NCBI GenBank assembly: GCA_947462815.1
Contig: CANHQR010000018.1
Span: forward strand, 1 to 54,564
Direction of reading: 5' to 3'
Length of the DNA: 54,564 nucleotides
Source: Pseudobdellovibrionaceae bacterium
GTDB taxonomy: Bacteria; Bdellovibrionota; Bdellovibrionia; Bdellovibrionales; JAMPXM01
Shown here: positions 1 to 54,564 of the stretch, one piece after another
Numbering within the stretch: the first letter of the stretch is position 1
Layout: each line of letters begins with the position of its first letter
Program-made: the position numbers and the translations under genes
Notes under the pieces: generated by a model
Databases searched by the model: none
The model's input: the letters and a program-made list of their open reading frames with translations, nothing else
What the model was told of the DNA's origin: nothing

Positions 1-435
1 CAAGCGCCTGAGCTTCCGCGACTTGAGCGCACACGCGCGACCACGGCTACAACCTCACAGCTGAGTCTTGAGCTACCGAATGAAACTCTGGACCTGCTCC
101 AGCAACTCAAAGGGGCGCTCGCGCACCAACATCCCCAACTCACGACGGCTGAGCTGATCACGCTGCTCGCACGAGAAAAGCTCGCTGCACTGCGACCCGC
201 GCCAGCGCGGAAAGCCAGCGCGCCACCCAACCCGCATCAGCGCTACATCCCGCAACAACTCCGCCGTGAATTGAAACAGAAAGCCCAGCATGCCTGCGAA
301 AATTGCGGCTCCCACTACGCGCTCGAGATCGATCACATCCAGCCGTTCGCGCGCGGGGGCCCAAGCACCCCTCGCAACTTGCGGGTGCTTTGTCGCGCCT
401 GCAATCAGCGACGCGTGCTGAGCGACGTGTGCTGA
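1..435 (+). CDS. HNH endonuclease, C-terminal part, tail truncated by frameshift
   Basis: Reading frame 1 is open from the window edge to a TGA at 433-435; the N-terminus lies outside the window. The end of the protein carries an HNH nuclease core: CENC near base 295, then EIDHIQPFARGG, then PRNLRVLCRACNQRR. This gives the CxxC...DH...N...CxxCN pattern of zinc-ribbon HNH nucleases, which cut DNA with one metal ion. The upstream 95 or so residues are helical and unrecognised. The stop is produced by a 14-bp tandem duplication at 413-440. Without it, the frame would continue through SDEVAALPPHQALSRQ to a TAA at 504-506, adding about 21 residues. The catalytic core is intact, so activity may survive. 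HNH family assignment is confident; the substrate is unknown. Confidence 0.85.
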   Translation, partial: QAPELPRLERTRATTATTSQLSLELPNETLDLLQQLKGALAHQHPQLTTAELITLLAREKLAALRPAPARKASAPPNPHQRYIPQQLRRELKQKAQHACENCGSHYALEIDHIQPFARGGPSTPRNLRVLCRACNQRRVLSDVC

Positions 436-440
436 GCGAC
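413..440. repeat. 14-bp tandem duplication in the HNH gene
   Basis: The units gcgtgctgagcgac (413-426) and gtgtgctgagcgac (427-440) are adjacent and differ at one base. Fourteen is not a multiple of three, so the second copy shifts the frame and creates the early stop of the HNH gene. Confidence 0.9.
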
Positions 441-513
441 GAAGTCGCTGCGCTTCCACCACATCAAGCCCTGTCTCGACAGCCCGACGATCTGCATACA
501 GACTAAAGATCAT

Positions 514-1188
514 ATGACTGAATTTATGAGTCTCCCACAACTCCTCGGTTTTCAGAGCTGGTTCACCCTTGGCGTCCCACTCGCTACTCTGATCGTTATC
601 CTGGGCCTGGTCTTCAGAGCACTGGATCAAATCAGTAAAGGCGAAATGAAGCTGATGATCGAGAGCGGAACGCCGGCCTTGGGCGCCTCGCTTCGAGGCC
701 GCATCCTCATTCAGCCGAAAAAGCCTCTGGATATTGAAGCCTTGAATCTGGAGTTTCGCGGCGTTGAAGTTCACCGCTCAAAAGGGCGCAACTCCAACTC
801 AAACAATATCCTCGTGCATACGGAGTCGGTCATCCTCCGACAGCACTTTAAACTCAATCCACCCCAACGCTTCGACTTGCCCTTCGAGCTTCAGTTCCCG
901 CGTTGCTACAAGCCAACACCAAGCTTGGCCGATCTCAACGTCGATGCGATTTTTGGCAACGGAGGCCTGGGACAGCTCATGAAGTCCGCGGTGAAGTCGC
1001 TCACAAGTCAAACTCTGCGGACGCGCTGGACGCTGCAGCTCGAGGCCGTGATGAGTGGAGCCAATTTCATCGAGTCCGAATCGTGGATGATTCTGGTTGA
1101 TCCAGAAAATCTGCGACGCGATTGGAGCGCGCGCCTCACCTCCGGCGAATCCACAGCGCCCTCGAGCGGCATCAAAATCGAGGCTTAA
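514..1188 (+). CDS. Single-pass membrane protein with predicted beta-rich domain
   Basis: This 224-residue protein is not recognised. Residues about 17-37 form one hydrophobic segment (FTLGVPLATLIVILGLVF), followed by a short basic-polar linker. The rest alternates polar and hydrophobic residues in a way that suggests beta strands, for example GASLRGRILIQPKKPLDIEA and RFDLPFELQFP. Such a pattern is reminiscent of arrestin/Spo0M-like sandwiches, which is only an inference. It begins just after the broken HNH gene and ends three bases before the convergent SIS isomerase gene. A membrane-anchored domain facing either side of the inner membrane is possible. Confidence 0.6.
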   Translation: MTEFMSLPQLLGFQSWFTLGVPLATLIVILGLVFRALDQISKGEMKLMIESGTPALGASLRGRILIQPKKPLDIEALNLEFRGVEVHRSKGRNSNSNNILVHTESVILRQHFKLNPPQRFDLPFELQFPRCYKPTPSLADLNVDAIFGNGGLGQLMKSAVKSLTSQTLRTRWTLQLEAVMSGANFIESESWMILVDPENLRRDWSARLTSGESTAPSSGIKIEA

Positions 1189-1191
1189 GCC

Positions 1192-1815
1192 TCAGCTCCC
1201 TTGATCGCGCTGTCGTGCGATCGATTGGGCGATGATGTGCATCAACGATTGATGCACGTCTTCAACCAAACCGTAATTGTTCACAGGAACATGCAGCGAC
1301 ACGTCGGCCATTTCGCGCAAGCGACCGCCACTGAAACCACTCAGGCCAATGACCGGCACCCCTCGCGAGCGCGCTTCCGTGACCGCGGCGATGATGTTGT
1401 CGCTGTTACCTGAAGAAGAGATCGCAATCAGCAGATCTCCTGTTTGCGCATAGAATTTCACCTGGGTGGCGTAGGCCTCGCGAAACGAAAAGTCGTTGGC
1501 CAAAGCAGTGAGGAGCGCCACGTTAGAAGACAGACTGGCCGAGCGAATGGTGGGATGTTGAGCGTGGTGGGTGCCCTTGGTCCAATCGCAGCAGAGATGG
1601 TCGGCAATAGCCGAGGATCCACCGTTACCCACAACCCAGATCATGCCTCGGCGCGACGTACAGGCCAAAATCAACTCGATGGCCTTTTGCAAGTTTTCGG
1701 TCGAAACAGCTTTCAAGCCCTGCGTGTAGCGAGCCGCATATTGGTCGACGACACTCGAGAGTGCGCCTTGGAAAACTTCGTTTTTGCTGCGCGGATCTTG
1801 AGGGGTTTGACTCAT
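1192..1815 (-). CDS. SIS-domain phosphosugar isomerase (GmhA-like)
   Basis: A 207-residue cytoplasmic protein of the D-sedoheptulose-7-phosphate isomerase family, which converts sedoheptulose-7-P to glycero-manno-heptose-7-P for LPS core or capsule heptose. Visible motifs are the GNGGSSAIADH phosphate-binding loop, the SLSSNVALLTALANDFSF segment, the GDLLIAISSSGNSDNI SIS loop, and a C-terminal E-D-x-H-Q-S-L-M-H helix with the usual catalytic Glu/His region. Length matches the family (about 190-210). It follows the glycosylphosphotransferase gene by 36 bases on the same strand, which supports a role in surface polysaccharide synthesis. The exact substrate is inferred, and other SIS sugar isomerases are possible. 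Confidence 0.85.
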   Translation of the reverse strand: MSQTPQDPRSKNEVFQGALSSVVDQYAARYTQGLKAVSTENLQKAIELILACTSRRGMIWVVGNGGSSAIADHLCCDWTKGTHHAQHPTIRSASLSSNVALLTALANDFSFREAYATQVKFYAQTGDLLIAISSSGNSDNIIAAVTEARSRGVPVIGLSGFSGGRLREMADVSLHVPVNNYGLVEDVHQSLMHIIAQSIARQRDQGS

Positions 1816-1851
1816 TCTTATTTCCTTATCCAGCCCATCGCTCGACTTGAT

Positions 1852-3279
1852 TTAGCGACCACTTCCCGTCACCACCACGCGGATGGTGCGGAGGATGATC
1901 GCGGCATCGAGAATCAGAGAGTAGTTCTTGATGTAGTAGAGTTCAAATTGCAGTTTTTCACGCGCATCTTCGACGGTGGCGCCGTAGGGATACATCACTT
2001 GCGCCCAACCGGTGATTCCCGGCCGCAGAAGATGTCGAAGCGAATAATACGGAATCTTTTGTTCGAGTTCACCGGTGAACTCGGGACGCTCCGGACGCGG
2101 TCCGATGAAGCTCATGTCACCACGAAACACATTGAAGAGCTGGGGTAACTCATCGATGCGAGTCGCCCGAATGAAGCGGCCAATGCGCGTGACGCGAGAG
2201 TCCTGTGAACTCGCCCATTGCGCGCCGCGAGCTTCAGAGTCGATGCGCATGCTGCGCAACTTGTAGATCGTAAAGACACGTCCACCCTCGCCGACGCGCT
2301 TTTGCGTGTAGACGGCCGCACCCCGGCTCTCAAGCCTGATGAGCAACATGACGACCAACATGATCGGTACGGCGATGATGAGCAGCAGCGAGGCCAAGGC
2401 GAGATCCATCAAACGCTTGAGGCGAAAACCCATCGGATTATGGAGAAGCTGAAAGCCGCCCGATAGCGCAAACCAACCCCGCTCGAGGTAAAATACCGGC
2501 ACCTTTCGCCACACGTTCTCGTAAAACTCAGCGAGGTCCAAAACACGCACACCTTGTAATCGCGCTCGCATGAGCCGATCGAGCAGACTTTCCGACAGCG
2601 AGATTTCGCGGGACGAGCTGCCGCGTACGGCCACAACGAGCCCTGCGATCTCATGCGGGGAAACCTGAGGCAGCTGTGCTTCTAGATCTGTCCAACTTCC
2701 CTCGAGGCGCACCTCACTCGAGCGCAGGCCCTGAAGGCGCGCACGCCAGGACTCGCTGACTTGCGGAAGGAAAACTTCAAATCGTCCCGCGACAGGTCGA
2801 GCCGCCAAATCTTTGAGCCAAGGAGTGAGGCTGTCTTCCGTGCCGATGAAGATCCATCGGGCGCGGCGCGCTTCGCGAAGGGCGGAGCGCCAAGCGAGGT
2901 AGCGAGCCAAGGATGCGAGCGTCGCAAAGGCGAACTCGCCCCCCATCAACACGCCTCGTCCTGTGACGCCGCTGAATTCTTTGGATCCGAAGGCGTAAAT
3001 CAGAGCGACATAAAGGGCGCCCGCCACACATGCCGTCACGAAAGTTTGCAGCGGCTTCTTCCAGGGTGCTTCGAGAGGATCGACGCCATACACATCCGCC
3101 ACGTAAAGCGAGAGCGCGTTGATCCACACGAAACTCATGATGGGGAGTGAGGTGAGAAACTCTTGCGGCAGTTCGCCCATGCGAATCGCGTAAGCAGCTG
3201 TGTAGGCCGTGGCGGCGGCGGCAAAGTCGAAGAGCAGAAGTTTGACCTGTCGGTTTTTGGCGTGCCGTATCGAATCCAC
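1852..3279 (-). CDS. Polyprenyl glycosylphosphotransferase (WcaJ/WbaP-type)
   Basis: A 475-residue inner-membrane enzyme that transfers a sugar-1-phosphate to undecaprenyl phosphate, starting exopolysaccharide or O-antigen repeat units. The N-terminal third has several hydrophobic segments, and the middle holds a degenerate Rossmann-like domain (residues about 140-250). The C-terminal catalytic Bac_transf domain starts with a reentrant hydrophobic helix (LASLLLIIAVPIMLVVMLLI). It continues with TQKRVGEGGRVFTIYKLRSM, then DELPQLFNVFRGDMSFIGPR (Asp-Glu catalytic pair), then RPGITGWAQ. The size is standard for the family. It lies upstream of the SIS isomerase and is divergent from galE across 150 bp, forming a small polysaccharide locus. 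Confidence 0.93.
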   Translation of the reverse strand: MDSIRHAKNRQVKLLLFDFAAAATAYTAAYAIRMGELPQEFLTSLPIMSFVWINALSLYVADVYGVDPLEAPWKKPLQTFVTACVAGALYVALIYAFGSKEFSGVTGRGVLMGGEFAFATLASLARYLAWRSALREARRARWIFIGTEDSLTPWLKDLAARPVAGRFEVFLPQVSESWRARLQGLRSSEVRLEGSWTDLEAQLPQVSPHEIAGLVVAVRGSSSREISLSESLLDRLMRARLQGVRVLDLAEFYENVWRKVPVFYLERGWFALSGGFQLLHNPMGFRLKRLMDLALASLLLIIAVPIMLVVMLLIRLESRGAAVYTQKRVGEGGRVFTIYKLRSMRIDSEARGAQWASSQDSRVTRIGRFIRATRIDELPQLFNVFRGDMSFIGPRPERPEFTGELEQKIPYYSLRHLLRPGITGWAQVMYPYGATVEDAREKLQFELYYIKNYSLILDAAIILRTIRVVVTGSGR

Positions 3280-3429
3280 GCTTCTTATATAGGTTGCGTG
3301 CTCTGGATTTGCACCGTCAATTTCTCGGTCCTGGGTGGACGGGAATGAACTGAAGAATAAAAATGCCTCAGCGGCTGGCTGGACAAGGGCACAGACCGCG
3401 AGATAGAGCTGGGGGCCGGGGGTTTCGCA

Positions 3430-4476
3430 ATGAGTCGAATTCTAGTCACAGGCGGCGCGGGCTACATTGGCTCTCACATGTGTTGGGAGTTGGTGGGCCG
3501 AGGCCACGAAGTCCTTGTGATCGACGACCTCTCCACCGGCCACGAGCAGGCTCTCCCCCCGGGCACGACACTTTTGCGCGGCCAAGTCGGTGCGCCCGAG
3601 ATCGCCGCCGCACTCGCGCATGAGCACGCGCGCTCGCCACTTGCGGGAGCCATGCACTTTGCAGCTAAAGCCCGTGTCGATGAGAGTGTGCGTTTCCCGG
3701 ACCTCTATTTTGAGCACAATACCCAGCAGACTTTGCGGTTGGCTCAACAGTTGCGCGAGTTAAAAGTACCTTGGTTCATGCTCTCCTCGACGGCCGCCGT
3801 TTATGGCAACACTTCTGGAGAGTTGATTCGGGAGGACCATCCGGTGGCACCTGCCTCGCCCTATGGTGAATCGAAGCTTCGCGCCGAGCTCGGGCTGCGC
3901 GATTGGGCGGCTTCCGGCGGCGAACGCGTCGCGATTCTTCGCTACTTCAATGTGGCGGGTGCTGATCCCGAGATGCGTACAGGTCAGTCGACACCTCAAG
4001 CGACACATTTGATTAAGTTGGCGGCGCAAACCGTGGTCGCCTTTGAACGAGGACAAGCTTCAGGCGCTTCCTCGTCCGTGAGCCCCACGATGCAGATTCA
4101 TGGCACGGACTATCCAACTCACGACGGCACTTGTCTGCGCGACTATGTGCATGTGTCGGACATCGCCGGTGCGCACCTGGCTGTGATGGAGTCCCTGATG
4201 AACTCCACGACTTCGTCGCGCGACGCCCGTGTCTTCAACGTAGGCTATGGGCAGCCCTACTCTGTTCGCGAGGTCTTGGCATGCATGCAAGATGTCTCGG
4301 GCGTGAAGTTTCCGATTGTCGAGGGCCCTCGCCGCGAGGGCGACGTCGTACGCGTGGCTTGTGATTCGCGACGCCTTCAAGCCGAGACGGGTTGGGCGCC
4401 CCGCTTCGCTGATCTGAAGTTGATTTGTCAGACGGCGCTCGCCTGGGAGCGCCGCTTAGCGGCCCGAACGCTGTGA
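3430..4476 (+). CDS. galE: UDP-glucose 4-epimerase
   Basis: A 348-residue extended short-chain dehydrogenase that interconverts UDP-glucose and UDP-galactose with tightly bound NAD. The Rossmann motif TGGAGYIGSH is at residues 7-16, followed by VIDDLSTGH, MHFAAKARVDESV, the SSTAAVYG catalytic Ser/Thr segment, and SPYGESKL, which supplies the Tyr-x-x-x-Lys pair. RYFNVAGADP and the DGTCLRDYVHVSD nucleotide-sugar motif follow. The start is preceded by a G-rich stretch that may act as a ribosome site. Its 3' end overlaps the convergent lipoprotein gene by 21 bases. It probably supplies galactose donor for the neighbouring polysaccharide genes. Confidence 0.95.
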   Translation: MSRILVTGGAGYIGSHMCWELVGRGHEVLVIDDLSTGHEQALPPGTTLLRGQVGAPEIAAALAHEHARSPLAGAMHFAAKARVDESVRFPDLYFEHNTQQTLRLAQQLRELKVPWFMLSSTAAVYGNTSGELIREDHPVAPASPYGESKLRAELGLRDWAASGGERVAILRYFNVAGADPEMRTGQSTPQATHLIKLAAQTVVAFERGQASGASSSVSPTMQIHGTDYPTHDGTCLRDYVHVSDIAGAHLAVMESLMNSTTSSRDARVFNVGYGQPYSVREVLACMQDVSGVKFPIVEGPRREGDVVRVACDSRRLQAETGWAPRFADLKLICQTALAWERRLAARTL

Positions 4477-5193
4477 AGTCGGAGCAGGTGTCGACTGAGG
4501 TGGCGATTGGGGCCTCGAACGAGTTGGCGAAGTGGGCGTGGACGCCGGTTGAGCGGGCGACGGCGGTTCGGCTTTCGCGAGCGACAGATAGAGCTCACTC
4601 GTGCAAATCCAGTTCTGCGATTCGGCGCAGATCTCCACTTGTTCCGGCGACTCCAACTCGGCGAGCTGCTCAAGTCTTTGGCGCGTCTTTCGCCAATTTT
4701 TGAAACTCGACTTTTTCCATTGTTCCTCGGGTACGGCCTCGAGAACTCGGAGGGCGGCCACGCAACTGCAATCTCGAGCGCAGTTTTCAACGTTCGCAGG
4801 AAGCTTGTAGGTTTGTGGCTCATCGATCATTCGACCAGCCTCTTCAGAGGCGCGCTGATCCAACCAAGGCCGCAAAGCGGCAAGCGCGCGTTCAGCCATG
4901 GCTCCGCTGATGCGACACTTGAGACCCGCTTCGTCGACGGCGCCCTGCCAAGAGTCGAGACTGCGGTCAAAGGCCACTCGAAACACATTCGCGGCGGCAT
5001 TCAATTGCAAATAGCTGAGCGGTTTAAGCGCCGAGTCAGGTACGCCTTCGATCTCCTGAGCCGGGGGAGCGACAATGGGACGCGACGCACAGCTCGAGAA
5101 AAGTGCCAACATCCCTGTCGCGATGATCAGCGAGACGAAACGCCCACGAGCGATCCGCCAGGCCGGTCGCGTTCTATTCACAAACCTCATCAC
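4456..5193 (-). CDS. Cys-containing putative lipoprotein
   Basis: A 245-residue protein of unknown function. The N-terminus has a basic region, a hydrophobic stretch (LIIATGMLALF) and a lipobox ending in SSC at about residue 35, so an outer-membrane or periplasmic lipoprotein is likely. The mature region has paired cysteines (NCARDCSC, EICAESQNWIC) that could form disulfides. It ends in a Pro/Ser/Thr-rich tail of about 40 residues. Its start overlaps the stop of the NodB lipoprotein gene by four bases, implying translational coupling, so a partner role with the deacetylase is plausible. No family is recognised. Confidence 0.65.
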   Translation of the reverse strand: MMRFVNRTRPAWRIARGRFVSLIIATGMLALFSSCASRPIVAPPAQEIEGVPDSALKPLSYLQLNAAANVFRVAFDRSLDSWQGAVDEAGLKCRISGAMAERALAALRPWLDQRASEEAGRMIDEPQTYKLPANVENCARDCSCVAALRVLEAVPEEQWKKSSFKNWRKTRQRLEQLAELESPEQVEICAESQNWICTSELYLSLAKAEPPSPAQPASTPTSPTRSRPQSPPQSTPAPTSQRSGR

Positions 5194-6668
5194 GGCGTTG
5201 TCCCCTGATTAACCGCATCGACGGCTCGACCGACGGTGACCACGCGAGCACCTTGCGCCCGCAAATGATCCATCACGATACTCGATGCGCGAATCGTGGT
5301 GGTGTGCACATCGTGGAAGAGAATAATTCCGCGACCTTGAGCATTAATTTGTCGAATGGTTCGCGCGGCACAGCTTTCAGGATTGCGGTCTTGCCAATCC
5401 AAAGAGTCCACGTTCCACATCACATGCACCAGGCCCGCCTGAGTGATTCGACTGCGAATGGCCGATTTGTTGACACCATTGCCGTAGGGCAAACGGAAAA
5501 AGCGGAGCCTCTGTCCGTACGTGCGTTCCAAAATTCTCGTACTCTCGAGGATTTGTTGATCCAGTCCACTTTCGCCGAGCGTGGGCAAGTTCGCATGCGA
5601 GTGCGAGTGATTGGCGAGTTCGTGACCTTCACTCTTCGCTCTCTGAACAATCGACGGATAGTTGGGAGCCAAACGCGACAGCCAGAAAAAGGTCGCCGGC
5701 ATCTGCCTGGCTCGCAAAGCATCGAGGATGGCGCCTGTGGGCCCGCCGGGACCGTCGTCGTACGTCATCGACCAAACTCCGCGCGGGAATTCACGACCAT
5801 TGATATTGCCTCCCGCACCTGAACTTGGCCCAATCGACTGAGGCGAGCGATCCGCCCGAATCGAAGCTTTGATCGCCTGAAAGCGACGCTCGATTTCAGG
5901 TTGCAGCGCTCGTTGCGTTAACGATTCGGAGCGATTGAATCGTGAGATGGCGGCCGCGTTGAGGCGCCGAAATTCAAGTTCCTGATCCAAACTCGGAAAG
6001 GTAAAGCGCTGCATCCGCGTGCGCACTTCCGCCAGATAAGGCGCGGCGAGAGGTGTCGCTCCCAGCTCGATATTTTGATATCTCTCCAGCGTGTGCTCCA
6101 TGAGCGGCGCGATCGCGGCTCGCTGTGCCACATTGGGTCTGGCCGTCATGCGATCGAGAGTGTGAAACACTTGTTCGAAGCGCTGTCTGACATCGCGGCT
6201 GACCTGGCCTTGCCGAGCCTCGAGACTTGTCTCAAGGCTCGCATCAAGAGCGCCACCCACCATCAGGTCCGAGAGCAACTCTTTTTGCTCATCGACGAGC
6301 GAGCGAATCGCCCAGAGTCGCAAATACTGATTAGAGTCGATGAGATCCAGATCAGGTTTCGCATTCAGTTTCTCATTGAGTTCCAAATCAAACTTCGCAA
6401 TCGCTTCATCTGCGATCCCCTGCAAGCTGATCCACTTGTTAAACTCGCGCCGCAAATCTTGGGCGCCAGAGGGCCGATTGAGGACGCGATTGAACGTGGC
6501 GACAGCTTGCGTGTCCACCACAGGATCCTGGGCCGGCTCACGTCTCAAGGGGTGCGTGCTCGTTTCCGCGCGATCCTGCGCCTCCTCAGTCGGGCGAGAA
6601 GGACCCGAGATACAAGCCGTCATCAGAAGGGGAGCGATCATCATCAACGAAAATTTTTGAATGTTCAT
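5190..6668 (-). CDS. Lipoprotein polysaccharide deacetylase (NodB domain)
   Basis: A 492-residue protein with a signal sequence and lipobox (LLMTAC, Cys about residue 19). Residues about 40-280 are helical and unrecognised. The C-terminal 200 residues form a carbohydrate esterase family 4 NodB domain, which removes acetyl groups from N-acetylated sugars such as peptidoglycan or poly-GlcNAc. The five signature motifs are visible: MTYDDGPGG (metal and base Asp), NHSHSHANL (H-S-x-x-H zinc ligands), RLPYGNGV, NVDSLDWQD, and LFHDVHTTT. It starts a two-gene unit with the downstream lipoprotein. Envelope or exopolysaccharide modification is likely; the substrate cannot be told. Confidence 0.92.
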   Translation of the reverse strand: MNIQKFSLMMIAPLLMTACISGPSRPTEEAQDRAETSTHPLRREPAQDPVVDTQAVATFNRVLNRPSGAQDLRREFNKWISLQGIADEAIAKFDLELNEKLNAKPDLDLIDSNQYLRLWAIRSLVDEQKELLSDLMVGGALDASLETSLEARQGQVSRDVRQRFEQVFHTLDRMTARPNVAQRAAIAPLMEHTLERYQNIELGATPLAAPYLAEVRTRMQRFTFPSLDQELEFRRLNAAAISRFNRSESLTQRALQPEIERRFQAIKASIRADRSPQSIGPSSGAGGNINGREFPRGVWSMTYDDGPGGPTGAILDALRARQMPATFFWLSRLAPNYPSIVQRAKSEGHELANHSHSHANLPTLGESGLDQQILESTRILERTYGQRLRFFRLPYGNGVNKSAIRSRITQAGLVHVMWNVDSLDWQDRNPESCAARTIRQINAQGRGIILFHDVHTTTIRASSIVMDHLRAQGARVVTVGRAVDAVNQGTTP

Positions 6669-6783
6669 CGACCATCAGTTTAACTGATGAGTCGGTTCGA
6701 GGGGAAAGATCGCAGAGTCGAGGCGAGGTCGGTGTTCGATTCTCGCCCAGAGTCTCGCGCCGAATTTCGCACCGATTTCGAAG

Positions 6784-6802
6784 CCGACCCGCCAAAGGTC
6801 GG
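6784..6802 (-). terminator. Weak hairpin after glmS
   Basis: Read on the minus strand just past the glmS stop, ccgacc and ggtcgg form a 6-bp GC stem with a 7-base loop. There is no clear T tract, so it is at best a weak terminator. Confidence 0.3.
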
Positions 6803-6815
6803 GCCTCCGGAAATC

Positions 6816-8714
6816 TCACTCCACAGTCACCGACTTAGCCAAGTTGCGGGGCTGATCCACGTCATGGCCCAAAGCATTGGCGACGTGGTAAGCGAGCAAC
6901 TGTACAGGAATGGCCTCGAGAATCGCATTCACTGTCCATTCTGCTTTGGGCAAAGACAAATAGTGATCGCTGACCGCTTTGAGCTGAGAATTGTCGCCTG
7001 TACCGATGGAAATGATCTTTCCACCTCGCGCTTTGGCCTCTTCTAAGTTCGACAAGGTTTTTTCGTAGTTCTTGTCCGAAGGACAAACCATGACGATCAA
7101 CATGCGTTCATCGATAAGAGCCAGTGGACCATGCTTCATTTCGCCAGCCGCGTATCCTTCCGCGTGCATGTAGGCGAGCTCCTTCAACTTCAAGGCACCT
7201 TCAAGTGCAATGGGATAATTGATACCTCGGCCCATGAACAGGATCCCGCGATAGCCTTTCAGGGTCGCCGCGGCCTCTGCAAAAAACGAGTCGTAAGCGA
7301 GGACGGATTCCATTTGCGCCGGTGTACCGAGTAGAGCGTCTAAATAACGTCGCTCGCGCTCGCGATCCAACTGGCCCCGCAATTTGCCAAGCTGCAACGC
7401 AAAGAGATTCAGCACGGCGAGCGTGGACACGAAAGCCTTTGTCGAAGCCACACCAATCTCGGGACCTGAATTCATATACAAGTGACCATGGGCTTCTCGA
7501 TCAATGGACGATGCGCGTACATTGCAAATCGACAGGGTCAGAGCTCCGGCTTGCTTCGCCAAGCGAAGAGCGGCCAAAGTATCGGCTGTTTCTCCCGATT
7601 GAGAAATGACCAACACGAGGCTTCGGGGTGGGATGAAGGGCTCTCGATAGCGAAACTCACTCGCGATGTCGACTTCCACAGGAATGCGGGCGATCTGTTC
7701 GATCAGATACTTTCCTGCAATGCCCGCATAGTGGCTGGTACCGCACGCGATAATGAAAATGCGGTCAATGTTCTTGAGCTTCTCAAAACTCAAAGCCTGA
7801 TCGACCTTGGCGTCGAGTCTGTTGATCTCGTCAAAATGTTGTGCGGAAAAGCCAAGGCCTGAGAGACGAACGCTCTGTGAATCGAGGTCGATATGAGGCG
7901 CCATTGCATTGGCCACAGCCCGCGGCTGCTCGTGAATCTCCTTGAGCATGAAATGATTGAATCCCGCTTTCTCAACAAGATCCGCCGACCAATCGATCGT
8001 GACGATGTCCTTTTTGAGCGAGCGTCCTTGATGGTCCGTAACTTCGTACTTCCCGCCTTTGACCTTCACCACTTCGTTGTCGTTAAGGTAAACAACGCGC
8101 TTGGTCGTCGAAATGATGGCCTGGACGTCACTCGCGACGACAATCTCGCCGTCACCCACCCCCAGCACCAGCGGTGGTCCATTTTTGAACGCGACCATGA
8201 CGTCGGGTTGTTGTTCCCATACGGCGACAATCGCATAAGCGCCGATCAATCTTGGCCAAACTTTCAGGACGGCCGCATGCAGATCACCCGTCTTCTTCAC
8301 CTCGTGGGCGAGCAAATGGGCCACGAGTTCGGAATCTGTGTCCGATAAAAACTGGCTGCCCTGAGCCGCCAACTCTTGGCGAATCTCTTGATAGTTCTCA
8401 ATGATGCCATTGTGGACGAGGGTGACGCCGCCCATCGAATGCGGATGCGCGTTGCGCTCGCTCGGTACACCATGCGTTGCCCAGCGTGTGTGGCCAATAC
8501 CCAAATGACCGGTGAACTTCTCCTGATCAAGTTTTCGCGATAACTCGATGAGTTTTCCCTGCGCTCGCACGACGCGAAACCTCGCTTGGCCTTGCACTTG
8601 ATCCAATACGGCGATTCCCGCACTATCGTAGCCCCGGTACTCCAGCCGCTTTAAGCCGTCGACAATCACTTGTTTCGGATCTTTGGGTCCCCAATAGCCG
8701 ACAATTCCGCACAT
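6816..8714 (-). CDS. glmS: Glutamine-fructose-6-phosphate aminotransferase
   Basis: A 632-residue enzyme making glucosamine-6-phosphate from fructose-6-phosphate and glutamine, the first committed step to UDP-GlcNAc. The start is placed at the Met of MCGIVGYWGP because Cys must become the N-terminal nucleophile after Met removal; a longer in-frame reading adds 35 residues and would block this. The glutaminase domain shows GHTRWATHG and SDTDSELVAHLL. Two SIS domains follow (IIACGTSHYAG, ISQSGETADTLAAL, MGRGINYPIALEGALKLKE). The C-terminal AKSVTVE ending matches the family. A GAGG ribosome site overlaps the end of glmU, only 14 bases upstream, so the two genes form an operon. Confidence 0.97.
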   Translation of the reverse strand: MCGIVGYWGPKDPKQVIVDGLKRLEYRGYDSAGIAVLDQVQGQARFRVVRAQGKLIELSRKLDQEKFTGHLGIGHTRWATHGVPSERNAHPHSMGGVTLVHNGIIENYQEIRQELAAQGSQFLSDTDSELVAHLLAHEVKKTGDLHAAVLKVWPRLIGAYAIVAVWEQQPDVMVAFKNGPPLVLGVGDGEIVVASDVQAIISTTKRVVYLNDNEVVKVKGGKYEVTDHQGRSLKKDIVTIDWSADLVEKAGFNHFMLKEIHEQPRAVANAMAPHIDLDSQSVRLSGLGFSAQHFDEINRLDAKVDQALSFEKLKNIDRIFIIACGTSHYAGIAGKYLIEQIARIPVEVDIASEFRYREPFIPPRSLVLVISQSGETADTLAALRLAKQAGALTLSICNVRASSIDREAHGHLYMNSGPEIGVASTKAFVSTLAVLNLFALQLGKLRGQLDRERERRYLDALLGTPAQMESVLAYDSFFAEAAATLKGYRGILFMGRGINYPIALEGALKLKELAYMHAEGYAAGEMKHGPLALIDERMLIVMVCPSDKNYEKTLSNLEEAKARGGKIISIGTGDNSQLKAVSDHYLSLPKAEWTVNAILEAIPVQLLAYHVANALGHDVDQPRNLAKSVTVE

Positions 8715-8728
8715 ATTCAGTTGCCTCG

Positions 8729-10282
8729 TTAGCTTTTGCTGTCTGTCGAATGGGGACCTGTCGAAGTCGCTGAAGGCTCCCCGCCCGATGAAGTCGTGAC
8801 GTCGCGTTTTGGCGACCATTCCGGTTTATTAACTTGGCGACCTCGCGCAATTGCCAAAGCCCGATCCGGCACGTCTTCCGTGATCGTCGAACCCGATGCG
8901 ATCGTCGCCTGACTTCCCACATGGATCGGGGCAACGAACTGAACATCGCTGCCGATGAAGCTGCCATCGCCAATCACAGTGCGATACTTTTTTCGGTCCG
9001 GAGCATAATTGCACGTGATGGTTCCGCAACCGATATTCACATCTTGGCCCACGGTCGCATCGCCCAAATAAGTGAGATGCCCCGCTTTTGAGCGGGCACC
9101 GAAGTCCGTCTTCTTCATCTCCACGAAGTTACCCACATGTGACTCTTCACGTAGAGTTGTGTCAGGACGAAGATGGGCATAGGGACCAATCGATACTCGA
9201 TTTTCTAAAACGGCATGATCGATGTAGCAGCCCGACTTCACATGCACTCCATCGCCGAGAGTCGAAGAGATGATATGCGTACCCGGCTCAAGCACACAGT
9301 AGGCGCCGATGCGCGTGCGTCCGCGCAGCAACACATTCGGATAGACGACACTGCCGGAGCCGATTTGCACTTCGTCCTCGGCATACACCGTCGACGGATC
9401 CAACATCACCACTCCATCAGCCATGAGTCTTTGACGATTGCGATTGAAAACCACGCGCGAGGCCGACGCCAGTTCGGCTTGGGCATTCACACCAAATGCC
9501 ACAGCTGGCCGTGTACGAAGCGCGTCGACTTTATGGCCGGCCTCGATCGCGAGCGTGATGATATCGGTGAAGTAAAACTCCCCCTTCGCGTTCTTGTTAT
9601 CGATACGCGGGAGCAATTCGCGAAGTCTTTCAGCTTTGAGAATATAGGCGCCGCTATTCACTTCTCGGACGCGAAGCGTTTCTGACGAGGCATCGCTCGC
9701 CTCCACGATCGCGCGCAGCGGACCGTCGAGAGAGCCCAAAGGCTGACGAACGATTCGGCCCAGTGACCCCGGTCGTTTCAGGCGACTGGTGATGACGGCG
9801 ACATCGAGGCGACGTTCTTTAAACTCCTGGACCAAAGACTTGAGGTCGTCGGCCGTCACCAAAGGCGCATCGCCACACAGCACGAGCACCAAGCCCTCGA
9901 TCGAATCCACGTCAGCCGCTCGAACCGCATCCGCCGTTCCGCGCTGCTCTTTTTGCTGAAAGCAAATGCCTCCGAGAGGCTCCACAACTTTACGCACCAG
10001 GGCCTCTCCGTGTCCGACAACAATCCGCAGCTCACGGCAACCGGCGTCTCGGGCCGCGGTCATCACCCGCATGACCATCGGCAGACCCGCAACGGGGTGC
10101 AAGACCTTAGGCAAGGGCGACTTCATGCGTGTACCCTTGCCCGCCGCGAGAATGATCGCAGTCAGCGGTGTGAACGTCGTTTGCGATGCGGCCGACGCGC
10201 CTCGACTGGAATCGGGACCGGCAGCTTGAGACGCGTGAGGGGCGGATGCGGCTTTGCGGTAGGACTTTTCGTGTTTTGACAT
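8729..10282 (-). CDS. glmU: Bifunctional GlmU, N-acetylglucosamine-1-P uridyltransferase
   Basis: A 517-residue enzyme that acetylates glucosamine-1-phosphate and transfers UMP, giving UDP-GlcNAc. The start is set at MSKHEKSYRK; the frame is open about 1.1 kb further upstream, but that stretch lies antisense to the peptidase gene and has no protein-like character. After a 40-residue Ala/Ser-rich leader comes the nucleotidyltransferase motif ILAAGKGTRMKSPLPKVLHP. VLCGDAPL and the product site (REVNSGAYI) follow. The left-handed beta helix begins near DPSTVYAEDEVQIGSG and includes SHVGNFVEMKK and GTITCNYAP. The leader and the Ser/Thr-rich tail (TTSSGGEPSATSTG) are unusual additions. It is the first gene of glmU-glmS. 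Confidence 0.95.
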   Translation of the reverse strand: MSKHEKSYRKAASAPHASQAAGPDSSRGASAASQTTFTPLTAIILAAGKGTRMKSPLPKVLHPVAGLPMVMRVMTAARDAGCRELRIVVGHGEALVRKVVEPLGGICFQQKEQRGTADAVRAADVDSIEGLVLVLCGDAPLVTADDLKSLVQEFKERRLDVAVITSRLKRPGSLGRIVRQPLGSLDGPLRAIVEASDASSETLRVREVNSGAYILKAERLRELLPRIDNKNAKGEFYFTDIITLAIEAGHKVDALRTRPAVAFGVNAQAELASASRVVFNRNRQRLMADGVVMLDPSTVYAEDEVQIGSGSVVYPNVLLRGRTRIGAYCVLEPGTHIISSTLGDGVHVKSGCYIDHAVLENRVSIGPYAHLRPDTTLREESHVGNFVEMKKTDFGARSKAGHLTYLGDATVGQDVNIGCGTITCNYAPDRKKYRTVIGDGSFIGSDVQFVAPIHVGSQATIASGSTITEDVPDRALAIARGRQVNKPEWSPKRDVTTSSGGEPSATSTGPHSTDSKS

Positions 10283-10339
10283 CGCATTGCAGGTTAATGC
10301 CGCTCGACAAGTGCGGCAAGGAATCCGCAAAATCGTCTT

Positions 10340-11125
10340 ATGGATGATCGCGGCAATTCTCCAGACAAAAGACCCACGGGTGATACGGGCACCCGCTCTC
10401 GTGCCCTTTTGTCCACAACAAGACATTGGCCATGTTGGAAAAAAACCTCGCGCGGAACGCCGATTGAACTTCTCGCCTCGATGAGTGTGGATGATTTGCG
10501 ACGATCTCGGCCCATCCTCCTCATGGGCGGTGTGCATGGCGACGAGCCCGAGGGTGTACAATTCGCTGAGGAGACTTTGCGATGGTTGCTCGAGGCCGAG
10601 GCCGCTGGGGAGAAGCTTTGCCCGTGGATTCTCATTCCCTGTCTGAATGTCGATGGCCGGGCGGCCGATCAACGCGTGAATGCGCGCGGAGTCGACCTCA
10701 ATCGAAACTACCCCTCTCGAGATTGGACCACCGAAAGCAAAGCCGATCGCTACTTTCCGGGGCCTCAGGCCGCGAGTGAGGTTGAAGTTCAAGGCGTTGT
10801 GGAACTGATTCGAGATTTCCATCCGCGACTCATCATTCACTGCCACTCTTGGGAACCATGTATCGTGGCAACCGGCGACCGCGCTCTGCGAGACGGCGAG
10901 AGGCTGGCGCGCGCCTCGGGCTACGAGCTGAGGCCCGAAATCGGCTACCCAACACCCGGCTCGCTGAGTCGATATGCTTGGCATGACCTGCAAATCCCGG
11001 TCATTTGCATTGAAGAGCGAGATCGACACAATGGCATGAGCGATTTGAGCGAGGTCTGGCCGAGATTTGCACCGGGAATCCAAGAAATCTTCCGCGACCT
11101 GACGGACCGAGGCGCATCGACATGA
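10340..11125 (+). CDS. M14 zinc carboxypeptidase, MpaA-like murein peptide amidase
   Basis: A 261-residue metallopeptidase resembling MpaA, which cleaves the gamma-D-Glu to diaminopimelate bond of murein tripeptide during peptidoglycan recycling. Zinc ligands fit GGVHGDEPEG (His66 and Glu69) and the HCHSWEP segment (His about 167-169). RGVDLNRNYPSRD carries the conserved substrate-binding Asn-Arg, and the late VICIEERDRHN segment holds the likely catalytic Glu. There is no signal peptide, as expected for a cytoplasmic enzyme. The first 45 residues are poorly conserved in character, so an internal start such as Met48 is possible. It is divergent from glmU by 57 bp, and its stop overlaps the next gene in ATGA. 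Confidence 0.85.
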   Translation: MDDRGNSPDKRPTGDTGTRSRALLSTTRHWPCWKKTSRGTPIELLASMSVDDLRRSRPILLMGGVHGDEPEGVQFAEETLRWLLEAEAAGEKLCPWILIPCLNVDGRAADQRVNARGVDLNRNYPSRDWTTESKADRYFPGPQAASEVEVQGVVELIRDFHPRLIIHCHSWEPCIVATGDRALRDGERLARASGYELRPEIGYPTPGSLSRYAWHDLQIPVICIEERDRHNGMSDLSEVWPRFAPGIQEIFRDLTDRGAST

Positions 11126-14100
11126 AGACCCCTCTCGACTCAACTTCGATGCACGTGCAGCGCCACTTTGTTCTCGATCTCGACGACACCTTAATTCCCA
11201 CGACCGACTTTCTCCTTCCAGCCGCCTTACAAGACGTAGCCGCAGCTTTGACACGCGCCGTACATGTGCCCGTGCAAGCTGCCGACTTGCTGGCAGCTCG
11301 GCGTGCGGCGTTGATCGAAGCCCCTCGTCGTGATCCTTGGACTGCAACATTGCGGAGCGTGGGCTTGGTACAGCCTGACTCCCGGTCGAGTGCGAACGCG
11401 CCGACATCGATGGGGTCACCCTCGTCGTCGAACGCTGGACAGCATGAGCATCAGCTCATTCGCATCGCACGCGAGGCCTTTTATGTACGCCAGGTCGAGA
11501 GCGTTATACCGAGCTATGGCGCGGAGAATTTCTTGCGATTTCTGAGCGAGCGTGGCCATTTGCATCTCGTGACCGCCGGCGATTCCACCACTCAACAGCG
11601 CAAGGTTGAACTCTTCATCCGGAGTTATTGGCCGGCAGGTTTTCGCAGCATCCATGTCGTCAAAAGTGGCGGCCAATACAAGCAGACCGCGTTTCGCCAA
11701 ATCGAAGAGCGCGAGCGGACGGCGGCCAGCGCGGGCGAAACAATTGAATTTTGGTCCATCGGTAACCGTGTCGACACAGATCTCGGCGAAGCTAAACTTC
11801 TAGGCTGGAAGACGGTTTGGATTCAACAAGGTGAACACGCACCGATGACTCCCCAGGAGTCTCATGAACGACCTGACTTTCGTTTCGTGAACTTGGATGA
11901 GGCGCAAAAGGGACTTCGTTTGATCCTACCGATCACTGCAGAAGCCGGGTCAACGATGGCTCCGACTCGATCTCGAGCCACCAGTTCATCGATCGTGCTG
12001 ATTGGACCTCAGAATTTGTATGAACTCGCAGAAGAGTGGGGAGCTGATCACTTTCATGCAATTCGAGATTTCCAACAAAGCTACGAACCCAAGCTCCGCG
12101 AGAGCGGCGGCTGGGGACTGCAAGCTTTTGCCGCCGATGCGATCGCCATCGATACGGGGATCGCCGGGCAAGAGGTCCGCGAACTTCAAGACCTCATGCA
12201 CAATCTCGAGCAGTCGGGTTTACCAACACAGTGTATTCTCGTTGGCCCCACGACGTGCAAATCTCTTGCGGCGACCCAAGGTTTGCGGATCTGGGCCCAT
12301 GTCTCTTCTTGGGAAGAGCGTGAGCCGTTGTTACAAGAGCTCTTCGAGGCGAGCGGCGAAGCGCGAGAGGAACGACAGAATCGCGAAAGCCTCCAGCTTT
12401 ATCATGCGCACAATGAGGAGCTGGAGCGACTCTCAGGAGAACTCGAGCAACGAGTTCTTTCGCGGCGAAACGAACTGGCCGAAAGCTCGACGAAACTTCA
12501 AGCTTCGCAGAGACGCAATGAAGTCCTCCAGCGAGCACTCACCGGCGTGCACCTCGCGAAGGGCGTTGCGGAGATGGAGCGTGTGCTGCTACAAGCTCTC
12601 GGCGACTTTCCGGGCGTCCATTGGGTGCGGATCGCGTTTCAAAGCCTCAGCCGGCTTGAGAATCCAGCGCCGCTGGGTCAGCTGGCGGATCATGTGCACA
12701 CGATTTCACTGGGGGAAATTGGCCCGACTCCCCTCGGGCATTTACACTTCGGCAGAACCGATGATCGCCCCTTTCGCTCTGACGAACGCGCCCTTCTCTC
12801 GAGCGTCGGCGAGGCGGTAGCTCTTGCGGTTCGTCGTCTGCAGACCAAGGTGCGACTGGAGCAGATCAAGCGCGAATGGGAAGAAACGTTCAACGCCATC
12901 GTCGATCCCGTCGCTGTCTTCGACGAGCAACTCCGACTCGTGCGCGGCAATCGAGCTCTCGCGCAAAGAGCTCAGCAATTCGGCCTGACTCGCGAAACGA
13001 TGATCGGACAAGCCTGTCACCGGGTGATGTTTGGACGAAGCTCGCCCTGCGAAGCCTGTCCGGTTGCCCAAGATCGAGACGCCCATAGAGGACGCCTGCC
13101 CTCGTCGACCTCTTCGCGACAATTTCGAATCAACGAACTTCAAAAAGGCGAGCGTTTAACTTTCGAGGCTTCAGCTCGACCCATCCAGCACCTGGCAGAT
13201 CCAAGCATCGGCGAGAATACGGCAGAGGGGTCTGGGGAAGGTGGCGAAAGCCTTTTTGTTCATCTCTATCGGGATATCAGTGAGTCGCTCAAATTTGAGC
13301 GTCGGATCCTCGAGTCTTCCAAGATGGCGGAACTCGGCACAATCGGCTCGAGCATTGCTCATCAGTTGAATAATCCCATTGGTGGAATGTTGAGCCACAT
13401 CCAACTCCTTTTGATGGATTTAAATCGCCTTGAGTTTCAGTCCAACCAGCAGCGCGACGACCTTCGTATCGAGCTCAAGGAGATGGAAGCCGGCACACGC
13501 CGCTGCGGCCAAATCGTACAAGATCTCCTGGGTTTTACGCGGCGAAGCCATGAGGCCGAGGCTTCACCCCAAGATTTGATGGACATACTCCGCCAAGCCA
13601 TCAAGATCACCGAACTCCAAACCCGATCGCGAGGTGTACGTTTCATCGTCGAAGCTCCACCCGACCTCGAGCAGGTCCAAATCACGGGTTATTTCAATCC
13701 GCTCGCACAAGCCCTTCGCGCGGCTTTGCTCGCCGTCGTACCGAGTCAGCTCCGCGATCATGTGATACGGCTCCGATTGGCGCCTGAGCGTCGCTCAGGC
13801 ATCGAGCAAGGCCCCTCCGTTAGCTCGTCGGCCGAGATTTTGAGACTCGAAATCGGTCTCAAGTTGGAAGGCTTACATCAAGACTTCCGCGCCGAGCCTC
13901 GTGGTCGACCCGACTCGACCGAGGTCCAGGACTCAGGTCAAAGTGATGCGGCCGCTGACTTCGACTCGCCTCGTTTGAATCTGAGTGAAGCTGCGCCAAC
14001 CGAACGACGAGATTCCGCAAAAAACGACATCGAAAACCTCGATCTCACGGTGGCCGAGCAGATCGTCCAGGAACACGGCGGATCTTTTGAATGGCGTCCA

Positions 14101-14184
14101 GGACCACCTCGACAGATTTTGATTCGACTTCCCCGAAGTCCGGTTTTGAGCGAAAGTACGCCGCCATCGCCGCCGAAAATTTGA
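11122..14184 (+). CDS. Hybrid HAD-phosphatase / PAS / histidine kinase fusion
   Basis: A 1020-residue protein with an unusual domain order. Residues about 15-255 look like a HAD hydrolase: DLDDTL at 19-24, a VTAGDSTT motif II, KSGGQYKQ supplying the Lys, and SIGNRVDTDLGEAK as motif IV. Residues about 268-400 resemble a degenerate receiver (SIVLIGPQN... AIAIDTG... CILVGP). A coiled coil (about 410-470) leads to a GAF-like region and then a PAS domain with Cys632, Cys643 and Cys646 (CEACP). The HisKA helix is ELGTIGSSIAHQLNNPIGG with phospho-acceptor His747. The ATPase part is degenerate: an N-box-like NPLAQALRAALLAV and a late EQIVQEHGGSFEW remain, but no DxGxG box is seen. It overlaps the amidase by 4 bp and precedes an NtrC-type regulator. 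Confidence 0.8.
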   Translation: MKTPLDSTSMHVQRHFVLDLDDTLIPTTDFLLPAALQDVAAALTRAVHVPVQAADLLAARRAALIEAPRRDPWTATLRSVGLVQPDSRSSANAPTSMGSPSSSNAGQHEHQLIRIAREAFYVRQVESVIPSYGAENFLRFLSERGHLHLVTAGDSTTQQRKVELFIRSYWPAGFRSIHVVKSGGQYKQTAFRQIEERERTAASAGETIEFWSIGNRVDTDLGEAKLLGWKTVWIQQGEHAPMTPQESHERPDFRFVNLDEAQKGLRLILPITAEAGSTMAPTRSRATSSSIVLIGPQNLYELAEEWGADHFHAIRDFQQSYEPKLRESGGWGLQAFAADAIAIDTGIAGQEVRELQDLMHNLEQSGLPTQCILVGPTTCKSLAATQGLRIWAHVSSWEEREPLLQELFEASGEAREERQNRESLQLYHAHNEELERLSGELEQRVLSRRNELAESSTKLQASQRRNEVLQRALTGVHLAKGVAEMERVLLQALGDFPGVHWVRIAFQSLSRLENPAPLGQLADHVHTISLGEIGPTPLGHLHFGRTDDRPFRSDERALLSSVGEAVALAVRRLQTKVRLEQIKREWEETFNAIVDPVAVFDEQLRLVRGNRALAQRAQQFGLTRETMIGQACHRVMFGRSSPCEACPVAQDRDAHRGRLPSSTSSRQFRINELQKGERLTFEASARPIQHLADPSIGENTAEGSGEGGESLFVHLYRDISESLKFERRILESSKMAELGTIGSSIAHQLNNPIGGMLSHIQLLLMDLNRLEFQSNQQRDDLRIELKEMEAGTRRCGQIVQDLLGFTRRSHEAEASPQDLMDILRQAIKITELQTRSRGVRFIVEAPPDLEQVQITGYFNPLAQALRAALLAVVPSQLRDHVIRLRLAPERRSGIEQGPSVSSSAEILRLEIGLKLEGLHQDFRAEPRGRPDSTEVQDSGQSDAAADFDSPRLNLSEAAPTERRDSAKNDIENLDLTVAEQIVQEHGGSFEWRPGPPRQILIRLPRSPVLSESTPPSPPKI

Positions 14185-14361
14185 CACTGCCGCCCGACAC
14201 TCCCTAGCATGTAAAGAAGCACGAGCCGCAAATCGGCTCCAGGAGCGAATTGTACGGAGTTCGTAGAATCTTGTGTGAGTTCCCGAAGTTAGGGGCGACA
14301 AAATTCTGCAACCGTCCATTCACCCCGACGGAGGTGAGATGCGTCTTAGGTGCGAAGCGGG

Positions 14362-14392
14362 GATCACGCGCCAAAATGATCACACGCCAAAA
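14362..14392. repeat. Tandem 15-bp near-repeat between kinase and regulator
   Basis: gatcacgcgccaaaa (14362-14376) and gatcacacgccaaaa (14378-14392) differ at one base and are separated by one base. They lie in the 326-base gap between the kinase and the NtrC-type gene and could be a regulator binding site. Confidence 0.7.
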
Positions 14393-14399
14393 AGTTGGG

Positions 14400-14422
14400 C
14401 CGTCAAGGCTCCAACTTGACGG
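14400..14422. promoter_or_regulatory. Perfect 8-bp stem hairpin
   Basis: ccgtcaag and cttgacgg pair perfectly around a 7-base loop (gctccaa). There is no T run after it, so it is more likely an operator or RNA structure than a terminator. Apart from this hairpin, the adjacent direct repeat and an unconvincing 83-codon frame, nothing else was recognised in 14185-14510. Confidence 0.5.
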
Positions 14423-14510
14423 TCGGCGGGATGCCGAACCGAAGAAACGTAGCGAACTGCGCGCGTCCACGCGGAGATCACTGCGAACGACGAAAGGATG
14501 ACGTCGACAT

Positions 14511-16166
14511 ATGTCCAACGCTTATCGCGGCAATCAAGGCCTCGCCCCGGGTTCGAATCCCCCTCTTTCCGCCACGTCGACATCGACAACGTCAGTTGGG
14601 CGTGGACCCAATCAAAGCTTTGATCCATCGATGGATTCCATCAGTGGAGTCGTGAGCCACGGACCCCGCCCGCTTCGCGCCGATGGGAAACCTTTCCGCG
14701 CTCTCGTCGTCGATGATGAATCGACTTTAAGAACGGCACTCTTTCGCGTACTCGACCGACAAGGCCTACAAGTCATCACAGCCGCATCGAAACGCGAGGC
14801 TGAAGGCATGATGAGCCCCGAGAATCCATTTGATGTGGCCCTCGTCGATTTAAAACTACCGGACGGCGATGGTATCGATTTGATGGGCAAAATTCGCTCA
14901 CAGAATCCCCAATGCCAGGTGATCATCCTCACCGGTCATGCGTCGATTGAGATCGCAGTTCGCGCCACACAAATGGGTGCATTTCACTTCGTCACCAAGC
15001 CCTTCAATATTGAAGAGATCGTTTCTTTGGTCGACAAAGCGGCATCTCATAAATGTCTTCTGCAGGAAAATCAGAATCTTCGTTCAGCCCTCCACCGTCG
15101 TTACCGATTCGAAAATATTATCGGCCAAAGCGACGAGATTCGACGCGTCCTCGACATGGTGGAGCGTGTCTCCGATTCCGAATCGACCGTACTCGTCACG
15201 GGAGAAAGTGGTACAGGCAAAGAGCTGATCGCCAAAGCGATTCACTACAATTCCGCGCGCGCGAATCGGCCCTTTGTTCCCGTTAATTGCGGAGCGATCC
15301 CAGCTGAACTGCTCGAGAGCGAACTCTTCGGCCACGTGAAGGGTGCTTTCACCGGCGCCATCGCCAACCGCGCGGGCCGATTTGATTTGGCCTCCGGGGG
15401 CACACTGTTCCTCGACGAAATCGGCGAATTGCCTTTGAACTTGCAGGTCAAACTTCTACGCGTTCTTCAGGAGCGACGTTTTGAACCCGTTGGTAGCGTA
15501 AAAACTCATGAGGTCGACGTACGCGTGATTGCCGCCACCAATGTGGATTTGGCTCGAGCTGTTCAGAAGGGCCAATTTCGCGAAGATCTATTCTACCGCC
15601 TCAATGTGATCCCGATGCGACTCCCGGCCTTGAAAGAGCGACGCAGCGACATCCCCATCCTACTCCGCCATTTCGTCGAGCTCTATAATCAGAAGGAGCA
15701 ACAAAAGCCGAATCGAAACCGAGCCCCTCGCCAACTTGCCGGCTTCAGCGCCGAAGCTCTGGAAGCTTTAATGCTTTATCCTTGGCCCGGGAATATTCGC
15801 GAACTCGAAAACCTGGTGGAGCGCCTGGCTGTGCTGAAGGGCGAAGGCCAGATTGAGGTTCTGGATCTTCCTGAACAATATCGACCTCAGAATATGCCGC
15901 AGGCCTTCGGCAATGTGCGAATGCCAGAAGGTGGCGGGCTCCGCGAGCAGATGGAGGCCATAGGTGGCTTTGAAGAATTGCCCGAAGCCGGCATGGACTT
16001 CAATTCAGCCGTCGATGCCTACGAGAACGCGTTGATCCTCCGGGCTCTGGAAAAGACGGGTTGGAATCGAAACCAAGCCGCTGCACTCCTCAAACTGAAT
16101 CGGACGACTTTAGTTGAGAAGATCAAGAAAAAGGGTCTTCGCCCTCCGCCGGAAGCTGAAGCTTGA
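14511..16166 (+). CDS. Sigma54-dependent NtrC-family response regulator
   Basis: A 551-residue transcription activator. The receiver domain begins at RALVVDDES and carries phospho-acceptor Asp113 (VDLKLPDG), the ILTGHAS Thr and the TKPF Lys. The AAA+ domain has Walker A GESGTGKE, the sigma54-contacting GAFTGA loop at 278-283, Walker [12 protein letters not shown], and [12 protein letters not shown] Fis-type helix-turn-helix closes the protein ([19 protein letters not shown]). The first 40 residues (Ser/Thr/Gly/Pro-rich, translated across a tRNA-like fragment) are not family-like, so Met41 at 14631 may be the true start, although aagga lies 12 bases before 14511. It is the expected partner of the kinase just upstream and overlaps the acetyltransferase by 4 bp. 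Confidence 0.93.
14549..14574 (+). other. tRNA-Ser-like 3'-end fragment within direct repeats
   Basis: The bases gggttcgaatccc followed by a CTCTTTCCGCCA ending match the T-arm and acceptor 3' end typical of bacterial tRNA-Ser. No matching 5' acceptor strand or cloverleaf is found upstream, so this is a fragment at most. A 10-bp direct repeat (acgtcgacat) sits at 14501-14510 and 14574-14583, bracketing the piece. It lies inside the first codons of the NtrC-type gene. It could be an attachment-site remnant or chance. Confidence 0.35.
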
Positions 16167-16783
16167 TCAACATTCGCCGCGCTGAATTTGTAGAGGTCGA
16201 GAAGCTTTGGCGCGAGCGTCTCTGGCCGCAGCGAAAGTCTGCGATCGAATCCAATAGCGCGATGATTCTCGGCGGCGGCATCGACCTGACCTTTATGAGC
16301 GAGAAGGCCCAGTTTTGGATCGCCGAGGACCTGGGCGATGAGTACTCAGAGGGTCATTCCGAGCGGCGCGCCATTGGCTGTCTTTCTGGTCACTTCGCTG
16401 GGCACTTTGCAGGTCGGCCTGTAGGTCGGCCTGTAGGTCGTTCTGGGGATCGCTCTGGTGATGGCTCTGGGGGCGGCTCTCTCGATCCCGCTCTGGACAA
16501 TTCAACACTGCGAGTACAGGGCCCGCGAGAACACGGTGGACGCCTGTACAGATCCCGGGGACTTTGGGTCGATCAAAGTCGCCGCCGAAGAGGTATCGCC
16601 CGGCAACTTATGCGCGAACTGATTGACCACGCACAATCGCAAGGTGCGGTGGCCATCTGGACCTTTCCGCGCAAAACCGCCATGCCCTTCTATGAGAGCA
16701 TGGGTTTTCGCATGTGGAGCACTTGGCTCCCTCAACAAGAGGGCGATTCAGATCTCAACTGCTACGCAATTCTGGAACTCTGA
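16163..16783 (+). CDS. GNAT-family N-acetyltransferase with repeat insertion
   Basis: A 206-residue protein starting at TTG that overlaps the regulator's stop as TTGA. The C-terminal half has GNAT hallmarks: GLWVDQSRRRRGIARQLM is the acetyl-CoA pyrophosphate loop (R/Q-x-x-G-x-A), and MPFYESMGFR is the late beta-bulge motif. The N-terminal half (WRERLWPQRKSAIES, GIDLTFM) matches small GNATs. Between them, residues about 76-106 are a Gly/Arg/His-rich low-complexity insertion made of 12-bp repeats, where a surface loop would be. Substrate is unknown. Coupling to the two-component genes suggests co-expression. The insertion may be tolerated because it replaces a loop. Confidence 0.8.
   Translation: MINIRRAEFVEVEKLWRERLWPQRKSAIESNSAMILGGGIDLTFMSEKAQFWIAEDLGDEYSEGHSERRAIGCLSGHFAGHFAGRPVGRPVGRSGDRSGDGSGGGSLDPALDNSTLRVQGPREHGGRLYRSRGLWVDQSRRRRGIARQLMRELIDHAQSQGAVAIWTFPRKTAMPFYESMGFRMWSTWLPQQEGDSDLNCYAILEL
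16388..16480 (+). repeat. 12-bp-unit tandem repeats in the GNAT gene
   Basis: About 93 bases encode GHFA, GHFA, GRPV, GRPV, then degenerate GRSGDRSGDGSGGGS. The two ggtcggcctgta units are identical, which suggests recent slippage. All changes keep the frame. Confidence 0.85.
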
Positions 16784-17010
16784 GCAGCCAAATCGTGCGT
16801 ATTGTCGTCACGATGAAAAGCGCAATGAACTCCGCACAACTCAAATCCATTCCATTTGCCGCGCGGAAATAAGCGTTTCAGATCCAGATCAGGAGTAAAA
16901 TATAAATTGGAAACGACGACGTCCTGAAGACCATCATTGTCGACATTTATCAGAACAACTCCTCGGCCTTCCTTCTTCGATCGCACTCCAGCCTGCGGGG
17001 CAACATCTTA
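16762..17010 (-). pseudogene. Decayed FG-GAP/UnbV-like fragment
   Basis: The minus-strand frame reads a TAA at 17008-17010, then DVAPQAGVRSKKEGRGVVL and INVDNDGLQDVVVSN. This resembles the calcium-binding DxDxDGxxD blades of FG-GAP/CRTAC1-type beta-propellers. The frame ends at 16762, overlapping the GNAT stop. A further minus-strand stretch near 17050-17170 looks protein-like (NHLPVWLRSDDNSALSAS) but is cut by another stop. No intact gene can be assembled from 16784-17274, so this is read as a remnant. Only short similarity supports it. Confidence 0.35.
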
Positions 17011-17274
17011 GAAGTCGCGCGCCCTTCCTGCGGCTGATCCTAATTGAATACACGACCTTCTTCGAAAGCCGCCACCGAGTAACGTCCGGTTCTGATGGTA
17101 CTAGCGCTCAAAGCACTGTTATCATCACTTCGCAGCCAAACGGGCAAATGATTGAGCTTGGAGAAGTTTCCGCAGGTCTGCACGGATTATTCACTTTTTT
17201 CGAAAGCTTGACGACTGGACTGAGAACTACGAGCCCGCCAACAAAGGCCGAGATAAGATTGAGTGTTCTCAACT

Positions 17275-17937
17275 TCACCTGCGCCCCAATCTCATCCACC
17301 GACGGAGTGTCCAGTTGTCATATATGAAACGCATCTCCCCCTCCCACCACACCTCGCGAAGCGGGAAGCGTAACGAAAAATCAGCAAAATTCTGAGGAGC
17401 AGAGGCCATCGAATGCGAGGTCTCTTCCTGGCGCTCATGATCCGAGGCCTGTAGACCTACACAACATCCTGGGGGGATGTTCGCCCACCAAGTCGCGGTC
17501 TCTTCACCACTGGCTGCACGTAGAGAGGGAAAATGCTCTACCGAGGTGTTCAGAATTAAATTGGGTATCGCACCATACATATGATCCCGAAGAGGTTGCA
17601 ATTGATTGGCGTCGGCCGTGAAAGCCCGAAATTTCCATTCCTGCCATACCCAATTTTCATTCAAAGCGTTGGCACGATCTGTACTTTGCGCATCGAGATC
17701 GAAACTTCGAATTTGTTCGATCGGAAGTTGCTCTCGAGCTAGTAGTAAAAAACCTAGAAGACCTTGCCAGCCGCCATAGATCCAAACTCTGGCCGGCTGC
17801 TGAGAAGGCCCCTTGGACTTCCAATACATTTCGAGTTTTTCACATAGCCATAATTTGGATCCCACTTGGCCACTGGAAAACACATCTCGATCGAATTCTA
17901 GTGCAGCCAGTGGCTGTGAACAGTCTCGATGGATCAC
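17275..17937 (-). CDS. Putative class I SAM-dependent methyltransferase
   Basis: A 220-residue protein. KLWLCEKLE is followed by RVWIYGGWQGLLGFLLLAR, a glycine-containing strand-loop-helix that fits the SAM-binding motif I. IRSFDLDAQSTDRANALN supplies an acidic residue in the position of motif II. LILNTSVEHFPS, WWANIPPGCCVGLQ and a C-terminal EGEMRFIYDNWTLRRWMRLG complete the pattern seen in small methyltransferase-like proteins, including some from phages (recalled, not searched). The gene stands alone between a decayed remnant and an exported protein gene. The target of methylation is unknown. Confidence 0.6.
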   Translation of the reverse strand: MIHRDCSQPLAALEFDRDVFSSGQVGSKLWLCEKLEMYWKSKGPSQQPARVWIYGGWQGLLGFLLLAREQLPIEQIRSFDLDAQSTDRANALNENWVWQEWKFRAFTADANQLQPLRDHMYGAIPNLILNTSVEHFPSLRAASGEETATWWANIPPGCCVGLQASDHERQEETSHSMASAPQNFADFSLRFPLREVWWEGEMRFIYDNWTLRRWMRLGRR

Positions 17938-18176
17938 AGTCAGTTATCTTTGAGCCGCTCTAGTACGCTGTCAATTTTATTGACAGCTGACATTTTTTTG
18001 AGGAACGCACTCGGCTCATTGCGCGAGACGCTTTCAGTGCCATCTGAACTTGAAAAATTTAATCTCTTGAAGGTGTCGGCCCCCCAACAATGGCCTAGCT
18101 GTTGCAGCTCGACTCAATGAAGCTTTCACGTTGAGTTGGAATCAAATCCCGAGATGGTCAGCAGAGTCGAGGAAAA

Positions 18177-19094
18177 ATGAACTTTAAGGAGTTCCCACAG
18201 CAACGAACCCGCATGATTCACCCTCGTAAGGTGAAGCGATCGATGTTTGTTGTGATCCTCGTTGCGGCCTTCGTATTGTGCCAATCGTGGCTGGAGGCCA
18301 ACGACAGCCAAACCAATAATTTTTTGGGATTGAGGAGTCGAGCACTAAAGACCTCGGAATTTTCACAAAGCCTTGATCTGAGCTCGCGCGGGCCCGCGAT
18401 GATGCGATTATCACCCCGGCTTGAGGAAACCCTCAAAAGAAGTCAGCACAATGCGCGCCTTGAGGTCGAACTTGAAGCGCCACCCATTGTCCCACTCCAA
18501 CTGGCTGATTTTTCTCGAGCGCATAAGTTTTATCGCGGTCAGCTGATACGCTTTAACCTAGACCCAATCGAGAGCAAGCCAGAAACGAGTCCAAAAATGT
18601 CATTGCCGAGCCACATCAGTGTCGGCGATGATTTTTCCCGAGCGATGTCAAAGATTGTCGATCACAATGTGCAAAACTATTTGCGCGGAGAGGCTTTTCG
18701 ACATTCTGAACTTGGCCAAATGACCAAGCAAATTGAGCGAAGTTTGAGCGCCGGTCTCAGCTGGAGCGAGCGAAGCCATGGCTCTGCACCGGTCAAGGAC
18801 AGCACGCCGGCCATAGAATCGGCTACGACTTTTAAGGTTGAGGCGACAAGAAATGAACCTGCGGCTGATCAGCGCATTCAACATCGCCTGGAAGTTGGGC
18901 TCTTGGCAGCACAGGCCCAAGCGAAGATAACCTACGCGGGCTTCACAGACGCTGAGGTAACCTATTCTGCAGCCAATCAACAGTTGGCTTGGGCCCTTCG
19001 TGAACCGCTTCGAGAAAACTTTAGACTCGTCTATAATCACGTCGAAAACCGCGCCGAGCGACGCGACTCACTAAGCCTCCATCTAAGCTGGTAG
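18177..19094 (+). CDS. Exported protein of unknown function
   Basis: A 305-residue protein with a basic N-terminus and a signal-like hydrophobic segment (MFVVILVAAFVLCQSWLEA, residues about 23-41). The mature part has a polar helical middle and a C-terminal region of alternating residues (AKITYAGFTDAEVTY, FRLVYNHVENRAERRDSLSL) that ends HLSW, which suggests outer-membrane-type beta strands. No family is recognised. The ATG is preceded by gaggaaaa. The short frame at 19217-19507 resembles its C-terminus, so the two may be duplicated copies. Confidence 0.55.
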   Translation: MNFKEFPQQRTRMIHPRKVKRSMFVVILVAAFVLCQSWLEANDSQTNNFLGLRSRALKTSEFSQSLDLSSRGPAMMRLSPRLEETLKRSQHNARLEVELEAPPIVPLQLADFSRAHKFYRGQLIRFNLDPIESKPETSPKMSLPSHISVGDDFSRAMSKIVDHNVQNYLRGEAFRHSELGQMTKQIERSLSAGLSWSERSHGSAPVKDSTPAIESATTFKVEATRNEPAADQRIQHRLEVGLLAAQAQAKITYAGFTDAEVTYSAANQQLAWALREPLRENFRLVYNHVENRAERRDSLSLHLSW

Positions 19095-19216
19095 GGCCCT
19101 GACTTCATATGCGCAGCTAAGATCCGCTTCAACTCGCGAACCGAAGTGACCTGCATTAGCTCGACCTTTGACAGCTGAAGCTAAAGGCGCGATCGGACTC
19201 GGATCCCCCGCTCGAC

Positions 19217-19507
19217 TTGGCGCAATCAGTCCCAAGCCGCGAGGCTGTTTGCCTCGATTCGTACACACGAGCCTGCTCCGAGGCTAAACCGTTTGCGAAC
19301 CAGTTTTCCAAGCGACTGCTCGTGGACTTTAACTTAAAGGTACGGCTGGAAGAAATTCAGGACTTCGATGTATTCATCGTGTCCTCAAACAACCAACTCA
19401 GTTCAGGCCTACACAGCGATGTGGATTCGGCGAGCGTCGAGCTCGACTGGAATGAGAGTCTCGAATCGCGGCGACTTCTCAGCTTGCCCGTTCGCCTCGA
19501 ATTCTAA
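19217..19507 (+). pseudogene. Possible remnant paralogue of the preceding gene's C-terminus
   Basis: A 96-residue frame with only a weak TTG start. Its second half (LKVRLEEIQDFDVFI, SSNNQLSSGL, ending ESRRLLSLPVRLEF) aligns by eye without gaps to the end of the exported protein upstream: shared K, D, V, N, Q, L positions, and ERR/SRR then SL-x-L. There is no signal peptide or clear ribosome site. A TGA lies a short way upstream in frame. It is best read as a 5'-truncated copy; a small real gene cannot be excluded. Confidence 0.35.
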
Positions 19508-19513
19508 TCGCCC

Positions 19514-20800
19514 TCAGTGTTGTTTGGCGCCAATGTCCCGGCGAACTCGCGCGCCAGGCCAGGCCACCGCATCAACGATCCGATAGGCGCGATCCAGAGC
19601 CTCGCGAAGACTGCGACCCTCACCGATCGCATTGAGCACTCGCCCTCCCGATGTCACCCAGCGATTCTGAGCATCGCGCGCTGTTCCGGCGTGGAGTAAT
19701 CGCCCGGCCGCATGACGTCCATCCTCGTTCAAAGAGGGAATGAGTTGTCCTTTGACGACATTTTCCGGATACCCATCTGCGGCGAGCACAACAACGGACG
19801 TGTAGAGGTCGGATCTCCAGGAAAAATTTTGCGCAAGTTCACCACGAGCGACAGCCTCAAAAACCTCGAACCAATCGCCGTCGAGAAGCGGCAAGAGCGC
19901 CTGAGTTTCTGGATCTCCGAATCGAACGTTGAACTCGAGAACGCTCGGTCCTTGGTCGGTCACCATCACACCGATGAAAAGAACACCTCGAAAGAGAAAG
20001 CCGCGCTTTCGCATCAATGCGAGAGACGGCAAGACAACTTCACGTTCAATTCTCTCATTCAAACCCTGAGGCAGAACGATGGGTGCCACGACACCCATAC
20101 CTCCGGTGTTGGGGCCTTCGTCTCGATCGCGAAGCCGTTTGTGATCTTGGGCTGCAGGCAGTGTGAGATGTCGGTCTCCGTCCGTGATGATGAGGTGGCT
20201 CATCTCCCAACCGGGACTGAATTCTTCCAACAAGGCTCGTCGACCCGCATCGCCCAATTCTCGATTTTCAAAGAGCCGCACAGCGGCCTCGCGCAGTCCC
20301 GCAAGATCCTTTTCGATCAACACACCTTTGCCGGCCGCAAGGCCATCGGCTTTGAGTACATAAGGAGGCTTGAAGTTCTTCGCCGCCTCGAGAGTCTGTG
20401 CCACGGTCTCAACGATGAAATGTCGCGCCGTCGGCACACCGGCCTCGATCATGAATTCCTTGGCGTAGACCTTTGAAGCCTCGAGTTGCGCCGATTCAGC
20501 AGATGGACCAAAGACGAGGAAGCCGTCCTGACGTAAAGCATCACTCACCCCATCCGCCAGGACCTGCTCCGGCCCGATCACCACAAGATCAATTCTCAAC
20601 TCACGAAGTTTCGCCAATGTTGCCGCGAAGGCGGGGGAGTCGGGCTTCCAATTCAGTTCAAGTATTTTCGCATCAGCGGCCATTCCTGCATTTCCAGGAC
20701 TGGCATAAACCTGGTGGACACTCGGCGAGGCCGCAAGCGCCTGAACCAGCGCATGCTCGCGCCCCCCTGAGCCGACGACGAGAACTTGCCGACGATGCAT
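19514..20800 (-). CDS. purD: Phosphoribosylamine-glycine ligase
   Basis: A 428-residue ATP-grasp ligase that makes GAR from phosphoribosylamine, glycine and ATP in purine synthesis. The start is the Met of MHRRQVLVVGSGGREHAL, because a near-perfect ribosome site (ggaggtgat) lies just upstream; a longer in-frame reading adds 16 residues without such a site. Motifs include the N-terminal GSGGREHAL, the ATP-grasp KADGLAAGKGV, and QDHKRLRDRDEGPNTGGMG. The metal-binding EFNVRFGDPETQ follows. Length is normal. It is divergent from the thiolase gene, which it does not appear to be functionally linked with. Confidence 0.96.
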   Translation of the reverse strand: MHRRQVLVVGSGGREHALVQALAASPSVHQVYASPGNAGMAADAKILELNWKPDSPAFAATLAKLRELRIDLVVIGPEQVLADGVSDALRQDGFLVFGPSAESAQLEASKVYAKEFMIEAGVPTARHFIVETVAQTLEAAKNFKPPYVLKADGLAAGKGVLIEKDLAGLREAAVRLFENRELGDAGRRALLEEFSPGWEMSHLIITDGDRHLTLPAAQDHKRLRDRDEGPNTGGMGVVAPIVLPQGLNERIEREVVLPSLALMRKRGFLFRGVLFIGVMVTDQGPSVLEFNVRFGDPETQALLPLLDGDWFEVFEAVARGELAQNFSWRSDLYTSVVVLAADGYPENVVKGQLIPSLNEDGRHAAGRLLHAGTARDAQNRWVTSGGRVLNAIGEGRSLREALDRAYRIVDAVAWPGARVRRDIGAKQH

Positions 20801-20956
20801 ATCACCTCCGCCTAGGAAACAGCTAGCCCTGCTCTCAGTTGAAGTCAAAAGCCATAGGCGACTTTGACGTTATCGTCTAGCGTCCTGAGGGGCTAGCCTC
20901 CTGTGGCTTTTCGGAGCAAGATTTGAAGAGCGACGAATTTCAACAAGCAGGTTCAC

Positions 20957-22177
20957 ATGACGACAAGTCCGAAAAATTTGCTCTTTTCACCCAACGAAAC
21001 GGTTCTCGTCGCGGGTCGACGAACACCCTTTGGCGCATTTGGCGGATCATTGAAGGATGTCGGTGCCACGGATCTCGCAGTCGCGGCAGCTCGTACCGCA
21101 ATTGCCGATGTGAATATGTCGCCCGAACAAATTGAACATGTCGTTCTGGGCAACGTCGTTCAGAGCGGGGCCGATGCCGCCTACGTTCCTCGGCACGTGG
21201 GTCTCAAACTCGGTGTGCCCACAGAAGTTGGGGCCCTGGGCCTCAATCGTCTCTGCGGCTCGGGTTTTCAGGCTTGGATCTCGGCCGCTCAAATGATTTT
21301 GAATCGCGAGGCCAACTGCGTTTTGGCTGGCGGTGTCGAGCAGATGTCCCAGATCCCTTACGTGCTTCGCGGAGCTCGCTTTGAGGGCTTCCGAATGGGC
21401 AAGGCTCCCCTTGAAGACTACATGACCAGCGCACTCACAGACGCCTACGTCGGACTTCCGATGGCGATAACTGCTGAAAACTTAGCTGAAAAGTACAAAA
21501 TCTCACGTGAAGAATGTGACGAGTACTCGCTGCTCTCGCAAGTGCGTTGTGCCGATGCAATCCGCAAAGGCTTGTTCGCAAGCGAAATTACGCCCGTCAA
21601 AGTCGAGTCGCGCAAAGGCACGGTGACCGTAGATCGCGATGAGCATCCAAAGCCCGAGGTCACAATTGAAAAAGTCCGGAGCATGAAAGCGCTCTTTAAA
21701 GAGGGCGGTACAGTCACGGCGGCGACCGCGAGCGGTATTGTCGACGGTGCCGCGATGTCCGTGCTGATGCCGGCTCTCGAGGCGCACCGCCGCGGCTTGA
21801 AGCCTCTCGCTCGTATGGTTTCCTGGGCGAGTGTGGGTTGCGATCCCAAAATCATGGGCATCGGTCCAGCGTTGGCGATACGAAAAGCTCTCCAAACCGC
21901 ACAACTCAAACTCGAAGACATGGCGCTGATCGAAGTCAACGAGGCCTTTGCGGCACAGTATCTGGCCGTGGAAAAAGAACTTGGGCTGCCGAGGGATCGA
22001 ACCAACGTCAATGGCGGAGCGATCGCCATCGGCCACCCTCTAGCCGCCAGTGGCACGCGGATCATGAATCATTTGGTGATGGAGCTGCGTCGTCGGGGCG
22101 GACGCTTTGGCGTTGGTTCAGCCTGTATTGGCGGCGGTCAAGGGATCGCCATCATCGTAGAGGTTCTCGACGCGTAG
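20957..22177 (+). CDS. Acetyl-CoA acetyltransferase (thiolase)
   Basis: A 406-residue thiolase joining or cleaving acyl-CoA and acetyl-CoA. The nucleophile is Cys100 in LNRLCGSGFQ. EVNEAFAAQYLA, GGAIAIGHPLAASGTR (catalytic His) and the second cysteine in SACIGGGQGIA complete the active site. The short N-terminal lead before VLVAGRRTPFGAFGGS is about ten residues longer than usual. It is the first gene of a set with an SDR-like protein (45 bp gap) and an acyl-CoA dehydrogenase (81 bp gap), which suggests beta-oxidation or glutarate-type degradation. Thiolase identity is firm; biosynthetic versus degradative role is open. Confidence 0.95.
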   Translation: MTTSPKNLLFSPNETVLVAGRRTPFGAFGGSLKDVGATDLAVAAARTAIADVNMSPEQIEHVVLGNVVQSGADAAYVPRHVGLKLGVPTEVGALGLNRLCGSGFQAWISAAQMILNREANCVLAGGVEQMSQIPYVLRGARFEGFRMGKAPLEDYMTSALTDAYVGLPMAITAENLAEKYKISREECDEYSLLSQVRCADAIRKGLFASEITPVKVESRKGTVTVDRDEHPKPEVTIEKVRSMKALFKEGGTVTAATASGIVDGAAMSVLMPALEAHRRGLKPLARMVSWASVGCDPKIMGIGPALAIRKALQTAQLKLEDMALIEVNEAFAAQYLAVEKELGLPRDRTNVNGGAIAIGHPLAASGTRIMNHLVMELRRRGGRFGVGSACIGGGQGIAIIVEVLDA

Positions 22178-22222
22178 TCGTGAATTCAAAGCTTCGTTTA
22201 AACTCTTAGAGAAAGGCAAAAC

Positions 22223-23074
22223 ATGCGGGAACTCGATGCGAGCTTTAAACTTTCAGAACGCACCGCTCTTCTCACTGGACCCTGCAACTCGATCAATCAA
22301 GCCATTGCGAGCCGTCTCACACAACTTGGCTGCAACGTCGCCATGGTCGATCGCAATATCGAACGCGTGGGTCGCTTCGCTCAACAACTTATGGATGCCC
22401 GAGAGGTGAATGATCGCTTTGGAAGGGCCGTCGCCATTCAAGCAGATCTCGCCAAAGCCCACCATGTTCAAGAGGCGGCTGGTCGGGCGGCCGAAGCTTT
22501 TGGCGGTCTCGACATTTACATCGATGGATTGATGACTTCCGACGCGATGGAGTTCCGTGAAGCCACATCGCTCGACGACGTCGATCGACTCTTCGACGTC
22601 AACCTGCGATCGACTTTGATGATGACCCACTCCGTGCTCAAGTTTCTCGAAGGTCGAAAGCGTGGGCGAGTTGTTTACCTCATGCCCGAAGCCACGCACC
22701 TTGGACTTCCGAAACACGCTGTGATGGCCGCCCTCCGAGGTGGTCTTCGTGATTTTGCACGAACCCTGTCTCGTGAAGTCGCTGCACACAATGTAACGGT
22801 CAATTGCGTCTCGATGGGAATCACCGAGGAGTTCCTCCTCCTGCACAGTGGCCAGCGCCCCGGATTGGGCGAGATCACAAATCCTGGAACGACGCGCCCC
22901 ATGCCTCCCTCACCGAGCACGTTGAACGACCAATTGCTCGAGGTGAGACAAGTTTTCCCACGAGCATTCATGATGGAACCTGAACGCATCGCACACGTCG
23001 TTGCTTTCTTGATTAGCCCGCTTGGAGCGGGCATGACGGGAGAGACGATCACGGTCGCTCAAGGGCTCAGCTGA
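22223..23074 (+). CDS. SDR-fold protein lacking the catalytic Tyr-Lys
   Basis: A 283-residue protein with the overall pattern of short-chain dehydrogenases: TALLTGPCNSINQAIASRL, VAMVDRN, a long helix ending AFGGLDIYIDG, DVNLRSTLMMTHS, and NVTVNCVSMGIT. The usual TGxxxGIG nucleotide loop is TGPCNSIN, without its last glycine. Where Tyr-x-x-x-Lys is expected, the sequence is HAVMAALRGGL, with no Tyr and Arg for Lys at best. The motif-5 Asn-Ala-Gly is replaced by IDGLMTS. It therefore resembles a non-catalytic homologue or one with altered chemistry. Its place between a thiolase and an acyl-CoA dehydrogenase suggests a fatty-acid-pathway role, perhaps structural. Confidence 0.85.
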   Translation: MRELDASFKLSERTALLTGPCNSINQAIASRLTQLGCNVAMVDRNIERVGRFAQQLMDAREVNDRFGRAVAIQADLAKAHHVQEAAGRAAEAFGGLDIYIDGLMTSDAMEFREATSLDDVDRLFDVNLRSTLMMTHSVLKFLEGRKRGRVVYLMPEATHLGLPKHAVMAALRGGLRDFARTLSREVAAHNVTVNCVSMGITEEFLLLHSGQRPGLGEITNPGTTRPMPPSPSTLNDQLLEVRQVFPRAFMMEPERIAHVVAFLISPLGAGMTGETITVAQGLS

Positions 23075-23155
23075 AGACCGTGGGACGAGCTCACGTCGAG
23101 CTCACCGAACAAGATCCATCAACCCATTCCTGGCTCGCCGAGCAGCGAACAGCCG

Positions 23156-24481
23156 ATGAAGCGATTTATCAAATTTATGAACAAGAATTTGCAACAAGAC
23201 TCGCAACAAGACTCGCAACAAGACTCGCGACAAGACTCGCAAGATCATCAGCCTAGCGAAGCTCAGAAATCCTCTTCGAAGCTCACCGGTCGAGAGGTGA
23301 GCTCAGCCTTCGAACCCATCGACTTTTATACGGTCGACGATCTGCTGAGTTCCGATGAAAAGCTGGTGCGGCAAAGCGTTCGCGAGTTCGTCGATCGAGA
23401 GGTCATGCCTCAGATCGCGGATTGGTTTGAGCGCGGAGTGTTTCCCAAGCATATTATTCCCTCGCTCGCGCAACTCGGTGTTTTCGGCGCGAATATCCAG
23501 GGCTATGGCTGTGCAGGACTGGGTGATGTTGCCTATGGACTCATTATGCAGGAGATCGAACGTGGCGACTCGGGTCTTCGCAGCTTTGTCAGCGTTCAGG
23601 GCGCTCTCGCCATGCAAGCGATCGCGAGCTACGGCAATGAGGAGCAGAAGCAGAGATTCTTGCCGAAGATGGCCCGCGGGGAACTCATCGGCTGCTTCGG
23701 CTTGACGGAGGCCGACTTTGGCTCAAATCCTGCCGGTCTTAGAACCCGTGCTGTCCGCAATGGACAAGACTTCCTCATCACCGGCAACAAAATGTGGATC
23801 ACCAACGGCGGAATTTCAGATCTCGCCATTGTTTGGGCGAAGCTCGATGACCCGAACTCCAAGGATCACGGAAGAATCGTCGGTTTCATTGTGGAGCGAG
23901 AACACGGCTACCAAGCCCCAGAAATTGAGCGCAAGTATAGCCTCCGTGCGAGCAACACCAGTGAGCTCGTGCTCGATGAGTGTCGCGTGCCCGCTCGCAA
24001 TCAGCTCGAGATCGCGGGCCTGAAGGGCCCGATTGGTTGTCTGGCAGCCGCGCGCTATGGAATCAGCTGGGGTGCAGTCGGAGCTGCACAAGCCTGTTTC
24101 GACGAAGCTCGACGTTATGCTCTCACCCGCATTCAGTTTGATCAGCCGATTGCCAGCTTTCAGCTCGTGCAAGCGAAGCTCGTGAAAATGCATCAAGAGA
24201 TCACCAAGGCACAGCTGCTCAATTGGAGGCTCGGTCGGCTCAAAGAGGAGGGTCGAGCTCGAATCCAACAAATCTCGCTCGCCAAAATGAACAATGTCGC
24301 CATGGCTCTTGATTGTGCGCGAACCACGCGCGATATCCTCGGGGGCAGCGGCATCACACTCGAATACCACTGTGGTCGACATATGATGAACTTAGAAAGT
24401 GTTTTCACCTACGAAGGCACCGATGACATTCATCGATTAATTCTCGGCGAAGAGATCACCGGCATTCCGGCGTATCGCTGA
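23156..24481 (+). CDS. Acyl-CoA dehydrogenase, glutaryl-CoA dehydrogenase-like
   Basis: A 441-residue flavoprotein oxidising an acyl-CoA at C2-C3. Motifs include GLTEADFGSNPAG and the MWITNGGISDLAIVWAK FAD and substrate segments. RARIQQISLAKMNNVAMAL and GGSGITLEYHCGRHMMNLES follow, with catalytic Glu420 in FTYEGTDDIHRLILG. The ending (YEGTDDIH, ITGIPAYR) and the KYSLRASNTSELVLDECRVP region are most like glutaryl-CoA dehydrogenase, which also decarboxylates, but this is inferred. The N-terminus carries about 45 extra residues rich in Gln, Asp and Ser from a 12-bp repeat. An internal start after the repeat is possible; the family core begins near EPIDFYTVDDLL. Confidence 0.9.
   Translation: MKRFIKFMNKNLQQDSQQDSQQDSRQDSQDHQPSEAQKSSSKLTGREVSSAFEPIDFYTVDDLLSSDEKLVRQSVREFVDREVMPQIADWFERGVFPKHIIPSLAQLGVFGANIQGYGCAGLGDVAYGLIMQEIERGDSGLRSFVSVQGALAMQAIASYGNEEQKQRFLPKMARGELIGCFGLTEADFGSNPAGLRTRAVRNGQDFLITGNKMWITNGGISDLAIVWAKLDDPNSKDHGRIVGFIVEREHGYQAPEIERKYSLRASNTSELVLDECRVPARNQLEIAGLKGPIGCLAAARYGISWGAVGAAQACFDEARRYALTRIQFDQPIASFQLVQAKLVKMHQEITKAQLLNWRLGRLKEEGRARIQQISLAKMNNVAMALDCARTTRDILGGSGITLEYHCGRHMMNLESVFTYEGTDDIHRLILGEEITGIPAYR
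23192..23239 (+). repeat. Four 12-bp repeats at the acyl-CoA dehydrogenase N-terminus
   Basis: Four units of caacaagactcg, the last with one change, encode QQDS QQDS QQDS RQDS. Three identical copies point to recent slippage. The frame is kept. Confidence 0.9.
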
Positions 24482-24519
24482 CAATTCCAAGGCGCGAGAC
24501 CGGAATTACTACTCGTCGG

Positions 24520-24966
24520 CTAAGGGCGGCTGCGTTCGCAGGAATAGCCAATGGCGCGACGATCCGACAACACGATGAGGTTAAGAATTTGACCCTTCAG
24601 GACCTCCACTCGCGTGAGGAGAAGCTGGGCATCAGATCCCAACCAAAGCCCTCCGTGTACAGGAATGCGAAACACATCGGGAATTCGATCATCAGCAATC
24701 GAACTCAGGCGCAAGGTCGCCGACTGGCGATTGTCGATCGTCCATGCCGTCACATTCATCGTGAGTCGGTCGCTGAGACTGACAATAGGTTGAACAATCT
24801 CCAGGCTTAATACAGCCGCTGGAGCCTTACCCACCTCATGGATTGCACAAGAGAATCGCCGACGATCCGCCTGGGTCTGCTGCGCCGAAACCGACCCCGA
24901 CGCGAATATCGCCAGCATCAAGGGCCACGCCAATATTCGATAGAATCTCAACAACTCACGAAACAT
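24520..24966 (-). CDS. Small exported protein of unknown function
   Basis: A 148-residue protein starting MFRELLRFYRILAWPL. This start was chosen over an in-frame one 27 codons upstream because gagg lies 6 bases before it and it gives a normal signal peptide ending near SGSVSAQQ. The mature region is about 115 residues with two cysteines (FSCAIHE and GYSCERS near the ends), which could pair. It alternates hydrophobic and polar residues as in a beta sandwich (LSLEIVQPIVSLSDRLTMN). A periplasmic location is likely. It is convergent with the acyl-CoA dehydrogenase gene and no family is recognised. Confidence 0.6.
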   Translation of the reverse strand: MFRELLRFYRILAWPLMLAIFASGSVSAQQTQADRRRFSCAIHEVGKAPAAVLSLEIVQPIVSLSDRLTMNVTAWTIDNRQSATLRLSSIADDRIPDVFRIPVHGGLWLGSDAQLLLTRVEVLKGQILNLIVLSDRRAIGYSCERSRP

Positions 24967-25018
24967 GACGTCCTCGACTTTCGGCCCAGATCCGTGGGCT
25001 GTGTTCGCCTCATGACTC

Positions 25019-25222
25019 ATGTGGCATCGCAAAGCGAATACCAACACGCAAGAGTCTTTCGGGAGATCTTCAGAACTTTTTCACAAAGCAGTCAGCAAGG
25101 TCTCCGGCACCGCCTTCAACAATGTCTTCAACAATGCCTTGAACTTTACCGTCAGCAAAGCAAAGGCCGAAGTCCACGCGCTTTGGCGCCGCTGCATTGA
25201 AGTAGGCCGCCGCTGGGCCTGA
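25019..25222 (+). CDS. Possible small protein (67 residues), doubtful
   Basis: In the gap between the small exported protein and folA (24967-25309), the only candidate gene is this 67-residue frame, with an amphipathic middle (KAVSKVSGTAFNNVFNNAL) and a basic end. It has no clear ribosome site and no recognised motif. It may be non-coding. Nothing else was seen in this gap beyond promoter space. Confidence 0.2.
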   Translation: MWHRKANTNTQESFGRSSELFHKAVSKVSGTAFNNVFNNALNFTVSKAKAEVHALWRRCIEVGRRWA

Positions 25223-25309
25223 GGAAGGGCCAAAAAACGGCTCTGAAATGGCGAGAATCGCCAAACCTCAACGACAAATATGCAACTCGTGCTTCCCACA
25301 CGACTCGAC

Positions 25310-25858
25310 CTAGAAGCGAGATGCCCGCTGGTAAGTGACAAATTCGTAGCCTGGCAAGCCGTCGGATCCAGAGGCCACGCCAGCGCGCCTTTCAACCTCG
25401 ATGAAGTCTCCCTCATGCCACCGAGGAAAGATGGTGTCGCCTTCGATCTCAGCGGCGATCTCCGTCAAGTAGATGCGATCTGTGAAGTCCATGGCGAGCT
25501 GGTAGATCTCGCCACCGCCGATAACGAAGACTTCCTCGCCCCACTCATTGTCTTCATCGGTGAGCATGGCCTCGGCAGCGCCTACGGCTTCGTCGACCGA
25601 CGCGACCACCAAAACCTGGTGCAGTTCTTCTTCGCTGAGGCCCGCCGGCACATATTCGGGCTGACGAGTGATGATGATATGAAAACGACCAGGCAACAGG
25701 CCGGGCAAGGATTCGTAAGTCTTCCGGCCCATAATCATAATGTGACCCTTGGTCTTTTCTTTGAAGAAGCGAAAGTCTTCTGGAATTCGCCAAGGTAAAT
25801 CCCCATCGCGACCGATCACGCGATTGCTCGCCATAGCCGCGATCGCACTCACGATCAT
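25310..25858 (-). CDS. folA: Dihydrofolate reductase
   Basis: A 182-residue enzyme reducing dihydrofolate to tetrahydrofolate with NADPH. Motifs are [20 protein letters not shown] (substrate loop), a catalytic acid in [22 protein letters not shown] (NADPH site), and [14 protein letters not shown]. The family C-terminal strands [16 protein letters not shown] and YEFVTYQR follow. The length is normal. Its start overlaps the stop of thyA by four bases, so the two are translationally coupled and act in one cycle: thymidylate synthase makes dihydrofolate, which FolA recycles. Confidence 0.97.
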
Positions 25859-26658
25859 ACCGCCACCTCAGCTTTGATGGCCGGGTGTGGTTCGTAGCCC
25901 ACGAGCTCAAAGTCCTCATAGGTAAAATCAAAGATGTCAGTGCGGGCTGAATTCAAAATCATGCGCGGCATGGAACGCGGCTCACGCGTCAGTTGCAGGC
26001 GTGCCTGTTCGAGATGATTGGAGTACAAGTGCGCATCCCCCAGCGTGTGGATGAACTCTCCCGGCGTCAGACCGGTGACTTGCGCGACCATCATGCAAAG
26101 CAAGGCATAGGACGCGATATTGAACGGTACGCCCAAGAAAACATCCGCAGAGCGTTGGTACATCTGCAGACTCAGGCGACCATGGGCCACGTAGAACTGG
26201 AAAAAGGCATGGCAAGGCGGAAGCGCCATCTTGTCAACGTCGCCCGGATTGAACGCGATCACAAGATGGCGACGCGAGTCCGGATTCTTCTTAATTTGCT
26301 CAATCACATTCGCGATTTGATCAATTCGGCGACCATCGCTGGTTTCCCAGGCCCGCCACTGTTTGCCGTAGACAGGCCCGAGATCCCCATTCGCATCGGC
26401 CCACTCGTCCCAGATGCTGACCTTGTTCTCTTTCAAGTATTGAACGTTGGTGTCGCCCTTCAAAAACCAAAGCAGCTCATGAACTATCGAACGCGTATGC
26501 AGCTTTTTGGTCGTCAAAAGAGGAAAGCCCTCGCTGAGATCAAAGCGCATTTGGTGACCGAACACGCTGACGGTACCCGTCCCTGTGCGATCGGCTTTTT
26601 CAACTCCGTGATCAAGAATGCGTCGAAGTAGATCCGCGTAAACAAGATCAACATGCAT
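25855..26658 (-). CDS. thyA: Thymidylate synthase
   Basis: A 267-residue enzyme that methylates dUMP to dTMP using methylene-tetrahydrofolate. Visible are [19 protein letters not shown] (phosphate-binding Arg), [19 protein letters not shown], and [20 protein letters not shown]. The catalytic [12 protein letters not shown] (nucleophilic Cys) is followed by [18 protein letters not shown] and [12 protein letters not shown]. The length matches the 264-residue E. coli type. A gaggagtcc ribosome site precedes the ATG. It is first in the thyA-folA unit. Confidence 0.98.
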
Positions 26659-26989
26659 GAGGAGTCCTCCTGGGCTGGGGTGGCGCGCTCGGGCAAGAAC
26701 GCAAGTTCAACATATCACTCGGGTGATCTTCGGACGGTCAACCCTGGCGCGGGGCGGTTGTCCGTTTTCCTTTTGATCTGCCACAATCCATTGTGCAGGT
26801 ATATACATAACTCTCTGAAATCATGAAGTTATTCCGAGGGTCGCCAGCCTCAACGTCACGGGTCCCCGACCCCTGCCAAAGGCCTCAATGCTTTCCAACA
26901 CTTACCCCCAACCCGCCTCTATTCTGCACACTCATCCAGGGCAGCTTTTTCAACTTGGCAACCTGCGTCTGCCTGTGGCTCATGGAGCT

Positions 26990-28288
26990 ATGGAAATCAA
27001 AGATCCAATTCACGGAACCATTGTCGTGAACTCGGCCGAAGAGGCGATCATCGAATCCCGGGAATTTCAGCGCCTTCGGCAGATCAAACAGCTCGGCTTC
27101 GCAGAGTACTCGTTTCCGGGAGCCACCCATTCGCGCTTTCTGCATTCGCTCGGCGTGATGCACCTCTCAGGTCTGGCCTTTGATTCTGTGTTTCGAGATT
27201 TTCGATTTCGCTCTGAGGCCACGCGGCAAAGATTACGGCAAGCTGTCCGGCTCGGAGCACTCTTGCACGATATTGGTCACGGTCCACTCTCCCATACCAC
27301 CGAGGAGGTCATGCCTCGCGTGCGCGATCTGCAAATCAAGGTCTATCAACATCGCGAACGAGGCTGGAGCTTAGATCCCGAACGCCGGGCGAATCACGAG
27401 GATTACACCATCAAGATGGTGACCGATTCGGAACTTTCCCGGACCATTGATGACTCACTCAAAGATATGAGTGGCCAGCATATCGCTTGTCTCATTGATC
27501 GAGGCCTGAAGGCGCCCGACGATTTTTTCATCGAGCAAGATTTGGATTTTCGCCCTGTTCTCTCGCAGATCATTTCAAGTGAGATGGACGTGGACCGCAT
27601 GGATTATCTCGAGCGCGACGCTTATTTTTGCGGTACCAACTACGGCCGCGTGGAGCTCGAATGGCTGATCGGCAATCTTCGCTTCCACGAATCGAGGGGT
27701 AAACTCCACTTGGCGCTCAATCGTCGGGCGCTTTCGACTTTCGACGACTTTTTGATCTCGCGACATCACATGTACTTGATGATCTACTTTCACCATAAAA
27801 GTTTGATCTACGAAGAGATGCTCACTCGGTATTTGCACTCGAAAGACTGCACCTATAGTTTGCCCCCGACCCTTGAAGACTACCTGCGCTGCTCCGACTT
27901 CTCGCTGTATGAGCATTTGTCGCAAGTGCAAAATAAGTGGGCTCGCCGAATTTCAGAACGTCGCCCCTTCAGAATGTTGACGGAGATTCATACGACAGAG
28001 CCGACTAAGCGGCCCCGCCAGATCTGCCAAGTTCTCGAAGCCGATGGCATCGAAACTATTCTCTCAAGCTCCGCGACCCGTCTCTCCAAGTATCACGCGA
28101 CGCAAGAACAAGAGGCCTTCCCAATCTTTGTGGTCGATGAGTACGATGCCCGAGAGAAACCGGTGCCGATTGAGAAGTGCACCCGGATTTTCCAACAATA
28201 CGAAGAGACGCGCATGATCGAGCGAATCTATGTTTCGCCTGAGGCCTTCGCGAAAGCCAAAAAACTGGTCGCCGACAAAAAACTCTGA
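26990..28288 (+). CDS. HD-domain phosphohydrolase (dNTPase/SAMHD1-like)
   Basis: A 432-residue protein if started at MEIKDPIHGTIVVN; an upstream ATG at 26888 adds 34 residues that look unlike the family. The HD core is visible: RLRQIKQLGFAEYSFPGATH, SRFLHSLGVMHL, and LLHDIGHGPLSHTTEE with the His-Asp pair. SSEMDVDRMDYLERDAYFCG supplies the last Asp. This order matches the YpgQ/SAMHD1-like branch of HD hydrolases that act on dNTPs or related nucleotides. The C-terminal 180 residues (HHMYLMIYFHHKSLIYEEML) are typical of the branch. Its position divergent from thyA-folA fits a role in dNTP balance, though the substrate is inferred. Confidence 0.85.
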   Translation: MEIKDPIHGTIVVNSAEEAIIESREFQRLRQIKQLGFAEYSFPGATHSRFLHSLGVMHLSGLAFDSVFRDFRFRSEATRQRLRQAVRLGALLHDIGHGPLSHTTEEVMPRVRDLQIKVYQHRERGWSLDPERRANHEDYTIKMVTDSELSRTIDDSLKDMSGQHIACLIDRGLKAPDDFFIEQDLDFRPVLSQIISSEMDVDRMDYLERDAYFCGTNYGRVELEWLIGNLRFHESRGKLHLALNRRALSTFDDFLISRHHMYLMIYFHHKSLIYEEMLTRYLHSKDCTYSLPPTLEDYLRCSDFSLYEHLSQVQNKWARRISERRPFRMLTEIHTTEPTKRPRQICQVLEADGIETILSSSATRLSKYHATQEQEAFPIFVVDEYDAREKPVPIEKCTRIFQQYEETRMIERIYVSPEAFAKAKKLVADKKL

Positions 28289-28342
28289 GGTATTTTCAGT
28301 GGCGTGGGAGCTCGAACCTCCCGAATGGAGATGTGATGTGGA

Positions 28343-28882
28343 TTATAACTTTTGTCCCTGATCCGCCGGCGGTGTCCAAGCACCATGTTTTTCAGCGAGC
28401 AACTGCGACAGTCGGTTCAAGTCGGCCATCACCTCTTGGAAGTCGTCTTTATCGCGCAGGCGTCCGCTGCTGCCATATTCGCCATCAGCCAGCTGATTAA
28501 TCAAGCGTCGAATCGGAACCATCGGACCGACTAAACGGTGCGAAAGTACCACACCCAAAGAGAACGAAATCACCCCAAAGACGATCGCGACTGCAATCGT
28601 CGTGATGGTAGCCGTCTGCAGGGATGAGTTGATCGCTACCATCACATCGGGCTCGATCCGGTAGACAACGGCGAGAGTCTTCAGCATGTCTTTGAGCGAA
28701 AAAAGAAAGAGTAAAAAGACACCACCCATGATCACCAGAGTACTGCCGACAAAGTAAAAGGAGTATCTGAGCTGAAAATCAGGCCGGAGGAGAATATTCT
28801 TAGCCGACCGTTTATTGCGACCGCCAACTTCTGTCATTTGCACCTCTTCGCTGACAACCATGATGACCTGGTTTAACGACAA
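28343..28882 (-). CDS. Two-TM membrane protein with HAMP domain
   Basis: A 179-residue inner-membrane protein. Two transmembrane segments (about residues 46-66, VGSTLVIMGGVFLLFLFSL, and about 94-115, ITTIAVAIVFGVISFSLGVV) flank a short loop of about 27 residues. A HAMP linker follows (LSHRLVGPMVPIRRLINQLA, then DFQEVMADLNRLSQLL). No kinase or methyl-accepting domain is present, so it is a stand-alone TM-HAMP protein, possibly a signalling adaptor. The start could be Met8 or Met16 instead. It is convergent with the HD gene. Confidence 0.75.
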   Translation of the reverse strand: MSLNQVIMVVSEEVQMTEVGGRNKRSAKNILLRPDFQLRYSFYFVGSTLVIMGGVFLLFLFSLKDMLKTLAVVYRIEPDVMVAINSSLQTATITTIAVAIVFGVISFSLGVVLSHRLVGPMVPIRRLINQLADGEYGSSGRLRDKDDFQEVMADLNRLSQLLAEKHGAWTPPADQGQKL

Positions 28883-29164
28883 CGTGAAGCAACGGCTCTG
28901 AGGTTACCCGACTCTAGTCGAGGGAGCCTCTGTTTGAAAATTGAAGCTCTCGTAAACTCAGGTCAAATCACGGGGAGCCGGTCAAGGCCCGTTAAGCTCA
29001 GTTTGTTTTGATTTGATACGTCGTCTTCCGAAACGTTAGGCTTTAATTCGGACCATCGAGTAACCTAGAAGTCGAGAGAAATGGAGATCATTTGGACAAT
29101 GAGCTGTCCCAAGATGCTCCAAGACTTTTGACGAGAGTCACGTTTCTAGTTTCAATTGAGGTTC

Positions 29165-29644
29165 ATGATGCAAAACCCGTTGGCATGGATCATCGAAGAC
29201 TCGGGCCTGAATCGAAGAGTTTTAACTAGAGTTATTGAGAGTTTTGGCTTTGAAGTGAGGTGCTTTTCCTCGGGATCAGAGGTTGTCAATGCCATGAATG
29301 ATATGTGGTTGACAGTCCCCGAGATCATTTTCTGCGACTTAATGATGCCTAAAATGTCAGGACTTGAACTGATTCGGCGAATACGACAAAACTCGAATTT
29401 CGAAAAATCTGTGATCATAGTGATCTCTGCAGTGGCAGATTCAGAGACCGTCGAAAAAGCCAAAGCAATGAACGTCAGCGGCTACATCATCAAACCAAGT
29501 TCAGCTGCCAGGATTTTAAAGGCTCTTGATCATGCTTTAAACGATTTTAGCATCTCAGATGATCTTCGTAGCCAAATCGAACAGCAAGCCGTCAAGACGG
29601 GGAGTTTCAAAGTCTTTTCTGAATTTCGCCGAAAGGGCGCATAA
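29165..29644 (+). CDS. Response regulator with C-terminal helical tail
   Basis: About 159 residues. The start is placed at ATG 29165 because gagg lies five bases upstream. The receiver motifs are AWIIEDSGLNRRV (acidic pocket), phospho-acceptor Asp58 in FCDLMMPKMSG, VISAVADSE (switch Ser), and IIKPSSAARI (Lys). A tail of about 35 residues (SDDLRSQIEQQAVKTG) follows with no DNA-binding domain, so it may act by protein contact, as CheY-like proteins do. It lies about 200 bases upstream of a histidine kinase, its probable partner. Both genes are visibly more AT-rich than the surrounding genes. Confidence 0.9.
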   Translation: MMQNPLAWIIEDSGLNRRVLTRVIESFGFEVRCFSSGSEVVNAMNDMWLTVPEIIFCDLMMPKMSGLELIRRIRQNSNFEKSVIIVISAVADSETVEKAKAMNVSGYIIKPSSAARILKALDHALNDFSISDDLRSQIEQQAVKTGSFKVFSEFRRKGA

Positions 29645-29651
29645 CTGGGCG

Positions 29652-29849
29652 ATGAGACCTCGTCCAATCCAGAAAGCAGCAAAAGCAACTGTGTTTTCTC
29701 GACAAAAGGTTGAGCCTCATGATCAATCGAGCAACGTAACGATGGCTAACCAATCAAAAAACTGTCGAGATACCGACGGGATCTCTTTTGCGTTTCTTAA
29801 AAATCAAAAAACCAATGTGGCGCAGATAACCGAATTGGGTGATCGATGA
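29652..29849 (+). CDS. Possible small ORF coupled to the kinase
   Basis: A 65-residue frame whose stop overlaps the kinase start as ATGA, the layout of translationally coupled genes. The sequence is basic and polar with no recognised motif and no strong ribosome site. It may simply be leader sequence. Confidence 0.25.
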   Translation: MRPRPIQKAAKATVFSRQKVEPHDQSSNVTMANQSKNCRDTDGISFAFLKNQKTNVAQITELGDR

Positions 29850-31081
29850 GTTCGCTTTTTAAAACAGTCGCAGAGAATGCGCCGGCAGGTCTCATCTTGT
29901 TCAGGAAGACTGACAAACGAGTGGTCTTTATGAATAGATCAGCAAGTCATATGCTAGGATACGATCCGTCTGATTCGACCGAGGCAAAGCTTTCGTCCCT
30001 TGAGGCGAGTGATCTCCTTCCGAACGAGTCTGTACAATCGTTTAGGGTTCCTGACCTCGAAGTTTTGAACATTCCGGGTTATTATTCAGAGATTCGAATC
30101 CTATCGAAGCAAAAGCAGATGATCCCGATTCAGGCCTGGATTGAGCACCGAATTATTCGTAAGTCTGAGTACATCGTCCTACACCTCCAAAGCCTCGCGA
30201 GCCAAAAGCGCCTTTTGCGCGAAATGAACGCAAAACAAGAGGGTCTTAGACTCGCTCTCCACGAACTGCAGCAGCAGAATGACGAACTTCGTGAACTAGC
30301 TTTGACAAAGATTAAGTTCATTGCCCTTGTATCACACGAACTCAGGAACCCGTTGAATGGCCTTCTTGGATCTGTTGAATTGTTGAACATGAACCTCTGG
30401 CGAGACGAGAAAGACTTGCTAGAAATCCATCAGACCCTAAAGCTGCAAGTTCATACCTTAATTGAATACGTTCGCAATATCCTTGATTACTCTCGATTGG
30501 AGGCGAAGTCTGCCGACTACTATGTTGAAAAGGTAAGAGTTTTCGATTTGATCGACAACAGCGTGTCTCTTCTCAGCGAGGTTTGTTCGGCTCGAGAAAT
30601 TGAAATCGTTGTTGATAAGAATGCAAAACGCCGATCTGCTTGGTTTTGGGCGGATGGATTTAGATCTTCTCAGGTTTTAAATAACATCCTCAGCAACGCG
30701 GTGAAATTCAGTCCAAATGGGTCGAAAATTGAAATCTTGGTATCTTCAAACAAGGGTCATACCACAGTGGAAGTCCGCGATTATGGGTGCGGAATACCAC
30801 CGGGAATGGAGCGAAAAGTCTTCGCAGAGTTCGAGAGGGTTGACGACCAATGGAGTGCTGAAGAAGGACATGGTCTAGGAATGGCGATTTCACAAAGAAT
30901 CGTTAACGATCTTGGCGGAAAGATTTGGTACGAAAGCGAGTTAGGCAAAGGTACTCGATTTTTCTTCCAGTTTCCCAAGAAACGTCTGCTCCAGGAAGAC
31001 CTCTACAAAGAGAGGCCCCAAGAAGATCAGGGAGTATTCCTGTTGGATAAAAAAAGTAGTGCCGATCAAGGCGGTAATTGA
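29846..31081 (+). CDS. PAS-domain sensor histidine kinase
   Basis: A 411-residue cytoplasmic kinase with no membrane segment. Residues about 1-115 are a PAS domain (AENAPAGLILFRKTDKRVVF, MNRSASHMLGYDPSD). A coiled coil (about 120-150) leads to the HisKA helix FIALVSHELRNPLNGLLGS with phospho-acceptor His164. The ATPase domain has an N box (NNILSNAVKFSPNGS), G1 (VRDYGCGIPPG), an F box, G2 (GHGLGMAI) and a late GKGTRFFFQFP. All boxes look intact. It is likely to phosphorylate the response regulator upstream. It is followed by flagellin genes, so a motility link is possible but unproven. Confidence 0.93.
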   Translation: MSSLFKTVAENAPAGLILFRKTDKRVVFMNRSASHMLGYDPSDSTEAKLSSLEASDLLPNESVQSFRVPDLEVLNIPGYYSEIRILSKQKQMIPIQAWIEHRIIRKSEYIVLHLQSLASQKRLLREMNAKQEGLRLALHELQQQNDELRELALTKIKFIALVSHELRNPLNGLLGSVELLNMNLWRDEKDLLEIHQTLKLQVHTLIEYVRNILDYSRLEAKSADYYVEKVRVFDLIDNSVSLLSEVCSAREIEIVVDKNAKRRSAWFWADGFRSSQVLNNILSNAVKFSPNGSKIEILVSSNKGHTTVEVRDYGCGIPPGMERKVFAEFERVDDQWSAEEGHGLGMAISQRIVNDLGGKIWYESELGKGTRFFFQFPKKRLLQEDLYKERPQEDQGVFLLDKKSSADQGGN

Positions 31082-31201
31082 TATCGGATCGATATTTCAG
31101 CTCAGACGAGAGCTCTTTGCCCTAATTTCAGTTTTAAGCGCCTGCGATCCTATCCTTACGTCCAGTTTTTCTCAATTTGGGAAAAATCTGCGACTCAAGC
31201 C

Positions 31202-31228
31202 TCAAGACTCAGAATGAGACGCCGATAT
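31202..31228 (+). promoter_or_regulatory. Sigma28-like promoter of flagellin 1
   Basis: tcaagact, 11 bases, then gccgatat. The -10 matches seven of eight bases of the flagellar sigma factor consensus GCCGATAA, and the spacing is exactly the usual 11. The -35 matches TAAAGTTT at five of eight. It is about 85 bases before the flagellin start. Confidence 0.65.
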
Positions 31229-31250
31229 GTAAGTCAGGTACGTAACCCTG

Positions 31251-31292
31251 GTTTGAACATGATGTTCGAACCCCACCGTCAAGGAAGACGGT
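31251..31292 (+). promoter_or_regulatory. Leader inverted repeats before flagellin 1
   Basis: gtttgaacat (31251-31260) and atgttcgaac (31262-31271) form a 10-bp inverted repeat with one mismatch. accgtc (31275-31280) and gacggt (31287-31292) form a 6-bp stem nine bases before the aaggagg ribosome site. They could be an operator or mRNA structures. Confidence 0.5.
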
Positions 31293-31314
31293 TGGTTCTC
31301 AAGGAGGAGGATGT

Positions 31315-32163
31315 ATGGGTCTTCGGATCAATACAAACGTGGCCTCACTAAACGCCCAACGAAACTTGTTGGGAACGAAGTGGGGATTGGACAAGAGCCT
31401 TGAACGCTTGTCCTCTGGCTACCGAATCAATCGGGCCGGAGACGACGCAGCGGGATTGGCCATCAGTGAAAACCTGCGGGCACAGATCCGGGGTCTCAAA
31501 CAGGCGTCTCGCAACGCTCAGGACGGTGTCTCACTCGTCCAGGTTGCGGAAGGCGGACTGAACGAGATTTCAAGCATCATGATTCGCCTGCGCGAACTTG
31601 CAGTACAAGCTGCTTCGGACACGATCGGTCCGGTCGAGCGTCAGTTCCTCAACGTGGAATATGACCAGCTCGTCTCCGAAATCGATCGAATCGCCGATGG
31701 CACGGAGTTCAACGGAACTCAACTGCTCAGCGGAACGGGGTCAGTGCTCGATTTCCAAGTTGGAACTCGAAACGATCCAAATATCGACCGCCTCACGTTC
31801 GATGCCTCGAAGGCTGATGCGAATAGCGCAGCGCTCGGCATCAACTTGACCAGCGTCGCAGATAAAGCGTCCGCCCAGAACAGCTTGGCCGCAATCGATG
31901 CCGCAATTGTAAGTGTGTCCGCGATGCGCGCCGACTTCGGTGCGATCCAGAACCGCTTGCAGTCGACAATTGGTAACCTAGCTGTCTCGGTCGAGAACTT
32001 GTCAGCAGCGAACTCGCGAATCCGCGATGTGGATGTCGCCGAGGAAACCGCTGAGCTCACGCGCAACAACATCTTGTTGCAAGCGGGCACTTCGGTCCTC
32101 GCCCAGGCGAACCAAACATCCAACACAGCGCTTTCGCTCTTGAACCGCACGTTCCAAGGCTGA
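31315..32163 (+). CDS. fliC: Flagellin
   Basis: A 282-residue flagellin, the subunit of the flagellar filament exported through the flagellar type III apparatus. The N-terminal D0/D1 region has INTNVASLNAQRNL, LERLSSGYRINRAGDDAAGL, and QVAEGGLNEISSIMIRLREL. The C-terminal D1/D0 region has ADFGAIQNRLQSTIGNLAVS, ENLSAANSRIRDVDVAEETA and ANQTSNTALSLL. The variable middle is very short, so D2/D3 are absent, as in the compact flagellins of many predatory and deltaproteobacterial relatives. A strong aaggaggagg ribosome site precedes the ATG. A sigma28-like promoter lies upstream and a hairpin terminator downstream. It is a paralogue of the next flagellin. Confidence 0.97.
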   Translation: MGLRINTNVASLNAQRNLLGTKWGLDKSLERLSSGYRINRAGDDAAGLAISENLRAQIRGLKQASRNAQDGVSLVQVAEGGLNEISSIMIRLRELAVQAASDTIGPVERQFLNVEYDQLVSEIDRIADGTEFNGTQLLSGTGSVLDFQVGTRNDPNIDRLTFDASKADANSAALGINLTSVADKASAQNSLAAIDAAIVSVSAMRADFGAIQNRLQSTIGNLAVSVENLSAANSRIRDVDVAEETAELTRNNILLQAGTSVLAQANQTSNTALSLLNRTFQG

Positions 32164-32289
32164 CGAACTCTGACTCCCGTGACTTCGCTTGAGTTCTAAC
32201 GTCGAGAGGCGTCAGCTCGAGCGAGAATACACCTGGACGAAGGCGAACGCTTTCTTCCGGCGTGACCGACGAATCTGTTTCCTGCTTTT

Positions 32290-32325
32290 GGGGAGGGAGG
32301 ATCTAACTCCTTCCTCCCCATTTAT
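32290..32325 (+). terminator. Hairpin terminator after flagellin 1
   Basis: ggggagggagga (32290-32301) pairs with tccttcctcccc (32308-32319) with one G-T wobble, six-base loop, followed by atttatt. It is about 130 bases past the flagellin stop. The rest of 32164-32610 holds only leader and promoter sequence for the next flagellin. Confidence 0.8.
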
Positions 32326-32466
32326 TCAATTCGAACGCCGATATCATTTTCGATATCCAATGTTCGAAAAGCGCTCGCGTCACATCGTCACAAATCGACG
32401 ATGATCAGCGCTCTCGCGCTCACCTTATCAAAATCATCGATTTGAAATCTAGACCACAACTGGACT

Positions 32467-32493
32467 CAAAGACCCATCAAAAAATTCCGATCC
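32467..32493 (+). promoter_or_regulatory. Sigma28-like promoter candidate of flagellin 2
   Basis: caaagacc, 11 bases, then tccgatcc gives AAAG at -35 and CCGAT at -10. A second candidate with an exact gccgatat lies at 32337-32344 but has a poor -35. A tgtcca-tgg-tggaca hairpin (32505-32519) lies in the leader just after the first candidate. Confidence 0.4.
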
Positions 32494-32610
32494 AGCTATG
32501 GGGATGTCCATGGTGGACACATGAACCCCGGTAAACAAACGACGCATGAAGTGTCGTTCTGCCAAGGTTGGCAATGATCAAGGAGGATCTGATGAAACAA
32601 GGAGGATAGG

Positions 32611-33444
32611 ATGGGTTTACGTATTGCGACCAATGTGGCGTCGTTGAACGCTCAGAAAAGCTTGGTCGGAACACAGCGCTCGGCGAACCAGAGCTTGGCT
32701 CGATTGAGCTCAGGCTATCGAATCAACCAAGCGGCAGATGATGCTGCGGGACTCGCGATCAGCGAGAACTTAAGAGGTCAGGTTCGAGGTCTTCGCCAGG
32801 CCAACCGTAACGCGAACGACGGTATTTCGCTCGTACAAGTTGCCGAAGGTGGCTTGAACGAGGTCTCAAATATGTTGATCCGTCTTCGCGAACTCGCGGT
32901 GCAGTCGTCTTCCGACACGATTGGCGATACAGAACGTAAGTTCATTGATGTGGAATATCAGCAGCTCAAGTCCGAAATTCAGCGGATCACTGAGGTGACT
33001 CGCTTCAACGGACGCGACCTTCTGAACGGGACTGGCGGACTGATCGACATTCAAGTTGGAACGTACAACGACCCCTTCAAGGATCGGATCTCGTTCAATG
33101 CTTCGGCGGCAAACGCCAGCCTCGATGCTCTCGGCATATCGGCCGAACAGGTGAGCACGAAGGAAGGTGCGCAGGTCAGCATGGATGTGATTGACCGAGC
33201 CTTGGTGTCGGTGAACGCGATTCGCGCCAACTTCGGTGCGATGCAGAACCGGCTGCAGTCGACGATTCAAAACTTGGCTGTGGCTGACGAAAACTTGTCG
33301 GCTGCGAACTCGCGAATCCGTGACACAGATGTGGCCGCGGAGAGCGCAGAGCTCGTGCGCAACAACATCCTCATGCAAGCCGGCGTGAGCGTGTTGGGAC
33401 AGGCGAATAACATGCAACAGGTCGCGTTGAAGCTGCTAGGCTGA
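32611..33444 (+). CDS. fliC: Flagellin, second copy
   Basis: A 277-residue flagellin close to the previous one in both ends: IATNVASLNAQKSL, LARLSSGYRINQAADDAAGL, VSVNAIRANFGAMQNRLQST and DENLSAANSRIRDTDVAAES. The middle differs (GRDLLNGTGGLIDIQVGTYN, DALGISAEQ), which indicates an older duplication with separate use. An aaggagg ribosome site precedes the ATG. The last six codons plus stop form the 5' part of a hairpin that is repeated three more times after the gene. Filament or sheath-layer position relative to flagellin 1 cannot be told from sequence. Confidence 0.97.
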   Translation: MGLRIATNVASLNAQKSLVGTQRSANQSLARLSSGYRINQAADDAAGLAISENLRGQVRGLRQANRNANDGISLVQVAEGGLNEVSNMLIRLRELAVQSSSDTIGDTERKFIDVEYQQLKSEIQRITEVTRFNGRDLLNGTGGLIDIQVGTYNDPFKDRISFNASAANASLDALGISAEQVSTKEGAQVSMDVIDRALVSVNAIRANFGAMQNRLQSTIQNLAVADENLSAANSRIRDTDVAAESAELVRNNILMQAGVSVLGQANNMQQVALKLLG

Positions 33445-33581
33445 AACGCGACAGCCTGAGACGCTCGCGTTGAAGCTGTTGGGCTGAAACGCGACAGGAT
33501 GAGCGGCTCGCGTTGAAGCTGTTGGGCTGAAACGCGACAGGATGAGCGGCTCGCGTTGAAGCTGTTGGGCTGAAACGCGAC
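33421..33581 (+). repeat. Four-copy 43-bp array built from the flagellin tail
   Basis: Four 32-base copies start at 33421, 33464, 33507 and 33550, separated by 11-base spacers, giving an exact 43-bp period. Each copy is an inverted repeat (tcgcgtt ... aacgcga) and each contains the sequence for A-L-K-L-L-G-stop. Copy 1 is the real end of the flagellin gene; copies 2-4 are identical to one another and differ from copy 1 at three bases. Confidence 0.95.
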
Positions 33582-33604
33582 GAACAGAAGCCACAGACAT
33601 TGAT

Positions 33605-33630
33605 GAGAGGGCCCCATCTCGGGCCCTCTC
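33605..33630 (+). terminator. Strong hairpin after the flagellin repeat array
   Basis: gagagggccc and gggccctctc form a perfect 10-bp stem with a six-base loop. The following tgtcccc is not T-rich, so termination may be imperfect. Confidence 0.65.
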
Positions 33631-33738
33631 TGTCCCCGCCTCTGAAGGTAACTGCCTCTCAAGTCACGGATCGACTTGTAGGCCGAAAATTCCTAGGCCC
33701 TGCCGACAGGAGGGCGATCACGGAAAGGACTCCGTAAG

Positions 33739-33828
33739 ATGTCGAACACAATGAGTGAATGGTCAATGAGCCTCGCATGGGTTTTTACAAGTGTTGCAGT
33801 CTGGATCATCGGACTGGGGCTCAGTTGA
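33739..33828 (+). CDS. Candidate 29-residue single-TM small protein
   Basis: A short frame starting ATG TCG AAC and ending at TGA 33826-33828. The protein begins with polar residues (MSNTMSEWSM) and continues with one hydrophobic helix of about 17 residues (LAWVFTSVAVWIIGLGL), then ends in Ser. The layout is that of small membrane proteins that associate with larger complexes. The ribosome site is weak. Chance is possible for so short a frame. Nothing else was recognised in the gap 33631-33941. Confidence 0.35.
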   Translation: MSNTMSEWSMSLAWVFTSVAVWIIGLGLS

Positions 33829-33941
33829 TTGCACCCTCGGCTCTCCCCACAAACTATGGAGACGGTAGCTCTCGAGCCGGCGACTCGAAGCCAAATCCGG
33901 AGATTGTACATCGAGCTCTCCGACTGACTCAAAGAGCTGAA

Positions 33942-34700
33942 TCATCGTACTTCGCGTTCTAAGATTCTCAAAGCACGCTGAGTTTCGGCCCCCGCCGCCC
34001 TTCGCGCCAAGGACACCCAAAAGGCGTGAAGTGGCAACAGGCCGCGATGGCTCGTGAACTCGAGATCGAGAGCGTTGAGTCGAGCAAAAGCCCAAGCTTC
34101 GATGAGGCTCCACTTGCGAAGTGTACGCCCCAAATCGACGGGAGAGATCTCACAGCGCCCTAGAATCGATCGACAATACCCTTGATGGCGAATCTCGTCG
34201 TTCGCGATCGATTCCAGAATTTGTGCACCGATATCGTTTTGATTTTCGCGAAAGGCCATCGCAAAGAGCTTCAGGTTGTGAGCCGTGCGAACCTCAATCG
34301 CCATGAGGGCGGAATAAAACTCCGCAACATCCTGATCCGAGTCGATTCTCGACTTACGAATCGGCGCGAGCCGCTCTCCCAAGAGAGGTACGAAGCTCAT
34401 CGACTCTGGTAATTGGGCTTCAAGAGGATTTTTCAAGAGGCGAGCGATTTCCCCTTCCAGCATTCCCACGTGACGTGTTTCATCTTCACGGTGAATTCTC
34501 GCCAGTTTGGCTCGTCCCTCATCCTTCCAAGCTCTTTCCATATACTCGGCCACGACATCAAACAGCGGAATCTCGCCCTCACTCTCGGCATTCGCCAGAT
34601 GCTGGAGAAGATGGGCTTGTCCTCGAGGTGTACTGGCCACGCGTCTTAAGAAGAGGAGCGTGATCTGATCTCGAATCCAAGACTCAACTTTTTGCCACAT
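33942..34700 (-). CDS. Ferritin-like diiron protein
   Basis: About 252 residues. The start is set at MWQKVESWIRDQ, with aggag seven bases upstream; an in-frame ATG 11 codons earlier would overlap the previous gene. The protein is largely helical and shows two E-x-x-H motifs (REDETRHVGMLE and ANDEIRHQGYCR), with additional Glu residues on intervening helices (EYMERAWKDE and MAIEVRTAHN). This E..ExxH..E..ExxH arrangement is that of ferritin-like diiron proteins, which include oxidases, hydroxylases and rubrerythrin relatives. Its start lies two bases from the end of the CapA-like gene, so the two are probably co-translated. Substrate unknown. Confidence 0.75.
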   Translation of the reverse strand: MWQKVESWIRDQITLLFLRRVASTPRGQAHLLQHLANAESEGEIPLFDVVAEYMERAWKDEGRAKLARIHREDETRHVGMLEGEIARLLKNPLEAQLPESMSFVPLLGERLAPIRKSRIDSDQDVAEFYSALMAIEVRTAHNLKLFAMAFRENQNDIGAQILESIANDEIRHQGYCRSILGRCEISPVDLGRTLRKWSLIEAWAFARLNALDLEFTSHRGLLPLHAFWVSLARRAAGAETQRALRILEREVR

Positions 34701-34702
34701 GC

Positions 34703-35779
34703 TCAACTCCTCGGTTCGCGGTTCGCTAACCATCCAACTCGCCGAAAGATCGCTTCAGATTCGCCCTGACGCTCGCTCTGCTCGTGGAACAAGCGGATCT
34801 CGGGTGTGCGACGACCTCTCGAGGCTCGGTGCAAACAAAGCATTTCATAATGCGCAATTTGACCGCGCCGCTCGCCCAGCGTCTCAAGATCGACCACAAG
34901 CGCGCCAAAGTTTTTCGTCGGCCAGCTCCATTGGACTCCCAACCAATTACCAATGCCGTACGCAGCCAAGCTCGGTGATTGAGAATGGTCAAACCACTCA
35001 AGGGGCTGCACGACATGACCATGATGTCCAACGATCAATCGCACATCGTTCTGAACCCATTGAAGAGCCCACTGGCGCTGCTCGGCCGACGGGAAGTACC
35101 GAAACTCCAAGCCCCAATGCGGCAAGGCAATGCGCGCCAGGTGCCTCTCGCTCGGCGGAGCCCCACCCCTGATGATGTTGGGGCGATGACCCTTCGATAA
35201 AGCCTCATCGTGAAGCGATTCCGGCAAAGCTCTCCCGATCGAATGATTCTCCCACTGAGTCCAAGCTTGAATCGCGAGTCGCTCCGAGCCCACTTCGATC
35301 AAGTCCCAGGGCTTGAGACCCACGACGTTTGCTCCGAGACTCCTGAGCGTCGCGGCCGTTTTTTCGACGCCTTCACCACCAAAATCACCGACATGATTGT
35401 TGGCTAAGCTCCACACCCAACGCGAGGCGGGAACGCGTGTAACAGCCATGACTTGCTCTACGTACTCACGAGCCATCGCGTAGCGAATCGTAAATAAGGG
35501 CCGGCGCGCGATCCGCTCATGCAGAACTGGACCTTCGCAATTGGCAAAAACCAAGTCCGCCTCACCCAGTCGCTCTTGCAAGGAAGGCGACACCTGCGGA
35601 ACCCACTCTCGGTGGGTGCGCATCACATCGCCCAAGAAAACCAGTCGAACTTTGGATTGAGCCTGAAAAATTGAACGCGATGCTGGCGCTCGGGGCATCC
35701 CCCTCTCTTCTCCCATCACAGGCCAAGTCTGACGAAAGAGCCAGAGCAAACGCTCACTCAGCGGATACTGATTGAACAC
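34703..35779 (-). CDS. CapA/PgsA-type metallophosphoesterase-like protein
   Basis: A 358-residue protein of the family that includes CapA of poly-gamma-glutamate capsule synthesis. Motifs include VRLVFLGDVMR, DLVFANCEGPVL, WSLANNHVGDFG, ARIALPHWGLEF, LIVGHHGHVVQPLEW and LAAYGIGNWLG. These supply the Asp, Asn and His residues of a calcineurin-like metal site. There is no signal peptide or N-terminal membrane anchor, unlike capsule CapA, so a cytoplasmic role is likely. It overlaps the upstream hydroxylase gene by 26 bases and abuts the ferritin-like gene. Confidence 0.88.
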   Translation of the reverse strand: MFNQYPLSERLLWLFRQTWPVMGEERGMPRAPASRSIFQAQSKVRLVFLGDVMRTHREWVPQVSPSLQERLGEADLVFANCEGPVLHERIARRPLFTIRYAMAREYVEQVMAVTRVPASRWVWSLANNHVGDFGGEGVEKTAATLRSLGANVVGLKPWDLIEVGSERLAIQAWTQWENHSIGRALPESLHDEALSKGHRPNIIRGGAPPSERHLARIALPHWGLEFRYFPSAEQRQWALQWVQNDVRLIVGHHGHVVQPLEWFDHSQSPSLAAYGIGNWLGVQWSWPTKNFGALVVDLETLGERRGQIAHYEMLCLHRASRGRRTPEIRLFHEQSERQGESEAIFRRVGWLANREPRS

Positions 35780-37076
35780 GCCACCCCCGGCTTGGCCACA
35801 TCATGCGTTGAGAGTAGAGAGCCAATCCAACATGCCAAAGTGAAATGACAGCCGCACCCGTCACGAGATTCAAGTCACTCTCACCGATCGGCGCTTGCGC
35901 CACCAAAAGGGCTAAACTCATCAGCCATGCGCCTCGGCCCCATTCCCAGATATAGAATTTTCGTGAAGCATCGAGGGCTACCCCTACGGCTTGAAGTCCC
36001 AAGAGCAAATAGACGGCGATGCCAATCAACACAAGTCCCTCGGGTCGCGGATTCAAATAATAAAGAAGAAAAAACCCAGTCGCCAAAGGCAGGAGCGCCA
36101 GCAGACTCAAAACCCAGTTGGGTTGGGGAATCTCGAGACCCGCATGGCGACTCGCTTGTCTATGGGCTCGGTGCTCATCTGGCGATGCCAGCTCTTGGAC
36201 GGGTTCCCGAGCAAGACGAGCCTCTAAGCTCTCCGGCGACATCAACCATACGCTGAGCCACACACGAATCGCAGAAAGGGGTCGACTCCATCCCAAACGC
36301 GATGCCCAAGCTTGTGCGATCATCCACATCCTGATGTATTCGTCCGCCACGGCGCGAATTGGATTGGCTGTCCGAAGTCGATGTCGGGCCCCATACGTAG
36401 GTTCCGCGGACTCCGGCTGGAAACTTCCAAACAACTTGTCCCATATAATGAAGAACGCACCGTAATTACGATCCAAGTATTGGCTTTCCTGACCATGGTG
36501 CACGCGATGATGTGAAGGCGTGTTGAAGACAACGCCGACCCCTCGCCAAAATCGAGAGTCTTTAGAGGCGGCGCGGGTGTGTACAAGAAGTTGCAGACTA
36601 TTCATCACACCATTGGCGACAAAAAATGGCAGCGGAGGCACACCCATTAACACCGCGGGTAAGTAAAACGGGGCGGAAAAGACGAGCGCCTGAAGGGGTG
36701 CTGTTCGCAAGCCCACGCTGAAATTCATCTCTTCGGACTGATGGTGAACAACGTGAGCCGCCCATAAGAAGCCAATTCGATGATGGGCACGATGCAGAAA
36801 GTAGTACAGAAAGTCAGATACCAGAAAAGCAGCGGGCCAAACCCAAAGTGATTGGCTCGGCCACACCCAAGGGATGCTCTGCGAAAGCCTCGAATAAGCC
36901 CAAAACAAAAAACCGAAGTTGAAGATCAAGATGAGGCGTTCGAGCAAACCCGTCAGGGCGTTCGCTAGAGTCGCTCGAGCCGACATGATCTTGAGACCTC
37001 GGCGCCTGGCCCAAATGCCCTCAAGGCCCAAAATCAAAAAGAAAAACGGAATTGCGTAGGCGACCACATTGCCCAT
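35754..37076 (-). CDS. Fatty acid hydroxylase/sterol desaturase superfamily protein
   Basis: A 440-residue inner-membrane enzyme with several transmembrane helices. The eight-histidine diiron signature is present: FLHRAHHRIGFLWAAHVVHH gives the HxxxH and HxxHH boxes, and NTPSHHRVHHG gives the last box, followed by YGAFFIIWDKLFGSFQPE. The layout is closest to the alkylglycerol monooxygenase-like branch, which has extra C-terminal membrane helices; here the C-terminal 170 residues contain such helices. It would hydroxylate or cleave a lipid. It is the first gene of a three-gene overlapping unit with the CapA-like and ferritin-like genes. Confidence 0.9.
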   Translation of the reverse strand: MGNVVAYAIPFFFLILGLEGIWARRRGLKIMSARATLANALTGLLERLILIFNFGFLFWAYSRLSQSIPWVWPSQSLWVWPAAFLVSDFLYYFLHRAHHRIGFLWAAHVVHHQSEEMNFSVGLRTAPLQALVFSAPFYLPAVLMGVPPLPFFVANGVMNSLQLLVHTRAASKDSRFWRGVGVVFNTPSHHRVHHGQESQYLDRNYGAFFIIWDKLFGSFQPESAEPTYGARHRLRTANPIRAVADEYIRMWMIAQAWASRLGWSRPLSAIRVWLSVWLMSPESLEARLAREPVQELASPDEHRAHRQASRHAGLEIPQPNWVLSLLALLPLATGFFLLYYLNPRPEGLVLIGIAVYLLLGLQAVGVALDASRKFYIWEWGRGAWLMSLALLVAQAPIGESDLNLVTGAAVISLWHVGLALYSQRMMWPSRGWRVQSVSAE

Positions 37077-37127
37077 GGGACTACTCTAGCCGGCCCTGAG
37101 CCTCGCGCAAGGTCAAGGACGACGTGT

Positions 37128-38807
37128 TCACTTCCGAATGTAGTTTCGAAACGCAGCCAGACCCAAAAAGATCGCCAAGCTGTAGAAAATCGCCGACCAT
37201 ATAGGAATCCCCAAAACTAAGCCTGACGCTGCCGCTGGTAAGAACATCAAGGCGCTACCTGACAAAATGAGACTGCCGATGACAAGGCCGAGGAAGATGA
37301 GATTCGATGACGCCTCCAGAGACGTCTTCAGCTCTTCCAGTTCGACCAAACTCAGTCGAAAAGCGAAATCCGGGTGATTGATCTTACGCACAAATTGCCG
37401 CAACTCGCGCGGTAAGGACTTCAAAAGTGCCAGGCTATCGCGGCCGACGCGAAGAGCATCATCGCGGAGACGCAAAGGATCCGTCTTTGACCTCACCAAT
37501 TCATCCGCGAACTCAAGGGCGTGGGGGAGCAAATCAAACTCTCGATTGATCACACGACCCATACCCTCGACCGTGACAATCGACTTAAAGAACAACAAAA
37601 GTTCGCTGGGTAAGATCAAGCCGTGCTTGGCCGAGATCGCAGTAGTTCGCATCAGCAAGCGACCTAGGTCAACGTTACGAAGATTGAGTCCGAAATGCGG
37701 GGCCAAGACGTCCTGCAGCTCGCGAGCAAACTCGTCGATGTCGACCCTGTCTGTGTAGGGCGCAATCTCAATGTACTCGTAGGCGAGGCGCTCATAGTCT
37801 TCCGTATAAAGAGCGAGGAACAAGTTGGCGATGGTATCCCGAACACGACGACTCAGACGTCCAACGATACCGAAATCAATCAAGCCGATACGCTGATCAG
37901 GCATAATGAAAAGGTTGCCGGCGTGCAAATCACCGTGGAAAAAACCGTGGACAAAAACTTGGCGGAAGTAGCACTTCACGCCTATGCGCATGACGGCGTC
38001 GCGATCCACGCCGCTTTGTCGCAGAGACTCTGGGTTCGAGAGAGGAACGCCCTGAAGCGCCTCCATGACAAGGACTTTCGGTCCCGAGTATTCCGTGTAA
38101 ACAATCGGAATTTTAACTGTCGTATCGTCGCGAAAGTTCTGTTGGAAGCGCCGAATATTATTGGCCTCAACCGAAAAATTCGTCTCGAGCTCCAAGGATT
38201 TGGCAAACTCATCAACGATGCCCAAGGGATTAAAAGCGGCGGCTTCGGGCAAGAACCGATGCAAACGTTCGGCGATGAACTCCAACACGCCTAAATCGTT
38301 ACGAACAACCTCGGCAATACCCGGTCGCTGAACTTTTACAACCACCGATTGACCGCTGCGAAGCTTCGCTCGATAGACTTGAGCAATGCTCGCGGCACCG
38401 ATGGGTGTCTCATCGATGTACTCAAAGACTTCATGCAGATCACGACCGAAATGCGCCGTCAAAGTTCCGCGCATTTTTTCAAATGGCAATGCGCTGACTT
38501 GATCATGAAGTTTCTTGAATTCCTCAACCCAATCTTCGGGAACCAAATCGGGACGTGTCGCCAAGAGCTGACCGAGTTTTACGAAGGTGGGTCCCAACTC
38601 TTCAAAGGCCATGCGCATGCGCTCAGCCGTCGTGTATTGATCCGGATCAATTCCGCTGAGGCGCTCGACGAGAAATCGGCCGAGCCGAAGTCGCTCAGCG
38701 ATATTTTGAAATCCATATCGAGCGAAGACACTGACGATGACGCGGAGACGAGCCGCATTGCGAAGAGCCGAACTCACATGCCGACGTCGTCGCCGCTTCA
38801 CGTTCAT
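37128..38807 (-). CDS. ubiB: UbiB/ABC1/AarF atypical kinase
   Basis: A 559-residue member of the ABC1 atypical kinase family, linked to ubiquinone or other isoprenoid lipid metabolism. Key motifs are ELGPTFVKLGQLLATRPDLV (the KxGQ region), PIGAASIAQVYRAKL (Ala-rich loop), VVVKVQRPG (ATP Lys), HGFFHGDLHAGNLF (catalytic loop) and LIDFGIVGRLS (DFG). Two C-terminal membrane helices (NLIFLGLVIGSLILSGSALM and a final one) match the family. The length is typical. Its start overlaps the RNase R stop by four bases, which suggests co-expression. Confidence 0.93.
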   Translation of the reverse strand: MNVKRRRRRHVSSALRNAARLRVIVSVFARYGFQNIAERLRLGRFLVERLSGIDPDQYTTAERMRMAFEELGPTFVKLGQLLATRPDLVPEDWVEEFKKLHDQVSALPFEKMRGTLTAHFGRDLHEVFEYIDETPIGAASIAQVYRAKLRSGQSVVVKVQRPGIAEVVRNDLGVLEFIAERLHRFLPEAAAFNPLGIVDEFAKSLELETNFSVEANNIRRFQQNFRDDTTVKIPIVYTEYSGPKVLVMEALQGVPLSNPESLRQSGVDRDAVMRIGVKCYFRQVFVHGFFHGDLHAGNLFIMPDQRIGLIDFGIVGRLSRRVRDTIANLFLALYTEDYERLAYEYIEIAPYTDRVDIDEFARELQDVLAPHFGLNLRNVDLGRLLMRTTAISAKHGLILPSELLLFFKSIVTVEGMGRVINREFDLLPHALEFADELVRSKTDPLRLRDDALRVGRDSLALLKSLPRELRQFVRKINHPDFAFRLSLVELEELKTSLEASSNLIFLGLVIGSLILSGSALMFLPAAASGLVLGIPIWSAIFYSLAIFLGLAAFRNYIRK

Positions 38808-41788
38808 CGCTTCGCACTACCTTTGTTACCCTTTGAAGACGACGAGGCCTTCTTCGCGACGGCTCGGCGACCTCCGAGACCGCCCTTTTGAGCCTTACGT
38901 GCGGACTGACTCGCACCTTTGGCGCCAGATCGCCGCGCCGATTCGGTTTCTTTTCGAGCGGGTTTGCCCTGCTTGTTGCCCTTGCGTTGCTCCGAACGAG
39001 ACTTTGAAGCACTACCACGTGCGGACATGTCGCGATCTCCCTTCCACTGGCTCGACCTCGAGCGTGCCGAACTCGTCGAAGGACCTGGTCCTCGCTGAGC
39101 GGCCTTACGATTTTCGCGTGCAATTTCAACTTCTGTTGGATCGCCGAGCATTTCTCTTTCGAGAGCCTCGACGTCATCCTCGTTCGCCAATTCGGCAACG
39201 ATCGCTAAACCGAAATCGATTTTACCTGTGGATACGTCAGCCGCCAAAACTTCAACCCGCAAATGATCGCCCAACTTAAAAACTCGGCCCGTACGCCGAC
39301 CAAATAGGCGCATCGACGGCTCATCAAACACCCAGCGATCATTACCAAGCGATTCGAGCCGGAGCAGGCCATCGACCTCGAAATCTCGAAGTGTGACGAA
39401 TAAGCCGAACTTCGTGACCGAGGTCACCGCTCCCTCAAGGGTTTCACCGATGTAGCGGCGAATGAATCGAGCCTTCTTGATCGACAACACTTGCCGTTCA
39501 GCCTTGACGGCTCGCTGCTCACAGGCGGAGAGATGCTGAGCGGCGGCGGCGATCTCCTCCCGTTCCATTCCTTGATTGCGATAACGATCCACCAGCACAG
39601 CTTTAATCAAGCGGTGAGCGATCAGATCGGGATAGCGACGAATGGGCGAAGTGAAGTGGGAGTAGTGGGAGAAGCCGAGACCGAAGTGCCCGATATTTTC
39701 TTCGGAATACTGCGCCTGCGACATCGCACGAAGAGCCAACATGTTAAGAACTTGCCCGCCTGGCTTTTGAGCGGCGACTTGCAAAGCTTTCGTCATACGC
39801 TTTTGCAAATCGTGTCCATGCAGCCCCTTCACTTTTCCTGAAGGTCCCATGAGATTCCACATCATACGCTCGAGAGTCTTGATCTTCTCAAGATCCGGCT
39901 CGTCGTGAACGCGGTAGATTCCATGCAATCGCTGGTCTTCAAAAAACCGAGCCGTGCACACATTGGTGATCAGCATCATCTCTTCGATCAAACGGTGCGC
40001 GAAGAGACGCGTGCTGCGCACAATGTCGGTTGTCTCGCCCGAATCATCGACCACAACTTGAGTCTCCGGGAGCTCCAGATCCAAGGAGCCTTCGCGAAAG
40101 CGCTTAGCCATCAGGATCTTTGCAAGATCGGCACAGCGCTTGATGTTCGCGACGACTTTTGGAAGAGCCTTCATACGGTCATTGATCTCATCGTCGATGA
40201 CTTCTTGAGCCTCTCCGTAAGTCACTCGAGCTTGTGATCGCATCACACCTTCAAAGAAGCGATATTGACGAATCACACCTTGCCAATCGAGTTGAATCTC
40301 ACACGCAAAACAAAGTCGATCGACCTCGGGCTTCAAAGAGCAGAGCTCATTCGAAAGCTCCTCGGGAAGCATCGGCACAACATGATTCGGAAAATAGACG
40401 CTGGTCCCACGAAGGTAGGCGTCTTCATCAATGGCTGAGCCCGGTTTCACATAGTGAGAAACGTCGGCGATCGCGACGACAAGTCGGAACCCATTCGTCG
40501 TCGACTCGGCATAAACAGCGTCGTCGAAGTCGCGTGCAGTTGCGCCGTCAATCGTGATCAGCGGCAAATTCCGCAGATCTTCTCGACCCGCGCAGTCTTC
40601 GGGGCGAACTTCGGTCCCAAGAGACACAGCTTCGCGCTGAGCCTGTAAAGAAAACTCGTCGGGAATGTGGCGCTCATGGACCACGCGAATGATATCGTTG
40701 AGAGGATCTTCCACGTCGCCCAAAATCCGAACGACACGGCCCGTGAGCGGTCGATCCTGTGAGGCATATTCGAGAATTTCGACAGCGACCCAGTCACCTT
40801 CTTGAGCCCCCATCGAGTCTTCTGTGAGAACGCGCAAATCCATTCCCCAGCCGCGGCCGTCATCTTGGATCACGCCGTAACGACGATCGACTGGTAAATA
40901 GCGGCCGACAACGCGTGCATGCGCCCGCGACAAAATCCGTTTGACCTCGCCGAAGAGCCGCTCCCCGCGGTCACCACCTTCTTTAGGGCGCGAACGAAAA
41001 ACCTCAACCTCGACTCGGTCATTGCTCATCACGCCGGACATGTATTGCCGAGAAATGTACACATCAGGTACCGAGGCATCATCAGGTAGCAAAAAGCCAA
41101 ATCCATCAGGATGTCGCTTGACGGTTCCCGTCACAAACAACCGCTGACCTTCGCGGCGAGCTTCCTTCTTAACGACTCGAACACCTGTCGCTGCCGCGCC
41201 ACCCACTGGCTTGGGCAAAGCGGGGCCTCCCGCGAGCGGCTCCGTCGTGGTGGGCAGTCCTGTGCCTAGACTTCGCGCTCTTGGCCAGCCCGGATCGACG
41301 GGAGTTCGCGGGCCGCTGCCCACCACATCGCGTGCAACCTCTGCGGGCGTGATGAGGGAGGACAATTCCGCCGGGGGCGTGAACACAGGCTTCAGGCCCT
41401 GGGGCTGAGGGCGCGCGCTTGTTCGCGGTCCCTCGGAACGAGGAGAGGGCGTACTCTTTTGCGACGGCGGCGGCTGAGATTGCGACGGCGTCGACATCGG
41501 AAAGCTCATCAGCGGCTTGTATTCGATCGAACGCTTGGGCAAACCCGTCGCTAACGCGCCGCCCCCAGGCGGTCGAGGCGAATCGCTTCGCGACGATGCA
41601 AACTCGGGCCGAGCCCATCCCGATCGCGAGGCCGCTCCGCCCAGAACATCTCGCAACGAGCGCCCGTTATTGATCTCGCGCTGTGAATCTCGCGATGAAT
41701 CGCGGTCTTCCCGCCGAGAATTCGACTTGGGCCCGCCGGACGGACCTTGTTGAAAAGAATTTTTGCGAGTTCCACGTCCGCGTCCCAT
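38804..41788 (-). CDS. rnr: Ribonuclease R with long disordered extensions
   Basis: A 994-residue 3'-5' exoribonuclease. The N-terminal 220 or so residues are Ser/Pro/Arg/Gly-rich and look disordered. The conserved body begins near RLFVTGTVKRHPDGFGFLLP (cold-shock domain). The RNB catalytic domain has LITIDGATARDFDDAVYAE (metal-binding Asp residues), IADVSHYVKPGSAIDEDAY, and GFSHYSHFTSPIRRYPDLIAH. An S1 domain follows (GETLEGAVTSVTKFGLFVTL). The last 130 residues are basic and low in complexity (SARGSASKSRSEQRKGNKQ). E. coli RNase R is about 813 residues and has only a short basic tail. It is divergent from tRNA-Leu. Confidence 0.94.
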   Translation of the reverse strand: MGRGRGTRKNSFQQGPSGGPKSNSRREDRDSSRDSQREINNGRSLRDVLGGAASRSGWARPEFASSRSDSPRPPGGGALATGLPKRSIEYKPLMSFPMSTPSQSQPPPSQKSTPSPRSEGPRTSARPQPQGLKPVFTPPAELSSLITPAEVARDVVGSGPRTPVDPGWPRARSLGTGLPTTTEPLAGGPALPKPVGGAAATGVRVVKKEARREGQRLFVTGTVKRHPDGFGFLLPDDASVPDVYISRQYMSGVMSNDRVEVEVFRSRPKEGGDRGERLFGEVKRILSRAHARVVGRYLPVDRRYGVIQDDGRGWGMDLRVLTEDSMGAQEGDWVAVEILEYASQDRPLTGRVVRILGDVEDPLNDIIRVVHERHIPDEFSLQAQREAVSLGTEVRPEDCAGREDLRNLPLITIDGATARDFDDAVYAESTTNGFRLVVAIADVSHYVKPGSAIDEDAYLRGTSVYFPNHVVPMLPEELSNELCSLKPEVDRLCFACEIQLDWQGVIRQYRFFEGVMRSQARVTYGEAQEVIDDEINDRMKALPKVVANIKRCADLAKILMAKRFREGSLDLELPETQVVVDDSGETTDIVRSTRLFAHRLIEEMMLITNVCTARFFEDQRLHGIYRVHDEPDLEKIKTLERMMWNLMGPSGKVKGLHGHDLQKRMTKALQVAAQKPGGQVLNMLALRAMSQAQYSEENIGHFGLGFSHYSHFTSPIRRYPDLIAHRLIKAVLVDRYRNQGMEREEIAAAAQHLSACEQRAVKAERQVLSIKKARFIRRYIGETLEGAVTSVTKFGLFVTLRDFEVDGLLRLESLGNDRWVFDEPSMRLFGRRTGRVFKLGDHLRVEVLAADVSTGKIDFGLAIVAELANEDDVEALEREMLGDPTEVEIARENRKAAQRGPGPSTSSARSRSSQWKGDRDMSARGSASKSRSEQRKGNKQGKPARKETESARRSGAKGASQSARKAQKGGLGGRRAVAKKASSSSKGNKGSAKR

Positions 41789-41925
41789 AGCGTGACGCTA
41801 ACACTCCCCCGTGCTGTTTCCAAGCCAGGCATGTCCTGAACCACACTTCCCGACACAGCGGCTCGCGGCATTTCCTCGTGACCTCGACCGGGAGTTTTTG
41901 CTAGAGCTGAAGCTTCCCAAATCGG

Positions 41926-42012
41926 GCCCCGGTGGCGGAACTGGTAGACGCGTAAGATTCAGGTTCTTATGACCGTAAGGTTGTGGAGGTTCAAGTCCTC
42001 TCCGGGGCACCA
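41926..42012 (+). tRNA. tRNA-Leu (anticodon CAG)
   Basis: An 87-nt class II tRNA. The acceptor strands gccccgg and ccggggc pair perfectly, followed by A73 and an encoded CCA. The anticodon arm taaga-ttcaggt-tcttat places CAG at 41960-41962. A long variable arm (gaccgtaaggttgt) and the T arm ggaggttcaagtcctc are present. It reads CUG leucine codons. Confidence 0.97.
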
Positions 42013-42027
42013 TCAAGAAGCGAAAAT

Positions 42028-42056
42028 GCCGGGCTGGGCCCGGCTTTTTGTTTTTT
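42028..42056 (+). terminator. Rho-independent terminator after tRNA-Leu
   Basis: gccgggc-tgg-gcccggc is a perfect 7-bp GC stem with a three-base loop, followed by tttttgtttttt. It starts 15 bases past the tRNA. Confidence 0.95.
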
Positions 42057-42215
42057 GAAGCCCTACGGTACCGAAACCGATCGTTCTTCATCTTCGACAA
42101 ATAGGAAGTTCCGGATCTTCCCATTGACCCCGTTCACAAGCCCCTTCACCTGACGACGGCCACTAAGACTTGATGCGGCTTGGCCAGTCTCCTTCTCGCA
42201 GTGCTAACTTGAAGC

Positions 42216-43253
42216 ATGACTCAAGCTTCGAATTGCAATCACGACCACCCGCATTCGCATGGTCAAGGTCATGGGCATTCGCATCCCAACTCGGACCATC
42301 ATCACGGACAGCATGGTCACGACCACCACCATCACCACCTCGACAGCTCACAGCTTCAGCGAAGTTTCTACTTCGGCATGTGGCTCAATCTCGCCTATGT
42401 CATTTTTGAATTTGGCATGGGCTGGTTCACCAACTCCGTCGCGCTGCTCGCCGATGCAGGTCACAATCTTCAGGATGTTCTGAGTTTGGCCATGTCCGCC
42501 CTGGCCCTCAAGTTTGCGGAGCGACCCGCGACGGCCGCACTGACCTATGGCTACAAAAAACTGACGATTCTATCAGCGCTCGCGGGTTCGATTCTTCTCA
42601 CCGGCACCTGTGGCGCGATTGCATGGGAAGCCATCAGCCGCCTGCGCGAGCCTCCCGAAGTTTTGGGTCAAACCGTGATGTGGGTCGCGCTTGTGGGCGT
42701 GGTGATCAACATCACGTCCGCACTTTTTTTTGTTCGACACACTCATGAGCTGAACGCGCGAAGCGCTCTTATTCACTTGCTCGGCGATGCCGCAATTTCA
42801 TTAGCCGTGGCCGCTTCAGGCTTTGCAATCGCTCAAGGTCTTGGGTCATGGCTGGATCCCGCGCTCAGCCTGGTGGTGGCCGCCGTTATCTTTTACAGTG
42901 CCTGGAGGCTACTGCGCACTTCTCTCGTGATGGCGATGGATGGGGTGCCTGATCATTTACGACCCGAAGACATTAAAGCCTCGTTGTGTCGCATTCAGGG
43001 GGTTCACAACGTGCACCATCTTCACGTTTGGTCGATCTCCACCACCGAAACGGCACTCACGGCTCACGTGGGCGCGACCGAGCAGGCCAACAATCAATTG
43101 CTGGCCCAAATCAAAGCACATCTCCGCGATAAGTTTAAGATCACTCACAGCACGATCCAGATCGAGATGATTTCACCGAATGAGGCGACGACTTGTGCGA
43201 CCCCAGATCCCCACGCGCCTCAGACCGGCCAGGGATGCGACACTCAGAATTAG
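42216..43253 (+). CDS. Cation diffusion facilitator (CzcD/ZitB-type Zn2+ exporter)
   Basis: A 345-residue inner-membrane antiporter that exports zinc or similar divalent ions. The first 42 residues are His/Asp-rich (HDHPHSHGQGHGHSH and a later run of five His), a likely cytoplasmic metal-binding segment. Six membrane helices follow. Helix II has LLADAGHNLQDV (H-x-x-x-D) and helix V has LIHLLGDAAISL (H-x-x-x-D), the tetrahedral transport site. The C-terminal domain (VHHLHVWSISTTETALTAHV) has the cytoplasmic metal-sensing fold of the family. The end is convergent with a broken kinase gene, overlapping by 4 bp. Confidence 0.95.
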   Translation: MTQASNCNHDHPHSHGQGHGHSHPNSDHHHGQHGHDHHHHHLDSSQLQRSFYFGMWLNLAYVIFEFGMGWFTNSVALLADAGHNLQDVLSLAMSALALKFAERPATAALTYGYKKLTILSALAGSILLTGTCGAIAWEAISRLREPPEVLGQTVMWVALVGVVINITSALFFVRHTHELNARSALIHLLGDAAISLAVAASGFAIAQGLGSWLDPALSLVVAAVIFYSAWRLLRTSLVMAMDGVPDHLRPEDIKASLCRIQGVHNVHHLHVWSISTTETALTAHVGATEQANNQLLAQIKAHLRDKFKITHSTIQIEMISPNEATTCATPDPHAPQTGQGCDTQN

Positions 43254-44750
43254 AGCTTTTTAAGTTGCATCACAAAACGGGTGTGAGGCGACTGAGTGTC
43301 GTAAAAAAATCGCCCACCCTGACTCTCAATCATACTCTTCGAGACACTTAACCCAATACCCGTACCTCGCCCCACTTCTTTCGTGGTGAAAAACGGCTGC
43401 ATCAAACGCGGCTGCAGTTCAGCAGGAATGCCGCGGCCCGAATCGGTCACCGAAATCTCGACCCAAGCTTCTTCATGGCGAACTTCGATCTTCACCCACT
43501 TCTCGGCCAACAAGGAGACGGCATCAAAGCTACTATTCAATAGATTGAGAATCACTTGACCAACTAGGACCAGCCGACATCGTGCCAAGGGTCGATCCGG
43601 CGGCGCACCCTGGGCCTCAACTGCGGCCTGCCAATGCAAACTGATACCTGAGTGTCGAAACCGTTCTGCAGAGACAGCGAGAACCTCATCAATAATCTGA
43701 TGAAGATTGCCCTGGCTGAGCTCTTCATTTTTTCCATCACGAGCAAGAGCTCGAAGAGCTTGAACAATGCTTGAGATTCGATCGACCGTTTCGATGATCT
43801 TACCCAGATCATGTTGACCCTGAACGGACTCAAACTTGTTTTGACTCAACTGATGAAGAATCACTTCGCACTTCCCCTTGATGATCGCCAAGGGGTTATC
43901 GATTTCGTGCGCAATCCCACTGGCCATCTCGCCCAGAGAAGCCAAACGTGCAGGACTCGCGAGTCGTCGGCGGGATCAATTGATCCATGCCCATCGATTG
44001 TGAGAGCACACGATCCCCTGGAATGGAATTTATCTGCACCCACCAGTCAGCGACTCCTACTCGCGCACTCTGCAAGACGAACTCAAGGCGCTCCAACGCC
44101 TGTTGATAGGTTCTCTCGAGAGCTCGTTTTTTCTCACATCTTTGCCGATTCCGATGAACTTGCCATTCGATAGCCGAACATTGGTCCATACCGTGGAGAA
44201 CTGCCGCTTGTCGCGAGTTCGCAATTCACAGGTTTTCCAGGAGCGAGATCCCGATAGCATGAAGTCGATAACACTTTGACGAACTTGAGGCTCTAGATAG
44301 AACCCGCACAACACATTGCTGTCTTCCATAGCGCTCAAATCCCGTCCCCAAAATGGACAACCCTGCTGTGTTCTCATGGGCAGAACAAAATCAGAATCTC
44401 GCTCACTTGCGCTGCTGCTCAAAACGGCGCGAGCCAACAGATCACCTGAGGACTCGCCGAGCCACGACATGAACTTTTCAGCAGCGAGAGAGTCAAATTC
44501 GGTCGACTCTAGTTTAAAGATCTCTCGAGTACGAGGTGATAAACAAGATTCACCTAAAGAAACGTGAAGTCGTCGGATGGAATCTCGAACGCGACGCAAC
44601 CCATTCCGGTAATGGCTTCCAGCTGTTCGCAAAGCTCGGGCTCTTTCGATTCCAAGGTGTTCCCAGAGGTCGACCCCGACCCGATCGGCGAATCGAGGAA
44701 TGAGGGATTCGTCGAATCACCCTTTGAACTACGGCATCTTTAAAGGCCAT
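43250..44750 (-). pseudogene. Broken PAS/histidine kinase gene (about four frameshifts)
   Basis: Reading the minus strand, kinase-like protein continues across several frames. It runs from MAFKDAVVQRV (44750) to ELCEQLEAITGMGCVAFEIP in a second frame, then CLSPRTREIFKLEST through GKFIGIGKDV in a third. EKKRALERTYQQALERLEFV and LQSARVGVADWW follow in another frame. Finally ARLASLGEMASGIAHEIDNP carries the phospho-acceptor His. The ATPase part (43250-43945) is intact, with ILNLLNSSFDAV, VTDSGRGIP and GTGIGLSVS. The frame changes fall near 44700, 44575, 44125 (a run of six T on the plus strand) and 43960. A downstream TTG could still give a 231-residue kinase core. Sequencing error is possible but four events argue for decay. 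Confidence 0.8.
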
Positions 44751-44996
44751 CTGAATATGATCGATTGGAACTCATGTTTCCTCACGACTGACTGAATCAT
44801 TCTAAATCCTCACCCACACTTTCGCCAACATTGCAGCCCAAGGGTCCAGCTTCCCAAGAGAGACGCGACTCGACTAACTCGCCCAACAGCCTAACCTCAC
44901 GACGTTCGCGACCTTGTTGTTGGACAGATCCGATAAAGAAACTCAACATTTCAAGCTCGTGACCGATGATGAACCACGCAGATCAGGAGAAAGACC

Positions 44997-45902
44997 ATGC
45001 AATTCCAAGCCGCTGACCAAGCCCCTTATTCGGCTCATCGCCCATCTCTCTCACTAGCCGCAAATCGCCGGCGCTGGCTGAATTTCACGCTGGGTACTCT
45101 CGTCGGTCTCTCGTTGGGCTTCACGGGGATGGCTCAAGCAGCGGGACCCGCCTTCAACAACCTCACGCAATCGCAATTCGATGATGCGATCCGCGAACTT
45201 TCGGCGAACTCAAGCTTCTATTCCGTCAGTGGTGCCTCATCGCTGGGGACAATCTTCGGGATCGAAGCTGGTTTGGTCGCAGGTCTCTCGAGTTCACCAA
45301 AAATCAATGAGTTCGCGAAACAAGTCGATGCCAGCGCCGATGTGGGCCGCATTCCTCACGCCAACATCCTAGCCGCGGTTTCCGTGCCATTTGGAATTAC
45401 CGGGGAAATGGTTTTCCTGCCTTCCATCAGTGTCGGTGATTTCAAGTATCAACAGTTTGGCGCTGCGGTGAAATGGACAGCGAACGAAGGACTCCCCTTC
45501 TTACCCTTTAACTTGGCTGTCAGGGGCTTCATCACCCGCAACTCCATGAATTTCAAACAGACCCTCAACAACGCCTCGACAGGCAACGTGCCAGTTGACG
45601 TCACCGTCAATCAAGAGAACTCTCAAACGGGAATTCAGATTCTCGCAGCGCCGGGACTGCCTCTCGTTGAACCCTATGTCGGAATCGGTTTCATTTCCGC
45701 AAAGGGCAGTCTCGGTGTCAGCGGAACGACAACGGGAACGATCTTTTCTTTTACCTCAGCCCAAAGTGCTGAAAGCCAACCGACCTCGACACAGCTCTTA
45801 CTTGGGGTCACGGCCAATTTGTTGATCGTGAATCTCGGCGCTGAATGGTCGAGAGCCTTTGGAACAGATACTTATAATCTGAAATTCGGCTTTAAGTTTT
45901 AA
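44997..45902 (+). CDS. Putative outer-membrane beta-barrel protein
   Basis: A 301-residue exported protein. After an arginine-containing lead there is a hydrophobic segment ending MAQAAGP (residues about 29-50), read as a signal peptide. The mature part alternates residues in strand-like runs, for example ILAAVSVPFGITGEMVFLP and LPFNLAVRGFITRN. The C-terminus is YNLKFGFKF, with the terminal Phe that is the usual signal for barrel insertion. A caggag ribosome site lies about seven bases before the ATG. It is the only clearly intact gene between two decayed regions. Transport or other function is unknown. Confidence 0.7.
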   Translation: MQFQAADQAPYSAHRPSLSLAANRRRWLNFTLGTLVGLSLGFTGMAQAAGPAFNNLTQSQFDDAIRELSANSSFYSVSGASSLGTIFGIEAGLVAGLSSSPKINEFAKQVDASADVGRIPHANILAAVSVPFGITGEMVFLPSISVGDFKYQQFGAAVKWTANEGLPFLPFNLAVRGFITRNSMNFKQTLNNASTGNVPVDVTVNQENSQTGIQILAAPGLPLVEPYVGIGFISAKGSLGVSGTTTGTIFSFTSAQSAESQPTSTQLLLGVTANLLIVNLGAEWSRAFGTDTYNLKFGFKF

Positions 45903-46240
45903 ATCGCCGAACACTTCCGAGCAACTCTCGCAAGACCTATCGCAAAGATCGCAAGCGCATTGCACGGCGACCCAGCTCGCCGACAAACTCCAATGCGCTC
46001 GACGAACGTCTCAAATTGAGAATTCCGAGGACCATAAACTCGCTTCTCGCATTCCAAAAGACGATCAGATTTCTCATAGGGGCCGCAAAACCTTAGTCTC
46101 GGGAATCGATCGGCGCCGCGCCGAATTCTATACCTGGCTGATGATTTTGGCCCTATCCTGAAGACAGGTCGGCGATGCGAAATACTCAAACGGTTTCCGT
46201 AGTTTGAATCGCCAAGAATTGTGAATCGGGGTCCTTCACA
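45903..46240. other. 338-base gap with no recognised gene
   Basis: Frames here are short, of either strand, and without protein-like motifs. No terminator with a T tract was found. It probably holds the promoter of the following broken gene. Confidence 0.4.
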
Positions 46241-47074
46241 ATGATCGGTCGTCTCTTGGATGTAGTTCTACGATTCTCCTGCTTTGCAAAATCCGCATTT
46301 GCAGGTGACCTCGTTGTACGATTCGCCTTTGTGTCGGTTGGGTTGGGGGTTGCCTTTTCAGCTCTCGCCGAAACTTCGCACGCCAAGAATTTGTCCACGC
46401 AGACTCCCTGGATCAGCTCGACGATTCCGCCCCAGTTTCCGCACCAACTCAGTGATCTCAAAGCGATCAATACCGCAGCTGAAACTGAGCTTGCGTCTCG
46501 AACCCAGCCGAAGACTTTGCAATTTTCGAAGCGCGGAGGATTGGTGGTCTATTGGGCGAGCTGGTGTTCGATCTGCAAGACGCAGATTGAGAAGATTCGC
46601 CGAATTCAAAATGAACTGCGACAGTGCGATATGAATGTCGTGGATATTGCCATCGAAGAAGACCCAACTCTCTTCGAGGTCACTGCGAATCGCTCAATGG
46701 TGTCTATGATGAAACGACCTATGAGGGCGAGTTACCCCTGGAAGGCGAATGTCCGGAGCGCCAAGTTGTCGTGAAAATCGATCGCAACATGATAAAGACC
46801 TGCCAACCGATTTTAGTGGCGAACTGTGGGGGGAGACCAAATTCTTCGTGGTGTGGATGAAAACGGCAATCCGATTTATTTCTCCCTACCGATTTGCCCA
46901 CCACCGCCTCCGGGGGAACCGCCGGTTTACTGGGGAGATGGAGATGGTGGCAGTGATGGTTGTGGAGACGGATCTGATGGATGTCAGTCAGTCGCCGAAT
47001 CGCTGCAACGGCTTTCGTGCCGTCGCAAGCCTGATCACTCTCCTTTGTTTTTAGGGATTCAGTTTTCATTCTGA
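46241..47074 (+). pseudogene. Thioredoxin-like exported protein, two frameshifts
   Basis: The first frame (46241-46774) has a hydrophobic N-terminus, then GGLVVYWASWCSICKTQIEK, a thioredoxin-fold strand with the CSIC active site, and MNVVDIAIEEDPTLFEVTAN. After about 46690 the protein-like reading moves to another frame (GVYDETTYEGELPLEGECPE, then MIKTCQPILVANCGG). At a run of six G (46828-46833) it moves back (DQILRGVDENGNPIYFSLP, then a Pro/Gly/Asp-rich end). Deleting one G would restore the second join. Two independent shifts suggest a decaying TlpA-like redox gene. Confidence 0.7.
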
Positions 47075-47096
47075 ATCCGAGGAATCGGCTCATTCG

Positions 47097-47678
47097 TTGA
47101 ACGCCGAAACCTTGTTGAGTGATTTTGGAATTGTCGGCCTTCGGGCAAAGGGCTTTGCAGGAGAACGACCCAGGGGCCGAAGAGCAAATTTAGCTCGCCG
47201 ATCCTCCAACGCGATTTCTGAAATCATCGTGTTCGCCCATCTTGCGAGTGAATGCAGCTGCTCGGGAGGTGCCGTCGTTGAATTGGGAAAGGCCATTCGC
47301 AATCGAAAACTTCAATTGATTGTTGTTGAGCCAAAAAATCTAGAATCAGCAGCTTCTGAAAAGCAGAGCCCGCTTCCGCGGCTGGTTCAAAAGGCCATGG
47401 AAATCACACAAGGCCCTGTCGATTTTATCTATACCTCGAATTCGGAAGCTCGAGTTTTTGAGAAGTGGCGGGTGGCAAAGACGCCCGAAATCTTAGTCTT
47501 CGATCGAAAAGGGGCCCTCGTCTATCAAGGTGCAATTGCCGCTGACCCCAAAGGGGATGAACAGCCCGAACTCTTTCTCAGCAAAGTCCTCGACGACATC
47601 GAAGCCGGACGCCCATCACGCTGGACTAAACACGAAGCTTTTGGCTGCGCACTGCTCTTTGGCCCGCTCGCACGTTAA
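47097..47678 (+). CDS. Redoxin-like protein
   Basis: A 193-residue frame from a TTG start; the start is uncertain because the nearest gagga is about 13 bases upstream. The body has IIVFAHLASECSCSGGAVVE (strand plus a C-S-C pair at the position of a redox site), then LQLIVVEPKN. KTPEILVFDRKGALVYQGAI, with the cis-Pro preceding the strand, completes the thioredoxin/AhpC-like fold, followed by a late FGCALL. It belongs to the same row of genes as the broken thioredoxin-like gene upstream. It appears open throughout, but it lacks a clear signal peptide, so its 5' end may also be damaged. Confidence 0.6.
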   Translation: MNAETLLSDFGIVGLRAKGFAGERPRGRRANLARRSSNAISEIIVFAHLASECSCSGGAVVELGKAIRNRKLQLIVVEPKNLESAASEKQSPLPRLVQKAMEITQGPVDFIYTSNSEARVFEKWRVAKTPEILVFDRKGALVYQGAIAADPKGDEQPELFLSKVLDDIEAGRPSRWTKHEAFGCALLFGPLAR

Positions 47679-47687
47679 GCTTGAAGC

Positions 47688-48200
47688 GTGCAATACACTC
47701 GATTCAGAAGCCAAACCGTTGGAACCTTCGTCAAGATCGCCCTCCTCATGTTGGCTGTCCAAATTACGGATCGCGCTGGCGCGCAATCTCCTATGGAACC
47801 GAGGATCGCCCCATCCGTCCCAGCTCGCTGGACAGATGTGGTGATTAAGGCCACAGTACCCACGGGAATGCAGGGCGGACGGGGTACACGCCGAAATTTT
47901 TTCGGCCAGAATCTCACAGGCCTCAAGGCTCCGGGCCGGGAAATGATCTAATTCGACTTTCGCAATGCCAAGCTGATTGGAGCTGATCTGCGTCGGGCCG
48001 ATCTACGTGGAGCCGACTTGCGCGGAGCTGATCTCACGCACGCAATTTTAACTTCAGCAAAGCTAACTTCGGCGAAGTTCGATCGGAACACACGCCTTCC
48101 TATCTCCAGAGACGCTGCTTTACGCCTGGAGATGAAGGAGGTGGAAACAGAGGACTCTGCTCCGGCGCCTCCGCCCACATCGACGACGGAGGTGGATTGA
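47688..48200 (+). pseudogene. Exported pentapeptide-repeat protein with internal stop
   Basis: A GTG start gives a signal-like N-terminus (FVKIALLMLAVQ, ending RAGAQ). The frame then reaches FFGQNLTGLKAPGREMI and a TAA at 47949-47951. Beyond it the same frame continues with FDFRNAKLIGADLRRADL, RGADLRGADLTHAILTSAKL, a pentapeptide-repeat helix (A-D/N-L-x-x), and runs to a TGA at 48200. The continuous repeat across the stop shows that the stop is a point mutation in a once single gene. A restart downstream of the stop has no good ribosome site. Confidence 0.75.
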
Positions 48201-49437
48201 TGATTCGTCGCCACTACGGGCAGCTTATCGATGAACTCCTCACAGACCGAGCGCTGCGAGTCTTCGGAGGCAGCCTGCTTCTCACGCAGCTCTTCACCTT
48301 CTTGTTTTGGATTGTTATGGGGGCAGAGAACGGCTCGCTGATTGACGTGCTGGGCGGACGTGATGATCCTATTTGTTGGCCTTAATTCGAACAATACGAT
48401 GTGCTCCGCGATTTTCTCAATTGGCCCCCCGTCATCTGGAGAGTTTTGTTCACAATTTGGTTCGCAATCGCCATGGGTGACGCCGCCTTGCTTTTCTAGA
48501 CCATCTCAGACACGGGCGCACAGGAACGGAAGCGAATCGAAGTCGCCTGGCGGATCCTGTTGATCACCCAGCTTTTCAAATGGCTTGTGCTCAGTCTCGA
48601 CTATCGCATGATGGGCAACTACCACTACATGCCCTTCATCATCAGCTTCGCCTATTTGTTCTTCACAAATCGCCGACTGCTTCTCCATCTGCTGATCATT
48701 GGATTTTATGTTTCGGGGGGGGGGGAAGCCTCAAGATTAATTACGAATGACTCAGCGGCGGAGCGCTCTATCGCGATGCTTTTCTCGATGGCATTTGCCT
48801 GCAACTCGCCTGCGCCTACGTGGTTTTTCTTGAGCTGATTCTCATCTGGGGTTTGGTTTCGAAGCGCAACTGGCTCCGCTGGGCGACTCTGCTACAGCTC
48901 ACAATTTTTCATGCCTTCCCTTGGAAAGTGGTTGGATTTTTCTATCCCATGATCATGGCCTGCCTACTCTCGCTCTTCCCACTGATCTGGCTTCGTCCAC
49001 AAGGCGAAGAATCGGGCCACGGTGAACGCTTACTCACTGGCCGATTGCCGCGCGCTCACCTCACGGCGATCACCATGTACGCGATTGCCCAAGTCCTGCC
49101 ACACATTTACAGTCCAGCGCTCACCAGCGAAGGACGTCTTTGGTCGCTCAACATGTTTGATTCGAAGAGCCGATGCTCGCTCCTGGCCATCGCACGACAC
49201 CACGACGGCACCTAGATCGACATGAAGCATTTTCGTCGCGAGATCGGCGTCAGGGTTCATTGCGACCCGATCGTACATATGAACGATATGCGACGATTAT
49301 GTCGCCTCAATCGAGGAAATCCAAATTTTTTCGACGTCGATTTTTATCTGAATAGCCGTCGCGCTACCGACTCTCATTACACACGCATCATCGCAGCTAA
49401 AAATCTCTGCTCCAAGTTCGAGCGAGGCCTCGACTAA
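48197..49437 (+). pseudogene. HTTM-like multi-pass membrane protein, multiply broken
   Basis: A membrane protein can be read across the stops: LRVFGGSLLLTQLFTFLFWI; TAA at 48383-48385; FEQYDVLRDFLNWPPVIWRV; TAG at 48497-48499; then WRILLITQLFKWLVLSLDYR and HYMPFIISFAYLFF. At the 11-G tract (48715-48725) the frame changes. In the new frame come SLKINYE, a TGA at 48748-48750, LSGGALYRDAFLDG and VVFLELILIWGLVSKRN. After a TAG at 49213-49215 the frame continues to IGVRVHCDPIVHMND and ends at 49437. The HTTM/vitamin-K-carboxylase-like assignment rests on its overall pattern and is moderate. The start overlaps the pentapeptide gene's end. Confidence 0.7.
48715..48725 (+). repeat. Eleven-G homopolymer tract
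   Basis: Eleven consecutive G inside the broken membrane-protein gene. With 9 or 12 G the upstream and downstream reading frames would join. Confidence 0.9.
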
Positions 49438-49505
49438 AATGTTCTCTTTCCGAACCCGTTTATCCTTCCACCTATATTGCATCCAGCGAAGAGTAAGGCC
49501 AAGCG

Positions 49506-50894
49506 ATGAGCGAGTCGAAATCCAAATCTCGGCCGTTAGCGTGGCCCAGCCCGACCGTTCGGGCACGACTGCTTTTAGGATTCGGTTTCGTCTACCTCGC
49601 TCTGGCCATTCCCGCTCAAAATCCAGATCTTCTCTCCGGCCAAGGCCTTCGCGCCATCCCGACGGATGCCGAATCCGCTGCTTTGTTTGCTGGACTCACT
49701 CAGCAGTTTGCGAGTCTCGCTCATGTTCATCCCGATCTCAAAGACCCGACCGACAAAGACCTGCAACCGAGTTACGAGTATCGAGGTTTAACCCCGCACT
49801 TTGGACTGGAATCTCAGGCTCGCGTCCCCGTGAATCTCAAAACCCAGTGGGAATTTCCCAATTTCAATATCGGCATTCACTCCGCCAGTAAGGCGAGCGC
49901 CGCCGTTGATGAGAGTGGCGTTTACGTCGGCTCGGATGGTGGCTGGTTCTATGCCTTCGAACATGATGGTCGGGTACGATGGCGCTTTCATGTTGGCGAC
50001 GCGCGCTTTGGCATTCACTCCACAGCCGCTCTCGATCAGCGCTTTGTCTACTTTGGTACCTACGCCGGCATCATCTACGCGGTCGAAAAGTCCACGGGTC
50101 AGTTGCGTTGGTCCATCGGCGACCTTGGCGTGACAGTCGGCGCTTCGATTCGCATCGTCGGAGACGACCTCGTTGCGGCCGTCGAAACTTACGATCTTCT
50201 AGCTCAAAAGGGCGATGGCTATCTGATCCGCATCCGCCGTCGCGACGGTCACGTGCATTGGAAGAGTGATTGGCTGGGGGAGCAAGCGCACTCGACACCT
50301 GCCTATGCAGAGTCGGCTGGACTGTTTATTGTCGGAGCCAATAATTCACGACTCATTGCCATTCGCGCTCACAACGGCCAGACAGCTTGGAGTGTCCCGG
50401 CCGGCGGACAGATCAAGTCATCGCCAGTTATTCATAACCAAGAGGTTCTGACCACCACATGGGGAAATGAGCTACTCGGGGTCGAGATCCAGAGCGGTAA
50501 GATTTTACGCAGCTTGCGCCTGAGAGGCCTCAGCCAAAGTACGCCTTTGGTATTTCCCGAGCTTGATCGCGTGATTTTTCTATCAAACCCCGGCTTCATT
50601 TACGGAGTTTCGCTAAAGACTTTCAAACTTGTTTGGGAAAGAGAGATCGGAGCCGTACGCGCTTTGGGAAGTGCCACCGGTATCCAAACACCCGCAGGTG
50701 AGTGGGTGGCTTGGGCGCTTTGTCGACCCGAAAAGCTCTGCGCTCTTCGCCCGCAAGATGGCCGTGTGCTCAGTGAGTTCCCGCTGAATGGCAATCTCAC
50801 CGGTGTTCCCGTGGGCTTTGAAAATTCGCTCTATATCGCACTCGATGCACCGGGATCTTTGCTGAAGCTTGCACCCCAGTCCGGGAACAAGTAA
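49506..50894 (+). CDS. PQQ-like beta-propeller repeat protein
   Basis: A 462-residue protein with a hydrophobic N-terminal segment (LLLGFGFVYLALAIPAQ) that may be a signal or anchor. From about residue 110 it carries repeated blades of the PQQ/BamB type: GVYVGSDGGWFYAFEHDGRV, FVYFGTYAGIIYAVEKSTGQ, LFIVGANNSRLIAIRAHNGQ and VLTTTWGNELLGVEIQSGK. There are no quinoprotein dehydrogenase catalytic residues, so it is probably a binding or scaffold propeller in the periplasm. It follows the decayed operon by 68 bases but is itself intact. It may have belonged to it. Confidence 0.88.
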   Translation: MSESKSKSRPLAWPSPTVRARLLLGFGFVYLALAIPAQNPDLLSGQGLRAIPTDAESAALFAGLTQQFASLAHVHPDLKDPTDKDLQPSYEYRGLTPHFGLESQARVPVNLKTQWEFPNFNIGIHSASKASAAVDESGVYVGSDGGWFYAFEHDGRVRWRFHVGDARFGIHSTAALDQRFVYFGTYAGIIYAVEKSTGQLRWSIGDLGVTVGASIRIVGDDLVAAVETYDLLAQKGDGYLIRIRRRDGHVHWKSDWLGEQAHSTPAYAESAGLFIVGANNSRLIAIRAHNGQTAWSVPAGGQIKSSPVIHNQEVLTTTWGNELLGVEIQSGKILRSLRLRGLSQSTPLVFPELDRVIFLSNPGFIYGVSLKTFKLVWEREIGAVRALGSATGIQTPAGEWVAWALCRPEKLCALRPQDGRVLSEFPLNGNLTGVPVGFENSLYIALDAPGSLLKLAPQSGNK

Positions 50895-50904
50895 GCCAGC
50901 GCGC

Positions 50905-51708
50905 ATGACGAAGGACGATCGCAGCTCCCCGAATTCCGATCCATCGCCAGATCGCTTGAACGATCATTTCCAATTTCAGGCGATTGGCCGCGTCCGCACT
51001 CCCTTCACCGAAAAGTTCGGGACGCCTCGCCAATCGAATCTCGTGAAGGACACCACATCGATTTTTGAATTGCGAGAGGATCTCAACCCCGAAATCTTCG
51101 ATGGGCTTGAAGCTTACTCGCATGTTTGGATTGTTTTCGTCTTCGATCGCAATGGCCCAACTGAATTTCGAAAGAGCAAAGTTCACCCGCCGCGCCTCGG
51201 GGGAGCCGCTGTCGGCGTCTTTGCGACCCGCAGCCCACATCGACCGAATCCGATCGGCTTAAGCCTGGCACGTCTCGTTCGTCGCGATGGTCGGCGGCTC
51301 ATTCTCAGTGGACTCGATTTGTTGGATCGAACCGCCATCCTCGACATCAAACCTCATCTGCCCAGTCTCGAACATCCCTCCGAGGCTCACGAAGGTTGGT
51401 CCGCAAAGATCCCCTCGAAATCCCTGGAGGTCATTTGGACGGAATCGGCTGTGGCCGATCTCAAGCGCGCATTTCAAACAGATGCTGAACGTTCACAACG
51501 AGCGATCACCCAAATCCTCGAGCAAGACCCGCGGCCCGTGGTCTACCGAGGCGAGGCCGATGCGCCGAATCCCTACACGAGCCGTTACGGCTTTGTGCAT
51601 GCCGGCTGGAATGTGGTCTTCGATATGCCCGAGTCGACTCTGGCTCGAGTTCTGGGGTTAACGCCTTGGCCTGCCAGCGAGCCTGAAGACCGGCCCGAAA
51701 ACCAATAA
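50905..51708 (+). CDS. trmO: tRNA (adenine(37)-N6)-methyltransferase TrmO
   Basis: About 267 residues, starting at the ATG of MTKDDRSS ten bases past the propeller stop (a TTG 12 codons earlier is also open). TrmO (YaeB/TsaA) methylates the t6A base at position 37 of tRNA-Thr. Motifs are FQAIGRVRTPFTEKFGTPRQ, GLEAYSHVWIVFVFDRNG, and the SAM-binding VGVFATRSPHRPNPIGLSL. LDLLDRTAILDIKPHLP and the C-terminal YTSRYGFVHAGWNV follow. The two-domain length matches the E. coli enzyme (about 235) with an N-terminal polar extension. Confidence 0.93.
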   Translation: MTKDDRSSPNSDPSPDRLNDHFQFQAIGRVRTPFTEKFGTPRQSNLVKDTTSIFELREDLNPEIFDGLEAYSHVWIVFVFDRNGPTEFRKSKVHPPRLGGAAVGVFATRSPHRPNPIGLSLARLVRRDGRRLILSGLDLLDRTAILDIKPHLPSLEHPSEAHEGWSAKIPSKSLEVIWTESAVADLKRAFQTDAERSQRAITQILEQDPRPVVYRGEADAPNPYTSRYGFVHAGWNVVFDMPESTLARVLGLTPWPASEPEDRPENQ

Positions 51709-51874
51709 GACTCTCAAGTTGCCCGCATAATAAGCTGGCTGATTTTTACCTTTTATCCATAGATTTTAGATACTTATCTCATCTCATCTTGGGCCCTCAA
51801 CACGCAACGAGTGCACCTCGGACTTGCACCCGCGCCCCGCACCGAGGTAGCTTCCGCGCCTTGAGGGGGGAAGT

Positions 51875-52879
51875 ATGGACGTGATTTCAACAACGAGTCA
51901 GGTGGGACATAAAAATCCAGGATTTAAGCCCGAGACGCTTCGTCGCGTACCCGAGTTGAGCTTGAACTCCTACATCGAAGGCACGGCCACCGACCGCCAG
52001 CGCTTCATTGATGATTTCTTTCGCGGCATTAAAGATTACGGCTTCATCGTACTGAAGGATCATCCCATCCCTACACCGCTGTTGAATTCGGCCTACGCTC
52101 TTCTGGAGCAGCTCTTCGCACTGCCGGTTGACGTAAAATTGAAGTATGCGCTCAAGGAACAAGGCTTCCAGCGAGGTTACACGCCGTTCGGCCAAGAGCA
52201 CGCCAAAGACTCTCCCGTCATGGATTTGAAGGAGTTCTGGCATGTGGGTCGCGATTTGCCGGACGGTCATCGCTATCAATCGATCTACCCCGCAAATGTA
52301 TGGCCCGCGGAGCTTCCCGAGTTCCGCGCCGTGATGTCCAAGATTTACCGCGCCCTCGATGATGCAGGAAAGATCATGCTTGAATCGCTGACTTACCCGC
52401 TCGATCTTCCGCGAGAGTATTTTAGCCACATGATGGGAGAGGGAAACTCCATCCTGCGACTTCTCCACTATCCGCCGATCCCAGAGGGCGTTGATCCGCG
52501 ATGCGTTCGCGCAGCCGCACACGAGGACATCAACCTCATCACCGTTTTGGTGGCCGCAACCGCCTCAGGCTTGGAGCTTAAAGATCGCGACGGCACTTGG
52601 TTGCCGATTGAATCCGATCCGAATTCTTTGATTGTCGATGCGGGTGATATGCTTTCCCGACTTACGAACAATGTCATTCCCTCGACCACTCATCGCGTGG
52701 TGAATCCGGACGACGGCACGAATTCGGCTCGCTACTCGATGCCCTACTTCATCCACCCCAATCCCGATGCGATGCTCAACTGCTTACCGTCGTGTGTGGG
52801 CGACGGGGCGAAGTACCCGCCGATCAGCGCTCAGGATTTCCTCTATCAGCGCCTACGGGAAATTGGCCTCTTGAAGTGA
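51875..52879 (+). CDS. 2-oxoglutarate/Fe(II) oxygenase, isopenicillin-N-synthase family
   Basis: A 334-residue soluble oxygenase. The iron ligands are His216 and Asp218 (AAHEDINL) and His273 (STTHRVVNP), with Arg286 and Ser288 (RYSMPYF) binding the cosubstrate carboxylate. The N-terminal DIOX_N pattern (FFRGIKDYGFIVLKDHPIP, then YALLEQLFALPVDVKLKYAL) is also present. The enzyme would hydroxylate or otherwise oxidise a small molecule; the substrate is unknown. A gagggggaagt site precedes the ATG and a strong terminator follows, so it is a single-gene unit. Confidence 0.93.
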   Translation: MDVISTTSQVGHKNPGFKPETLRRVPELSLNSYIEGTATDRQRFIDDFFRGIKDYGFIVLKDHPIPTPLLNSAYALLEQLFALPVDVKLKYALKEQGFQRGYTPFGQEHAKDSPVMDLKEFWHVGRDLPDGHRYQSIYPANVWPAELPEFRAVMSKIYRALDDAGKIMLESLTYPLDLPREYFSHMMGEGNSILRLLHYPPIPEGVDPRCVRAAAHEDINLITVLVAATASGLELKDRDGTWLPIESDPNSLIVDAGDMLSRLTNNVIPSTTHRVVNPDDGTNSARYSMPYFIHPNPDAMLNCLPSCVGDGAKYPPISAQDFLYQRLREIGLLK

Positions 52880-52887
52880 ATTGAGAA

Positions 52888-52919
52888 TAAAAAACGGAGG
52901 CCTGAGAGCCTCCGTTTTT
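52888..52919 (+). terminator. Rho-independent terminator after the oxygenase
   Basis: aaaacggaggc-ctgaga-gcctccgtttt is a perfect stem with a six-base loop and flanking A and T runs. The T run serves the plus-strand gene, and the A run gives some function for the opposing gene. Confidence 0.95.
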
Positions 52920-52986
52920 CTTTGGCATTTCGGCAGACGCGGTGACACCCGAGAGGTCTTTTCAGAGCCAATCGGTCATCGCGGTT

Positions 52987-53484
52987 TTAGTTGTACTCGA
53001 GCAGAGCCGCCGTGCAGGTCACTTCCAGATCCGCAACCGGCTTTCCCTGAGGGTCGATGACGCTGACTTTTCCTTCGAATCGCACTTCGAAAGTTCCTGC
53101 CCATAATGCTCGGGGGACCTTCACGCCCTCAAAGGGCTCAGCCATCAGTTCAAACATGTCGGCTTCAACGATGTTCTTTACGGTGAATCCATCGGCGGCT
53201 TTTTCGTACTTGTAGCCTTCGCGCGGTTTGGGCTCTGGCTTTTCCGACAAATCAATGAACAAGCCTGAGCTTTCCTCAAAGCCTCGGGCCAAAATGAAAC
53301 GTCCATCGAAACTGTGGCAGACCTCTGCCGACATGGATTTCACGCCGGCCTCAGAGGTCGAAAGACTGGGCGTCGACGGTTGCGTGAGATTTCCAAGAGT
53401 CGAGGCCTCGGCGGATGGAGTTCCTACAAAACTTCCAGCTACAACACCAGCAATCGTCGCCAGCGCGAAGAACAAGACACGCAT
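52987..53484 (-). CDS. Small exported protein of unknown function
   Basis: A 165-residue protein. The start is the Met of MRVLFFALATIAGVVAGSF, with ggagggg about eight bases upstream; a longer reading adds ten unlikely residues. The signal peptide ends near SAEAS. The mature region has two cysteines (AEVCHSF, EVTCTAAL) and strand-like segments (GTFEVRFEGKVSVIDPQGKP), suggesting a small beta domain, probably periplasmic. No family is recognised. It is convergent with the oxygenase across the terminator and lies downstream of valS. Confidence 0.65.
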   Translation of the reverse strand: MRVLFFALATIAGVVAGSFVGTPSAEASTLGNLTQPSTPSLSTSEAGVKSMSAEVCHSFDGRFILARGFEESSGLFIDLSEKPEPKPREGYKYEKAADGFTVKNIVEADMFELMAEPFEGVKVPRALWAGTFEVRFEGKVSVIDPQGKPVADLEVTCTAALLEYN

Positions 53485-53579
53485 AAATTTCCCCTCCGAA
53501 GTCCGCCACCCCACATGGCCGACCAGAACGGGCTTACTCCCGCCTGGGCGGGCGCGTCTCGTAATTTCGCATTGCGCAA

Positions 53580-54564
53580 TCAGCGCATTCTCTCGAGTGA
53601 TTCGCGCAAGCGTTGGGCGCGAGCGCGATTTTGCTCGAGAAGAGCTCGATCGGCGGCGACCAAATCCTCAGGAGCGTTCTTGATGAAGTTTTCGTTCTCC
53701 AGCTTTTTGCTGAGCACGCTCACATCTTTCTCGGTCTTTTCAATCGCTTTCTCGAGACGTTTCACTTCCTCAGCCAAGTCGACAAGCCCTTCGAGGGGAA
53801 CGATCACGTCCACGCCCGCGGGCAGACCACCCGCTCCCGCCGCATCGCCCGCGATTCGAACAGGTGTCACAGCGCACTTCGCGAGCGAACCCGCCTCACC
53901 CACTTCTAAATGATCCACGCGCGCCAGGCGCTGAATCGCAGGTCGGTTGGCGCTCAAAATCTTTTGCACACGCGCATCGCTGGGCGCGAGACGTGCGGTC
54001 AATCCCACGGAAGGTTTGATCAAGAGCTCTCCGCGAATGTTTCGCAAAGCTGTGATGCTCTCTTTGACGACTAGCATCTCAAATGCGGCCTCAGCCGTGC
54101 CGAGCGCCAGCCATTCCTTATCGTTCTTCAAAGTCGGATAACTATCGATGATACAGGCCTCTCCACGGATCGGAAGCTTGGCGTAAATCTCCTCCGTGAT
54201 AAAGGGCACAAAGGGATGCAGCAAACGCATCACCCGATTGAGGGTTTGCGCGAGCACCAGCTGTGTCGCCGAGCGCTCCGCCGATGGTCCCGCTTCACTA
54301 TAGATGACAGGTTTTGAAAACTCGAGATACCAGTCGCAGAATTCGTTCCAAACAAAGTGATACAGAACATTGGCTGCATCACTGTAACGATCCGCCGCCA
54401 GATGTTCATCAACAGCTTTGGCAACACGTCCTGTTTCAAAGATGATCCATTGGTCGGCCACTGAGAGATCGGCCTTTTGTGGCAAGGCTGAAATCGATGT
54501 GGCCTCAAAATCCTGAAGTGCGCCGAGCGAGAAGCGCGTCGCATTCCAAATCTTGTTCATAAAG
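53580..54564 (-). CDS. valS: Valyl-tRNA synthetase, C-terminal part
   Basis: The frame is open to the window edge, so the N-terminal catalytic part is outside. The visible 327 or so residues begin at FMNKIWNATRF, the usual junction into the anticodon-binding domain of class I Val/Leu/Ile synthetases. NVLYHFVWNEFCDWYLEFSK, LRLLHPFVPFITEEIYAKLP and ITALRNIRGELLIKPS follow. The last 70 residues form the coiled-coil arm typical of ValRS (AEEVKRLEKAIEKTEKDVSV, then FIKNAPEDLVAADRALLEQN), which grips the tRNA. This tail distinguishes it from IleRS and LeuRS. Confidence 0.95.
   Translation of the reverse strand, partial: FMNKIWNATRFSLGALQDFEATSISALPQKADLSVADQWIIFETGRVAKAVDEHLAADRYSDAANVLYHFVWNEFCDWYLEFSKPVIYSEAGPSAERSATQLVLAQTLNRVMRLLHPFVPFITEEIYAKLPIRGEACIIDSYPTLKNDKEWLALGTAEAAFEMLVVKESITALRNIRGELLIKPSVGLTARLAPSDARVQKILSANRPAIQRLARVDHLEVGEAGSLAKCAVTPVRIAGDAAGAGGLPAGVDVIVPLEGLVDLAEEVKRLEKAIEKTEKDVSVLSKKLENENFIKNAPEDLVAADRALLEQNRARAQRLRESLERMR

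Follow-up and report, generated by a model that had tools for sequence, protein, structure and literature searches.

Repeated loss of the ATPase domain in a sensor kinase family encoded beside glmS, mpaA and an NtrC-type activator in the Bdellovibrio order

What can a histidine kinase do once its ATPase region has decayed, and what is such a protein doing beside cell-wall genes, joined to a phosphatase? The question was raised by a preliminary description of the window (the whole stretch of 54,564 nt of Pseudobdellovibrionaceae DNA analyzed here, contig CANHQR010000018.1), which proposed a HAD phosphatase fused to a sensor kinase and linked to murein recycling. Its gene map was borne out. The frame is open throughout a single ORF of 1020 codons (11122..14184, + strand), in which a HAD phosphatase is joined to a degenerate HisKA sensor protein (HK hereafter). 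This ORF overlaps (ATGA) an mpaA-like M14-family amidase gene (10340..11125, +) and is followed by an NtrC-type sigma54 activator gene (14631..16166, +), to which a GNAT gene (16163..16783, +) is coupled by TTGA. Divergent from these are glmU (8729..10282, −; start approximate) and glmS (6816..8819, −). A polysaccharide deacetylase gene (5190-6668) adjoins glmS, and an ORF with a lipoprotein-like start (4456-5193) lies downstream of the deacetylase gene and overlaps it.

Domain matches and structure models gave the order described earlier, HAD, pseudo-receiver, coiled coil, GAF, Cys-PAS and HisKA, with C632, C643, C646 and H747 at the positions claimed. The HK part (11956..14184, +) has a possible start of its own at ATG 11956 (M279), near the HK start of relatives. 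Its model (pLDDT 83) comprised a receiver-like alpha/beta domain (11992..12303, +; seen in the structure model only), a long coiled-coil helix (12319..12555, +; likewise from the model), a GAF-like domain (12565..12756, +; weak domain match plus model), a PAS domain (12910..13275, +; weak PAS_4 match at residues 590-648), a DHp domain (13279..13551, +; HisKA match at residues 743-809, E 7e-8) and a remnant of the ATPase (CA) domain (13564..14136, +) with a disordered lid. The three cysteines of the PAS domain form a C-x10-C-x2-C motif spanning 13015-13059. A motif of the form C-x9-12-C-x2-C was present in 81/109 orthologues and nearly absent in family f4; it suggests metal or redox sensing.

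The features required of an active kinase were found only in part. The DHp domain carries H747 (13360-13362), but no HATPase_c match was returned by Pfam for the window protein, and the N, F and G boxes were missing in addition to the DxGxG box, the absence of which had been noticed before. Position H+1, at which autophosphorylation calls for an acidic residue, is occupied by Q748. At H+4, N751 supplies the Asn/Thr of HisKA phosphatases. Judged by sequence and monomer model, a DHp domain with a degenerate or missing ATPase domain also places HK with Spo0B, ChpT and PhyT.

The HAD part (residues 14-268, 11161..11925, +) was modelled with a clear HAD core (pLDDT 91), and all motifs named in the preliminary description were found: DLDDTL with D19 and D21, T151, K187 and motif IV GNRVDTD from G214. 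These are the DxD, Thr/Ser, Lys and motif IV acid of HAD subfamily IA, and the fold matched HAD-IA phosphatases, close to PH1655, YfnB and NANP. All catalytic motifs and the fold are thus shared with TIGR02253, YjjG-YfnB and NANP phosphatases, but the score of the window HAD was far below the TIGR02253 cut-off. MupP is the MurNAc-6-P phosphatase of murein recycling. A MupP-like identity was considered and was unsupported: in the model comparison the HAD family resembled YjjG/NANP/TIGR02253 HADs more than MupP, 6/50 members matched the MupP model (best 2e-5), which many other HAD families outscored, and MupP was not among the two model matches of the window HAD.

The HK was searched for in 141 genomes of the Bdellovibrio order and found in 114, and 109 loci were read; within the class, to which the search was confined, it was also present in three genomes outside the order (f11). 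A recurring locus extended over nine families and consisted of glmS (divergent, 92 of 109 loci), mpaA (77), HAD (70), HK and a sigma54-type NtrC gene (105). The synteny with mpaA-like and NtrC-type genes was therefore conserved across most of the order. mpaA and HAD were absent more often than NtrC, some absences being contig ends, and most loci of f4, f5, f6 and f8 kept HK and NtrC without HAD. The preliminary proposal that the locus may sense a cell-wall turnover product handled by the HAD domain has to be weighed against these HAD-less loci and against the limited likeness of HAD to MupP. The GNAT gene was seen only in the window and the sister genus g5. Because the locus is conserved across the order, the tie to cell-wall metabolism suggested earlier appears to be more than a chance neighborhood, and gene order points to a possible cell-wall signal for the HK sensor. 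No paper matching this locus was found in the literature searched, in which only analogues turned up; it apparently encodes an uncharacterized sigma54 two-component system of relatives of predatory bacteria, linked through gene order to GlmS and to a murein amidase.

The fusion fared differently from the synteny. The preliminary description had treated it as a functional design, but HAD was an ORF of its own on the HK strand at all 70 loci that have it, close relatives included, which is an outcome named beforehand as refuting the idea, and none of these carried the HAD-to-HisKA fusion, which was seen only in the window genome; as the key conserved feature of the locus it is ruled out. At 14 junctions checked by hand, HAD overlapped the HK start by at most about 14 nt or abutted it, in most cases as HAD ...CRL stop followed by HK MPTLRSS, and in genus g5 as ATGA or TAATG. 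At the window junction (11906..11923, +), removal of one A from the AAAA run at 11906-11909 would bring a HAD stop TGA into use at 11921-11923, at about the usual length of the family, and this stop would overlap a TTG at 11920-11922 in the HK frame (TTGA). Since HAD is separate in relatives and this reading with one A fewer exists, the fusion is taken to be local, and may be real or an indel error of the assembly. Whether it is a real, selected two-enzyme protein is a question separate from the mechanism of HK, and the answer is doubtful: the open frame, and a frame-0 reading that models well to the end of HAD, speak for it, but the separate HAD genes and the canonical length restored by one base speak against it, and no second genome of the window genus was found among those searched. 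In the order at large, HAD is normally a separate gene, predicted to encode, within the same operon, a small-molecule phosphatase with intact catalytic motifs.

Motifs were then scored in the 108 HK orthologues whose C-termini are complete. The phospho-accepting His was kept in 108/108 and the H+4 Asn in 108/108; the H-box search pattern itself required this Asn, and every locus matched, none being dropped for its absence. The ATPase domain was intact in 32 orthologues and degenerate in 68 (a class that takes in milder cases of genus g20 missing only the lid), and 8 proteins ended right after the DHp helices. Residue by residue, retention stood at 53/108 for the N-box Asn, 74/108 for the DxG Asp, 34/108 for an F-box Phe/Tyr and 62/108 for the first Gly of the G box. 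In the eight ATPase-less orthologues the stop codon directly followed the second DHp helix; in seven of them NtrC lay 89-347 nt beyond the stop and no ATPase remnant was present in any frame, and the stretch read for the eighth (G049) yielded no NtrC. As a control, paralogous HisKA kinases from within the order were examined, and 20/20 kept every ATPase motif; the receiver Asp and Lys were kept in 103/103 readable NtrC proteins, with Thr/Ser likewise and GAFTGA near-invariant. The decay therefore appears specific to this HK and spares its NtrC partner.

Mapped on an NtrC tree, the change between intact and non-intact ATPase domains occurred at least six times, three of them forced by well-supported branches, and outright absence required four changes; these counts are approximate, as several deep rows sit on long branches. 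Gln at H+1 was found in the window and genus g5 only, which form one clade, and its association with ATPase loss thus counts once; few independent pairs bear on ATPase loss against HAD presence, Cys motif or H+1 identity. As far as the sequences tell, the missing DxGxG box of the window belongs to this repeated loss of the ATPase domain in HK orthologues, and the window protein probably cannot act as a kinase for that reason.

The NtrC-type protein of the window has the receiver Asp/Thr/Lys, the GAFTGA motif, the AAA+ domain and a Fis-type HTH, and the genome contains rpoN. The NtrC ORF is open from 14511, which is probably too early as a start; ATG 14631 is likely the better choice because the segment at 14549-14574 between HK and NtrC, GGGTTCGAATCCCCCTCTTTCCGCCA, resembles the 3' end of a tRNA-Ser. 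No Rfam element in window positions 4000-20000, and no whole tRNA at the locus, was found at threshold. The locus yielded no sigma54 site, and the genome no exact one. Sigma54 promoters ahead of mpaA, HAD and NtrC were also considered, and the idea was set aside because the counts were at chance level apart from one weak departure (5 vs 2, on one strand of mpaA).

Taken together, the best reading, to which we give roughly an even chance, is that HK is a kinase-dead, sensor-controlled phosphatase of NtrC. The window clade has Q at H+1, N at H+4 and no ATPase motifs; kinase activity has thus very probably been lost, phosphatase activity is our best guess for what was retained, and the co-encoded NtrC is the putative partner. 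The HK half would be a former bifunctional histidine kinase/phosphatase deprived of ATP binding and autophosphorylation, the DHp domain of which (H747, N751) would still dock on the receiver of the NtrC-type activator. The receiver-like, GAF and Cys-PAS domains would control the DHp domain, through which phosphate would be removed from NtrC~P; another kinase or a small phosphodonor would charge NtrC, and the sensor would set the duration of its activity. There is precedent in CrdS, where E372Q is kinase-dead with full phosphatase activity, N375 (H+4) is required for phosphatase activity, and for NtrB or EnvZ the DHp domain alone suffices (PMC3510030).

Several observations weigh against a phosphatase. 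The His is invariant even where the ATPase domain is gone, though CrdS H371A retains most of its phosphatase activity (PMC3510030), and such strict conservation is at least equally in keeping with phosphotransfer. The H+4 Asn is common in HisKA domains generally, including the intact paralogues, and hence does not single out phosphatases; moreover, no kinase was identified for NtrC. PhyT offers a caution: its ATPase domain is similarly degenerate, and this, together with what it did to its regulator in vitro, first led to its being proposed as a phosphatase, yet no such activity was seen in vitro and PhyT proved to be a phosphotransferase (PMC5898713). As the main rival reading, HK may be a dimeric His-phosphotransferase like Spo0B, ChpT or PhyT, with H747 taking phosphate from another receiver and handing it to NtrC, which we hold possible but rather unlikely. 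For it, the His is kept in 108/108 with the ATPase domain degenerate or absent in 76, and in five g20 genomes HK and NtrC are separated by genes for a hybrid kinase and a stand-alone receiver, the same kinds of component that make up the Pak-SdrG-PhyT-PhyR relay (PMC5898713); HK lacks the N-box Asn in each of the five. Against it, the insertion is limited to a few close species, and on the stretches read, most loci, ATPase-less ones included, have no further receiver gene. The hybrid histidine kinase (L061:8863-11462, and likewise in L092, L093, L094 and L095) has HisKA, HATPase and receiver domains and an apparent Hpt-like tail. The invariant His fits either a phosphatase or a relay, and HK here is probably an off-switch or relay rather than a kinase.

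Control of NtrC by binding only, with HK as a NifL-like anti-activator and no phosphate chemistry, is improbable: the NifL-NifA complex was among the top fold matches of the HK model, and NtrC, as NifA, is a sigma54 activator, but binding alone would not need the His, the H+4 Asn and the receiver Asp and Lys of NtrC that are invariant. Least probable of all is an HK that is still an active kinase, whether its ATPase domain is of an unusual type or a partner subunit provides the ATP. A CA-like fold persists in the model, and in some orthologues the lid alone is gone while the N, D and G boxes remain, but the window protein lacks the H+1 acid as well as each of the four motifs, and the domain is missing altogether in 8 relatives.

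Spo0B, ChpT, PhyT and DivL are kinase-derived proteins without working kinase activity that are known as single end points. Here, we lean slightly toward the view that one orthologous sensor kinase, fixed throughout the Bdellovibrio order beside genes of cell-wall precursor supply and recycling, was converted several times independently into an ATP-free phosphatase or phosphotransferase, DHp-only forms included, leaving a natural series of steps. Since the intact, lid-less, motif-less and ATPase-deleted versions of this gene share their locus and partner, the order of the steps and the selected activity are directly testable.

Among the closest known systems, CrdS and NtrB-type kinases have a HisKA DHp domain bearing the His and H+4 Asn and an NtrC-type partner, as in the window. 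The E-to-Q substitution that leaves CrdS with phosphatase activity only (PMC3510030) is present in the window, but the ATPase domain, functional in CrdS and NtrB, has been lost from HK and is missing entirely in 8 relatives. PhyT/PhyP of Sphingomonas, Spo0B and ChpT share with HK a kinase-derived DHp domain, a degenerate ATPase domain and a regulator at the same locus (PMC5898713); PhyT, unlike HK, has the DHp motif HRxxN and a non-sigma54 regulator, and in the HK family the loss took place several times among orthologues of which some remain intact. NifL is a kinase-like sensor acting on a sigma54 activator and a structural match to the HK model, whereas in the HK/NtrC pair the His and Asn and the Asp of the regulator's receiver are invariant. 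Finally, QseE/QseF (GlrK/GlrR) of enterobacteria, a two-component system with a sigma54 activator, shows that such a system can serve GlmS supply (PMC6075780); there an active kinase, encoded in an operon with qseG, acts via the sRNA GlmY, whereas the window is linked to GlmS by gene order.

Follow-up and report, generated by a model that had tools for sequence, protein, structure and literature searches.

A single, probably recent array of tandem hairpins overlaps the coding end of a flagellin gene in a Pseudobdellovibrionaceae bacterium

A flagellin gene of a Pseudobdellovibrionaceae bacterium ends inside a tandem array of hairpins, the first of which contains the last codons of the gene. 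The array, a hairpin VNTR that overlaps the coding end, is genuine, occurs at one place and is probably of recent origin. We interpret it, with moderate confidence, as a lineage-specific intercistronic VNTR that arose by slipped-strand replication and most likely has no dedicated function. It lies in the leader between the flagellin gene and the gene for a predicted microprotein.

The source genome is a 3.43-Mb draft of 107 contigs that is 96% complete (GCA_947462815.1), and the window is its contig C18 (CANHQR010000018.1, 54,564 nucleotides). Open reading frames and Pfam domains place tandem flagellin genes at 31315-32163 and 32611-33444, and the whole genome has six clear flagellin matches. 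Bdellovibrio bacteriovorus is likewise described as having six flagellins, with two pairs among these (PMC2791853). The named matches that rank highest for the 32611-33444 flagellin come from metagenome bins with the titles Bdellovibrionota, Bdellovibrionales or Bdellovibrionaceae, and B. bacteriovorus appears lower in the list. In a record titled as a Streptomyces griseus MAG (L096, CALQIT020000039.1), the flagellin is 78% identical to this protein and the title therefore looks wrong. Ahead of the flagellin start, at 32579-32613, the Shine-Dalgarno-like CAAGGAGGAT is present twice. The array and its immediate surroundings comprise the following features.

32611-33444, + strand: flagellin of 277 amino acids, its last codons inside array unit 1 (open reading frame; Flagellin_N 8.4e-41, Flagellin_C 7.7e-24)
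33422-33464, + strand: unit 1, consisting of flagellin tail, stop codon, hairpin and 12-nt spacer (direct unit comparison, TRF, folding)
33465-33507, + strand: unit 2, unlike unit 1 at 6 of 43 positions (direct unit comparison)
33508-33550, + strand: unit 3, identical to unit 2 (direct unit comparison)
33551-33581, + strand: unit 4, partial (31 bp), the same as the first 31 bp of unit 2 (direct unit comparison)
33605-33630, + strand: 10-bp stem-loop 3' of the array, with no U tract after it (fold of -22.5 kcal/mol; not called terminator-like)

TRF reports the array at 33422-33581 with a period of 43, 3.7 copies, 94% matches, 0% indels and a score of 278, and direct comparison of the units agrees, bearing out the exact 43-bp repeat at the flagellin tail that was claimed in a sequence-only reading of this DNA. 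The four units counted there are present as four hairpins, but the fourth period is incomplete and copy 4 has no spacer. Codons for A-L-K-L-L-G-stop were correctly placed in all four units, and unit 1 alone is read in the frame of the flagellin, which confirms it as the true gene end. Of the six positions at which units 1 and 2 differ, two lie in the terminal loop and four in the 12-nt spacer; the CTA/TTG change between the gene copy and the other units would be synonymous. Such head-to-tail, near-identical units at a constant period are those of a bacterial intergenic VNTR or minisatellite, here with a copy number known from one genome. There was no second genome of the genus among the flagellin matches or the 368 phylum genomes compared.

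Within 454,564 bases (the window plus 400 kb of the 3.43 Mb), the array has the top tandem-repeat score; the next reaches only 137 against 278, and the array is therefore no chance product and seems distinct from a background of many similar minisatellites. Elsewhere in the same genome, clusters of short-period minisatellites (11-39 bp) lie at L140:7207-7570 and L128:7860-7945. Given a draft of 107 contigs, the array could be an assembly artefact and the cell could hold fewer copies. We consider this very improbable, as assemblers would tend to collapse copies rather than invent them, units 2-4 span just 117 bp, and units 1 and 4 should provide distinguishable ends.

Recent expansion, which had also been proposed, is supported by units 2-4, which are identical where they overlap. 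Together with the divergence of unit 1, this suggests an older duplication followed by recent amplification, or ongoing homogenisation. We hypothesize that slipped-strand replication, promoted by the hairpin, would have doubled the flagellin tail once, that this copy would have drifted slightly in its loop and spacer, and that the drifted copy would then have been amplified recently. Because all copies specify identical final residues followed by a stop, a change in copy number would spare flagellin and would only lengthen the untranslated stretch between flagellin and the small downstream gene. The related proposal that recombination between copies never alters the protein holds for in-register events, given that all units encode A-L-K-L-L-G-stop.

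Hairpin-bearing VNTRs have been described in Wolbachia, in which VNTR-105 and VNTR-141 are tandem intergenic periods with 23-bp hairpins and 9-bp stems; their copy number varies between strains and the hairpins are assumed to trigger slippage (PMC3287509). The flagellin array likewise consists of tandem intergenic hairpin-bearing periods, but its period is 43 bp, its first unit is partly coding and includes a stop codon, and it is known from one genome. In Mycobacterium tuberculosis, the rnc-fpg1 intergenic tandem repeats are described as missing in other mycobacteria, with a length that correlates with downstream gene expression (PMC2734929), MIRU-VNTRs are a further case, and promoter tandem repeats are also described (PMC12817950). 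The flagellin array similarly places, in an intercistronic gap, units that other species lack. Unlike these repeats, its unit is a hairpin with a stop codon, of a kind that the available portions of these sources do not describe for rnc-fpg1 or MIRU-VNTRs, and the array is known from sequence alone.

When up to three mismatches are allowed, the unit hairpin occurs at four places in the genome, all of them within the array, and the unit was found in one of 368 phylum genomes, the window's own. An exact search for the unit core in viral contigs and a blastn search of 33380-33700 against phages and plasmids gave no match. The sequence-only reading had advised looking for the same tail repeats after the other flagellins of the genome; across the six flagellins, none was found at up to three mismatches. 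Its suggestion that flagellin genes could recombine with one another at this array thus fails, because the unit has no second carrier in the genome. A single unrelated place, C4:26317-26343, has the same hairpin arms.

REP and BIME elements are palindromic RNA hairpins in enterobacterial 3' untranslated regions that can slow 3' exonucleases, and REPs are dispersed in many copies. The array units are also palindromic RNA hairpins that follow a gene. Unlike REP/BIME, they occur at a single place and overlap a coding end; the four genome matches, all in the array, include no dispersed palindrome copies.

The same distribution bears on a site-specific recombination site, in which a 32-bp near-palindrome with a central TGYTRG would be a tandem attachment site left at the 3' end of the gene by an integrating element. 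The arms of unit 1 would suit this role (13 bp, 11/13 complementary, flanking a centre of 6 bp, located where a gene ends and with the stop codon preserved), and within the 32 bp the only changes from unit 1 to units 2-4 affect the first base and the centre. However, no other copy was found in the genome, the 368 phylum genomes, viral contigs, phages or plasmids, and what comes next is a member of the microprotein family with no element between. We rejected a tyrosine-recombinase attachment site or mobile element, for which a second copy of the core is expected beside an element or on a mobile one, and regard this origin as highly unlikely.

Comparison with other flagellin loci also argues for a recent array. 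No repeat that includes the flagellin tail was found in any of 78 other loci that reach the stop codon, although two of them (L096 and L084) have just 49 and 118 bases past the stop, too little to tell; we therefore consider the array recent and not conserved. Several unrelated repeats follow the flagellin stop in the 78 loci, the longer ones in L103, L115, L116, L113, L061, L065 and L107. In another genome, L103 has a 28-bp tandem array of 5.3 copies at 163-310 bases past the flagellin stop. L115 and L061, two flagellins of one assembly, have related long palindromic elements downstream, as judged by eye, and the L115 copy is a 137-bp tandem repeat. Palindromes of the GGTACC/GGTGCC type, also seen by eye, lie near the flagellin ends of L021, L028, L019 and L030 and are possibly dispersed REP-like elements.

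The 79 loci from which the 78 were taken include several paralogues at 60-68% identity, which were kept. Later counts include nine further loci and treat identical tails as one, so that they cover 86 relatives and the window (87). We dropped L100, in which the contig ends before the stop, L034, L040 and L041 by hand, and L026 and L037, in which no start was found by pattern. L032 (wrong open reading frame) and the other flagellins of the window genome (L035, L036, L038 and L039) were dropped from the later counts.

The hairpin of a single unit has 11-12 pairs, and the comparison of units 1 and 2 used 22 paired positions. The outer stem has 7 or 8 pairs and is separated by a symmetrical GA/GA internal loop from a 4-pair inner stem, which is capped by a 4-nt loop; the stop codon UGA sits on the 3' side. 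Single units reach -19.8 kcal/mol (unit 1) and -16.3 kcal/mol (units 2-4), and in each case none of 200 dinucleotide shuffles was as stable; the array with its flanks (33400-33650) is more stable than all 200 shuffles (z -4.4). The four local hairpins sum to -68.7 kcal/mol, and the best fold of 33421-33582, which is nested, reaches -78.8 kcal/mol. Arm self-pairing within 33380-33600 is 0.98 for unit 1, 0.70 for unit 3, 0.68 for unit 4 and 0.04 for unit 2. A register switch, in which the 3' arm of one unit pairs with the 5' arm of the next, was rejected because it yields -23.1 kcal/mol against these two totals. Inverted 12-nt matches to 34365-34376 were judged to be likely chance. None of the six changes from unit 1 to unit 2 touches a paired position (22 in all), a hint that the stem is constrained (P = 0.009 if they are independent, weakening to ~0.12 because they form three clusters); unit 1 is also held by its coding.

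The seed hairpin is unusually strong. Folding at the stop codon in the 78 loci averages -4.7 kcal/mol and goes no lower than -13.2 kcal/mol, compared with -19.8 kcal/mol in the window; weaker hairpins occur at the equivalent place in L054 and L045. For the 86 relatives, 40 rounds of unblocked permutation of the 3' flanks gave z of -2.0 to -3.0, with 0, 0, 0 and 1 of 40 as low for four window sizes. GC-blocked permutation gave 40 of 1,000 as low, and 7 of the 86 loci lie in the lowest 5% of their own flanks (~4 expected), so a conserved stop-codon hairpin is weak at best. The inner AGCU/RGCU pairing results partly from the L-K-L-L-[GS] codons themselves. The strength of the seed hairpin relative to the 78 loci and the slight excess of stop-codon folding in the 86 relatives both count against a neutral origin. 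The sequence-only reading had stated that absence of such repeats from all relatives, together with no effect on transcript level, would refute it; as to the former, none of the relatives examined has the array, and they share the stop-codon hairpin weakly at most.

No U tract follows any array hairpin, and a scan of 32100-34100 gave no + strand terminator-like site at 32321-34100; the sole + strand terminator-like sites in the scan lie at 32289-32320, after the first flagellin. An intrinsic terminator array, for which GC-rich hairpins with U tracts are expected, was therefore rejected. A search of 32100-34000 against Rfam gave no matches at E <= 1.

Alternatively, the array may be a selected mRNA stabiliser, in which the hairpins shield the abundant flagellin message from 3' exonucleases once the downstream part is removed and more units give a longer half-life. 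Its place between flagellin and the downstream cistron is consistent with this, as are the four strong hairpins and the fifth at 33605-33630, all without a U tract; in many relatives, too, flagellin and the microprotein are separated by a stem-loop, mostly without a U tract. Nevertheless, the array is in no relative examined, and in the relatives one stem-loop or none suffices. RNase R, which is encoded nearby (38804-41788, RNB domain), is regarded as the exonuclease that degrades REP-type hairpins with no need of a helicase (PMC2777011), which counts against stabilisation and makes the block of RNase R that had been suggested the least likely variant. A block of PNPase or RNase II by the array hairpins would be possible. 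Overall, we think a selected stabiliser unlikely, although it is the alternative to which we give most weight.

If a VNTR without dedicated function has any effect, it would be mild. The hairpins, lying 5' of the 33605-33630 stem-loop, could slow 3'-to-5' decay of the flagellin message by enzymes of the PNPase/RNase II type. They could also partly insulate that message from the downstream leader, in which the following features were predicted.

33660-33678, + strand: CsrA-like hairpin with a 6-bp stem and an ACGGAUC loop (hairpin scan; predicted unpaired probability of GGA 1.0 at 33668)
33720-33735, + strand: second CsrA-like hairpin with a 5-bp stem and an AAGGAC hexaloop, holding the likely Shine-Dalgarno sequence of the microprotein (hairpin scan; predicted unpaired probability of GGA 1.0 at 33727)
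33739-33828, + strand: predicted microprotein of 29 amino acids with an EW motif and one hydrophobic stretch, from an unannotated family (detector, alignment and profile search; no Pfam match at E <= 1)

In many relatives, flagellin is followed by a protein of 23-32 amino acids with one hydrophobic stretch and, near the start, an E-W pair. With EW as a requirement, a detector called it at 27 of 87 flagellin loci, the window included, compared with a mean of 0.85 and a maximum of 3 in 20 rounds of dinucleotide shuffling, 1 on the reverse strand and 0-2 for six other residue pairs. The alignment (A1) contains 24 of the 27 calls, with L063, L079 and L101 omitted by eye; EW is invariant in it because EW was the selection criterion. 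A profile built from the 24 copies gave matches at E <= 0.05 in 18 of 39 genomes, at a single place in each. Sixteen matches are below 1e-4, all directly after flagellin, and many of these sequences are in the profile itself; weak matches in G011 and G009 are not directly after flagellin. The profile had no match in G013 and G026, in which the detector had called L101 and L079 (both omitted from the profile), and the copies in these two genomes are doubtful for this reason. The profile has no match in any of the five genus g19 genomes, and the flagellin of B. bacteriovorus kdesi (L059) is not followed by a detected microprotein. Against Pfam, three of four copies tested, including that of the window, gave nothing at E <= 1 and one gave an insignificant 0.14. 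Among the matches listed in a search of open-licence literature, no paper reported an EW microprotein or a CsrA leader in Bdellovibrio. The EW microprotein, as a predicted protein, represents an undescribed family.

CsrA acts on flagellin transcripts, with FliW as antagonist, in the described cases of Bacillus subtilis hag (PMC7652899) and Campylobacter jejuni flaA (PMC4894983). A described binding site is ANGGAN located in the loop of a hairpin, and the Escherichia coli glgC leader has a further site at its Shine-Dalgarno sequence (PMC7652899). The leader at 33660-33735 looks like a CsrA-type regulated leader, with a putative ANGGA hairpin loop and a putative Shine-Dalgarno site near flagellin. 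Unlike in the known CsrA-FliW systems, the likeness involves an extra downstream microprotein; it concerns this leader and not the array. ANGGA in a hairpin loop near the Shine-Dalgarno sequence makes it a candidate CsrA-binding RNA, as judged from sequence and fold. The genome encodes csrA (C102:1518-1673) and fliW (C102:2136-2588), near a distant flagellin-like match; this match, perhaps flgL, clusters with both genes at G000:C102:348-2588.

For the window leader taken alone, 19% of shuffles also yield an ANGGA hairpin, and the case rests on the relatives. An ANGGA hairpin loop is found in 12 of the 27 microprotein leaders, whereas dinucleotide shuffles predict 0.99; two of these leaders (L057 and L058) have their only such hairpin at the Shine-Dalgarno sequence. 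Among loop motifs of the same form, ANGGA ranks first (12 loci, next 4; with stems of at least 8 pairs, 8 and next 3). It is also the commonest motif of this form anywhere in the leaders (20 of 27, next 19) because Shine-Dalgarno sequences contain it, and part of the loop enrichment may therefore stem from them. Nine leader hairpins keep the loop motif while the stem sequence changes, with pairing itself being a selection criterion. Loci without a detected microprotein show an ANGGA hairpin in 9 of 60 cases (2.3 expected), and the hairpin may thus belong to the flagellin 3' region and not to the microprotein alone. In the 60 nt before the flagellin start, ANGGA is again the commonest loop motif (36 of 79 loci, next 20), a raw count made on the 78 loci and the window with duplicates kept, to which the Shine-Dalgarno sequence itself contributes. 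This is reminiscent of CsrA control of B. subtilis hag.

As a copy-number rheostat of the CsrA-like leader and microprotein, the array could work through read-through or folding into the leader, or through two spacer GGAs that serve as extra CsrA contacts. The array does lie inside the microprotein leader, upstream of two ANGGA hairpins, in a genome with csrA and fliW, and CAGGAUG occurs in the spacers of units 2 and 3. However, the spacer motif is CAGGA and not ANGGA, the GGA at 33540 is predicted to be paired, as is the first G of that at 33497, and relatives have the leader without any array. We consider such a rheostat rather improbable. An array acting as a CsrA sponge or CsrA-binding RNA was rejected; the leader hairpin scan gives only 33660 and 33720 as hairpins with ANGGA in the loop. 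In a related reading, which we likewise hold to be a long shot, flagellin and the EW microprotein, taken as a membrane protein, would form an operon in Bdellovibrionota, and its intercistronic leader would be a CsrA-type switch, formed by the ANGGA hairpin and the Shine-Dalgarno sequence. In the lineage of the window, a phase-variable array, seeded by the stop-codon hairpin of flagellin itself and never altering flagellin, would set how much message reaches, or survives into, the leader.

The array provides a natural case in which the stop-codon hairpin of a gene has turned into a tandem repeat that can vary in length and leave the protein unchanged. Its importance would grow if array length tunes the message, and its interest rises mainly because of its location in a leader that looks regulated. 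The leader and microprotein may be the more interesting feature, and they suggest, in a form open to testing, that the CsrA-FliW-flagellin circuit may extend to relatives of predatory bacteria.
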